Under the pieces are notes generated by a model. That model was not told the origin of the DNA. It did no database searches and was given only the letters and a program-made list of their open reading frames with translations. From assembly GCA_025463365.1 (NCBI GenBank), contig JAOBWM010000073.1, positions 1-33,650 of the forward strand: a DNA stretch of 33,650 bases, written 5' to 3'. The position numbers and the translations under genes are program-made. Numbering within the stretch: the first letter of the stretch is position 1; every line of letters begins with the position of its first letter. Source of the DNA: Acidimicrobiales bacterium (lineage in GTDB: Bacteria > Actinomycetota > Acidimicrobiia > Acidimicrobiales > Iamiaceae). Below are positions 1-33,650 of this stretch, piece after piece.

Positions 1-515
1 CGCTGGACCACTACCGCAGGGCGTTCGGTTCGGTGCCGATGGCCTTCGTCTACCGAGATCCCGTCGCCGTGGTGGTGTCCCAGCTCCGACGACGGGCGGT
101 GCACACCGTGCCCGGCGCGCTGGACCCGGCGCTGTTCGACTCGACGTTCGCGGGCCTGTGGGGAGGCTCCGCGGCCGCGGGTGTCGCCCAGGTCGTCGCC
201 TCGATCAGCGAAGCCGTGCTGGACGCGGCCGGCGAGGGCCTCGACGTCGCCTTCGTCCGTTACGACGACCTGCCGGCGGCGGCCTCCTTCGTGGCCGGTC
301 GGTTCGGGATCCCCGTCGACGGCGCCGAGCCGGCCATGGCCGCGGTGGCGGAGCTCGACGCCAAGAACCCGGTGCTGCCCTTCGCGGACGACACTGCGGC
401 CAAGGAGGCGGAGGCGACGCCCGAGATCCGCGAGGCGGTCGACCGATGGCTCGGGCCGGTTCACGCCCGGCTGGACGAGGCCCGTGCGCGCCAACGATCC
501 GGGGCGCGCCCGTGA
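1..515 (+). CDS. Sulfotransferase family protein (3' part only)
   Basis: The reading frame is open from the first complete codon at position 3 to a TGA at 513-515, so the start lies outside the window. The visible protein begins LDHYRRAFGSVPMAFVYRDP and continues VAVVVSQLRRR. The hydrophobic strand followed by YRDPxxxxxS is the 3'-phosphate-binding segment of PAPS-dependent sulfotransferases, as I know that family. The PAPS P-loop at the N-terminus would be outside the window. The remainder is an acidic helical C-terminal region with no membrane segment. Its stop overlaps the GTG start of the next gene (GTGA), so the two are probably translated together. The acceptor substrate cannot be inferred from sequence. 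An ATG at 39 would give a shorter frame but would break the conserved core, so I treat the gene as 5' truncated by the window edge. Confidence 0.7.
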   Translation, partial: LDHYRRAFGSVPMAFVYRDPVAVVVSQLRRRAVHTVPGALDPALFDSTFAGLWGGSAAAGVAQVVASISEAVLDAAGEGLDVAFVRYDDLPAAASFVAGRFGIPVDGAEPAMAAVAELDAKNPVLPFADDTAAKEAEATPEIREAVDRWLGPVHARLDEARARQRSGARP

Positions 516-1123
516 CGATCGGGGATGCGCCCACCCACGCACGCCGGCTCGATCTGGACGTCGATGCCCAGGCGCTCGCCGTGGAGGTCGCCCGACTTCC
601 GGACGACGCTTGGCTGCCGCACTTCAACCAACGCCTCTACGACGGCGATTGGAGTGGTGTGGCCCTGCGCACGATCGGCGGGCGGCCGGGTTCGCTCTAT
701 CCCGATCCGAACGCGAGCGGATCGTGGGCAGATGCGCCCGTCCTGGGTCAGCTGCCCCGGGTCGCGGCCACCCTGGACCGGATCGCCTGCCCGCTGCTCT
801 CGGCCCGGCTCCTGCGGCTCGGCCCGGGCGCATCCGTGGACGGCCACACCGACCTCGACCTCTCCTACGACGACGGCGAGCTCCGTCTCCACATCCCGAT
901 CACCACCGGACCGGGCGCCTGCTTCCTCGTCGAAGGGCAGCTCGTCGAGATGGCGGCAGGGGAGTGCTGGTACGTCGATCTCACCCGCGTCCATGCCGTC
1001 CGCAACGACGGCCCCGGACCGCGCGTCCACCTCGTCGTCGACTGCACGGTGGATCCGTGGATGTCCGATGCGCTGGGCTTCCGCCCACCACGGGGACTGG
1101 ACCCGGCCCGAGCTCGCGGCTGA
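512..1123 (+). CDS. Aspartyl/asparaginyl beta-hydroxylase-family dioxygenase
   Basis: This 203-residue protein starts at a GTG that overlaps the upstream stop by four bases (GTGA). It has the core of the Fe(II)/2-oxoglutarate-dependent Asp/Asn beta-hydroxylase family (PF05118). GHTDLDLSYDDGELRLHIPI contains a candidate iron-binding His112 and Asp114. GECWYVDLTRVHAVRND provides the second His161, and Arg171 in RVHLVVDC fits the 2-oxoglutarate-binding position. These residue roles come from family knowledge and are not proven here. It is cytoplasmic with no signal peptide, and about the size of a minimal catalytic domain. The overlap with the sulfotransferase gene suggests both act on the same substrate, perhaps hydroxylation followed by sulfation, but the substrate is unknown. 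It converges on the phosphoesterase gene with a 22-bp gap and no clear terminator. Confidence 0.75.
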   Translation: MTIGDAPTHARRLDLDVDAQALAVEVARLPDDAWLPHFNQRLYDGDWSGVALRTIGGRPGSLYPDPNASGSWADAPVLGQLPRVAATLDRIACPLLSARLLRLGPGASVDGHTDLDLSYDDGELRLHIPITTGPGACFLVEGQLVEMAAGECWYVDLTRVHAVRNDGPGPRVHLVVDCTVDPWMSDALGFRPPRGLDPARARG

Positions 1124-1145
1124 GGCGACCGGGGCCTCGGGGGCG

Positions 1146-2726
1146 TCAGCCGGCGGGTCGGTCCTGGTCGGCGGTCGACTCGAGCAGGCGGGCGCGAGCC
1201 GCGAGGACCGCGAACCCGGCAGCAACGGCCGAGACCCCGGCGATCGTGGGGACGGTGAGGTCGGGACGGCCGGTCAGCGCGAGCTCGCCGGAGATCGGCG
1301 TGGCCCCTGGCGGGGTCCCGGTGCCGGCCCCAGGCGTGGTGCTGGTCGTGCCGCCGGGCAGGGTCGTGGTGGTGGTGGTCTCGCCGGTCGCGGCCTTGAT
1401 CGTCTTGGGGTCGGGCACCCCGGGCTCGCACGGGCTCCCGGTCGCCGGCAGTCCCGGCTCCGCCAGCGTCGGCGGGTTGCCGAAGGCCATCGTCGTCAGG
1501 TCGAGCGTGTCGAGCAGGCTGTTGGCGTTGGCGTCGCGGAAGGTCATGGCGCCGAGGTTGAACTTGGTCTCGATGGTCTTCAGCACCGACGTGTGGTCGT
1601 AGACGGTGCTCGACACGTGGTCTGCCTTGGCGAAGGGCGAGATCACGAAGCCGGGGACCCGGAACCCGTACATGTCGAAGCCGCCGGGCTGGTCGGGCGG
1701 CACATCGATGTCGGGCTTGATCGAGTCCGGGGCCACGGCCGCCGGCGGTGCCACGTGGTCGTAGTAGCCGCCGTGTTCGTCGTAGGTGAAGATCATCATC
1801 GTCTTCTCCCATGCCGGGCTCTGCATGACGGCGTTGATCATGCGGGCGCTGTAGGCCTCGCCGAGCTGCACGTCGTGGGGGTTCTCCTCGGTGTACGCCT
1901 GGAAGCCCGGGCTCACGATCGAGACCTGGGGCAGGTTGCCGGAGGCGCAGTCGGCGAGGAACTGCGGGATGTTGCGGATCTTGTCCTTGTTGGCGGCTTG
2001 GACGTTGGGGAACAGCAGGATGTCGGGGAGGTCGAACGCGTAGTCGTGCCACGTGATCCCGTGGTCGTTGAGCCGGTCCCAGATGGTGCCGTTCGGCGCG
2101 TCGGGATTGGCCAGGACGGCCTGGGGATCGGTCGCCACCAGGCCCACCGAGGTGGCCGCCTGGAGGTACCGGCGATTGGGGTACGTCTGGCACGGCGACG
2201 AGGCGAACCAGCGGTCGCAGAGCGGGAAGGTGCGGGCCAGGTCGTAGTAGAAGGGCAGCTGGCCGCCGTCCCAGTACTTCATGGACGCGGTCCGGCCCGG
2301 CTCGATGAACCCGTCCATGGCGCCGCCGTTGTACTGCAGGTGGGTGGCGTTCCAGCTCTGGCTCACGCCGGGGCCGGTCTGGCAGGTCTCGCCCGCCTTG
2401 AACACCTTGAACGGGTTGCCGCCGTCGCCGGGGTTCGGGTTCGAGTTGGTGGGCGCGCCGCCGCCGTCGAGCGTGAACCCGTCGCCCACCTCCAGCATCC
2501 CGAGGTAGCTGTCGTAGGAGTGGTTCTCCTGCATGTAGATGATGATGTGCTCGATCTGCGGGAGCATGTCCGTGCCCTCGGGCTTCGACGGATCAGGCCG
2601 GCTGCCGGGGCCGAGCACGCCGGGCGCGGCCCAGACCTGCGGTCCCCGCAATCCACCGGCGAGGGCAAGCCCTGCCCCGGTCGCCATTCCCTGTAGGACT
2701 CGCCGACGACTCACTCCCCTGCGCAT
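1146..2726 (-). CDS. Tat-exported phosphoesterase (phospholipase C/acid phosphatase family) with LAxTG-like anchor
   Basis: The 526-residue protein begins with a twin-arginine signal (SRRRVLQG at residues 6-13, then a hydrophobic stretch to about residue 26). The mature domain carries HIIIYMQENHSYDSYLG, with Glu67-Asn68-His69 as the metal-binding signature of the PF04185 phosphoesterase family (phospholipase C, AcpA-type phosphatases). Further conserved blocks are TYPNRRYLQAA and FTYDEHGGYYDHV. A Thr/Pro/Gly-rich linker near residues 440-480 leads to LALTG (482-486), a hydrophobic helix (about 492-511) and an Arg-containing tail, which is the layout of a sortase substrate. Family members hydrolyse phosphodiesters or monoesters outside the cytoplasm. 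No Shine-Dalgarno precedes the ATG, but TACGGT lies 6 nt upstream, suggesting a leaderless transcript. The exact substrate is unknown. Confidence 0.85.
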   Translation of the reverse strand: MRRGVSRRRVLQGMATGAGLALAGGLRGPQVWAAPGVLGPGSRPDPSKPEGTDMLPQIEHIIIYMQENHSYDSYLGMLEVGDGFTLDGGGAPTNSNPNPGDGGNPFKVFKAGETCQTGPGVSQSWNATHLQYNGGAMDGFIEPGRTASMKYWDGGQLPFYYDLARTFPLCDRWFASSPCQTYPNRRYLQAATSVGLVATDPQAVLANPDAPNGTIWDRLNDHGITWHDYAFDLPDILLFPNVQAANKDKIRNIPQFLADCASGNLPQVSIVSPGFQAYTEENPHDVQLGEAYSARMINAVMQSPAWEKTMMIFTYDEHGGYYDHVAPPAAVAPDSIKPDIDVPPDQPGGFDMYGFRVPGFVISPFAKADHVSSTVYDHTSVLKTIETKFNLGAMTFRDANANSLLDTLDLTTMAFGNPPTLAEPGLPATGSPCEPGVPDPKTIKAATGETTTTTTLPGGTTSTTPGAGTGTPPGATPISGELALTGRPDLTVPTIAGVSAVAAGFAVLAARARLLESTADQDRPAG

Positions 2727-2732
2727 GCCCCG

Positions 2733-2738
2733 ACCGTA
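2733..2738 (-). promoter_or_regulatory. Candidate leaderless -10 element of the phosphoesterase gene
   Basis: On the minus strand TACGGT stands 6 nt before the ATG at 2726, with no Shine-Dalgarno between. The spacing puts the transcription start at or very near the A of ATG. Confidence 0.45.
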
Positions 2739-2822
2739 CGCCGCAGGCCTTCGGCGTGGGAGGGCGTGCGATGGCCACGCGGTGACGTCCGGGTGGCCGA
2801 TGGATGAACCTTCCCCGGGCGG

Positions 2823-5414
2823 CTACCAGCGGGGGTCGCGGGCGAGCAGCCGGGCGAACTCGTCCACCGGCACGGGCCGAGAGAACAAGTAGCCCTGGGC
2901 CTGGTCGCAGCCCAGGCCGCGCACGTAGGCGAGCTGCTCCTCGGTCTCCACGCCCTCCGCCGTGGTTCGGAGCTCGAGGGCGGTGGCGATGGCCGTCACC
3001 GCATCGACGATCCGGACCATCCGGTTGCCCGGGAGCCCGATCGCGGCCACGAAGGACTGGTCGATCTTGACCTGCCCGACAGGCATGTGGCCGAGGCGGG
3101 TCAGCGACGAGTAGCCGGTCCCGAAGTCGTCGATGGCGAGCTCCACCCCCAGCGCGTGGATCCGGGTGAGCAGGTCGACCGGGCCCTCGATGCGCTGGAG
3201 GAGGGTGCTCTCGGTGATCTCGAGGAGCAGCGACGTGAGGGGCCACCCGTGGCGTTCGCACGTGGCCGCCACGAGGTCGTCGAGGCCCGGCTGGGCGATC
3301 TGGCGGGCCGACACGTTCACCCCGAGCTGGAACCCGAGGCCGTGGTCGGGCAGGTCCATCCGGGCCGCAGCCTCGACCGCGAGGTCGAGCACGTGCCGAC
3401 CGATCTCGTCGATCATGCCGGTGTCCTCGGCTACGGCGATGAACTCCGCCGGGCCGAGCAGGCCGCGCTCGGGGTGGCGCCAGCGGACGAGCGCCTCCGC
3501 GCCGCAGATCCGGCCGCTCGGCAGGTCGACCACGGGCTGGAGCCAGACGTCGAGCTCCTGACGGTCGACCGCTCGTCGCAGGTCGCTCTCGACCTGGAGC
3601 CGCACCACGGCTGCGTCGCGCATCTCGCTGTCGAACAGGGCGAGGCGGTTGCGGCCGCGATCCTTGGCCCGGTACATGGCGGCGTCGGCGTCGCGCAGCC
3701 ACGCGTCGCCGGTGGTGTGGTCGGTGGCGTAGGCCAGGCCGATGCTCGCGGTGAGGTGCACCTCCTGGCCTTCCGGGAGGACGAACGGCTGGGCCAGGGC
3801 GAGGGTGAGCCGCTCCGCGACCCGCAGCCCGTGGCCTTCGTCGGCCACGTCTTCGACCAGCACGACGAACTCGTCTCCGCCGAACCGGGCGACCGTGTCC
3901 CCGGGGTCCACCGCGCCCCGGTAGCGCTCGGCGAAGGCGACGAGGAGCTGATCCCCCACGCCGTGTCCAAGGCTGTCGTTGATCACCTTGAACCGATCGA
4001 TGTCGCAGAACAGCAGCGCGATGGGGGCGCCGTTGCGAGCACGACGGGCGAGCGCGTGGTCGAGGCGGTCCAGCAGCAGGGTGCGGTTGGGCAGGCCCGT
4101 GAGCCCGTCGTGCAGGGCCTGGTGCGCGAGCCGGCCCTCGTTCTCGACCCGTTCGAGCGCGATGGCCACGAGGCTGCACGCGGCGTCGGCCACCTGCCGT
4201 TCGTGGTCGGTCGGCTGATGGGTCTCGCGGTAGACGGTCGACAACGATCCGACGGCCTCGCCGGTCGTCATGGCGAGGATCGGTTGGGACCATGCCGCCC
4301 GGAGCCCCTCGGCGATGGCGATGTCGCGCACGGTCGGATGGAGGTCCACGTCGTGCAGGTCCGCGAAGATCGCCGGCTGGCCGGTGGCGATGCCGATGTC
4401 GCACACGCTCCGGTCGAGCGTCCGGCCCGGCTGGCGGAGCCATTCGTTCAATGCCTCTGGTGCCCGCCCGGCGTGGATCTCGAGTCGATCACCGTCCAAG
4501 AGGTAGATCGACGATGCGCCGTTGATGCCGTTGGCCTCGACGAACTCGACGCACGCCTGGGCCACCGAGCCGAGGTCGGCTCCGCGCGCGATGAGCTCGA
4601 GCACTCCGGCCTGGCTGGAGGCGAGACGCTCGGCGCGTCGGAGCGCGGTGATGTTGCGGGTGGTCACCACGACGCCGCCGACATCGGGGTCGTCGAGGAG
4701 GTTCACGCCGGTGACCGAGATGTCCTCCCACGTCCCCCCGGCCGACCGCATCCGCACCTCGGAGGTGATCTCCTTGCCCGGGGATCGCAGGCCCTCCTCC
4801 CACCCTTCGAGGGCGCGCGGCAGGTCGTCGGGGTGGATGAGCGTGAACGGCACCATCCCGTCCCACACGGTGTCGGGATAGCCCAGCGCCGCGTTCTCGC
4901 CGCCGGTGCTGAAGAGCAGCTTCCCGTCGGCATCGCTCAGTGACACGGTGTCGCTGACGTTGCTGAGCAGGTTGCGGAACCGGCGTTCGGATGCCGCCAG
5001 CTCGTTGCGGGCGGTGTGCAGGTCGGTCAGATCGCTGATCGTGGCGACGGCGGTGGTCCTGGGGCCGTCCGCCGCCACGATCACCACCGCGATCGCGACC
5101 CACCGCTCGACGCCGTCGGCCCGCACCATCGGGCCCTCGAACTGCAGCCGGCGATCGCCTCGCCGGAACGCTTCGGCGGCGGCCTCGAGTTCCGCCGACA
5201 TGAGGTGCGAGCCGGCCAGCGTCAGCGCCTCGACGCCGAGCACGTCGTCGGGCTCGCGCCCGATGAGCTCGGCGAAGGCGGCGTTGGTGCGCCGGAACAG
5301 GCCGTCGACCACCACGGCCATGGGCAGCGGCGAGCGGACGAAGGCGTCGTCCCAGCCGTGCTGCGGGATCTCGCCGGCCGTGCGGTGTTCCGACTCGCTC
5401 ACCCCTCGTCTCAC
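2823..5414 (-). CDS. PAS-PAS-GAF-GGDEF-EAL cyclic-di-GMP turnover protein
   Basis: I choose the GTG at 5414 (863 residues) because GGAGGA lies 6 nt upstream; an in-frame ATG at 5450 lacks such a site. From that start, PAS-like domains lie at about 10-133 and 140-260, with HPDDLPRALEGWEEG typical of a PAS core. A GAF-like domain spans about 270-420. The diguanylate cyclase domain follows with an intact GGDEF at 512-516. The phosphodiesterase domain has EAL at 640-642, NVSARQ, LEITES, DDFGTGYSS (first Asp 762) and KIDQSF (Lys 783), so the known EAL catalytic motifs are present. The inhibitory RxxD site normally 5 residues before GGDEF reads DPGD, so product inhibition is unlikely. There is no membrane segment, so a soluble cytoplasmic sensor is expected. 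The net direction of c-di-GMP turnover cannot be predicted. The divergent neighbour is the sigma factor gene. Confidence 0.9.
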   Translation of the reverse strand: MRRGVSESEHRTAGEIPQHGWDDAFVRSPLPMAVVVDGLFRRTNAAFAELIGREPDDVLGVEALTLAGSHLMSAELEAAAEAFRRGDRRLQFEGPMVRADGVERWVAIAVVIVAADGPRTTAVATISDLTDLHTARNELAASERRFRNLLSNVSDTVSLSDADGKLLFSTGGENAALGYPDTVWDGMVPFTLIHPDDLPRALEGWEEGLRSPGKEITSEVRMRSAGGTWEDISVTGVNLLDDPDVGGVVVTTRNITALRRAERLASSQAGVLELIARGADLGSVAQACVEFVEANGINGASSIYLLDGDRLEIHAGRAPEALNEWLRQPGRTLDRSVCDIGIATGQPAIFADLHDVDLHPTVRDIAIAEGLRAAWSQPILAMTTGEAVGSLSTVYRETHQPTDHERQVADAACSLVAIALERVENEGRLAHQALHDGLTGLPNRTLLLDRLDHALARRARNGAPIALLFCDIDRFKVINDSLGHGVGDQLLVAFAERYRGAVDPGDTVARFGGDEFVVLVEDVADEGHGLRVAERLTLALAQPFVLPEGQEVHLTASIGLAYATDHTTGDAWLRDADAAMYRAKDRGRNRLALFDSEMRDAAVVRLQVESDLRRAVDRQELDVWLQPVVDLPSGRICGAEALVRWRHPERGLLGPAEFIAVAEDTGMIDEIGRHVLDLAVEAAARMDLPDHGLGFQLGVNVSARQIAQPGLDDLVAATCERHGWPLTSLLLEITESTLLQRIEGPVDLLTRIHALGVELAIDDFGTGYSSLTRLGHMPVGQVKIDQSFVAAIGLPGNRMVRIVDAVTAIATALELRTTAEGVETEEQLAYVRGLGCDQAQGYLFSRPVPVDEFARLLARDPRW

Positions 5415-5564
5415 TCCTTGTCCTCCCCGGATGCCCCGCCACGGGCACACCTGGCGGCCAACGCTAGACCGCGACGCATCCGACCACGCAGAGCGCTCGG
5501 TTCGTCATCGTCGGTGAACGAAGGGACCATCCCGGCATGATCGGCACCACGATGCCGTGACCTG

Positions 5565-5585
5565 AGGTTCCGGGTCGCCGAACCT
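5565..5585. repeat. Inverted repeat AGGTTC-N9-GAACCT upstream of the sigma factor gene
   Basis: Two perfect 6-bp arms (5565-5570 and 5580-5585) are separated by 9 nt. The element is centred about 64 bp upstream of the sigma factor start and 52 bp upstream of its putative -10. The position fits an operator or a symmetric binding site; there is no poly-T tail, so a terminator is unlikely. Confidence 0.4.
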
Positions 5586-5626
5586 GTCGGCGCCCGCCGC
5601 ATGGAGTCCCTCGGACACGCTGCGGG

Positions 5627-5632
5627 TAGGTT
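5627..5632 (+). promoter_or_regulatory. Candidate leaderless -10 element of the ECF sigma factor gene
   Basis: TAGGTT lies 6 nt before the ATG at 5639, and no purine-rich Shine-Dalgarno is present in between. Confidence 0.45.
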
Positions 5633-5638
5633 GCCACC

Positions 5639-6256
5639 ATGGCCGACCAGGCGACGTTCGCGGAGCAGGCGATGCCGCTCATGAGCTCGCTCTACTCGGG
5701 CGCGCTCCGCATGACGCGCAACCCGGCGGATGCCGAGGACCTCGTGCAGGAGACCTACCTGCGGGCCTACCGGGGCTTCGGTGGGTTCACCGAGGGCACC
5801 AACCTCAAGGCCTGGCTCTACCGCATCCTCACCAACACGTTCATCAACTCCTACCGGGCCAAGCAGCGCCGGCCGCAGGAGTCGGACCTCGAAGAGGTCG
5901 AGGACCTCTACCTCTACCGCCGCCTCGGTGGCCTCGAGGCAGCCCGCACAGGTCGCAGCGCCGAGGACGAGCTGATGGACACGTTCCAAGAAGCCGAGGT
6001 CAAGGCGGCCATCGAGGCCCTCCCCGAGAACTTCCGGATGGCCGTGCTGCTGGCCGACGTCGAGGGCTTCTCCTACAAGGAGATCGCCGAGATCCTCGAC
6101 ATTCCCATCGGCACCGTGATGAGCCGCCTGCACCGTGGAAGAAAGGCGCTGCAGAAGGGGTTGTTGGACTACGCCGTGACCCACGGCCTCGCCGATCGCC
6201 CGCAGCAGCCGGACGACCCCGAGCCCGTATCGAGCGCCTCGGCACCCGAGAGCTGA
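5639..6256 (+). CDS. sigH: ECF RNA polymerase sigma factor, SigH/SigR type
   Basis: The 205-residue protein has sigma region 2 at about residues 10-77 ([20 protein letters not shown], then [20 protein letters not shown]) and region 4 at about 122-172 ([20 protein letters not shown], then [20 protein letters not shown]). Those sequences closely follow the SigR/SigH group that drives the disulfide and heat stress regulon in actinobacteria. It directs core RNA polymerase to stress promoters. The next gene encodes a zinc-finger anti-sigma factor of the RsrA type, which supports a thiol-oxidative stress role. I did not find the usual self-recognised GGAAT/GTT promoter upstream; a candidate leaderless -10 (TAGGTT) and an inverted repeat are present instead. 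The C-terminal 30 residues are acidic and low in complexity. Confidence 0.88.
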
Positions 6257-6269
6257 CCAGGAAACCGTG

Positions 6270-6539
6270 ATGGCCGACTGCAACGAAACCCTTCGGGAGC
6301 TGTACCAGTACCTCGATGGTGAGCTGACCGACGAAGACAAGCGCCACATCCAAGGCCATCTCGACGACTGTTCGCCGTGCCTGGAGGCGTTCGACTTCGA
6401 GGCCGAGCTGCGGATGGTGGTGCGCAGCCGGTGCACCGACCAGGTTCCCGAGTCCCTGCGCGACCGCATCGCCCGGGTGCTCGAGTCGGAGGGCTGCCGG
6501 CCCGCCCCGACTGGCGATGCCGACCCGGCCCACCCCTAG
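6270..6539 (+). CDS. rsrA: Zinc-finger anti-sigma factor, RsrA/RshA type
   Basis: The ATG at 6270 (89 residues) is preferred over the GTG at 6267 because AGGA lies 7 nt upstream of it. The protein has the zinc-binding anti-sigma signature His30-x3-Cys34-x2-Cys37 in HIQGHLDDCSPCLEAFDFE, plus Cys4 near the N-terminus and a Cys in the tail. By family knowledge, this redox-switchable protein binds its sigma factor when reduced and releases it when a disulfide forms between zinc ligands. It sits 13 bp downstream of the sigma factor gene, so it is almost certainly the cognate regulator. Such proteins are linked to the mycothiol thiol system. The sequence itself does not show mycothiol use; that is inference from the family. 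Confidence 0.85.
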   Translation: MADCNETLRELYQYLDGELTDEDKRHIQGHLDDCSPCLEAFDFEAELRMVVRSRCTDQVPESLRDRIARVLESEGCRPAPTGDADPAHP

Positions 6540-6542
6540 GAT
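6537..6542 (+). promoter_or_regulatory. Candidate leaderless -10 element overlapping the rsrA stop codon
   Basis: TAGGAT begins with the TAG stop of the anti-sigma gene and stands 7 nt before the ATG at 6550. No Shine-Dalgarno is visible between them. Confidence 0.4.
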
Positions 6543-6549
6543 CAGCGCC

Positions 6550-6687
6550 ATGCTGCTCGCCCAGGTCTGGCACTTCTGGATCTCCATCCCACTGGTGGTG
6601 GGTGCCGTCTTGTTCGGGGTCGCCACCATCGTCGGGTACCTCACCAAGGTCGTCCGGCCGAAGTACCCGCCGCGCGGCCGGAGCTAG
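6550..6687 (+). CDS. 45-residue single-span membrane protein
   Basis: This short frame (ATG at 6550, TAG at 6685-6687) starts MLLAQVWHFWISIPLVVGAV and continues LFGVATIVGYLTKVV before a basic, Pro-rich tail (RPKYPPRGRS). The hydrophobic stretch at about residues 10-32 fits one membrane helix with a positively charged, cytoplasmic C-terminus. It fills the gap between the anti-sigma and metalloprotease genes almost exactly, starting 10 bp after one and ending 4 bp before the other, which supports its being a real gene. A TAGGAT hexamer 7 nt upstream could give it its own leaderless transcript. I do not recognise a family, and no function can be assigned. Confidence 0.65.
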   Translation: MLLAQVWHFWISIPLVVGAVLFGVATIVGYLTKVVRPKYPPRGRS

Positions 6688-6691
6688 CCCC

Positions 6692-7759
6692 TTGGCCTCG
6701 GCCGTCGACTGGTCCCTCGCCGAGAAGGTGGCGGTGCGCGCCGCGGGGCGTGAGCCCTTCGCCGAGTCCTACCACTACGCCTCGCTGACCTCGGACTTCG
6801 AGGAGCTCACGAGGCTCGCCGAGGAACAGGTCGCGCTCGCCACCGGGTTGCGCAGCCTCACCGGCCCCGCCCGCGCCCGCGTCACGGATCGCCAGGGCTG
6901 GGTGCGGGCCAACATCGCCTCGTTCCAGCGCCTGTTGCGGCCGATCACCGACCGCCTCGAGGAGACGATCTCGGCGAGCCCCTTCGCGCCGGTCGCGAGC
7001 CGCGTCGCCGGCGCCGAGGTCGGCATGGTCCTGGGCTGGATGTCGAGCCGGGTCCTCGGCCAGTACGACCTCCTCGTCGTGGAGGACGAGCGGCCCGAAG
7101 AGCAGGACATCGTGTACTTCGTCGGCCCGAACATCATCGGGCTCGAGAAGCGCTTCGCGTTCCCCCCTCGTGAGTTCCGGCACTGGCTCGCCCTGCACGA
7201 GGTGACGCACCGGGCCCAGTTCACCGGGATCCCGTGGATGCGCGAGCACTTCCTCTCGCTCGTGCAGGAGACCGTCAAATCCGTCGACCCGGATCCCAAG
7301 CGCTTCCTCGACGCACTCGGCCGTGCCGCCTCAGAGGTGCGCAGCGGCAAGAACCCGCTCGACGACGGGGGCGTGATGGCGATCCTCGCCTCACCGGAGC
7401 AGCGGGTGACACTCGACCAGGTCGCCGGCCTCATGAGCCTGCTCGAGGGGCACGGCGACGTCACGATGGATCGCGCCGGCGCGGACCAGATCCCGAGCTC
7501 GGTCCGCTTCGGCCAGGTGCTGCGCCAGCGCCGCGAGCAGGGCAACCCGGCGGCCAAGTTCCTGCAGAAGCTCATCGGCCTCGAAGCCAAGATGAAGCAG
7601 TACGAGCAGGGCGAGCGCTTCATCGAAGCCGTCGAGCGCGAGGGCGGCACCGACCTCCTGGATCAGGCGTGGGTGGAGCCGGGCAACCTCCCCACCATCG
7701 CCGAGATCCGTGACCCCGAGGCGTGGATCGCCCGGGTCCTGCCCACCGTCGCCGCCTGA
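6692..7759 (+). CDS. Zinc-dependent metalloprotease-like protein, DUF2342 family
   Basis: The TTG at 6692 gives 355 residues and begins LASAVDWSLAEKVAVRAAGR, where the VDW segment matches the usual start of this actinobacterial family. GGAG lies about 9 nt upstream. The zinc-protease motif His169-Glu170-x-x-His173 sits in HWLALHEVTHRAQF. A later LMSLLEGHGDVTMDR block (Glu252) is the other family signature and may supply a third ligand. There is no signal peptide, so a cytoplasmic location is expected. Relatives carry labels such as coenzyme F420 biosynthesis-associated protein, but I know of no established substrate. The mycobacterial counterpart (Rv3626c) also lies next to tilS and hpt, so the neighbourhood is conserved. 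tilS follows after 14 bp. Confidence 0.82.
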   Translation: MASAVDWSLAEKVAVRAAGREPFAESYHYASLTSDFEELTRLAEEQVALATGLRSLTGPARARVTDRQGWVRANIASFQRLLRPITDRLEETISASPFAPVASRVAGAEVGMVLGWMSSRVLGQYDLLVVEDERPEEQDIVYFVGPNIIGLEKRFAFPPREFRHWLALHEVTHRAQFTGIPWMREHFLSLVQETVKSVDPDPKRFLDALGRAASEVRSGKNPLDDGGVMAILASPEQRVTLDQVAGLMSLLEGHGDVTMDRAGADQIPSSVRFGQVLRQRREQGNPAAKFLQKLIGLEAKMKQYEQGERFIEAVEREGGTDLLDQAWVEPGNLPTIAEIRDPEAWIARVLPTVAA

Positions 7760-7773
7760 CGCGCCGAGCCGGC

Positions 7774-8712
7774 ATGGGTGAGCCGATCGACCTCGCCGCC
7801 GGGCCGCCCGCCGCGCTCGTGGCCGATCTGTCGGCGCGGGCCTCGTTCCCGCCGGCCGGCACCGCCGTCACGTGCGCGGTCTCCGGCGGGCCCGATTCCC
7901 TGGCACTGCTCGTGTTGGCGGTGGCCGCCGGCTGCGCGGCCACGGCGGTCCACGTCGACCACGGGTTGCGCCCAGGTTCGGGGGCCGAGGCCGAGGTCGT
8001 CGCCGACGTCGCCGCTCGCCTCGGAGCCGGGTTCCGGGCCGAGCGCGTGCGGGTGGATCCCGGGCCCAACCTGGAAGCGCGCGCCCGGGCCGCGCGGTAC
8101 GGGGTCCTGCCCGCCGAGGCGCTCACCGGACACACCGCGGAGGACCGGGCCGAGACCGTCCTGCTCCACCTCCTGCGCGGCGCCGGGCCTCGCGGGGCGG
8201 TGGGGATCGCCCGCTCCCCCCGGCGCCCGCTGCTCGACCTGCGCCGCGCCGAGACCGAGGGGCTCTGCGAGGCGTTGGGCCTCGAACCGGTGCGCGATCC
8301 GTCGAACCGTGATCCGGCGTTCCGCCGCAACCGGGTCCGCCACGAGGTGCTCCCGCTCCTCACCGACATCGCGGAGCGCGACGTGGTGGCCGTGCTCGTG
8401 CGCCAGGCCGACCTGTTCGCCGACGTCGACGGCCTCGTCGACGAGCTGGCCGCAACGATCGATCCCACCGAGGCTCGGGCGCTGGCCGCCGCCCGCCCGG
8501 TCGTCGCCGGCGCCGCGGTCCGGGCCTGGTTGCTGGCTGAGGGGGTCGGGGACGGCCACCCCGCCGAATTCGCCGCGGTGGCGCGCGTCCTGGCCGTGGC
8601 CCGAGGCGACCACGTGGCCACCGAGGTGGGCGGCGGCTGGCGGGTCGCGCGCTCGCGCGGGCGCCTTGCGCTCACGCCACCAGGCGCGTGGCAGGATGCC
8701 CGCCATGACTGA
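7774..8712 (+). CDS. tilS: tRNA(Ile)-lysidine synthase
   Basis: The 312-residue protein has the N-type ATP pyrophosphatase P-loop SGGPDS at residues 37-42, then [11 protein letters not shown] and [20 protein letters not shown], both typical of TilS. The [20 protein letters not shown] block is the family signature for tRNA recognition. It attaches lysine to C34 of tRNA-Ile(CAU), which changes decoding from Met to Ile; this is an essential cytoplasmic activity. The length matches short actinobacterial TilS proteins that lack the full C-terminal domain. The start ATG lies 14 bp after the metalloprotease gene. The 3' end overlaps hpt by 8 bp, as expected for this conserved gene pair. Confidence 0.92.
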
Positions 8713-9241
8713 CGGCGCCGATCCTCGCATCGGGGAGGTCATCGTCAGCACCGAGGCGCTCCAAGCCCGGATCGCCGAGCTGGGCGCGGAGATCACCGCC
8801 GACTACGCGGCCCAGGCCCCGTTGCTCGTCGGCGTGCTCAAGGGTGCGTTCGTGTTCATGGCCGACCTGTCGCGGGCCATCGACCTGCCCGTCGAGTTCG
8901 ACTTCATGGCCGTCTCGTCCTACGGAAACGCCACACGGTCGAGCGGCGTGGTCCGCATCGTCAAGGATCTCGACCTCGATCTCAGCAACCGCCACGTGCT
9001 GATCGTCGAGGACATCATCGACAGCGGGCTGACCCTTGGCTACCTGCGCAAGAACCTGCTGGCGCGCAACCCGGCCAGCGTCGAGGTGTGCGCCCTCCTC
9101 GTGCGTGAAGGGCTGCAGGTCAAAGATCCCGACCTGCGCTACGTCGGCTTCCACATCCCCCCGGACTTCGTGGTCGGCTACGGCCTCGATGCCGACGAGC
9201 GGTTCCGCAACCTGCCCTACGTCGCGTCCTACAAGGGCTGA
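8705..9241 (+). CDS. hpt: Hypoxanthine phosphoribosyltransferase
   Basis: The ATG at 8705 (178 residues) has GGCAGGA about 8 nt upstream; an in-frame ATG at 8696 is too close to that site. The PRPP-binding motif [14 protein letters not shown] lies at residues 98-111, with the catalytic Glu-Asp pair at 102-103. [15 protein letters not shown] (41-55) and [11 protein letters not shown] (71-81, flexible loop) match HPRT. The C-terminal [17 protein letters not shown] is a purine-binding signature. It salvages hypoxanthine or guanine to IMP or GMP in the cytoplasm. It is translationally coupled to tilS. In many actinobacteria ftsH comes next, but here a lipoprotein gene follows after 69 bp. Confidence 0.95.
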
Positions 9242-9296
9242 TCTCCGGGCGTCATCGAGCGGACTCGCCGAGGGTGGGACCGGCCCGAACACGCAC

Positions 9297-9302
9297 TAGC
9301 GT
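9297..9302 (+). promoter_or_regulatory. Candidate leaderless -10 element of the lipoprotein-folE unit
   Basis: TAGCGT lies 8 nt before the ATG at 9311 with no Shine-Dalgarno in between. Identical TAGCGT boxes at the same distance precede the genes starting at 22548 (minus) and 31529 (plus). Confidence 0.5.
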
Positions 9303-9310
9303 CGCCCGCC

Positions 9311-9889
9311 ATGTCACGGTTTCGGGCGTTCGGTGTGGTTCTCGTCACGGTCTCGGTGGTGCTTGCCGCCGGAGCGTGCAGCAGCGACAGCAAGGACGCC
9401 ACCCCGACCTCGCGCAAGGCGCTGGTGTTCGGCGACGGCCCGTCGGCCACCAAGCTGGCCGTCTGCAGCGCCTACAAGATCCCGGCGATGAAGAAGATCG
9501 TCGGTGGCGGCAAGCACTTCCGGGTCCTCGCCCCGACGTCGATCGGCAAGAAGGGCGACCCGGTGACGGGGGAGACCTGCAGCTGGGAGCAGCGTGGGAG
9601 CGGCTCCAAGGCCCGGAGCCTCCAGGTCGAGATCCGCGACTACGGCAAGGACACCACCGCGGTCGCGGCCCAGTTCGATGTGCTCAAGGCGCGGACGACG
9701 GGCGCGGTCGACGTGCCGAACACCGGCGATCGGTCGTTCTCCTCGGAGTCGGCCGATGCCACGCTCCTCCAGATCCTGTCGGGCTCGCACCTCCTGACCA
9801 TCTCGAGCCGCGGCGCCGGCGGGCTCGATCCCGTCCCGCTGGGCACGCTCCAGTTCATGGCCGGCGCCGCACTGGCCAAGCTGACGTGA
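9311..9889 (+). CDS. Putative secreted lipoprotein
   Basis: The 192-residue protein has a signal peptide (residues 1-22) ending in LAAGAC, a plausible lipobox with Cys23 as the lipidated residue, followed by a Ser/Asp/Thr-rich linker. The mature domain has two further cysteines (Cys52 and Cys90, the latter in GETCSWEQ), which could form a disulfide. This layout resembles small actinobacterial lipoproteins of the DUF3558 kind, but I cannot make a firm match. It is expected at the outer face of the membrane. The stop overlaps the folE start (GTGA), so folE translation is likely coupled to it, which is odd company for a cytoplasmic folate enzyme. It occupies the place where ftsH stands in mycobacteria. 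No function is assigned. Confidence 0.7.
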
Positions 9890-10515
9890 GCGCATCCGTG
9901 GAGGCCGACGACGACGCCCTCGACCCGATCGAGATGGGCCTCGACCCTGCGATCGACCAGCCGCGGATCGCGGCCGCCGTGCGCGAGATCCTCGCCGCCA
10001 TCGGCGAGGACCCCGACCGCGACGGCCTGCTGGCCACCCCGGCACGGGTCGCCCGGATGTATGCGGAGATCTGCTCCGGGCTCCACGAGAACCCCGACGA
10101 GCACATCGGCACCACGTTCGAGGCCGACCACGACGAGATGGTCCTCGTCCGCGACATCCCGCTCTACTCGCTGTGCGAGCACCACCTGGCGCCGTTCAGC
10201 GGCATGGCCCACGTGGCCTACATCCCGGGGGCCGACGGTCGGGTCATCGGGCTCTCGAAGTTCGCCCGGCTGGTCGACGGCTACGCCCGGCGACTCCAGG
10301 TCCAGGAGCGGCTCACCCGCCAGATCGCCGACGCCCTCGAGGCTCGGCTGGATCCCCGCGGCGTGATGGTGGTCATCGAGGCGGAGCACCTCTGCATGTC
10401 GATGCGCGGCGTCAAGAAGGCCGGGAGCACCACCGTGACCTCGGCGGTCCGGGGCCTCTTCCGCTCCAACGTGGCCACCCGCGAAGAGGCGATGCGCTTC
10501 ATCCAGCGCACCTGA
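9886..10515 (+). CDS. folE: GTP cyclohydrolase I
   Basis: The GTG at 9886 overlaps the upstream stop (GTGA) and gives 209 residues. Zinc ligands fit Cys97 and His100 in [10 protein letters not shown] and Cys170 in [30 protein letters not shown] and [15 protein letters not shown] are the other family signatures. It converts GTP to 7,8-dihydroneopterin triphosphate, the first committed step of tetrahydrofolate synthesis, acting as a cytoplasmic homodecamer in known homologues. It opens the fol cluster (folE, folP, folB, folK). A 101-bp gap with hairpin potential separates it from folP. Confidence 0.96.
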
Positions 10516-10520
10516 CGAGG

Positions 10521-10534
10521 CCGGGGGAGCCCGG
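10521..10534 (+). terminator. Short GC hairpin followed by TTT, downstream of folE
   Basis: CCGGG (10521-10525), a GGAG loop, then CCCGG (10530-10534) followed by TTT. The stem is only 5 bp and the T-run is short, so it could weaken or pause transcription between folE and folP rather than stop it. Confidence 0.3.
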
Positions 10535-10545
10535 TTTCGCGACGT

Positions 10546-10581
10546 CTGCCCGCTGATCGGGCACGGGGGGTGTTCGGGCAG
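10546..10581 (+). repeat. Mutually exclusive hairpin arms in the folE-folP gap
   Basis: TGCCCG (10547-10552) can pair with CGGGCA at 10558-10563 (5-nt loop) or, extended by one base pair as CTGCCCG (10546-10552), with CGGGCAG at 10575-10581 (22-nt loop). One left arm therefore competes for two right arms, a layout seen in attenuators. There is no uridine-rich tail. The folP Shine-Dalgarno starts about 27 nt further on. Confidence 0.35.
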
Positions 10582-10616
10582 GTCAGGGCACCCGCGGCTC
10601 GTTCCCCGGAGCCGAT

Positions 10617-11435
10617 TTGACGACCCCAGTACCCTGGACACCCGTGTGTCCGCTGGTGATGGGTGTCGTCAACGTGACCCCCGATTCGTTCTCTGACGGG
10701 GGTCGGTTCGTCGACCCCGCAGCGGCGATCGCCCACGGCTTGGCCCTCGTGGACGAAGGGGCGGCGATCGTCGACATCGGCGGAGAATCGAGCCGTCCGG
10801 GTGCCGATCCCGTCGAGCTCGACATCGAACTGGCTCGCGTCGTGCCCGTGGTGGCCGCGCTGGCCCCGCACGTCCGGGTCTCGGTCGACACGGCCAAGCC
10901 CGAGGTCGCCCACGCCGCGGTCGATGCCGGGGCCACGTTGATCAACGACATCACGGCATCGCTCGCGCGCGTGGCCGCCGAGCGTGAGGTCGGATGGGTC
11001 GCGATGCACATGCAGGGCGAGCCCCGCTCGATGCAGCTGCGTCCCAGCTACGACGACGTCGTCGCCGAGGTGCAGGCGTTCCTGGTCCGTCGGGCCGGTG
11101 CGGCCCGAGATGGCGGTGTCGCCGAGGTCTGGGTGGACCCGGGCATCGGGTTCGGGAAGACGGCGGCCCACAACTGGGCGCTGCTCGCCGGGCTCGATCG
11201 CCTGGCTGCCGCCGGGTGGCCGCTGGTCGTCGGCACCAGCCGCAAGGCGTTCCTCGGCAAGCTCCTCGGTGAGGCCGACGGTGCCGACGGGCCGACCCCG
11301 GTCACCGATCGCCTCGAAGCTTCTGTCGCCACCGCCGTGTGGGCTGCCCGCCAGGGCGCCGCCATGGTGCGCGTGCACGACGTCGCCGCCACGGTCGCCG
11401 CCTTCCGCGGCATGGCTGTCGAGGATGCGGCATGA
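10617..11435 (+). CDS. folP: Dihydropteroate synthase
   Basis: The TTG at 10617 is favoured because GGAG lies 5 nt upstream; an in-frame GTG at 10644 is an alternative. The 272-residue protein has all DHPS blocks: VMGVVNVTPDSFSDGG, IVDIGGESSRPGA, VRVSVDT, LINDITA, AMHMQGEP, WVDPGIGFGKT, VGTSRKAFLG and MVRVHDV. It condenses 6-hydroxymethyl-7,8-dihydropterin diphosphate with p-aminobenzoate to dihydropteroate in the cytoplasm and is the sulfonamide target in known homologues. No motif is degenerate, so it should be active. It is followed after 64 bp by the phosphatase-like gene and then folB. Confidence 0.95.
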   Translation: MTTPVPWTPVCPLVMGVVNVTPDSFSDGGRFVDPAAAIAHGLALVDEGAAIVDIGGESSRPGADPVELDIELARVVPVVAALAPHVRVSVDTAKPEVAHAAVDAGATLINDITASLARVAAEREVGWVAMHMQGEPRSMQLRPSYDDVVAEVQAFLVRRAGAARDGGVAEVWVDPGIGFGKTAAHNWALLAGLDRLAAAGWPLVVGTSRKAFLGKLLGEADGADGPTPVTDRLEASVATAVWAARQGAAMVRVHDVAATVAAFRGMAVEDAA

Positions 11436-11499
11436 CGGATCTGAATGGATCGACCCGCCGGGTCGACCGAGACAACAGGGAAACCAGGGAGGCCAACCG

Positions 11500-12015
11500 G
11501 TGGCCGTGAAGGGCAAGTGGGCGCAGGGCATCGAACCGCGCAACTTCCGATGGGTGATGAAGGACTCGCTCGCCGTGTGCGAGCGGCCGGGGGGCTATGG
11601 CGCGAACCACCGCCGGGTCCGCCGCCAAGAGGAGATCATCTGGGTGCGCGAGCAGGGCTTCTCGCCGGTGATCTCGATCATCCCGTCCCCTGCGAACCTC
11701 CACAACTACGACGAGCTGGGCGTCACCTGGCAGCACCGGCCGTTCGGGAACCACGACGACACGGCCACCTACCTGACCGCGTTCTATCCCGAGCTCCGCG
11801 ACCTCCTGGCCGGCGGGTCGAAGGTCCTCATCCACGGTGAGGAGCTCGGCGACCGTCTGTCGGGCACCATCGCCGGCTACCTGCTGTGGTCCGGCCTGCT
11901 CCCGACGGGCCCCAAGGCGATCTCGCTCACCGAGCGCCTGCTCCAACGCCAGCTCGGCCCGCCCGGGCGTGAGCTCGTCACGGTCGCCCTCGAGATGCCG
12001 CGAGCGTCGTCCTGA
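11500..12015 (+). CDS. Tyrosine/dual-specificity phosphatase-like protein lacking the catalytic cysteine
   Basis: The GTG at 11500 has AGGGAGG 7 nt upstream and gives 171 residues. The region KVLIHGEELGDRLSGTIAGY aligns in spacing with the HCx5R active-site loop and following helix of Cys-dependent phosphatases. However, the Cys position is Gly113, while His112 and Arg119 and the Ser-Gly-Thr after the loop are kept. A candidate general-acid loop is FGNHDD (Asp86/Asp87). ISIIPSPANLHNYDELGVTW would be the preceding strand and loop. Without cysteine, phosphatase chemistry should not occur, so it may bind a phosphorylated ligand or partner instead. It is in line between folP and folB, and its TGA overlaps the apparent folB start (CTGA). 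I do not recognise a named family, and the fold call is inference from motif spacing. Confidence 0.6.
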   Translation: MAVKGKWAQGIEPRNFRWVMKDSLAVCERPGGYGANHRRVRRQEEIIWVREQGFSPVISIIPSPANLHNYDELGVTWQHRPFGNHDDTATYLTAFYPELRDLLAGGSKVLIHGEELGDRLSGTIAGYLLWSGLLPTGPKAISLTERLLQRQLGPPGRELVTVALEMPRASS

Positions 12016-12401
12016 CCGATCCGGCGGCGTCCGACCGCATCGAGCTGCGCGGCCTGCGTGTCGTGGGGATCTGTGGAGCGCTCCCCGAGGAGCGCGAGCG
12101 GGCCCAGCCGCTCGAGGTCGATCTCGACGTGGACGCCGACCTCGCGCCCAGCGGTGCGTCCGACGCCCTCGTCGACACGATCGACTACGGGGCGATCTGC
12201 GACGCGGTCGCCGGCACGGTCGCCGGCGGCTCGCCGCAGCTGCTCGAGCACCTGGCCGCGGCGATCGCCGATGCCGTGCTCGCCGTCGATGGCCGGGCCA
12301 CCGCTGTGACCGTCTCGGTCCGCAAGCTCCGACCCCCGGTTCCGCACGCCCTGGCCACCTCGGGCGTGCGCATCCGGCGCGTCGCCGCGACCCCCTCGTG
12401 A
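12012..12401 (+). CDS. folB: Dihydroneopterin aldolase
   Basis: The protein contains RIELRGLRVVGICGALPEER, IDYGAICDAV, LLEHLAAAIADAV and VRKLRPPVP, which are the conserved blocks of FolB, with catalytic candidates Glu79 and Lys105 (129 residues, numbered from 12012). It converts dihydroneopterin to 6-hydroxymethyldihydropterin and glycolaldehyde. Between the upstream in-frame stop at 11970-11972 and the GTG at 12063 there is no ATG, GTG or TTG. The GTG would remove the first beta strand that all FolB proteins have. The best remaining start is CTG at 12012, overlapping the upstream TGA as CTGA. Its 3' end overlaps folK by four bases. The enzyme identity is firm; the start is tentative. Confidence 0.88.
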   Translation: MTDPAASDRIELRGLRVVGICGALPEERERAQPLEVDLDVDADLAPSGASDALVDTIDYGAICDAVAGTVAGGSPQLLEHLAAAIADAVLAVDGRATAVTVSVRKLRPPVPHALATSGVRIRRVAATPS

Positions 12402-12874
12402 CCCGGGCGTTCTTGTCGCTCGGGTCGAACCTGGGCGATCGGCGGCAGTTCCTGTCCGAGGCGGTCGGATCCCTCGGGACCTCGGTCCGGGCCGTGTCCC
12501 CGGTGTACGAGACCGATCCGATCGGCGGTCCGGACCAGGGGCGCTTCTTGAACCTCGTCGTGGAGCTCGACACGGACCTCTCGCCGCGCGCGCTGCTCGC
12601 GGTGTGCCACCGGCTCGAGTCGGGTGCGCAACGGGTGCGGATCGAGCGATGGGGACCTCGGACGCTCGACGTCGACATCGTCTGGATCGACGGGGTCACG
12701 GTCGCGGACCCTGACCTCCAGATCCCGCACCCGCGCTGGCGCGAGCGCCTCTTCGTCCTCGCACCGCTCCGAGACCTCGCCCCGGACCTCGTCGACCAGG
12801 ACACGTTCGATCGGGCCCAGGGCCACGTCGTCGAGGCCGGGTACCTCGACGGCTGGCAGCCCGAGGAGCCCTGA
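12398..12874 (+). CDS. folK: 2-amino-4-hydroxy-6-hydroxymethyldihydropteridine pyrophosphokinase
   Basis: The GTG at 12398 overlaps the folB stop (GTGA) and gives 158 residues starting VTRAFLSLGSNLGDRRQFL. The HPPK signature RWGPRTLDVDIVWIDG provides the two magnesium-binding Asp residues, and SPVYETDPIGGPDQGRFLN is the pterin- and ATP-site segment. PHPRWRERLFVLAPLRDLAP closes the domain. It pyrophosphorylates 6-hydroxymethyldihydropterin to make the FolP substrate. The length and all motifs are normal. The DUF2520 gene starts 4 bp after its stop. The DUF3180-type gene that separates folK from the DUF2520 gene in mycobacteria is missing here. Confidence 0.95.
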   Translation: MTRAFLSLGSNLGDRRQFLSEAVGSLGTSVRAVSPVYETDPIGGPDQGRFLNLVVELDTDLSPRALLAVCHRLESGAQRVRIERWGPRTLDVDIVWIDGVTVADPDLQIPHPRWRERLFVLAPLRDLAPDLVDQDTFDRAQGHVVEAGYLDGWQPEEP

Positions 12875-12878
12875 TCGC

Positions 12879-13637
12879 GTGACCGTCGCGCCGCGGGTCC
12901 GGGTGATCGGGCCCGGTCGCGCCGGAGGCTCGTTCGCCGGTGCCCTGCGTTCCGCCGGATGGGACGTGGTTGGCCTGCTCGGGAGCGACGACGACCTCGC
13001 CGATGCCGGTCACGGGGTCGACCTCGTCCTCGTGGCCACGCCCGACGCCGCCATCGCCGACGTCGCGGCTCGCATCGAGCCTCGACCCGAACCGGTGATC
13101 GCCCACGTGGCCGGCTCGCTCGGCCTCGACGTCCTCGGCGGCCATCCACGCACGGCCTGCGTGCACCCCCTCGTGGCGCTGCCCGATGCCGTGGTGGGAG
13201 CGTCCCGCCTCGCCGCCGGGACCTGGTTCGCCATCGCCGGCGACGCGTTGGCGCAACGGGTCGTGAGCGACCTCGGCGGCCAGTGGTTCGAGGTGGCCGA
13301 TGGGGACCGCGCCGCCTATCACGCCGCCGCCTCCGTGGCCTCGAACCACCTCGTGGCCTTGCTCGGCCAGGTCGAGCGCATCGCCCAGGGAATCGGCGTG
13401 CCGCCCGAGGCCTACGTCGACCTGGCCCGGGCCTCGCTCGACGACGTGGCTGCCGTCGGCGCCGCCCGGGCGCTCACCGGGCCGGTGGCCCGCGGCGACT
13501 GGGCCACCGTGGCCCGCCACCTCGCCGCCATCGACGAGTCGGAGCGGGCCGCCTACCTGGCCCTGGCGGCCGCCGCCCGCCGGCTCGTCGACGGCGCCGG
13601 CCTCCCACCCGATCTCACCGGTCTCCCGCCGGCCTGA
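12879..13637 (+). CDS. Rossmann-like/DUF2520 protein, candidate ketopantoate reductase
   Basis: The GTG at 12879 with GAGGAG upstream gives 252 residues. The N-terminus VRVIGPGRAGGSFAGALRSA is a Rossmann nucleotide-binding motif (GxGxxG-like), followed by VDLVLVATPDAAI. The C-terminal half, with AAYHAAASVASNHLVALLGQ and TGPVARGD, matches the DUF2520 domain, a dehydrogenase-like helical domain. The gene precedes panC as it does in mycobacteria (Rv3603c-panC-panD). No classical panE is in the window. My recollection, not certain, is that Francisella PanG, an alternative ketopantoate reductase, has a similar architecture. That makes reduction of ketopantoate with NADPH a reasonable guess but not a proven role. 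Confidence 0.72.
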   Translation: MTVAPRVRVIGPGRAGGSFAGALRSAGWDVVGLLGSDDDLADAGHGVDLVLVATPDAAIADVAARIEPRPEPVIAHVAGSLGLDVLGGHPRTACVHPLVALPDAVVGASRLAAGTWFAIAGDALAQRVVSDLGGQWFEVADGDRAAYHAAASVASNHLVALLGQVERIAQGIGVPPEAYVDLARASLDDVAAVGAARALTGPVARGDWATVARHLAAIDESERAAYLALAAAARRLVDGAGLPPDLTGLPPA

Positions 13638-13834
13638 TCGAGGACCTCGTCGCCCTATCGCGGGATTCCTGTCGATCTCGGCCCTGGGAGGACGACATTC
13701 GACAGGAATGGCGGTGCCGCGGTGGACGAAGGACGCGAGTACGGACGTGCAGCTCACCGTGAGCGGCCTCGCCCGTGCTGCGGGTGGTGGCCTACGGTCG
13801 GCTGCCCCGGAAAATCGACGATGCTGGAGCGGTC
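13638..13834. other. Intergenic region upstream of panC
   Basis: This 197-bp gap contains the 13665-13709 inverted repeat and the panC Shine-Dalgarno (GGAG at 13826-13829). I see no gene in it: the open frame that runs into panC from an ATG at 13775 lacks family similarity before the GTG at 13835. Confidence 0.55.
13665..13709. repeat. Perfect 11-bp inverted repeat between the DUF2520 gene and panC
   Basis: ATTCCTGTCGA (13665-13675) and TCGACAGGAAT (13699-13709) are exact reverse complements separated by 23 nt. It lies 126 bp before panC and 28 bp after the upstream stop. It could be an operator, a hairpin or a small dispersed palindromic repeat. The TGTCGATC core and its distance to TCGAC are shared with the palindrome downstream of panC. 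Confidence 0.5.
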
Positions 13835-14692
13835 GTGCCTGAGATCCACGAGACCATCGCGGGCTTCCGGGCCACCCTCGAGTTGGAGCGGATGGAGGGG
13901 CGCACGGTGGGCCTGGTGCCGACCATGGGCTTCCTGCACGAGGGCCACGCGTCGCTGATGCGTCGGGCCTCGGCCGAGAACGAGACCGCCGCCGTGACGA
14001 TCTTCGTGAACCCACTGCAGTTCGCGGCGTCGGAGGACCTCGGCGACTACCCGCGTGACCTGGACCACGACCTCGCCTTGGCGGCCGACTGCGGCATCGC
14101 CCACGTGTTCGTCCCGTCGGTCCTGGAGATGTACCCGGAACCGATGGCGACGAGCGTCCACGTCGCAGGCATCACCGCCCGGTTCGAGGGCGCGTCTCGG
14201 CCCGAGCACTTCGCCGGCGTGGCCACGGTCGTGGCCAAGCTGCTGGCGATCACGGGACCCTGCCGGGCCTACTTCGGCGAGAAGGACTTCCAGCAGCTGG
14301 CCGTCGTGCGCCGGATGGCGCGCGACCTCTCCTTGCCGGTCGACGTGGTGGGCTGCCCGATCGTGCGCGATCTCGACGGCCTCGCCCTCAGCAGCCGCAA
14401 CGTGTACCTGGACCCCACCCAGCGCGCCGCCGCTCCGGTGCTCCAGCGTGCGCTCGAAGCCGCCGCGGAGCTCGTGCGCTCCGGTGCCACCGATCCCGGA
14501 GCGGTGCGGGACTGCCTGGCCGACACCATCCGGGGCGAGCCGGCCGCCGCGCTCGACTACGCGGACGTGGTCGATGCCGCCACGCTCGAGCCGGTGGCCG
14601 AGGTCGCGGCCGGCCAACGGCTCCTCGTGGCCGCCGCCTTCGGCTCGACCCGCCTGCTCGACAACCTGGAGGTCCCCGGCCACGCTCGCTGA
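13835..14692 (+). CDS. panC: Pantothenate synthetase
   Basis: The GTG at 13835 has GGAG 5 nt upstream and gives 285 residues, the usual PanC length. The nucleotide-binding motif GLVPTMGFLHEGHASLMRRA contains HEGH at 35-38, and VRDLDGLALSSRNVYLDP is the KMSKS-like loop. IFVNPLQFAASEDLGDYPRD and YFGEKDFQQLAVVRRM are further signatures. It joins pantoate and beta-alanine using ATP in the cytoplasm. Beta-alanine comes from panD, two features downstream. Each flank carries a long inverted repeat, which may bear on expression. panB is not in the window. Confidence 0.96.
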   Translation: MPEIHETIAGFRATLELERMEGRTVGLVPTMGFLHEGHASLMRRASAENETAAVTIFVNPLQFAASEDLGDYPRDLDHDLALAADCGIAHVFVPSVLEMYPEPMATSVHVAGITARFEGASRPEHFAGVATVVAKLLAITGPCRAYFGEKDFQQLAVVRRMARDLSLPVDVVGCPIVRDLDGLALSSRNVYLDPTQRAAAPVLQRALEAAAELVRSGATDPGAVRDCLADTIRGEPAAALDYADVVDAATLEPVAEVAAGQRLLVAAAFGSTRLLDNLEVPGHAR

Positions 14693-14735
14693 CCCGCGCG
14701 GCTGTGGCCCCAGGTCCTGGGTCCGCCCCGCCCCG

Positions 14736-14781
14736 AACTCGTGTCGATCGACCGTCGCCCGACGAGGGATCGACGTGAGTT
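14736..14781. repeat. Long imperfect palindrome between panC and panD
   Basis: AACTCGTGTCGATC (14736-14749) pairs with GATCGACGTGAGTT (14768-14781) at 12 of 14 positions. Inside the 18-nt spacer, CGTCG and CGACG can extend the stem around a CC loop. The element starts 43 bp after panC and ends 129 bp before panD. No T-run follows, so it is not an obvious terminator. Confidence 0.5.
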
Positions 14782-14910
14782 GCGAGCTCGAGCCCGCTGG
14801 CGAACGTCCGACGGGATTACCGCGTCATGGTGGCGGGTTGGCAGACTTGCCTTGGGCTCGCACCAGGGGGCGACCGGCGTGCCGGCGTCCACCACGAAAG
14901 GAAGCCAAGC

Positions 14911-15339
14911 ATGCGACGACGGATGATGAAGTCGAAGATCCACCGCGCCACCGTCACCGACGCCAACCTGCACTACGTGGGTTCGGTCACGGTCGACGAG
15001 GACCTGATGGAGGCCGCCGACCTCCTGGAGTACGAGCAGGTGGCCATCGTCGACATCGACAACGGCGCCCGGCTCGAGACCTACGTGATCTCCGGCCGCC
15101 GCGGCAGTGGCGACATCTGCCTCAACGGCGCTGCCGCCCGGCTGGTCTCGCCGGGGGACAAGGTCATCCTCATCAGCTACGCCGAGTACGACGACACCGA
15201 GCTCGCCACCTACGAGCCCTCGATCGTCCACGTCGACACCGCGAACGCGGTCGTCGACGAGGAGACGGCGTCGGCCCTCGCTGCCCTCCACCTCCCGGCC
15301 CCTCGCCGCTACGTCGACGTCGACGCGTCCCGCAACTGA
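14911..15339 (+). CDS. panD: Aspartate 1-decarboxylase proenzyme
   Basis: The ATG at 14911 follows AAAGGAAG at a good distance and gives 142 residues. The sequence [20 protein letters not shown] carries Lys9, His11, Tyr22 and the Gly24-Ser25 self-cleavage site at the same numbers as the E. coli enzyme. Cleavage there produces the pyruvoyl cofactor. [20 protein letters not shown] is the second family block. It decarboxylates aspartate to beta-alanine for PanC. It is preceded by a 218-bp gap holding a long palindrome, so it may be transcribed or controlled separately from panC. nadB, also an aspartate-consuming enzyme gene, begins 60 bp downstream. Confidence 0.95.
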
Positions 15340-15399
15340 TCCCCTCGCCCCCTGCCGTGACCGTCGTGTCGCGGACCTGCCCTCCCGGAGGACCATCCG

Positions 15400-16992
15400 A
15401 TGGCTGCTGACGACTTGGACCTGCTGGTCCTCGGTTCGGGGGTGGCCGGCCTGTCGGCCGCCGTGCGCGCCGCGGAGACCCACAAGATGCGGGTCGGGGT
15501 GCTCACCAAGGGCGAGCTCCCGCAGGCCACCACGCGCTGGGCCCAGGGCGGCGTGGCCGCCGTGCTCCACGGCGATGAGGATTCGACCGACCTCCACCTG
15601 GCCGACACGCTCAGCGCTGGGGCCGGTCTGTGCGACGCAGAGGCCGTGCGCGTCCTGGTGGACGAAGGACCGCACCGCGTGAACGAGCTCATCGCGCTGG
15701 GTGCCATGTTCGACCGCGATGCCCGCGGGGAGCTCGAGCTGGCCCGCGAGGGCGGCCACACCCTGGCCCGCATCGTCCACGCCGGAGGATCGGCCACCGG
15801 CGCCGAGGTCGAGCGGGCCCTCGTGGCCGCCGTCCAGCGGACGATGGCGGCCGTCTACGAGCACGCCTTCGCCCTGGAGCTCATCGTCGAGGCCGGCCGC
15901 TGCCGGGGCATCACGGCCCGCTTCCCCGACGGCACCACGCGCGAGGTGCGCGCCACGAACGTGCTCGTCACCACCGGCGGCGCCGGCCAGCTGTACGCCG
16001 TCACGACGAACCCGCTCGAAGCCACCGGCGACGGGATCGCGATGGCGCTGCGAGCCGGCGTGGCCGTGGCCGACATCGAGTTCGTGCAGTTCCATCCCAC
16101 GGCCCTGTCGATCGACTCGATGCCCCGGCCCCTGCTCACCGAGGCCCTCCGGGGTCACGGCGCGCTCCTCCGCGACACGCGAGGGGAGCGCTTCGTCGAC
16201 GAGCTCCTGCCCCGTGACGTCGTCTCGAGGGCCGAGACCCGTCGCATGCTCGAGCTCGGCACCGATCACGTCTTCCTCGACGCCACCGGGCTCGAACAGT
16301 TCGACCAACGGTTCCCGAACATCGCGGCCCAGTTGCAAGGGGTCGGCCTCGACCCGGCCACGGACTGGCTGCCGGTCGCACCTGCCGCCCACTACACGTG
16401 CGGCGGGATCGTGACGGACCTCCAGGGGGCGTCGTCGCTCCCCGGTCTCTGGGCCGCCGGGGAGGTGTCCTGCTCGGGGGTCCACGGCGCGAACCGTCTG
16501 GCCTCCAACTCCCTGCTCGAGGGGATGGTGTTCGGCCCGCGGGCGGTGGAGGCGATCGAAGCCGGCGTCTCCGGGCCCGAGCCGACGGGTGCGATGCGGA
16601 CGGTCATGGGCATGGACCCCGATCGCCCCGACATGGTGCCCGCCGGCGTGATCGGCGGCCGGTTCGTCCGCCTCGACCCGATCTCGCCGGCGCCCGAGAC
16701 GCTCCCCGAGGATCCGTCGAAGATCCGAACCGTGCTCCAACGTGCGCTCACCGAGCATGCGGGCGTCCTGCGCGACGCGACTTCGCTGGCATCGGCAGCT
16801 GCCGCCGTGGGCTCTGCCCTCACCGCGCCTCGCTCCGACTCGGTCGCAGGGCACGAGCTCCACAACCTCGTGACGGTGGCGCGGGCCGCGGTCGACGCGG
16901 CCACGCGTCGCGAGGAGAGCCGGGGTGCACACACGAGGGAGGACTTCCCGGCCACCAGCGCCGACCTCGCCCTCCGTTTCGTCTACGTGTGA
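15400..16992 (+). CDS. nadB: L-aspartate oxidase
   Basis: The ATG at 15400 has GGAGGA 8 nt or less upstream and gives 530 residues, normal for NadB. The FAD-binding motif LVLGSGVAGLSAAVRAAE starts near residue 10, and TTRWAQGGVAAVLHGDEDS is a hallmark. EFVQFHPTAL, LRGHGALLRDTRGERFVDEL and SGVHGANRLASNSLLEG are the substrate- and flavin-site blocks that distinguish NadB from succinate dehydrogenase in combination with the genome context. It oxidises aspartate to iminoaspartate, which NadA would condense to quinolinate. nadA is absent from the window, while nadC lies 3.1 kb downstream beyond two unrelated genes. A strong hairpin follows the stop. Confidence 0.94.
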   Translation: MAADDLDLLVLGSGVAGLSAAVRAAETHKMRVGVLTKGELPQATTRWAQGGVAAVLHGDEDSTDLHLADTLSAGAGLCDAEAVRVLVDEGPHRVNELIALGAMFDRDARGELELAREGGHTLARIVHAGGSATGAEVERALVAAVQRTMAAVYEHAFALELIVEAGRCRGITARFPDGTTREVRATNVLVTTGGAGQLYAVTTNPLEATGDGIAMALRAGVAVADIEFVQFHPTALSIDSMPRPLLTEALRGHGALLRDTRGERFVDELLPRDVVSRAETRRMLELGTDHVFLDATGLEQFDQRFPNIAAQLQGVGLDPATDWLPVAPAAHYTCGGIVTDLQGASSLPGLWAAGEVSCSGVHGANRLASNSLLEGMVFGPRAVEAIEAGVSGPEPTGAMRTVMGMDPDRPDMVPAGVIGGRFVRLDPISPAPETLPEDPSKIRTVLQRALTEHAGVLRDATSLASAAAAVGSALTAPRSDSVAGHELHNLVTVARAAVDAATRREESRGAHTREDFPATSADLALRFVYV

Positions 16993-17024
16993 CCGGGACC
17001 CGTACCCCGACTGGCATCGCCGGC

Positions 17025-17057
17025 GCGTCCGCCGCCCCCACGATCGGCGGCGGACGC
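17025..17057 (+). terminator. Strong 12-bp hairpin downstream of nadB
   Basis: GCGTCCGCCGCC (17025-17036) and GGCGGCGGACGC (17046-17057) are exact reverse complements around a 9-nt loop, 32 bp after the nadB stop. There is no T-run, so it would be a non-canonical terminator or mRNA-protecting structure. Confidence 0.5.
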
Positions 17058-17084
17058 TCGCCAGGCAGCACTATCGTCTGGCGA
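17058..17084 (+). repeat. Second hairpin directly after the nadB hairpin
   Basis: TCGCCAG (17058-17064) and CTGGCGA (17078-17084) are perfect 7-bp arms around a 13-nt loop. It starts at the base after the first hairpin ends. Its loop contains TATCGT, a candidate -10 element. Confidence 0.45.
17072..17077 (+). promoter_or_regulatory. Candidate -10 element upstream of the DUF2510/LURP-one-like gene
   Basis: TATCGT sits in the loop of the second hairpin, 39 nt before the TTG start at 17117. Unlike the leaderless cases, this gene has a Shine-Dalgarno (AGGAG). Confidence 0.3.
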
Positions 17085-17116
17085 CCCGGCGGGGGCAGGC
17101 CGAACAGGAGAGCACG

Positions 17117-17938
17117 TTGAGCGACACCGGTAGCCACGAACCGAACTGGTACCCCGACCCGATGGGTCGCCACGAGTACCGGTGGTTCGACGGGACGACC
17201 TGGACCGATCAGGTGAGCTCCCACGGCAAGCAGTCCACCGACCCGGTCACGGCCGCGCCCACCACCGTGCTGAGCGACGCCAAGCAGGAGCGGATCACCC
17301 AGGGCCTCGAGCGGGCGGGCGTCGAGGTCGGGTCCGTCCAGGGCGGCGGCACCTTGTTCACCGAACCCGTGCTCGTGGTGGCCCAGAAGGCCAAGCTGAT
17401 CGAGATCAACAACGAGTACGCGATCCACGACCAGAACGGCACCCAGATCGGCGCGGTGCGCGAGGTCGGGCAGAGCAAGGCCAAGAAGGTTCTGCGACTC
17501 GTGAGCAACGTGGACCAGTTCATGACCCACAAGCTCCAGATCGTCGATGCGCAGGGCAACGTCGTGCTGCAGCTCACGCGGCCGGCCAAGGTGGTGAAGT
17601 CGAAGATCATCGTGCAGGACGGCCAGGGCGCCGAGGTCGGCCAGATCGTGCAGGAGAACATGATCGGCAAGATCCGGTTCGGGCTCGAGGCGGGCGGACA
17701 GAAGGTCGGCTCCATCAACGCCGAGAACTGGCGGGCCTGGAACTTCAACATCCAAGACGCCGCCGGCGACGAGGTGGCGCGCATCACCAAGACGTGGCAG
17801 GGCTTCGCCCGGGCCGCGTTCACCACGGCGGACAACTACGTCGTGCAGATGCACAAGCCGCTCGAGGGACCGCTGCTCCACATGGTCATCGCGGCCGGTG
17901 TGAGCGTCGACACCGCGCTCAGCCAAGCCAGCAACTAG
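17117..17938 (+). CDS. DUF2510 plus LURP-one/scramblase-like protein
   Basis: The TTG at 17117 with AGGAG about 6 nt upstream gives 273 residues. Residues 10-32 (NWYPDPMGRHEYRWFDGTTW) are a DUF2510 domain, a short Trp-rich motif common near the N-terminus of actinobacterial proteins. The C-terminal part, about residues 75-260, has the repeated strand pattern of the tubby/LURP-one/scramblase superfold: LFTEPVLVVAQKAKLIEINN, HKLQIVDAQGNVVLQLTRPA and FNIQDAAGDEVARITKTW. There is no signal peptide or clear membrane helix. Members are linked to membrane or lipid association, but bacterial functions are mostly unknown. It lies beyond the hairpins that probably end the nadB transcript and is 22 bp before the glycosyltransferase gene. 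Confidence 0.75.
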   Translation: MSDTGSHEPNWYPDPMGRHEYRWFDGTTWTDQVSSHGKQSTDPVTAAPTTVLSDAKQERITQGLERAGVEVGSVQGGGTLFTEPVLVVAQKAKLIEINNEYAIHDQNGTQIGAVREVGQSKAKKVLRLVSNVDQFMTHKLQIVDAQGNVVLQLTRPAKVVKSKIIVQDGQGAEVGQIVQENMIGKIRFGLEAGGQKVGSINAENWRAWNFNIQDAAGDEVARITKTWQGFARAAFTTADNYVVQMHKPLEGPLLHMVIAAGVSVDTALSQASN

Positions 17939-17960
17939 CGCCGGCGAGCCGGGACGCCGC

Positions 17961-19985
17961 GTGGTCGACGACGCGTCCCGCACCCGTCGGCCGGCGGGCG
18001 CGCGGCCATCCGGGGATCCCTCCGGGCGCCCAGCCGCGGGCGCACGCCCAGCCACCGCCACGGGCCGCGGGCCACGAGGGCGAGGTCGCCCGACGTCGGT
18101 CCGACCCGACTGGGGCCCCACCGGCCGTCGGGCGTGGCTCCCGACGCGGGGCGGGACCGTCGACTGGATCGGCGTCGCGCTGATCGGGTTGCCCATCGCC
18201 GGGTTCTTGATCATGGGCTGGCGGTGGCGCTGGACCCACGACGACGGGTTCATCACCATGCGGGTCGTCGACCAGGTCTTTGCCGGCAACGGTCCCGTGT
18301 ACAACGCGGGGCAGCGCGTGGAGGTCTTCACGAGCCCGCTCCACCTGTTCCTCCTGGTCGTGCTGCGCGGGCTGTTCGGGTGGGCGCTCGACCAGGCCTG
18401 GCTCGGCGTGATCCTCACGATGGGCTCGGCGGTGGCCGGCCTCGGTGGTGCGGTGGCCGGCGCCGCCCGCCTCGCCCGGGCGGGTGGCGCGAAGGGCAGG
18501 CTCCTCCCGTTCGGCCTGCTCGTGCCCGTCGCCCTGCCCCCCATGTGGGAGTACGCGACCTCGGGCCTGGAGACCGGCATCGCCATCGGCTGGGTCGGGC
18601 TGTCGTTCTGGCTGCTCGCCCGGCTGGTGACGCGCCCGCGCCCGCGGCCAGCCGACAGCGGGCCGGCCGTCGGCGACGCGGACGCCGAGGTCGAGGCCAC
18701 GGCCGATGGCCATGGCGACACCGGTGCCGTGATCGGTCGGGCCGCTGTGGCGGGGCCGCGCATCTGGCCGACGGCGATGGTCCTCGGCCTCGGCCCGCTC
18801 GTGCGACCCGAAGGCTCGATCCTCGCGATCGGGTTCGTGGTCGTGTTGTTGACGTCGGCGGCCGTGGGCCCCGACCGTCGGCGGCGCCTCCGCCTGCTCG
18901 GTGCCGCGATCGCCCTGCCGGTCGCCTACGAGGTCTTCCGCATGGGCTACTACGCGGCCCTCGTGCCCAACACCGCACTGGCCAAGGAGGCCGGCGCCAG
19001 CCGCTGGGACCAGGGCTGGTACTACCTCGTGAACTTCTCGGGTCCCTATCTGGTCGTGATCCCGCTGGCGGCGTTCGGGGTGTGGCTCGCGTTCGGCCGG
19101 CGCTGGTCGATCACCCGATCCTTCGGGGGCGTCGGCGGTCGCAACCTCGCGCTGATGATGGTCGTGTGCGCGGCGCTGCAGACGCTCTACGTCGTGCGCG
19201 TCGGCGGCGACTACATGCACGCCCGCATGTTGCTCATGCCGATGTTCGCCCTGTGCTGCCCGCTTGCCGTGGTGGCCCTGCCGCGCGCCGAGCGGGCCGC
19301 GATGGTGGTGGTGGCGTGCGTGGCCCTCGTCGCGGGGTGGGCGGCGCTGGTCGCCCTGGCCCAGCGCGCGCCTGACCCCGAGGGCTTCTTCGGCGGCCAC
19401 TCCATCGCCGAGCAGCGGATCTTCTACGCCAAGCTCGCCGGCAACCCCCACCCGGTGAGCCTGCAGGAGTGGAAGCACTCGTTCCTCTACCGGACCGGGG
19501 ATCGAGCCCGCGCCGCGAAGGCGCAGGGCCGCGACGTCCTCATCACCGACATCGGGTTCGGCGGCGTCAGCCTCGGCCCGGAGACCCCCCTGCCGCCCGG
19601 TCGAGGCCCGGTGCTCTTCCTCGACGGCATCGGCGTGGCCGGCGAGCGGGCCGGGACCGACATCGCCGTGATCGACCTCCACGGGCTGGCCGACCCGCTC
19701 GCGAGCCGGACGCCGGCCCTCGTGCCGCGGGGACTGCCCGGCCACGAGAAGGCGCTACCGCAGGAGTGGGCCCTCGCCGAGGCCGGCGCCGCCCGCGACG
19801 ATCCGGCGGCCGGTGCCGCACCGCTGGCCATCACGTGCGGCGACATCGGTCAGCTGCTCGATGCCATCGACGGACCCGCCACCCCGTCGGTCTTCCTCCG
19901 CAACCTCTTCCGCGCCCCTGGCCTGACCACGCTCACGGTCCCCAAGGATCCCGCCGACGCCGCCCGATCCTGCGGCCGACCCTGA
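17961..19985 (+). CDS. AftB/ZomB-like GT-C membrane glycosyltransferase
   Basis: The 674-residue frame starts at a GTG. The first 65 residues are Arg/Pro/Gly-rich and disordered, so the true start may be further in. From about residue 68 it is a polytopic membrane protein. THDDGFITMRVVDQVFAGNG (Asp94-Asp95 in a GT-C first loop), VYNAGQRVEVFTSPLHLFLL, EYATSGLETGIAIGWVGLSF, VFRMGYYAALVPNTALAKEA and VVRVGGDYMHARMLLMPMFA resemble, by recall, mycobacterial AftB (Rv3805c). That enzyme adds terminal beta-1,2-arabinofuranose from decaprenyl-phosphoarabinose to cell-wall arabinan. Lipid-linked sugar transfer at the outer membrane face is therefore likely. The acceptor is unknown, and an arabinogalactan wall is not proven for this organism. 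Confidence 0.75.
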   Translation: MVDDASRTRRPAGARPSGDPSGRPAAGARPATATGRGPRGRGRPTSVRPDWGPTGRRAWLPTRGGTVDWIGVALIGLPIAGFLIMGWRWRWTHDDGFITMRVVDQVFAGNGPVYNAGQRVEVFTSPLHLFLLVVLRGLFGWALDQAWLGVILTMGSAVAGLGGAVAGAARLARAGGAKGRLLPFGLLVPVALPPMWEYATSGLETGIAIGWVGLSFWLLARLVTRPRPRPADSGPAVGDADAEVEATADGHGDTGAVIGRAAVAGPRIWPTAMVLGLGPLVRPEGSILAIGFVVVLLTSAAVGPDRRRRLRLLGAAIALPVAYEVFRMGYYAALVPNTALAKEAGASRWDQGWYYLVNFSGPYLVVIPLAAFGVWLAFGRRWSITRSFGGVGGRNLALMMVVCAALQTLYVVRVGGDYMHARMLLMPMFALCCPLAVVALPRAERAAMVVVACVALVAGWAALVALAQRAPDPEGFFGGHSIAEQRIFYAKLAGNPHPVSLQEWKHSFLYRTGDRARAAKAQGRDVLITDIGFGGVSLGPETPLPPGRGPVLFLDGIGVAGERAGTDIAVIDLHGLADPLASRTPALVPRGLPGHEKALPQEWALAEAGAARDDPAAGAAPLAITCGDIGQLLDAIDGPATPSVFLRNLFRAPGLTTLTVPKDPADAARSCGRP

Positions 19986-20062
19986 GCCACGCGTCGCGAT
20001 CGTCGGTCGTGAGGGGCCGGGCGTGCCGCGCGGCGAGGGGGTGGCGGCGGGTGGCGCTGTGA

Positions 20063-20068
20063 CATGGT
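20063..20068 (+). promoter_or_regulatory. Weak candidate leaderless -10 element of nadC
   Basis: CATGGT ends 7 nt before the ATG at 20076, with no Shine-Dalgarno. It overlaps an alternative in-frame ATG at 20064, which would be lost from a leaderless mRNA. Confidence 0.3.
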
Positions 20069-20075
20069 TTGGCCC

Positions 20076-20939
20076 ATGACGCTGGTGGATCCGCCGATCG
20101 GGGCCGTGCGGGTGCTCGTCGCCGCCGCGCTGGCCGAGGACCTGACGCCGCTGGGCGACCTGTCTGCTGCGCTGCTGCCGCCGGATGCCCGGGCCCAGGC
20201 ATCGTTCGTCGCCCGAGCGGACGGGGTCATCGCGGGCCAGCGCTGCGTCGACGAGACCTTCGCTCAGATCGACCCGGCCATCACCTGCGAGTGGTCGGTT
20301 GCCGAAGGTGATCAGGTCTCGGCCGGGACCGAGCTCGCCGTGGTGACCGGGCCGCTCGGTTCGGTGCTGACCGCGGAGCGGACCGCGCTCAACTTCCTCG
20401 GCCACCTCAGCGGGATCGCCACGCGGACGCGCGCCTTCGTGGATGCCGCCGCGCCGCTTCGGGTGTGGGACACCCGCAAGACCACGCCGGGACTGCGGGC
20501 GCTCGAGAAGGCCGCGGTGCGTGCCGGCGGCGGCCGCAACCACCGCGGCAACCTCAGCGACTGGGTCATGTTCAAGGACAACCACCTCACGGCGCTCGGC
20601 ATCGAGGCCGGCGTGGCCGCTGCTCGCGACGCCTGGCCGGGACGGACCGTGCACGTCGAGGCCGATCGGGTCGAGCAGGTCGAGCAGGCCCTCGCGGCCG
20701 GAGCCGACGCGATCCTGCTCGACAACATGAGTCCCGACGAGGTGCGGGCCTGCGTCGCCCTCGCCGATGCCCACGCGGCGTCGGCCGGCACGCGCCGTGC
20801 CCTGCTCGAGGTGTCGGGCGGCATCACCCTGGAGACGGTGGGGTCCTACGCGGATACCGGCGCCGACGTCGTCTCCAGTGGCTCGCTCACCAACTCCGCC
20901 CCCGTCCTCGACATCGGCCTCGACATCACCGTGCGCTGA
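20076..20939 (+). CDS. nadC: Nicotinate-nucleotide pyrophosphorylase (carboxylating)
   Basis: From the ATG at 20076 the protein has 287 residues; an in-frame ATG at 20064 would add four. WDTRKTTPGLRALEKAAVRA (Asp132 onward), GGGRNHRGNLSDWVMFKDNH and ALLEVSGGITLETV are the quinolinate- and PRPP-binding blocks. It converts quinolinate and PRPP to nicotinate mononucleotide with CO2 release, following NadB and NadA. In the cytoplasm it links the aspartate pathway to NAD. It stands apart from nadB, separated by the LURP-one-like and AftB-like genes, and converges with the next gene, overlapping it by 14 bp at the 3' ends. Confidence 0.95.
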   Translation: MTLVDPPIGAVRVLVAAALAEDLTPLGDLSAALLPPDARAQASFVARADGVIAGQRCVDETFAQIDPAITCEWSVAEGDQVSAGTELAVVTGPLGSVLTAERTALNFLGHLSGIATRTRAFVDAAAPLRVWDTRKTTPGLRALEKAAVRAGGGRNHRGNLSDWVMFKDNHLTALGIEAGVAAARDAWPGRTVHVEADRVEQVEQALAAGADAILLDNMSPDEVRACVALADAHAASAGTRRALLEVSGGITLETVGSYADTGADVVSSGSLTNSAPVLDIGLDITVR

Positions 20940-22548
20940 CCCTGTCGGCTGCTCGATCGTTCGGCTCGGCGGCGGGGGACGGCTGCAGCACGAGGCGACC
21001 CCGGCGGCGGAGGAGGGTGGTGACGATGCGCTCGATCGCCCACGCCAGGGTGAGGAGGAGGTAGGGCTCGACGAGGAGGCGATAGCGGGCGTTCTCGTTG
21101 ATCTCGAGCAGCGACCCGACCGCCGTCACCCACGCACAGGTGAGCCCGATGGCCGCCCAGGCCGCGATGGCCGAACGCTTGGCGCTCCCGCCCGTGCGCC
21201 GCCGGCCGCGCAGCAGGCGGGGCACCTGGAACAGCCCGGCCACGATGGCGCCGAGGTCGAGCAGCAGCGCGGTGGGCTGGAACGAGATGCCGCCGAACGC
21301 CAGGACCCGCAGCGCGGCGAACTCGCTGTAGGCCAGCGGCTGGAGCCGCATGCTGGGGAAGAGGTTCCACTCGTAGAAGGACTCGGCGCCGTGCAGGTGC
21401 TTCTGGTTGGGGGTGAACACGATCGGCAGCGGCGGCTCGAAGAACATCTGGGCCCCGGTCATCTCGGTGGCGATGAACCGGACCGGCCGCTTGCGGATGA
21501 AGGCGCTGGCGTCCTTGCCCTGCTGCTCGTACACGGGGAGCAGGCACTCGTAGTTGAGGTTCGGTGACCCGTTCTCGGGGCGGACGGGGTTGGCGAGCAC
21601 CGGGACGTCGGGATGGTCGGGCGTGCAGGGCGGCATGGCGCTGTCGTAGCGCGAGTACCCCCAGAAGACAGGCCGGCCGAACAAGGGCGAGACCGTCCCG
21701 TCGGCGATCAGCTGCTCGCGCTCGGCCGGCCGCGCCGCGGCCCCGGCGATCTTGGTGAGGCTCGCGCCCGACAGGCTGCTCAGGTAGGGCACGCCGTACA
21801 ACACCTCGTTCTTGATCATCCCGCCGAGGAGGACGGCTCCCGGGAGGATGAGGATGGCCGCCAGCCGTCGCATGGTGATCTCGGGCCGCCGGATCGCCAC
21901 CAGGCCCGCCACGAGCAACAGGTACCAGAACGGGTGGAAGACCGTTCGGGTCAACACGATGGCCGCGCCCGTCACCGTGGCCACCGTCAGATGCTTGGCG
22001 CTGGCACTCGAGGCGTACCGGGCGATGGCCAAGATGAGCACGGCGATCATGACGGTCGTGGGCTCGTCGTAGCTGGCCGTGAACTCGATGGCGGCGAGGC
22101 CGGGGTTGGTGACCACGAGGACGACGGCGGCGAACGTGGCCAGCCGCCCGAGCCCGATGGTGATGGCGATGCGCCGGACCAGGAGGGCCAGCGCGAGACC
22201 CATGGCCAGGTACACGACCTGGAACGTGATCCCGTCGGGGAACGGCGAGATGATCCGGAGCAGCCCGACCGCGAACGAGTAGCCCGGCGGCTGGGAGTGT
22301 TCGTAGAAGACGGTCTGGATCAGGTGGTGCTGGAGGTCGCCGAGGTCCGGGAGCTGCGGGGCGAAGGTGAGGAAGACCATGTCCATCCGCACGCCGCTCA
22401 CCGCCATGAACCAGATCCGGGCCGCGGCGAAGATCCCGGCGACGACGAGATCGTCGCGGTGACGCATCGCCCACGAGGTTCGTGCCGAGCCCGAGCCCGA
22501 GGCCGGGGCCGGCGCCGTGGCCTCCGCCTCCCGTTCGATGGTTGCCAC
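20926..22548 (-). CDS. Polytopic membrane protein, GT-C glycosyltransferase-like
   Basis: The GTG at 22548 gives 540 residues and has a TAGCGT box 8 nt upstream; an internal ATG at 22467 is an alternative. After an Ala/Ser-rich N-terminal tail there are about ten hydrophobic segments. YEHSQPPGYSFAVGLLR near the first loops recalls the HPP-type loop of dolichyl-phosphate mannosyltransferase-like GT-C proteins, and FTASYDEPTTVMIAVLILAI follows. The C-terminal part has NARYRLLVEPYLLLTLAWAI, again reminiscent of such enzymes. I recognise no specific family. A role in transfer from polyprenyl-phosphate sugars is inference, made more plausible by the AftB-like protein 0.9 kb away. It is divergent from coaX across a 61-bp gap. 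Confidence 0.7.
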   Translation of the reverse strand: MATIEREAEATAPAPASGSGSARTSWAMRHRDDLVVAGIFAAARIWFMAVSGVRMDMVFLTFAPQLPDLGDLQHHLIQTVFYEHSQPPGYSFAVGLLRIISPFPDGITFQVVYLAMGLALALLVRRIAITIGLGRLATFAAVVLVVTNPGLAAIEFTASYDEPTTVMIAVLILAIARYASSASAKHLTVATVTGAAIVLTRTVFHPFWYLLLVAGLVAIRRPEITMRRLAAILILPGAVLLGGMIKNEVLYGVPYLSSLSGASLTKIAGAAARPAEREQLIADGTVSPLFGRPVFWGYSRYDSAMPPCTPDHPDVPVLANPVRPENGSPNLNYECLLPVYEQQGKDASAFIRKRPVRFIATEMTGAQMFFEPPLPIVFTPNQKHLHGAESFYEWNLFPSMRLQPLAYSEFAALRVLAFGGISFQPTALLLDLGAIVAGLFQVPRLLRGRRRTGGSAKRSAIAAWAAIGLTCAWVTAVGSLLEINENARYRLLVEPYLLLTLAWAIERIVTTLLRRRGRLVLQPSPAAEPNDRAADRVSAR

Positions 22549-22556
22549 GGGTCGCC

Positions 22557-22562
22557 ACGCTA
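22557..22562 (-). promoter_or_regulatory. Candidate leaderless -10 element of the GT-C-like gene
   Basis: On the minus strand TAGCGT lies 8 nt before the GTG at 22548. It shares a 61-bp gap with the coaX start, so the region is a bidirectional promoter. Confidence 0.5.
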
Positions 22563-22596
22563 GGCCGCGGGTTGGGCGGGGCCGGTGTGCAGGGGG

Positions 22597-22602
22597 CAGG
22601 CT
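22597..22602 (+). promoter_or_regulatory. Candidate leaderless -10 element of coaX
   Basis: CAGGCT lies 7 nt before the GTG at 22610. A purine-rich run (AGGGGG at 22591) is 13 nt upstream, too far for a normal Shine-Dalgarno. This is a weaker match than the TAGCGT boxes. Confidence 0.3.
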
Positions 22603-22609
22603 TTCGCCC

Positions 22610-23440
22610 GTGCTGCTGGCCATCGACATCGGGAACACCCAGACCGTCATCGGCCTGTTCGGCGACGAAGGCGACGCCGATGCCGGGGATCGCCACGACC
22701 CGCCGCGCCGCGGACCGGTGAGCGCGGCCGAGACCGGGCTGCTCGACCACTGGCGGATCTCCACCAACGCCGAGCGCACCTCCGACGAGCACGCGCTCGT
22801 CGTCCAGGAGTTCCTGGGCTTCCACGGCTTCTCCTTCGACGACGACATCGACGGCATCGCGATCTCGTCGGTGGTGCCTCGCACCACCGCGGCGTTCCGG
22901 GAGATGACCGAGCGCTACTTCGGCTTCCGGCCCGTGGTGATCGAGGCCGGCGTGCGCACGGGCCTGCCGATCCTCACCGAGAACCCCCGCGAGGTCGGCG
23001 CCGACCGCATCGCCAACGCGGTTGCCGCCCTCGATCTCGTCGGTGGGCCGGCGATCATCATCGACTTCGGCACCGCCACCACCTATGACGCCCTCTCCTC
23101 CAAGGGCGAGTACCTCGGCGGCGCCATCGCTCCAGGCGTCGAGATCAGCCTCGACGCGCTCTACCTGCGGGCCGCGGCCCTGCGCCGCGTCGAGCTGGTG
23201 GAGCCTCGCAACGTGATCGGCCGCACGACCGTGGAGAGCATCCAGTCGGGGGCCGTCTTCGGCTTCGCCGGCCAGGTCGACGGGATCTGCCGGCGCCTGG
23301 CTGACGAGCTCGGCGATCCCGAGGTCGTCGCCACCGGTGGGCTGGCCGAGCTGATCGCGCCCTACACCTCGTCGATCAAGCGGGTGGAGCCGTGGCTCAC
23401 GCTCCACGGCCTCCGCCTGGTGTGGGAGCGCAACCAGTAG
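22610..23440 (+). CDS. coaX: Type III pantothenate kinase
   Basis: The GTG at 22610 gives 276 residues and begins VLLAIDIGNTQTVIGLFGD, with DIGNT as the ATP-phosphate motif. GADRIANAVAALDLVGGPAI, IDFGTATTYDALSSKGEYLG and GGAIAPGVEISLDALYLRAA are the conserved acetate/sugar kinase-fold motifs of CoaX. It phosphorylates pantothenate, the first step to coenzyme A, and needs a monovalent cation in known enzymes. Between the first two strands there is an extra Asp/Pro/Arg-rich stretch (about residues 19-44) not usual in the family. In mycobacteria coaX directly follows panD; here nadB, nadC and others intervene. It is followed by lysS after 179 bp. Confidence 0.94.
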   Translation: MLLAIDIGNTQTVIGLFGDEGDADAGDRHDPPRRGPVSAAETGLLDHWRISTNAERTSDEHALVVQEFLGFHGFSFDDDIDGIAISSVVPRTTAAFREMTERYFGFRPVVIEAGVRTGLPILTENPREVGADRIANAVAALDLVGGPAIIIDFGTATTYDALSSKGEYLGGAIAPGVEISLDALYLRAAALRRVELVEPRNVIGRTTVESIQSGAVFGFAGQVDGICRRLADELGDPEVVATGGLAELIAPYTSSIKRVEPWLTLHGLRLVWERNQ

Positions 23441-23619
23441 CCCGGTCCCTGGGCCGCGTGCTGCAGACGGGCGACGGCGGGCGAGGCCCGAAGCGGCGGC
23501 GCCGGATCGGGCGCCCGGGCAGATCGGTTGGTCGGCCGTGGGGCCAGCGGGCAGGCTGGTCGGCCTGCGCTGGTTGCCGGAGGCCGTCACCGAGCGCCCG
23601 AACGCCGAGAAGGATCTCC
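23441..23619. other. Intergenic region between coaX and lysS
   Basis: This stretch holds a small CAGGC/GCCTG inverted repeat and the lysS Shine-Dalgarno (AAGGA). I see no gene, T-box-like structure or clear promoter. Confidence 0.45.
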
Positions 23620-25098
23620 GTGACCGACCGTCCCTCCATCCCGTACCGCTTCGATCCCGACGCCACCGCCGCGGGCCTGCAGGAGAAGTACGACGGCCTC
23701 GAGGCAGGCGTCGAGACGGGCGACGAGGTCACCATCGCCGGGCGCCTCATGTTGCGCCGCGGCCAGGGGAAGCTCGTGTTCGGCCAGCTCGCCGACTCCA
23801 GCGGCCGCATCCAGCTGTTCGCACCGGCCGACGTCACGCCTCGCTTCGAGGACTTCGGCAAGCTCTCGCTCGGCGATTGGATCGGCGTGCGCGGCGAGGT
23901 CATGGCCACCCGCAAGGGCGAGCTGTCGGTGAAGGTGCTCGAGTGGACGCTGCTCGCCGAGACCCGCCGCCCGTTCCCCGACAAGTGGCACGGGATGACC
24001 GACCCCGATACCCGCTACCGCCAGCGCTACGTCGACCTCTGGGTCACCGAAGAGGCCCGACGGGGGTTCCAGCTGCGCTCGAAGCTCGTGTCGCTCACCC
24101 GGCGCTGGCTCGAGGACCGCGGGTTCGTCGAGGTCGAGACGCCGGTCTTCCACCCGATCCCCGGCGGGGCCCTGGCCCGACCGTTCACCACGCACCACAA
24201 CGCACTCGACCAGGAGCTGTACCTGCGCGTGGCCCCCGAGCTCTACCTGAAGCGCCTCATCGTGGGCGGCTTCGAGCGTGTCTTCGAGATCGCCCGCGTG
24301 TTCCGCAACGAGGGCCTCTCGCCGCGGCACAACCCCGAGTTCACGATGCTCGAGCTGTACCAGGCCTACGCCGACTGGACCGACATCATGCGGCTCGTGG
24401 AGGAGCTGGTGGCCCACCTCGCCACCGAGCTGCTCGGCACCACGAGCATCACCTACCAGGGCCGCGACCTCGATCTGTCGGTGCCGTGGCGTCGGGCGAC
24501 GTTGGCCGACCTGATCGAGGAGCAGATCGGCCGCCCGGTCGGGCTCGACACGCCGCTCGACGAGCTCCGCGCCCTGTGTGACGAGCACGACGTCCCGTGG
24601 AAGGACAGCTACGGCCCTGGGAAGCTCCTGCTCGAGCTCTACGAGAAGACCGCCGAGGGCGAGCAGTGGGACCCGGTCTTCGTGACCGAGTACCCCATCG
24701 AGGTCTCGCCGCTGGCCCGTCCCCATCGTGAGCTGTCCGGGATGACCGAGCGGTTCGAGGGGATCGTGGCCGGCCGCGAGCTGTGCAACGCCTTCAGCGA
24801 GCTCCTCGATCCCGACGACCAGCGGGCCCGCTTCGAGGACCAGGCCAAGGACAAGGCGGCCGGTGATGACGAGGCGATGGCGGTCGACGAGGACTACCTG
24901 CGCGCCCTCGACTACGGCCTGCCGCCCACCGGCGGCCTGGGCATCGGCATCGACCGGCTCGTGATGCTGCTGGCCGACGCCGCCTCCATCCGCGACGTCG
25001 TGTTGTTCCCGACCCTCCGCCCGGAGCAGGATCAGGTATCGGTTGCCGCGGCCGAGGGGGGCGACGGCACCGAGGCCGACACCGACCGGGTCGTGTGA
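23620..25098 (+). CDS. lysS: Lysyl-tRNA synthetase (class II)
   Basis: The GTG at 23620 follows GAGAAGGA and gives 492 residues. An OB-fold anticodon-binding domain spans about residues 36-110 (VTIAGRLMLRRGQGKLVFGQ). Class II motif 1 lies around EVETPVFHPIPGGALARPF, motif 2 is FEIARVFRNEGLSPRHNPEF (about 222-241) and motif 3 is PPTGGLGIGIDRLVMLLAD. TEYPIEVSPLAR and ELCNAFSELLDPDDQ are LysRS-specific. It charges tRNA-Lys in the cytoplasm. The acidic C-terminal tail of about 25 residues is an unconserved extension. The lysS position after coaX matches mycobacteria. The epimerase-like gene begins 19 bp later. Confidence 0.96.
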   Translation: MTDRPSIPYRFDPDATAAGLQEKYDGLEAGVETGDEVTIAGRLMLRRGQGKLVFGQLADSSGRIQLFAPADVTPRFEDFGKLSLGDWIGVRGEVMATRKGELSVKVLEWTLLAETRRPFPDKWHGMTDPDTRYRQRYVDLWVTEEARRGFQLRSKLVSLTRRWLEDRGFVEVETPVFHPIPGGALARPFTTHHNALDQELYLRVAPELYLKRLIVGGFERVFEIARVFRNEGLSPRHNPEFTMLELYQAYADWTDIMRLVEELVAHLATELLGTTSITYQGRDLDLSVPWRRATLADLIEEQIGRPVGLDTPLDELRALCDEHDVPWKDSYGPGKLLLELYEKTAEGEQWDPVFVTEYPIEVSPLARPHRELSGMTERFEGIVAGRELCNAFSELLDPDDQRARFEDQAKDKAAGDDEAMAVDEDYLRALDYGLPPTGGLGIGIDRLVMLLADAASIRDVVLFPTLRPEQDQVSVAAAEGGDGTEADTDRVV

Positions 25099-25117
25099 TC
25101 CACCGGGGAGCTGCTTC

Positions 25118-26080
25118 GTGCGAGTCCTGATCACGGGCATGGGGGGTGAGCTCGGAACGCGCGTCGCCAACCTGGCCGAGGCCGACGAGCGTGTCACCGA
25201 GATCCTCGGGATCGACCTGTTCCCACCGCGCCGGCGCATCTTCCGCTCCGAGTTCCACCGGGTCGAGCCGGGCGACCGCCGCAAGGCCGTGCGCCTCGTG
25301 CGCGACTTCGACCCGGAGGTCGTCCTGCACCTCGGCATCTTCGAGCCGCACTCGCGCACCAGCCCCACCGAAGCGCGGCTCGGCACTCGCGCCTACGCCG
25401 TGTCGATCCTCGGTGCCGCGGCATCGTGCCCGTCGCTGCAGTCGATCGTGGTCCGCTCGGGACTGGAGGTCTACGGCCGCCGGCGGGGTGCGCCCTCACG
25501 GCCCGACGAGTCGGCCGAGGTGGTGCCCACGTCCCCGTTCGGCGAGTCGATGGCGCACGTCGAACAGGTCGCGGTCGAGGCCGGGGAGGCGGCCGGCGTG
25601 CCCGTCACCGCCGTGCGGGTCGCGCCCATCGTCGGGCCCAGCATCCCGAGCCCGATCGGTCGCTACCTCCGGCTGCCCGTGGTCGCCGTCGACCCGATCT
25701 CGGAGCTGCCGTTCAGCCTCCTGCACCAGGAGGACGCGTGCCAGGCGTTCATGGCCGCGGCCTGGCTTCGCCACGACGGGCCGCTGAACGTCGTCGGCCC
25801 CGGCGCCGTCACGGGGACCCAGGCCGCGCTCATGGGGCACCGGATCCCGTTTCCGGTCTTCGGTCCCGGGTGGCGGATCGCGGCGGCCATGGCCGAGCTG
25901 CAGGGCGCCCCGCTGCCGCCGCACGCACGCGAGCTCCTCGTGCGCGGCTGCACGGCGGATGGCTCCCTCGGTCGCGAGGTCCTCGGGATCGAGCCCCGTC
26001 CCACCCACGAGGTGGTCGAGCAGCTCTACCGCTGGAGCGAGGTCGCGCACGTGGCGCCCGCCCAGGGTGTGGTCGCATGA
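25118..26080 (+). CDS. Extended SDR/NAD-epimerase-like protein with altered active site
   Basis: The GTG at 25118 with GGGGAG 7 nt upstream gives 320 residues. VRVLITGMGGELGTRVANLA holds the Rossmann GxxGxxG-like motif at residues 7-13, and VVRSGLEVYG (111-120) matches the Ser-containing strand of extended SDRs. The catalytic YxxxK position reads FGESM: Phe141 in place of Tyr and Met145 in place of Lys. A normal epimerase or dehydrogenase mechanism is therefore doubtful. By memory it resembles the mycobacterial galE2 (Rv0501) type, which also sits next to an acyltransferase-like gene. A NAD(P)-binding regulatory or scaffold role is possible. Its stop overlaps the next start (ATGA). Confidence 0.78.
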   Translation: MRVLITGMGGELGTRVANLAEADERVTEILGIDLFPPRRRIFRSEFHRVEPGDRRKAVRLVRDFDPEVVLHLGIFEPHSRTSPTEARLGTRAYAVSILGAAASCPSLQSIVVRSGLEVYGRRRGAPSRPDESAEVVPTSPFGESMAHVEQVAVEAGEAAGVPVTAVRVAPIVGPSIPSPIGRYLRLPVVAVDPISELPFSLLHQEDACQAFMAAAWLRHDGPLNVVGPGAVTGTQAALMGHRIPFPVFGPGWRIAAAMAELQGAPLPPHARELLVRGCTADGSLGREVLGIEPRPTHEVVEQLYRWSEVAHVAPAQGVVA

Positions 26081-26745
26081 CGCTCGATGCCATCCGTCGC
26101 GGCGTACCCGGTGCCACCTCGGCGGCCCACCTCGGCCGCCGCCTGCGCGGTCGCAACGAGATCGACGAATGGGGCCTCGACCCCGAGCTGGTGTCCTTCG
26201 CGGACCCGGTGCTCGCGCTGCGGTGGGACATCGAGGTGCGAGGTGCTGAACGGCTGCCGTCCGTCGGTGGTGCGGTGCTCGTGTTCAACCGACGCTTCGG
26301 GTTGAGCGAGCCGTGGGTGCTCGCACGCGGCGTGCGCCAGGCCACCGGCCGCTTCGTGCGCACGGTCGGCGTCCCTGACATCGCCGGCCTCGGCCCGTTC
26401 CTGCGGCGGTTCGGCGGCGTGCTCGACCGCACCGACGAGATCGCCGGGCTCTTGCGCGCCGGCCAGCTCGTCGGCCTGGCCACCGAGCGGGACGTCCGCA
26501 GCCGCGAGCGGGTGGGGACGTTGGAGGTCCAGCGTCTCGACGCGGCCCTGGCCACCGGCTCGCCGGTCGTGCCGGTGGCCCTCGTCGGGCGGGAACTGGG
26601 CCGGCAGTGGACGATCGTCGTCGGCGACCCGGTGCACCCCCGCGCCTCGGCCGGCCCCCTGGCCGCCCTCGAGCTGGCCGAGGACGTCCGCCAGGCCGAC
26701 CAGGCGCTGCTCGAAGACGCGCTGCCGTCGTCGTGGTGGTTCTGA
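26077..26745 (+). CDS. PlsC-like acyltransferase-family protein with degenerate motif
   Basis: The ATG at 26077 overlaps the upstream stop (ATGA) and gives 222 residues. VGGAVLVFNRRFGLSEPWVL aligns with the first acyltransferase block NHxxxxD, but the His is Arg72 and the Asp is Ser77. LGPFLRRFGGVLDRTDEIAG and LATERDVRSRERVG resemble the later blocks, the second being a counterpart of PEGTRSR. Family members acylate lysophosphatidate or related acceptors at the membrane surface. Loss of the catalytic His-Asp pair suggests this one does not do so in the usual way. Coupling to the epimerase-like gene argues for a shared complex. A small hydrophobic or amphipathic surface may mediate membrane contact, but there is no clear membrane helix. 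Confidence 0.7.
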   Translation: MTLDAIRRGVPGATSAAHLGRRLRGRNEIDEWGLDPELVSFADPVLALRWDIEVRGAERLPSVGGAVLVFNRRFGLSEPWVLARGVRQATGRFVRTVGVPDIAGLGPFLRRFGGVLDRTDEIAGLLRAGQLVGLATERDVRSRERVGTLEVQRLDAALATGSPVVPVALVGRELGRQWTIVVGDPVHPRASAGPLAALELAEDVRQADQALLEDALPSSWWF

Positions 26746-27938
26746 TGCGGTCCCGTCGCTCGTCACGTGTGCTGGCCCGCGCCGCGGTGCTGGCCGCCGC
26801 CGCCCTCCTCGGCGCATGCTCGTCGTCGGGCTCCGACGGCCCGAAGGCCGGCGGGCCGGCTCCGAAGGGGCCAGCCGTCGATCCCGCGGGTGTGTACCCC
26901 GGCACGACGTGGGCCACCGCCTCCGCCAAGAGCCTCGGCCTCGATCCGGCGAAGCTCGACGAGATCGCCGCCGAGGCGAAGTCGGCGGGGAGCACGTGCT
27001 TGCTCGTCGAGCGCCACGGCAAGGTCGCCGCCTCGTGGAACTGGGCCGGGACCACGCCCACCACCGAGCGGGAGGTGTTCTCGGCCACCAAGTCGTTCAC
27101 GAGCGTCCTCACCGGGATGGCCCAGGCCAAGGGCGACCTGAAGATCAGCGACAAGGCCTCGACCTACATCCCCGAGTGGAAGGGCACCCCGGCCGACGCC
27201 GTCACCGTCCAGAACCTCCTCAGCAACGACTCCGGCCGCCACTGGGACTTCCAGACCGACTACTTCGGCATGACCGGCGCCCACGACCGCGACGCCTTCG
27301 CGGGCGCCCTCGCGCAGGACGCCCCGCCCGGGAAGGTGTGGGTCTACAACAACTCCGCCATCCAGATGCTCTCCGAGGTGCTGCGCAGGGCCACCGGGGA
27401 AGAGGCCAAGGACTTCGCGGGGCGGGAGCTGTTCGCCCCGATCGGCATGGATCACAGCCACATGACCACCGACGGCGCCGGCAACACCGCCACCTTCATG
27501 GGCCTGCAGACCACCTGCGAGGACCTGGCCCGCTTCGGCCTGCTGATGCTCCGGGACGGATCGTGGAACGGCGAGCAGGTGGTGCCGGCCGACTGGGTCG
27601 AGCAGGCCACCGGTCGGCCGTCCCAGAAGCTCAACGCGAGCTACGGCTACCTGTTCTGGCTCAACCGCAAGGGCCGCATCCCGGTCGAGAACAACCAGGC
27701 GACCAAGCCCGGTGCGGTCACGCAGAAGTCCCGCGTCGGCCGGAAGGTCCCCGGCGCTCCGGCCTCGATGTTCTGGGCGCTCGGGCTCGGCAACCAGATC
27801 GTTCAGATGGATCCCGGCTCCGACACCGTCGTGGTCCGGATCGGACCGGGCCAGCCGCCGGAGGGCTCCACCGGGTTCAACGAGCGCAACACGGCTCGCG
27901 TGGTCACCGACGCGCTCACCGACGACGGGAGCAACTGA
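26745..27938 (+). CDS. Serine beta-lactamase-like hydrolase, lipoprotein
   Basis: The ATG at 26745 overlaps the preceding TGA by one base (TGATG) and gives 397 residues. A signal peptide ends in ALLGAC, with Cys25 as the likely lipidated residue, followed by a Ser/Gly/Pro linker. The active-site motif SATK has Ser113 and Lys116 (SxxK), and YNN at 201-203 matches the YxN motif of class C beta-lactamases and penicillin-binding-like esterases. FAPIGMDHSH and SYGYLFWLNRKG are typical of that family. It should act outside the membrane on an ester, peptide or amide substrate; an antibiotic target cannot be assumed. It is followed by the alpha/beta hydrolase gene after 2 bp. Confidence 0.88.
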   Translation: MRSRRSSRVLARAAVLAAAALLGACSSSGSDGPKAGGPAPKGPAVDPAGVYPGTTWATASAKSLGLDPAKLDEIAAEAKSAGSTCLLVERHGKVAASWNWAGTTPTTEREVFSATKSFTSVLTGMAQAKGDLKISDKASTYIPEWKGTPADAVTVQNLLSNDSGRHWDFQTDYFGMTGAHDRDAFAGALAQDAPPGKVWVYNNSAIQMLSEVLRRATGEEAKDFAGRELFAPIGMDHSHMTTDGAGNTATFMGLQTTCEDLARFGLLMLRDGSWNGEQVVPADWVEQATGRPSQKLNASYGYLFWLNRKGRIPVENNQATKPGAVTQKSRVGRKVPGAPASMFWALGLGNQIVQMDPGSDTVVVRIGPGQPPEGSTGFNERNTARVVTDALTDDGSN

Positions 27939-27940
27939 CC

Positions 27941-28885
27941 GTGCCCATCGCGCTCGCGTCCGACGGGACCCGCATCTCCTACTCGCTCGGCGGGCGGCGC
28001 GACGGCGAACCGCTGTTGATGATCCACGGGCTCGGCGCCGACTCGCGCGGGTGGGCGCGCCAGAAGCGTGCGTTCGGGTCCCGGTTCCGGCTCGTGTTGG
28101 TCGACAACCGCGGCGTGGGCCGGTCCGAGCGCCCACCTGGTCCCTACGACCTCGAGGTCATGGCCGACGACGCCCTGGCCGCCCTCGATCACGCCGGCTA
28201 CGGCTCGGCCCACATCATGGGCGCCTCCATGGGCGGGATCATCGCCCAGGTGATCGGCGTCCGGCACCCCGAGCGGGTTCGGTCGCTCACCTTGGCCTGC
28301 ACCGCGAGCCGGCACTTCGGCTGGCGCCGCGAGCTCCTCGGCGAGTGGGCGGATCAGGCCCAGGCCTACGGGATGCGGGAGTTCGTGCGGCGCAACCTCC
28401 GGTGGATGGTCGGCCCCCGCTCGCTGCGGCGGATGTGGCCGGCGATGGCCGTGCTCGGGCCCTTGGCCTTCAACGTGCCGGTCTCGTCGTTCGTCGCCCA
28501 GATCCAAGCCATCCTCGCCATCGACGACGACCTCCGCGAGGGGCTGACCGGGATCGCCGTGCCCACGCTCGTGTTGGTCGGTAGCCAGGACGTGCTCACC
28601 ACCCAGGGCGACGGCGAGGAGATCGCGTCGTTGGTGCCGGCCGCCGAGCTGGCGGTGATCCGCGGCGGGGCCCACCTGTTCATGGTCGAGCAGGCCGGGG
28701 CCTTCAACCGCACGGTGCTCGAGTTCCTGGACGGTGTCGTCGCCGATCCCAGGGCTCGCCCGATCCCTGTCGTGGCGGCGCCCGCATCGGTCCGGCCCGC
28801 CGCGTCCAGGGCGGCGGCCGCCGTGGACGCCGCTACTCGATCCCGTGCTCCAAGGCGTAGCGGATCAGCTCCTGCTTCCGGCTGA
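27941..28885 (+). CDS. Alpha/beta-fold hydrolase
   Basis: The GTG at 27941 follows the previous stop by 2 bp and gives 314 residues. The oxyanion region is LLMIHGLGADSRGWA, and the nucleophile elbow GASMGG holds Ser96. LVLVGSQDVLTT supplies the likely acid Asp and IRGGAHLFMVEQ the likely His, so the catalytic triad is complete. Order and spacing fit the esterase/haloperoxidase-like group. The C-terminal 45 residues are Ala/Pro/Arg-rich and not part of the fold. It has no signal peptide and is likely cytoplasmic. Substrate is unknown. It overlaps the minus-strand response regulator gene by 53 bp at the 3' ends. Confidence 0.88.
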   Translation: MPIALASDGTRISYSLGGRRDGEPLLMIHGLGADSRGWARQKRAFGSRFRLVLVDNRGVGRSERPPGPYDLEVMADDALAALDHAGYGSAHIMGASMGGIIAQVIGVRHPERVRSLTLACTASRHFGWRRELLGEWADQAQAYGMREFVRRNLRWMVGPRSLRRMWPAMAVLGPLAFNVPVSSFVAQIQAILAIDDDLREGLTGIAVPTLVLVGSQDVLTTQGDGEEIASLVPAAELAVIRGGAHLFMVEQAGAFNRTVLEFLDGVVADPRARPIPVVAAPASVRPAASRAAAAVDAATRSRAPRRSGSAPASG

Positions 28886-29465
28886 GATGGAGCTTGCCGA
28901 GGATGTTGCGGACGTGGTTCTCGACCGTCTTCTCGGCGATGAACAGCTGCTCGCCGATCTCGCGGTAGGAGTGACCGCGAGCCACGTACTGCAGCACCTC
29001 GCGCTCTCGCTCCGACAGGGCCTGGGCGCCCCCTGATCCCTTGTGCAGCCGGCGGAACTCGCCGAGCACCAGCGCCGCCAGGCTCGGGGAGAACACGGGC
29101 TCGCCCTGCGCAGCACGCCACAGCGCGGTGCGCAGCTCGTCGGCCGGCGTGGACTTCACGAGGTAGCCGACGGCACCGGCCGCGACGGCGTCGAGGAGGT
29201 CCCGCTCGGCCTCGGACACGGTCAGCATCACGATGCGGGTTGCCTCGCCGCACTCGCGTGCCACGCGGATGCCGCCGCCGTTGGGCATGTGGAGGTCGCA
29301 CGCGACGAGGTCGGGCTTCTCGCGCCGGATCACCTCGACGGCCTCGGCCGCGTCACCGGCCTCACCGACCACGGCGAAGTTCTCGCCGAGGTCCGCGCGC
29401 AGCCCGGGCCGCCAGATCTGGTGATCGTCGGCCACCACCACCCGAACCGACCGCAGGTCTCCCAC
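28833..29465 (-). CDS. NarL/FixJ-family response regulator
   Basis: The GTG at 29465 gives 210 residues. The receiver domain has Asp13-Asp14, the phosphoacceptor Asp57 in LVACDLHMP, Thr82 in VMLTVSE and Lys104 in YLVKSTP. After a short linker the LuxR-type helix-turn-helix (about 148-205) reads ALSEREREVLQYVARGHSYR, then IGEQLFIAEKTVENHVRNIL. Phosphorylation should promote dimerisation and DNA binding. The histidine kinase encoded at 30359-31483 on the same strand is the likely partner, with an oxidoreductase gene in between. No Shine-Dalgarno is seen, and CAGACT lies 6 nt before the start. Confidence 0.93.
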   Translation of the reverse strand: MGDLRSVRVVVADDHQIWRPGLRADLGENFAVVGEAGDAAEAVEVIRREKPDLVACDLHMPNGGGIRVARECGEATRIVMLTVSEAERDLLDAVAAGAVGYLVKSTPADELRTALWRAAQGEPVFSPSLAALVLGEFRRLHKGSGGAQALSEREREVLQYVARGHSYREIGEQLFIAEKTVENHVRNILGKLHLSRKQELIRYALEHGIE

Positions 29466-29471
29466 CTGGCC

Positions 29472-29477
29472 AGTCTG
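29472..29477 (-). promoter_or_regulatory. Candidate leaderless -10 element of the response regulator gene
   Basis: On the minus strand CAGACT lies 6 nt before the GTG at 29465; no ribosome binding site is present. Confidence 0.35.
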
Positions 29478-29553
29478 GCAGCCCGTTCGCGGGGTCCGGT
29501 GTCCCGATGCACGTGTGGGTCGTCGCCGGACCCATGCGCGTGTTGGTTGCCGA

Positions 29554-30315
29554 TCAGCCCCGGACGAGATCCTGGAGACGCCCGACGGCGTCGAGGTCGA
29601 ACGGGTCTCCGGTCATCACGATGATGTGGTCGGCGCCGGCTTCGACGAGGGACTCCCACTGGTCGATGTCGCCGGGTCCGATGGCGACGGTGCGCTCGAT
29701 CTCAGATCGACCCCGGCCCACCTCGTCGCACCACGTGTCGAGGATGGCGCTCTTGGCGGCGAAGTGCTCGGCCGGGCCGAACGTGTTCCATGCATCGGCG
29801 TACTGGGCGACGAGCCTCAGCGTGACCTTCTCGCCCGACCCACCGATCAGGATCGGGAGCTTGCCGAGCGGGGGCGGGGTGAGCTTGGCGAGGCGGTCCT
29901 TGATGACGGGGAGGGCGTCTCGCAGCTTGTGCAAGCGCTCGACGGCGGTCCCGAAGTCGTAGCCGTACTCGTCGTAGTCGCGTTCGAACCAGCCCGAGCC
30001 GATGCCGAGCGTGAAGCGGCCACCGCTGATGTGGTCGATCGTGCGGGACATGTCCGCGAGGAGCTGCGGGTTCCGGTAGGTGTTGCAGGTGACCAGCGCG
30101 CCGATGCGCGCCGAGGAGGTGTCGGCGGCCATCGCCGCGAGCAACGTGTAGGCCTCGAAGTGGGCCGCCTCCGGGTCGCCGTAGAGCGGATAGAAGTGGT
30201 CCCAGACCCAGATCGAGTCGACGCCCATGGCATCGGCTGCCTTCCACCCCTCCCGCAGGTTCGCCACCGTGGTTGCCTGGGGGTGCAGCTGCACCCCGAT
30301 CTTGGTCGTCGTCAT
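29554..30315 (-). CDS. LLM-class (luciferase-like) F420-type oxidoreductase
   Basis: The 253-residue protein starts MTTTKIGVQLHPQATTVANL and has DSIWVWDHFYPLYGD, ARIGALVTCNTYRNPQLLAD, SGGRFTLGIGSGWFERDYDE and KLPILIGGSGEKVTLRLVAQ, all typical of the bacterial luciferase-like TIM-barrel family. The GSGWFERDYDEYGYDF segment is frequent in predicted F420-dependent members, so F420 rather than FMN is likely, but the cofactor cannot be read directly. It is slightly shorter than most members (about 280-340 residues). It sits between the histidine kinase and response regulator genes and has its own candidate -10 box. Substrate is unknown. Confidence 0.88.
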   Translation of the reverse strand: MTTTKIGVQLHPQATTVANLREGWKAADAMGVDSIWVWDHFYPLYGDPEAAHFEAYTLLAAMAADTSSARIGALVTCNTYRNPQLLADMSRTIDHISGGRFTLGIGSGWFERDYDEYGYDFGTAVERLHKLRDALPVIKDRLAKLTPPPLGKLPILIGGSGEKVTLRLVAQYADAWNTFGPAEHFAAKSAILDTWCDEVGRGRSEIERTVAIGPGDIDQWESLVEAGADHIIVMTGDPFDLDAVGRLQDLVRG

Positions 30316-30322
30316 GGGTCGC

Positions 30323-30328
30323 AGGCTA
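30323..30328 (-). promoter_or_regulatory. Candidate leaderless -10 element of the LLM oxidoreductase gene
   Basis: On the minus strand TAGCCT lies 7 nt before the ATG at 30315 in the 43-bp gap after the kinase gene, with no Shine-Dalgarno. Confidence 0.45.
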
Positions 30329-30358
30329 TGGGCCTTCGGTGGGATCCACCGGCGGTGA

Positions 30359-31483
30359 TCAGCCGGTGCGCTTGGATCGCAGCGGCGCTTCGAGTTGCAC
30401 CTCGACGCCCGCGCCGGGTCGGGCCACGACGGTGACGGTGCCGCCCACCTCGGTCAACCGGCCCCGGATCGAGCCGCCGGTGCCGAGCCCTTCGCTCACC
30501 TCGGCGGGATCGAAGCCCTTGCCGTCGTCCTTGATCGAGCAGAAGACCCGGTCCTCGACGTCGACGAACACCGTTGCCCGCGCTGCCTCGCCATGCTTGG
30601 CGGCGTTGGTGAGCGCCTCGCCGACGGCGCCGGCGAGGGCTTCGACGACCATGGGCGACACGGTGGGATGGTCCTCGTCGACCAGCAGGACCTCGACGCG
30701 CAGCCCGTCCCGGCGCTCCACGCGTGCGGCGACGTGGCGCAGCGCGGCGCCGAGCTGGTCGAGCTGGGGTCGGTCGCCGGCCAGGAAGGCACGCAGTTCG
30801 AGCTCCTGCTCGCGCGCCAGCGCGGCCAGTTCGCCGTCGGGCACCCGTCGCTGCACGACCGCGAGCGTCTGGAGCACCCCGTCGTGCAGGGTCCGGCTGA
30901 CCTCCTCGCGCGCCCGGCCGCGCGCGATCGCGGTCTCGGCCTGTTGCACCCGCGCCCAGACGGCACCGGCGGCCGTCCCGGCGATCACGTAGAGCACCCC
31001 GCTCGAGAACAGGGCGAGGCTCGAGATGGTCTCGAGGTGGGATAGGCGGTTTCCCAGCCAGCGGCTCGCCCCGAGCGCCGAGCCGGCCACGCCGCCACCG
31101 ATTGGGCCGAGGAGGGTCGCCGCCGCGAGCACGCCGGCGAGCGGCCATGCCGACCCGAGGGATTGGCTGTGGTCGCTGCGGTCGTACACCGCCCCGTCGG
31201 CCAGCAGCATCGACACGCCCACGGCGACCTCGACCACCACGGCCGCCGGGTGGAACAGCCCCGGGCGACGACGGATCGATGCCTCGGTCGTCAGCGTCGT
31301 CACCACCAGCGCCGCGGCGAGCAGCGCCCATCCCAGGTAGGCGCGCTGCACGTCGGCCCGGGTCAGCACGAAGACCACCGCGGCCCAGCCGAGAGCCAGC
31401 CAGCGGAAGCCGGCGATCCCGCGGGCGACGCCCCAGTCGAGATCGGTCCGCCCCGGGGCGCCGGTAGTGGTGGCGACCGCCAT
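30359..31483 (-). CDS. Membrane sensor histidine kinase (HisKA_3 type)
   Basis: The ATG at 31483 gives 374 residues. Five or six hydrophobic segments lie between about residues 20 and 175 (for example GVARGIAGFRWLALGWAAVV), forming a membrane sensor with little extracytoplasmic sequence. The dimerisation block SRTLHDGVLQTLAVVQ has the phosphoacceptor His200. The ATPase domain has the N box EALTNAAKHGEA (289-300) and the G box IKDDGKGFDPAE (317-328). This type partners NarL/FixJ response regulators, so the protein at 28833-29465 is its probable target. The stimulus is unknown. TACAGT lies 6 nt upstream. The gene is divergent from the CapA-family gene by 45 bp. Confidence 0.92.
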   Translation of the reverse strand: MAVATTTGAPGRTDLDWGVARGIAGFRWLALGWAAVVFVLTRADVQRAYLGWALLAAALVVTTLTTEASIRRRPGLFHPAAVVVEVAVGVSMLLADGAVYDRSDHSQSLGSAWPLAGVLAAATLLGPIGGGVAGSALGASRWLGNRLSHLETISSLALFSSGVLYVIAGTAAGAVWARVQQAETAIARGRAREEVSRTLHDGVLQTLAVVQRRVPDGELAALAREQELELRAFLAGDRPQLDQLGAALRHVAARVERRDGLRVEVLLVDEDHPTVSPMVVEALAGAVGEALTNAAKHGEAARATVFVDVEDRVFCSIKDDGKGFDPAEVSEGLGTGGSIRGRLTEVGGTVTVVARPGAGVEVQLEAPLRSKRTG

Positions 31484-31489
31484 CGGATG

Positions 31490-31495
31490 ACTGTA
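31490..31495 (-). promoter_or_regulatory. Candidate leaderless -10 element of the histidine kinase gene
   Basis: On the minus strand TACAGT lies 6 nt before the ATG at 31483. It shares the 45-bp gap with the CapA-family promoter. Confidence 0.5.
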
Positions 31496-31514
31496 CGGCC
31501 AGCCGGAGCGGTCG

Positions 31515-31520
31515 TAGCGT
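31515..31520 (+). promoter_or_regulatory. Candidate leaderless -10 element of the CapA-family gene
   Basis: TAGCGT lies 8 nt before the ATG at 31529, identical in sequence and spacing to the boxes at 9297 and 22557. Confidence 0.5.
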
Positions 31521-31528
31521 GAGGGCCC

Positions 31529-32881
31529 ATGACGGGCGCGGGTGGGCCGGATTCGACGTCGCGCGCGGCGCGCTCGTCCGAGCACCACGTGCGGAGGCGC
31601 GTCGCCATCGGCACCGGCGTGCTGGTCGCGGTCGTAGCGGTGGCGGCCGCCGTCCTGGTGCCCAGCCGTGCCGGAGGGCCGGCGGAGCTGGCCGCGGGCA
31701 ACGGGACCTCGACGAGCCTCCGAACCGGCTCGAGCACCGAGGGGTCCACCGGGGCCTCCACCACGTCCCGCCCGGCCACGACCACCTCGACCACCTCGAC
31801 CACCTCGACGACCCCGGTCACGACGACGGCTCCGACCACTGGATCGCCTCTCGGCCCGCAACCCGCGTCGATCACCTTGCTGTTCGGTGGTGACCTGTTG
31901 CCGCACACGCCCCTCACCGCACAGGCTGCCCGCTACGGGCACGAGGTCAACGAGCGATTCGACTTCGACCCCATGCTCGCCCCGATGAAGTCCATCATCT
32001 CGGCGGCCGACGTCGCCATCTGCCACATGGAGACACCCGTGGCCCCCGACCAGGCGCACCTGAGCGGCTACCCCGCGTTCGGCGGCCCGGTGGAGCTGGT
32101 CGATGCGGCCAAGGCCGCGGGCTACGACGGCTGCTCCAACGCTTCCAACCACAGCCTCGATCGGGGCCGGGACGGGATCGCCGCCACCCTCGCCCGCTTC
32201 GACCAGGACGGCCTCCACCACGCCGGCACGGCCCGCACGGCGCAGGAGGCCTCCACGATCACGATGTACGACGTCCGCAACGTCCGAGTGGCCCACCTCA
32301 GCTACGCCTACGACTTCAACGGCTACAAGGTCCCGGCCGACGCACCCTGGTCGGTGAACAAGATCGACCCGTCCAGGATCAAGGCCGACGCCGCGAAGGC
32401 CAAGGCGCAGGGCGCCGACCTCGTCGTCGTCAGCGTGCACTGGGGCACGGAGTACGACTCCAACCCGAGCCCGTACCAGCGCGACATGGCCGCCCAGATC
32501 TTGACGTCGCCCGCCATCGACCTCGTGATCGGGTGCCACGCGCACGTCGTGCAGCCGATCGACCAGGTGGCGGGCCGGTTCGTGGTGTGGGGCATGGGCA
32601 ACCAGCTCGCCAACCAGGCCGCGGTCCCGCGCAGCGACGGGTTGACCGCGATCGCCACCGCGATCCGCGGCAAGGACGGCCGGTGGCGCATCGCCGGCGT
32701 GCAGGGTGTGCCGACGTGGATCGAGCCGGGCTCGTTCCGGGTGCTCCCCGTCGTCCGCACCCTCGCCGATCCCTCGACACCTGCGGCGCTCCGCGACCAG
32801 CTTCGAGCCAGCTACGACCGCAGCGCCCCGACCATCCTGCGCGACCACACCCCCGGCGTGACCGTGACCCCACGCCCCTGA
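31529..32881 (+). CDS. CapA-family (PGA_cap) membrane-anchored protein
   Basis: The 450-residue protein has one membrane helix at about residues 25-44 after a basic segment, then a Ser/Thr-rich linker (about 59-110) that includes three TTS repeats. The ectodomain has SITLLFGGDLLPHTPLT, CHMETPVAPD, SNASNHSLDRGRDG, LVVVSVHWGTEYDSNPS and IDLVIGCHAHVVQPI. These are the metallophosphatase-like signatures of the capsule-synthesis CapA family (PF09587). Originally linked to poly-gamma-glutamate capsules, most family members are of unknown activity, and no capBC genes are in the window. It would be outside the cytoplasm, held by the N-terminal helix. It converges with the polyprenyl synthase gene with a 43-bp gap. 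Confidence 0.88.
   Translation: MTGAGGPDSTSRAARSSEHHVRRRVAIGTGVLVAVVAVAAAVLVPSRAGGPAELAAGNGTSTSLRTGSSTEGSTGASTTSRPATTTSTTSTTSTTPVTTTAPTTGSPLGPQPASITLLFGGDLLPHTPLTAQAARYGHEVNERFDFDPMLAPMKSIISAADVAICHMETPVAPDQAHLSGYPAFGGPVELVDAAKAAGYDGCSNASNHSLDRGRDGIAATLARFDQDGLHHAGTARTAQEASTITMYDVRNVRVAHLSYAYDFNGYKVPADAPWSVNKIDPSRIKADAAKAKAQGADLVVVSVHWGTEYDSNPSPYQRDMAAQILTSPAIDLVIGCHAHVVQPIDQVAGRFVVWGMGNQLANQAAVPRSDGLTAIATAIRGKDGRWRIAGVQGVPTWIEPGSFRVLPVVRTLADPSTPAALRDQLRASYDRSAPTILRDHTPGVTVTPRP
31781..31807 (+). repeat. Three tandem 9-bp units coding Thr-Thr-Ser
   Basis: ACCACCTCG occurs three times in exact succession (31781, 31790, 31799), in frame within the CapA-family linker. The repeat number may vary between strains because slippage keeps the frame. 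Confidence 0.8.
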
Positions 32882-32924
32882 ATCCGGCGTCGGACGGCGG
32901 ACCCGCTGCCGCGGTCTGGGTCGG

Positions 32925-33650
32925 TCAGGCGGTTCGGGTGGGCATGGCTTCGACGAGGTGCCGCGCCGCTCCCCGAAGGGCCACGGCCGCGGGGCGGTCC
33001 TCGAAGGGCGCGAGGAGGTCGACCGCCTCGACGACGTAGGCACGCGCGACCTCGCGAGCCTCGTCGATGCCGTCGCTCTCGCGCACGAGGGTGCGGGCCC
33101 GCTCCCACGACTCGCCGTCGATGGGCGCGCCGAGGACCGCTCGCAGTTGGTCGCCCGACGACCCGGCCAGGGCCCGCAGGGTGGGGAGGTTGTACGCCCC
33201 CTCCTTCAGGTCGTGCCCGGCGGGCTTGCCGAGCTCCTCGTCGGTGGCGGTCACGTCGAGGATGTCGTCGACGATCTGGAAGGCCATGCCGTAGGCCCGC
33301 CCGAACGCGGTGAGCCGGTCGATGTCGGGCCGGTCGAGCCCGCCCGCGATCCCGCCGATGCGGCACGCGGTCGACAGCAGGGAAGCGGTCTTCCCCTCGA
33401 TCGCCCGGAGGTAGGCGTCCTCCGTGCGGGTGACCTGGTAGGCGTCGTCGAGCTCGAGCACCTCGCCCTCGCACAGCCGGCCGATGGTGGCGGCCAGCAG
33501 CCCGGCCACCTCGGTGCCGAGCGAGGCGGCGATCTCCGAGGCCTTGGCGAGCAGGAAGTCGCCCGAGAGGATCGCCCTGAGGTTGCCCCACCGGGCGTTC
33601 ACGCTCTCGATGCCACGGCGGGTCACGGCCTCGTCGATCACGTCGTCGTG
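32925..33650 (-). CDS. Polyprenyl diphosphate synthase (5' part cut by window edge)
   Basis: The frame is open to the window end and starts beyond it. The first visible residues, HDDVIDEAVTRRG, are the end of the first aspartate-rich motif (DDxxD) and its flank. GKTASLLSTACRIGG and FQIVDDILDVTATDEELGKP contain the second Asp-rich motif DDILD and the downstream Lys. The protein condenses allylic diphosphates with isopentenyl diphosphate; chain length (for menaquinone, or for polyprenyl carriers) cannot be read without the residues before the first motif, which are outside the window. The GTG that could serve as a start at 33641 would cut through the first motif and is rejected. Confidence 0.92.
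   Translation of the reverse strand, partial: HDDVIDEAVTRRGIESVNARWGNLRAILSGDFLLAKASEIAASLGTEVAGLLAATIGRLCEGEVLELDDAYQVTRTEDAYLRAIEGKTASLLSTACRIGGIAGGLDRPDIDRLTAFGRAYGMAFQIVDDILDVTATDEELGKPAGHDLKEGAYNLPTLRALAGSSGDQLRAVLGAPIDGESWERARTLVRESDGIDEAREVARAYVVEAVDLLAPFEDRPAAVALRGAARHLVEAMPTRTA

Follow-up and report, generated by a model that had tools for sequence, protein, structure and literature searches.

A predicted phosphatase-fold protein without the catalytic cysteine is kept by nearly all sampled Acidimicrobiia, with or without folate synthesis genes

In the folate gene block of an Acidimicrobiales bacterium, a small gene, here called X, lies between folP and folB and encodes a phosphatase-like protein with a glycine in the place of the catalytic cysteine. 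What does such a protein do, and does it belong to folate synthesis? The window analysed is the whole stretch of 33,650 nucleotides of contig JAOBWM010000073.1 (assembly GCA_025463365.1), and its features are collected in Table 1. A genome search gave one match for X in its own genome. A sequence-only reading of the window had described the gene at 11500-12015, a motif with the exact spacing of HCx5R and glycine at position 113, and a strong ribosome-binding site typical of an expressed gene. These points were confirmed; the open reading frame has a GTG start and encodes 171 aa. The same reading had placed X between folP and folB with overlapping ends. The placement was correct, but on the folP side the ends are separated: folP stops at 11433-11435 and a gap of 64 nt precedes the start of X. 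On the other side, the ends overlap only if folB starts at CTG 12012. The folB frame of the window contains no ATG, GTG or TTG before 12063, and the start is probably this non-standard CTG, which would overlap the stop codon of X as CTGA. In the record of Aquihabitans sp. G128 (locus L025), TTGA is found at the matching site.

Table 1. Features of gene X and its neighbourhood in the window
Feature	Position	Strand	Basis
tilS, start of the block	7723..8712	+	Served as tblastn query; domains read in its match in L190
folP, dihydropteroate synthase, upstream of X	10617..11435	+	PF00809 E 1.7e-75; TIGR01496 E 3.7e-86
Ribosome-binding site of X, GGAGG	11488..11492	+	7 nt before GTG 11500; read from sequence
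X, phosphatase-fold protein (predicted fold), 171 aa	11500..12015	+	ORF with GTG start; predicted fold; family search
X codons 28-49: family signature, the conserved loop ERxGGx4HRx[VI]RRxEE running into the first long helix	11581..11646	+	Alignment, 149 sequences
X codons 112-119, HGEELGDR, former P-loop (HCx5R position); conserved pattern Hx[DE]x3[DE]	11833..11856	+	Alignment, 149 sequences
X codon 157, Arg, C-terminal element	11968..11970	+	Arg in 147/149
folB, dihydroneopterin aldolase, downstream of X	12012..12401	+	PF02152 E 1.9e-26 (scanned from 12063); TIGR00525 E 3e-21
folK, HPPK, neighbour	12398..12874	+	PF01288 E 7.6e-38

The structure of X was predicted with AlphaFold2 on an alignment of 50 sequences, which resulted in a model with a mean pLDDT of 90.2 and a pTM of 0.87. 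When this model was searched with Foldseek, VHZ/DUSP23, KAP and Cdc14 were among the best PDB matches. A second structure aligner superposed X on DUSP23 (2img) over 145 residues with a Z score of 18.2 and an rmsd of 2.1. The homologue from G178, a genome without a match for FolE, FolB or FolK, was modelled as well and matched DUSP23 over 144 residues (Z 17.9, rmsd 2.3). The least confident inner stretch of the X model was the conserved loop (block 31-40, mean pLDDT 62); block 51-60 of the G178 homologue model had a pLDDT of 86. The predicted models strongly indicate that X has the cysteine-phosphatase fold of the dual-specificity type (DSP), as had been supposed from the sequence.

The profile searches gave no clear family for X. 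The window protein scored over no curated cut-off of Pfam or NCBIfam. Among 50 family members, weak Pfam matches were obtained to PF22785 in 10 (best E 0.031), to PF05706 in 6 (0.0055) and to PF00782 in 6 (0.073), and the best NCBIfam match of 32 members had an E-value of 0.065. One homologue from outside the class matched PF22785 (E 0.00029) and PF22784 (E 0.026), both below the Pfam cut-off, and a second one gave no match. PAS_3 was matched in 15 of the 50 (best E 0.0096), which does not agree with the fold predicted for X; these matches were taken as chance, as were weak ones to LisH and scattered ones in NCBIfam. The best sequence relative with a structure was the bacterial dual-specificity phosphatase 25xa, with a profile E-value of 3.6e-7.

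The former catalytic site was analysed in 149 distinct homologues of the class, which remained from 210 aligned matches when exact duplicates and class fragments shorter than 140 residues were removed; five sequences from family f74, outside the class, were kept apart. The sequence-only reading had proposed to check whether Gly113 is conserved, and it is not. Position 113 is filled by 15 different residues: glycine in 40 of the 149, alanine and arginine in 24 each, histidine and lysine in 13 each, glutamine in 10, asparagine in 8 and serine in 5, followed by glutamate (3), cysteine, aspartate and methionine (2 each) and leucine, valine and isoleucine (1 each). Arg119 is present in 103 of the 149 and missing in 46. 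Cysteine at 113 together with Arg119 occurred in none of the 149, so the examined family is without the Cys/Arg pair and the glycine of the window is one of many fillings. The suggestion that His and Arg are kept to bind phosphate was weakened. The histidine stands in all sequences and the loop has retained two acidic positions, but the arginine is often lost; in the 103 members that have it, the old loop may still bind phosphate. In the putative region of the general-acid aspartate, after HxP at about 82-90, acidic residues are frequent in the sequence alignment but variable between members.

A second set of residues was found to be almost fixed. P13, W18, G31, G32, R38, R41, E45, W48 and H112 are invariant in all 149 homologues, R29, H37 and R42 are present in 148, and R157 in 147. 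The nine residues R29, G31, G32, H37, R38, R41, R42, E45 and W48 occur jointly in 147/149, and H112 with acidic residues at 114 and 118 in 143/149. R157 lies in the C-terminal element, presumably at the site of the Q-loop of active phosphatases. The five divergent homologues of f74 also have much of the loop motif: W18, E28, R29, G31, H37, R38, R42, W48 and H112 are present in all five, as are the two acidic residues, and R41 in four. These five have kept the cysteine and carry a tryptophan at the position of the arginine (motif HCDxxxEW). Taken together, the alignment strongly indicates that a different residue set, consisting of ERxGGx4HRx[VI]RRxEE, Hx[DE]x3[DE] and Arg157, is under strong selection. 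That it is the charged residues that are kept would point to a ligand site and not simply to upkeep of the fold. Of the active Cys-based dual-specificity phosphatases X has the PTP/DSP fold, in two predicted models, and not the HCx5R motif; with pseudophosphatases of the STYX kind it shares a phosphatase fold with a missing catalytic residue, as judged from predicted fold and alignment. As a side observation, the copy at L153, from a genome of about 1.1 Mb (G028), has a cysteine at the position of R29 and a proline at that of H37.

The distribution of X was determined in an even sample of 395 genomes of the class Acidimicrobiia, of which 268 were good (at least 90% completeness, at most 5% contamination). 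X was present in 362 of the 395 and in 256 of the 268 good genomes. One match per genome was listed except for G297, which has two. The copy of Aquihabitans sp. G128, a member of the class, is 90% identical to that of the window. In a sample of the phylum, X was detected in 42 of 396 genomes, of which 37 belong to the class and 5 to family f74; one further f74 genome, G429, gave no X match. X is missing from 12 good genomes of the class: eight of family f3, G365, G051, G121 and one more. In G051 and G121 the DHPS match lies at a contig end, so that X may be missing there through a gap in the assembly. Family f3 lacks X in all eight sampled genomes. In these eight and in G365 (9/9) the folP, folB and folK matches are close together, and in the stretches around them X was not found at E-values up to 1; the f3 genomes without X also have FolE. 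X is therefore dispensable, as f3 and G365 live without it. X is a family without a clear Pfam or NCBIfam home that is near-universal in the Acidimicrobiia and single-copy as a rule.

The sequence-only reading had proposed that X acts in or regulates pterin metabolism, for example at the dephosphorylation of dihydroneopterin triphosphate. FolB was found in 340 and FolE in 329 of the 395 class genomes. All 20 FolB-less genomes listed (of 55), each at least 92% complete, have X. HPPK was then followed up in 29 genomes, these 20 and 9 without FolE; among the genomes listed were 20 of the 55 without FolB and 20 of the 66 without FolE. HPPK was missing in 14 of the 29, all of them within the FolB-less 20. 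Eleven of these 14 also lack FolE: eight were listed as FolE-less, and G377, G387 and G395 are absent among the FolE matches listed. In 13 of the 14, Pterin_bind was matched only in frames of more than 1,100 aa, which by their length would be methionine synthases, or weakly in frames of 302-562 aa (E 9.2e-27 to 8.9e-30). The remaining genome, G316, gave a stronger DHPS match (E 5.7e-63).

Ten X-bearing genomes thus had neither FolE, FolB, FolK nor a strong stand-alone FolP match, and one of them, G178, is a single contig that is 99% complete. Since X is kept in these ten genomes, the folate reading fails. X does not show the presence and loss together with the pathway that would be expected of a folate biosynthesis protein: it is kept without FolE, FolB and FolK and is missing in f3 genomes that have FolE, FolB, FolK and FolP, so it is neither needed for de novo folate synthesis nor lost with it. 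Our results strongly indicate that X is independent of this pathway. Incomplete folate pathways in the class have been described before. According to the genome paper on Ilumatobacter coccineum, which is placed in the Acidimicrobiia, the folate pathway of this strain is reportedly missing or incomplete (PMC3910706). The available part of PMC7771536 makes no mention of folate.

The selection on X was estimated with a simple pairwise Nei-Gojobori method in eight pairs, seven of which were computable (G223-G395 was saturated). In two pairs both genomes lack FolB and HPPK, genes that may have been lost before or after the split of the pair; the dN/dS of X was 0.10 for G031-G054 and 0.075 for G238-G333. 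The five other pairs had values of 0.06-0.23. In the two pairs that lack FolB and HPPK, X has thus remained under purifying selection.

We then compared the gene order in 124 loci, 69 from contigs of near relatives and 55 picked for divergence or folate-gene loss; the organisms of the two sets may partly coincide. The neighbours of X were called by tblastn alone, by which diverged genes can be missed. For the window's tilS query, the match in L190 contains the PP-loop and TilS domains (PF01171, PF09179). Within 400 bp, folP precedes and folB follows X in 67 of the 124 loci, 48 of the 69 and 19 of the 55. The position between folP and folB, whose conservation the sequence-only reading had proposed to check, is therefore common in near relatives but not universal, above all not in the divergent and folate-loss set. 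In 19 of the 124 loci tilS is upstream of X and none of the searched folate genes follows within 400 bp downstream. The order hpt-X-folB was found in 13, folP-X-folK in 8 (all in the 55-locus set) and other arrangements in 17. The X loci were read in 13 of the 14 genomes without FolB and HPPK, G345 being left out. In all 13, tilS is located directly upstream on the same strand at a distance of 18-170 bp, and none of the window's folate proteins was found by tblastn in the stretches of 6.4-10.6 kb.

Most loci fit a common order tilS-hpt-folE-folP-X-folB-folK from which genes would have been removed while X stayed; exceptions with insertions or inversions are few (e.g. L168, L169, L186). The folP-folB position of X looks like inherited gene order. 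In the lineages of the 67 loci, the flanks could also reflect a functional link.

Several loci had features of their own. In 13 relatives, several of them marine by their titles (L064-L069, L074-L079 and L092), the order is hpt-X-folB, with neither folE nor folP separating hpt from X. At L193, L194 and L203 a DUF2510-scramblase-like protein follows tilS-X (PF10708 and PF03803 in L194, the other two judged by eye). HPPK is matched twice in each of five genomes of f31 and f36 (G024, G030, G041, G045 and G049; e.g. L150, L155, L159, L175 and L176), once in folP-X-folK and once beside folB elsewhere. In these genomes, the second HPPK and the GTP cyclohydrolase I matches are in open frames of equal length and in phase, which suggests a FolK-FolE fusion protein. 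In f74, the neighbours of X (L170-L174) are thioesterase-like, glycosidase-like, sugar-transferase-like or glycosyltransferase-like by eye, and in G488 and G715 folP-folB-folK is located elsewhere than X. These exopolysaccharide-like genes may hint at a function of X, but no neighbour is common to f74 and the class.

The explanation that we prefer, with a probability of about 0.55, is that X represents a pseudophosphatase family without earlier description, whose rebuilt pocket would bind an anionic ligand or a partner. To judge from the conservation, the Cys-dependent phosphatase chemistry would be absent and X would act by binding. The pocket, which the basic HR-RR loop and the acidic pair would form, is predicted to hold an anionic ligand or partner that may be phosphorylated. 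This role would be separate from folate and kept where the folate genes are gone. As nearly all sampled members of the class keep X, even some that have lost folate genes, a separate binding role is probable. A wider formulation, which we hold only tentatively, is that the phosphatase fold now carries a remodelled site of a new kind, for catalysis or sensing: the Cys and Arg would have been discarded, the acidic pair and the HRx[VI]RR loop added, and the function kept by nearly the whole class in a protein without a clear Pfam or NCBIfam family.

The main rival to a binding protein is that X has become an enzyme again, a metal-dependent phosphohydrolase or transferase. A metal would then be bound by His112 and the acidic pair, and phosphate groups would be gripped by the HR-RR loop. 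The near-fixed H112 with its two acidic residues would fit such a site, as would the basic loop, which is complete in 147 of 149 homologues. However, the metal site is a proposal from the sequence, and we know of no citable earlier case of a metal bound in the P-loop of a PTP/DSP fold. We regard a new enzyme as rather unlikely. A service to tRNA or translation, tied to tilS and with RNA bound by the basic loop, is improbable: it would account for tilS directly upstream of X in 19 loci, including all 13 of the loci examined in genomes that lack FolB and HPPK, and the PTP-fold RNA 5'-phosphatase 1yn9 is among the fold matches of X, but the adjacency results simply from the removal of intervening genes in the common order. 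In addition, f3 has tilS without X in seven of the eight loci read, the eighth starting at a contig end.

For a role in folate or pterin synthesis there remain the folP and folB flanks and the folP-X-folK order in 8 of the 55 loci. Against it stand the 20 FolB-less genomes with X, the further losses of HPPK, FolE and strong stand-alone DHPS among them, the f3 and G365 genomes that keep folP, folB and folK without X, and the purifying selection that persists in pairs without FolB and HPPK. This role is largely refuted and very improbable. That X is a decayed phosphatase or a spurious open reading frame, as the missing catalytic cysteine might suggest, is refuted. The nearly complete presence in good genomes, the low dN/dS in seven of the eight pairs, the confident predicted fold and the 149 homologues, in which Cys113 occurs twice and never with Arg119, all oppose it. 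The sequence-only reading had asked whether close homologues have Cys at this site, which would have marked the window copy as decayed. The relatives keep the gene without the Cys/Arg pair, and the view of an expressed-looking gene for a phosphatase-like protein that lacks the nucleophile was supported.

If X is a pseudophosphatase, it is a near class-wide one with a clean signature, and strains like Aquihabitans sp. G128, whose record contains X, would be open to a test. If the fold was indeed rebuilt into a new site, a phosphatase fold has been repurposed for a function kept by nearly a whole bacterial class. The locus also calls for caution when function is deduced from the neighbourhood, as X lies between folP and folB in more than half of the loci and yet outlives the lost pathway. 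Conserved bacterial pseudophosphatases seem little described: among the titles listed in our literature search there was none on a bacterial pseudophosphatase with a phosphatase fold, and the examples in the available part of one review are human or from other animals (PMC10211241). A class-signature study of the Acidimicrobiia, in the part available, searched for signature proteins with the proteome of Acidimicrobium ferrooxidans as query (PMC5962788). If the f3 genome G037 is A. ferrooxidans, this approach could not have found X.

Compared with known systems, X has weak links to the Tc-R-P / PTP-SAK, CDKN3 and DSPc families of Pfam (PF22785, PF22784, PF05706, PF00782), which are matched weakly in some members and not in X of the window. 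DUSP23 (VHZ; 2img, 4erc) and related small dual-specificity phosphatases have the fold in common with X over most of the chain, but their identity to X in structural alignments is 16-19%, and X is without their HCx5R. The bacterial 25xa, a 'Dual specificity protein phosphatase family protein' in the PDB, shares the N-terminal pattern N-W-V...LA...GG.G with X. At the place where 25xa has HCRAGYGRTG, however, X has HGEELGDRLSG, and the basic loop of X is longer by six positions. A tyrosine-phosphatase-like serine/threonine/tyrosine-interacting protein (2r0b) is also among the fold matches of X (Z 14.6, rmsd 2.5 over 141). According to the available part of the review, pseudophosphatases work through binding, competition or scaffolding, and the activity of STYX was restored by one residue change (PMC10211241). 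As in STYX and other eukaryotic pseudophosphatases with the DSP fold, the nucleophile of X is gone. In the X family, unlike STYX, the arginine is gone as well in 46 of the 149 homologues, and the loop contains acidic residues.
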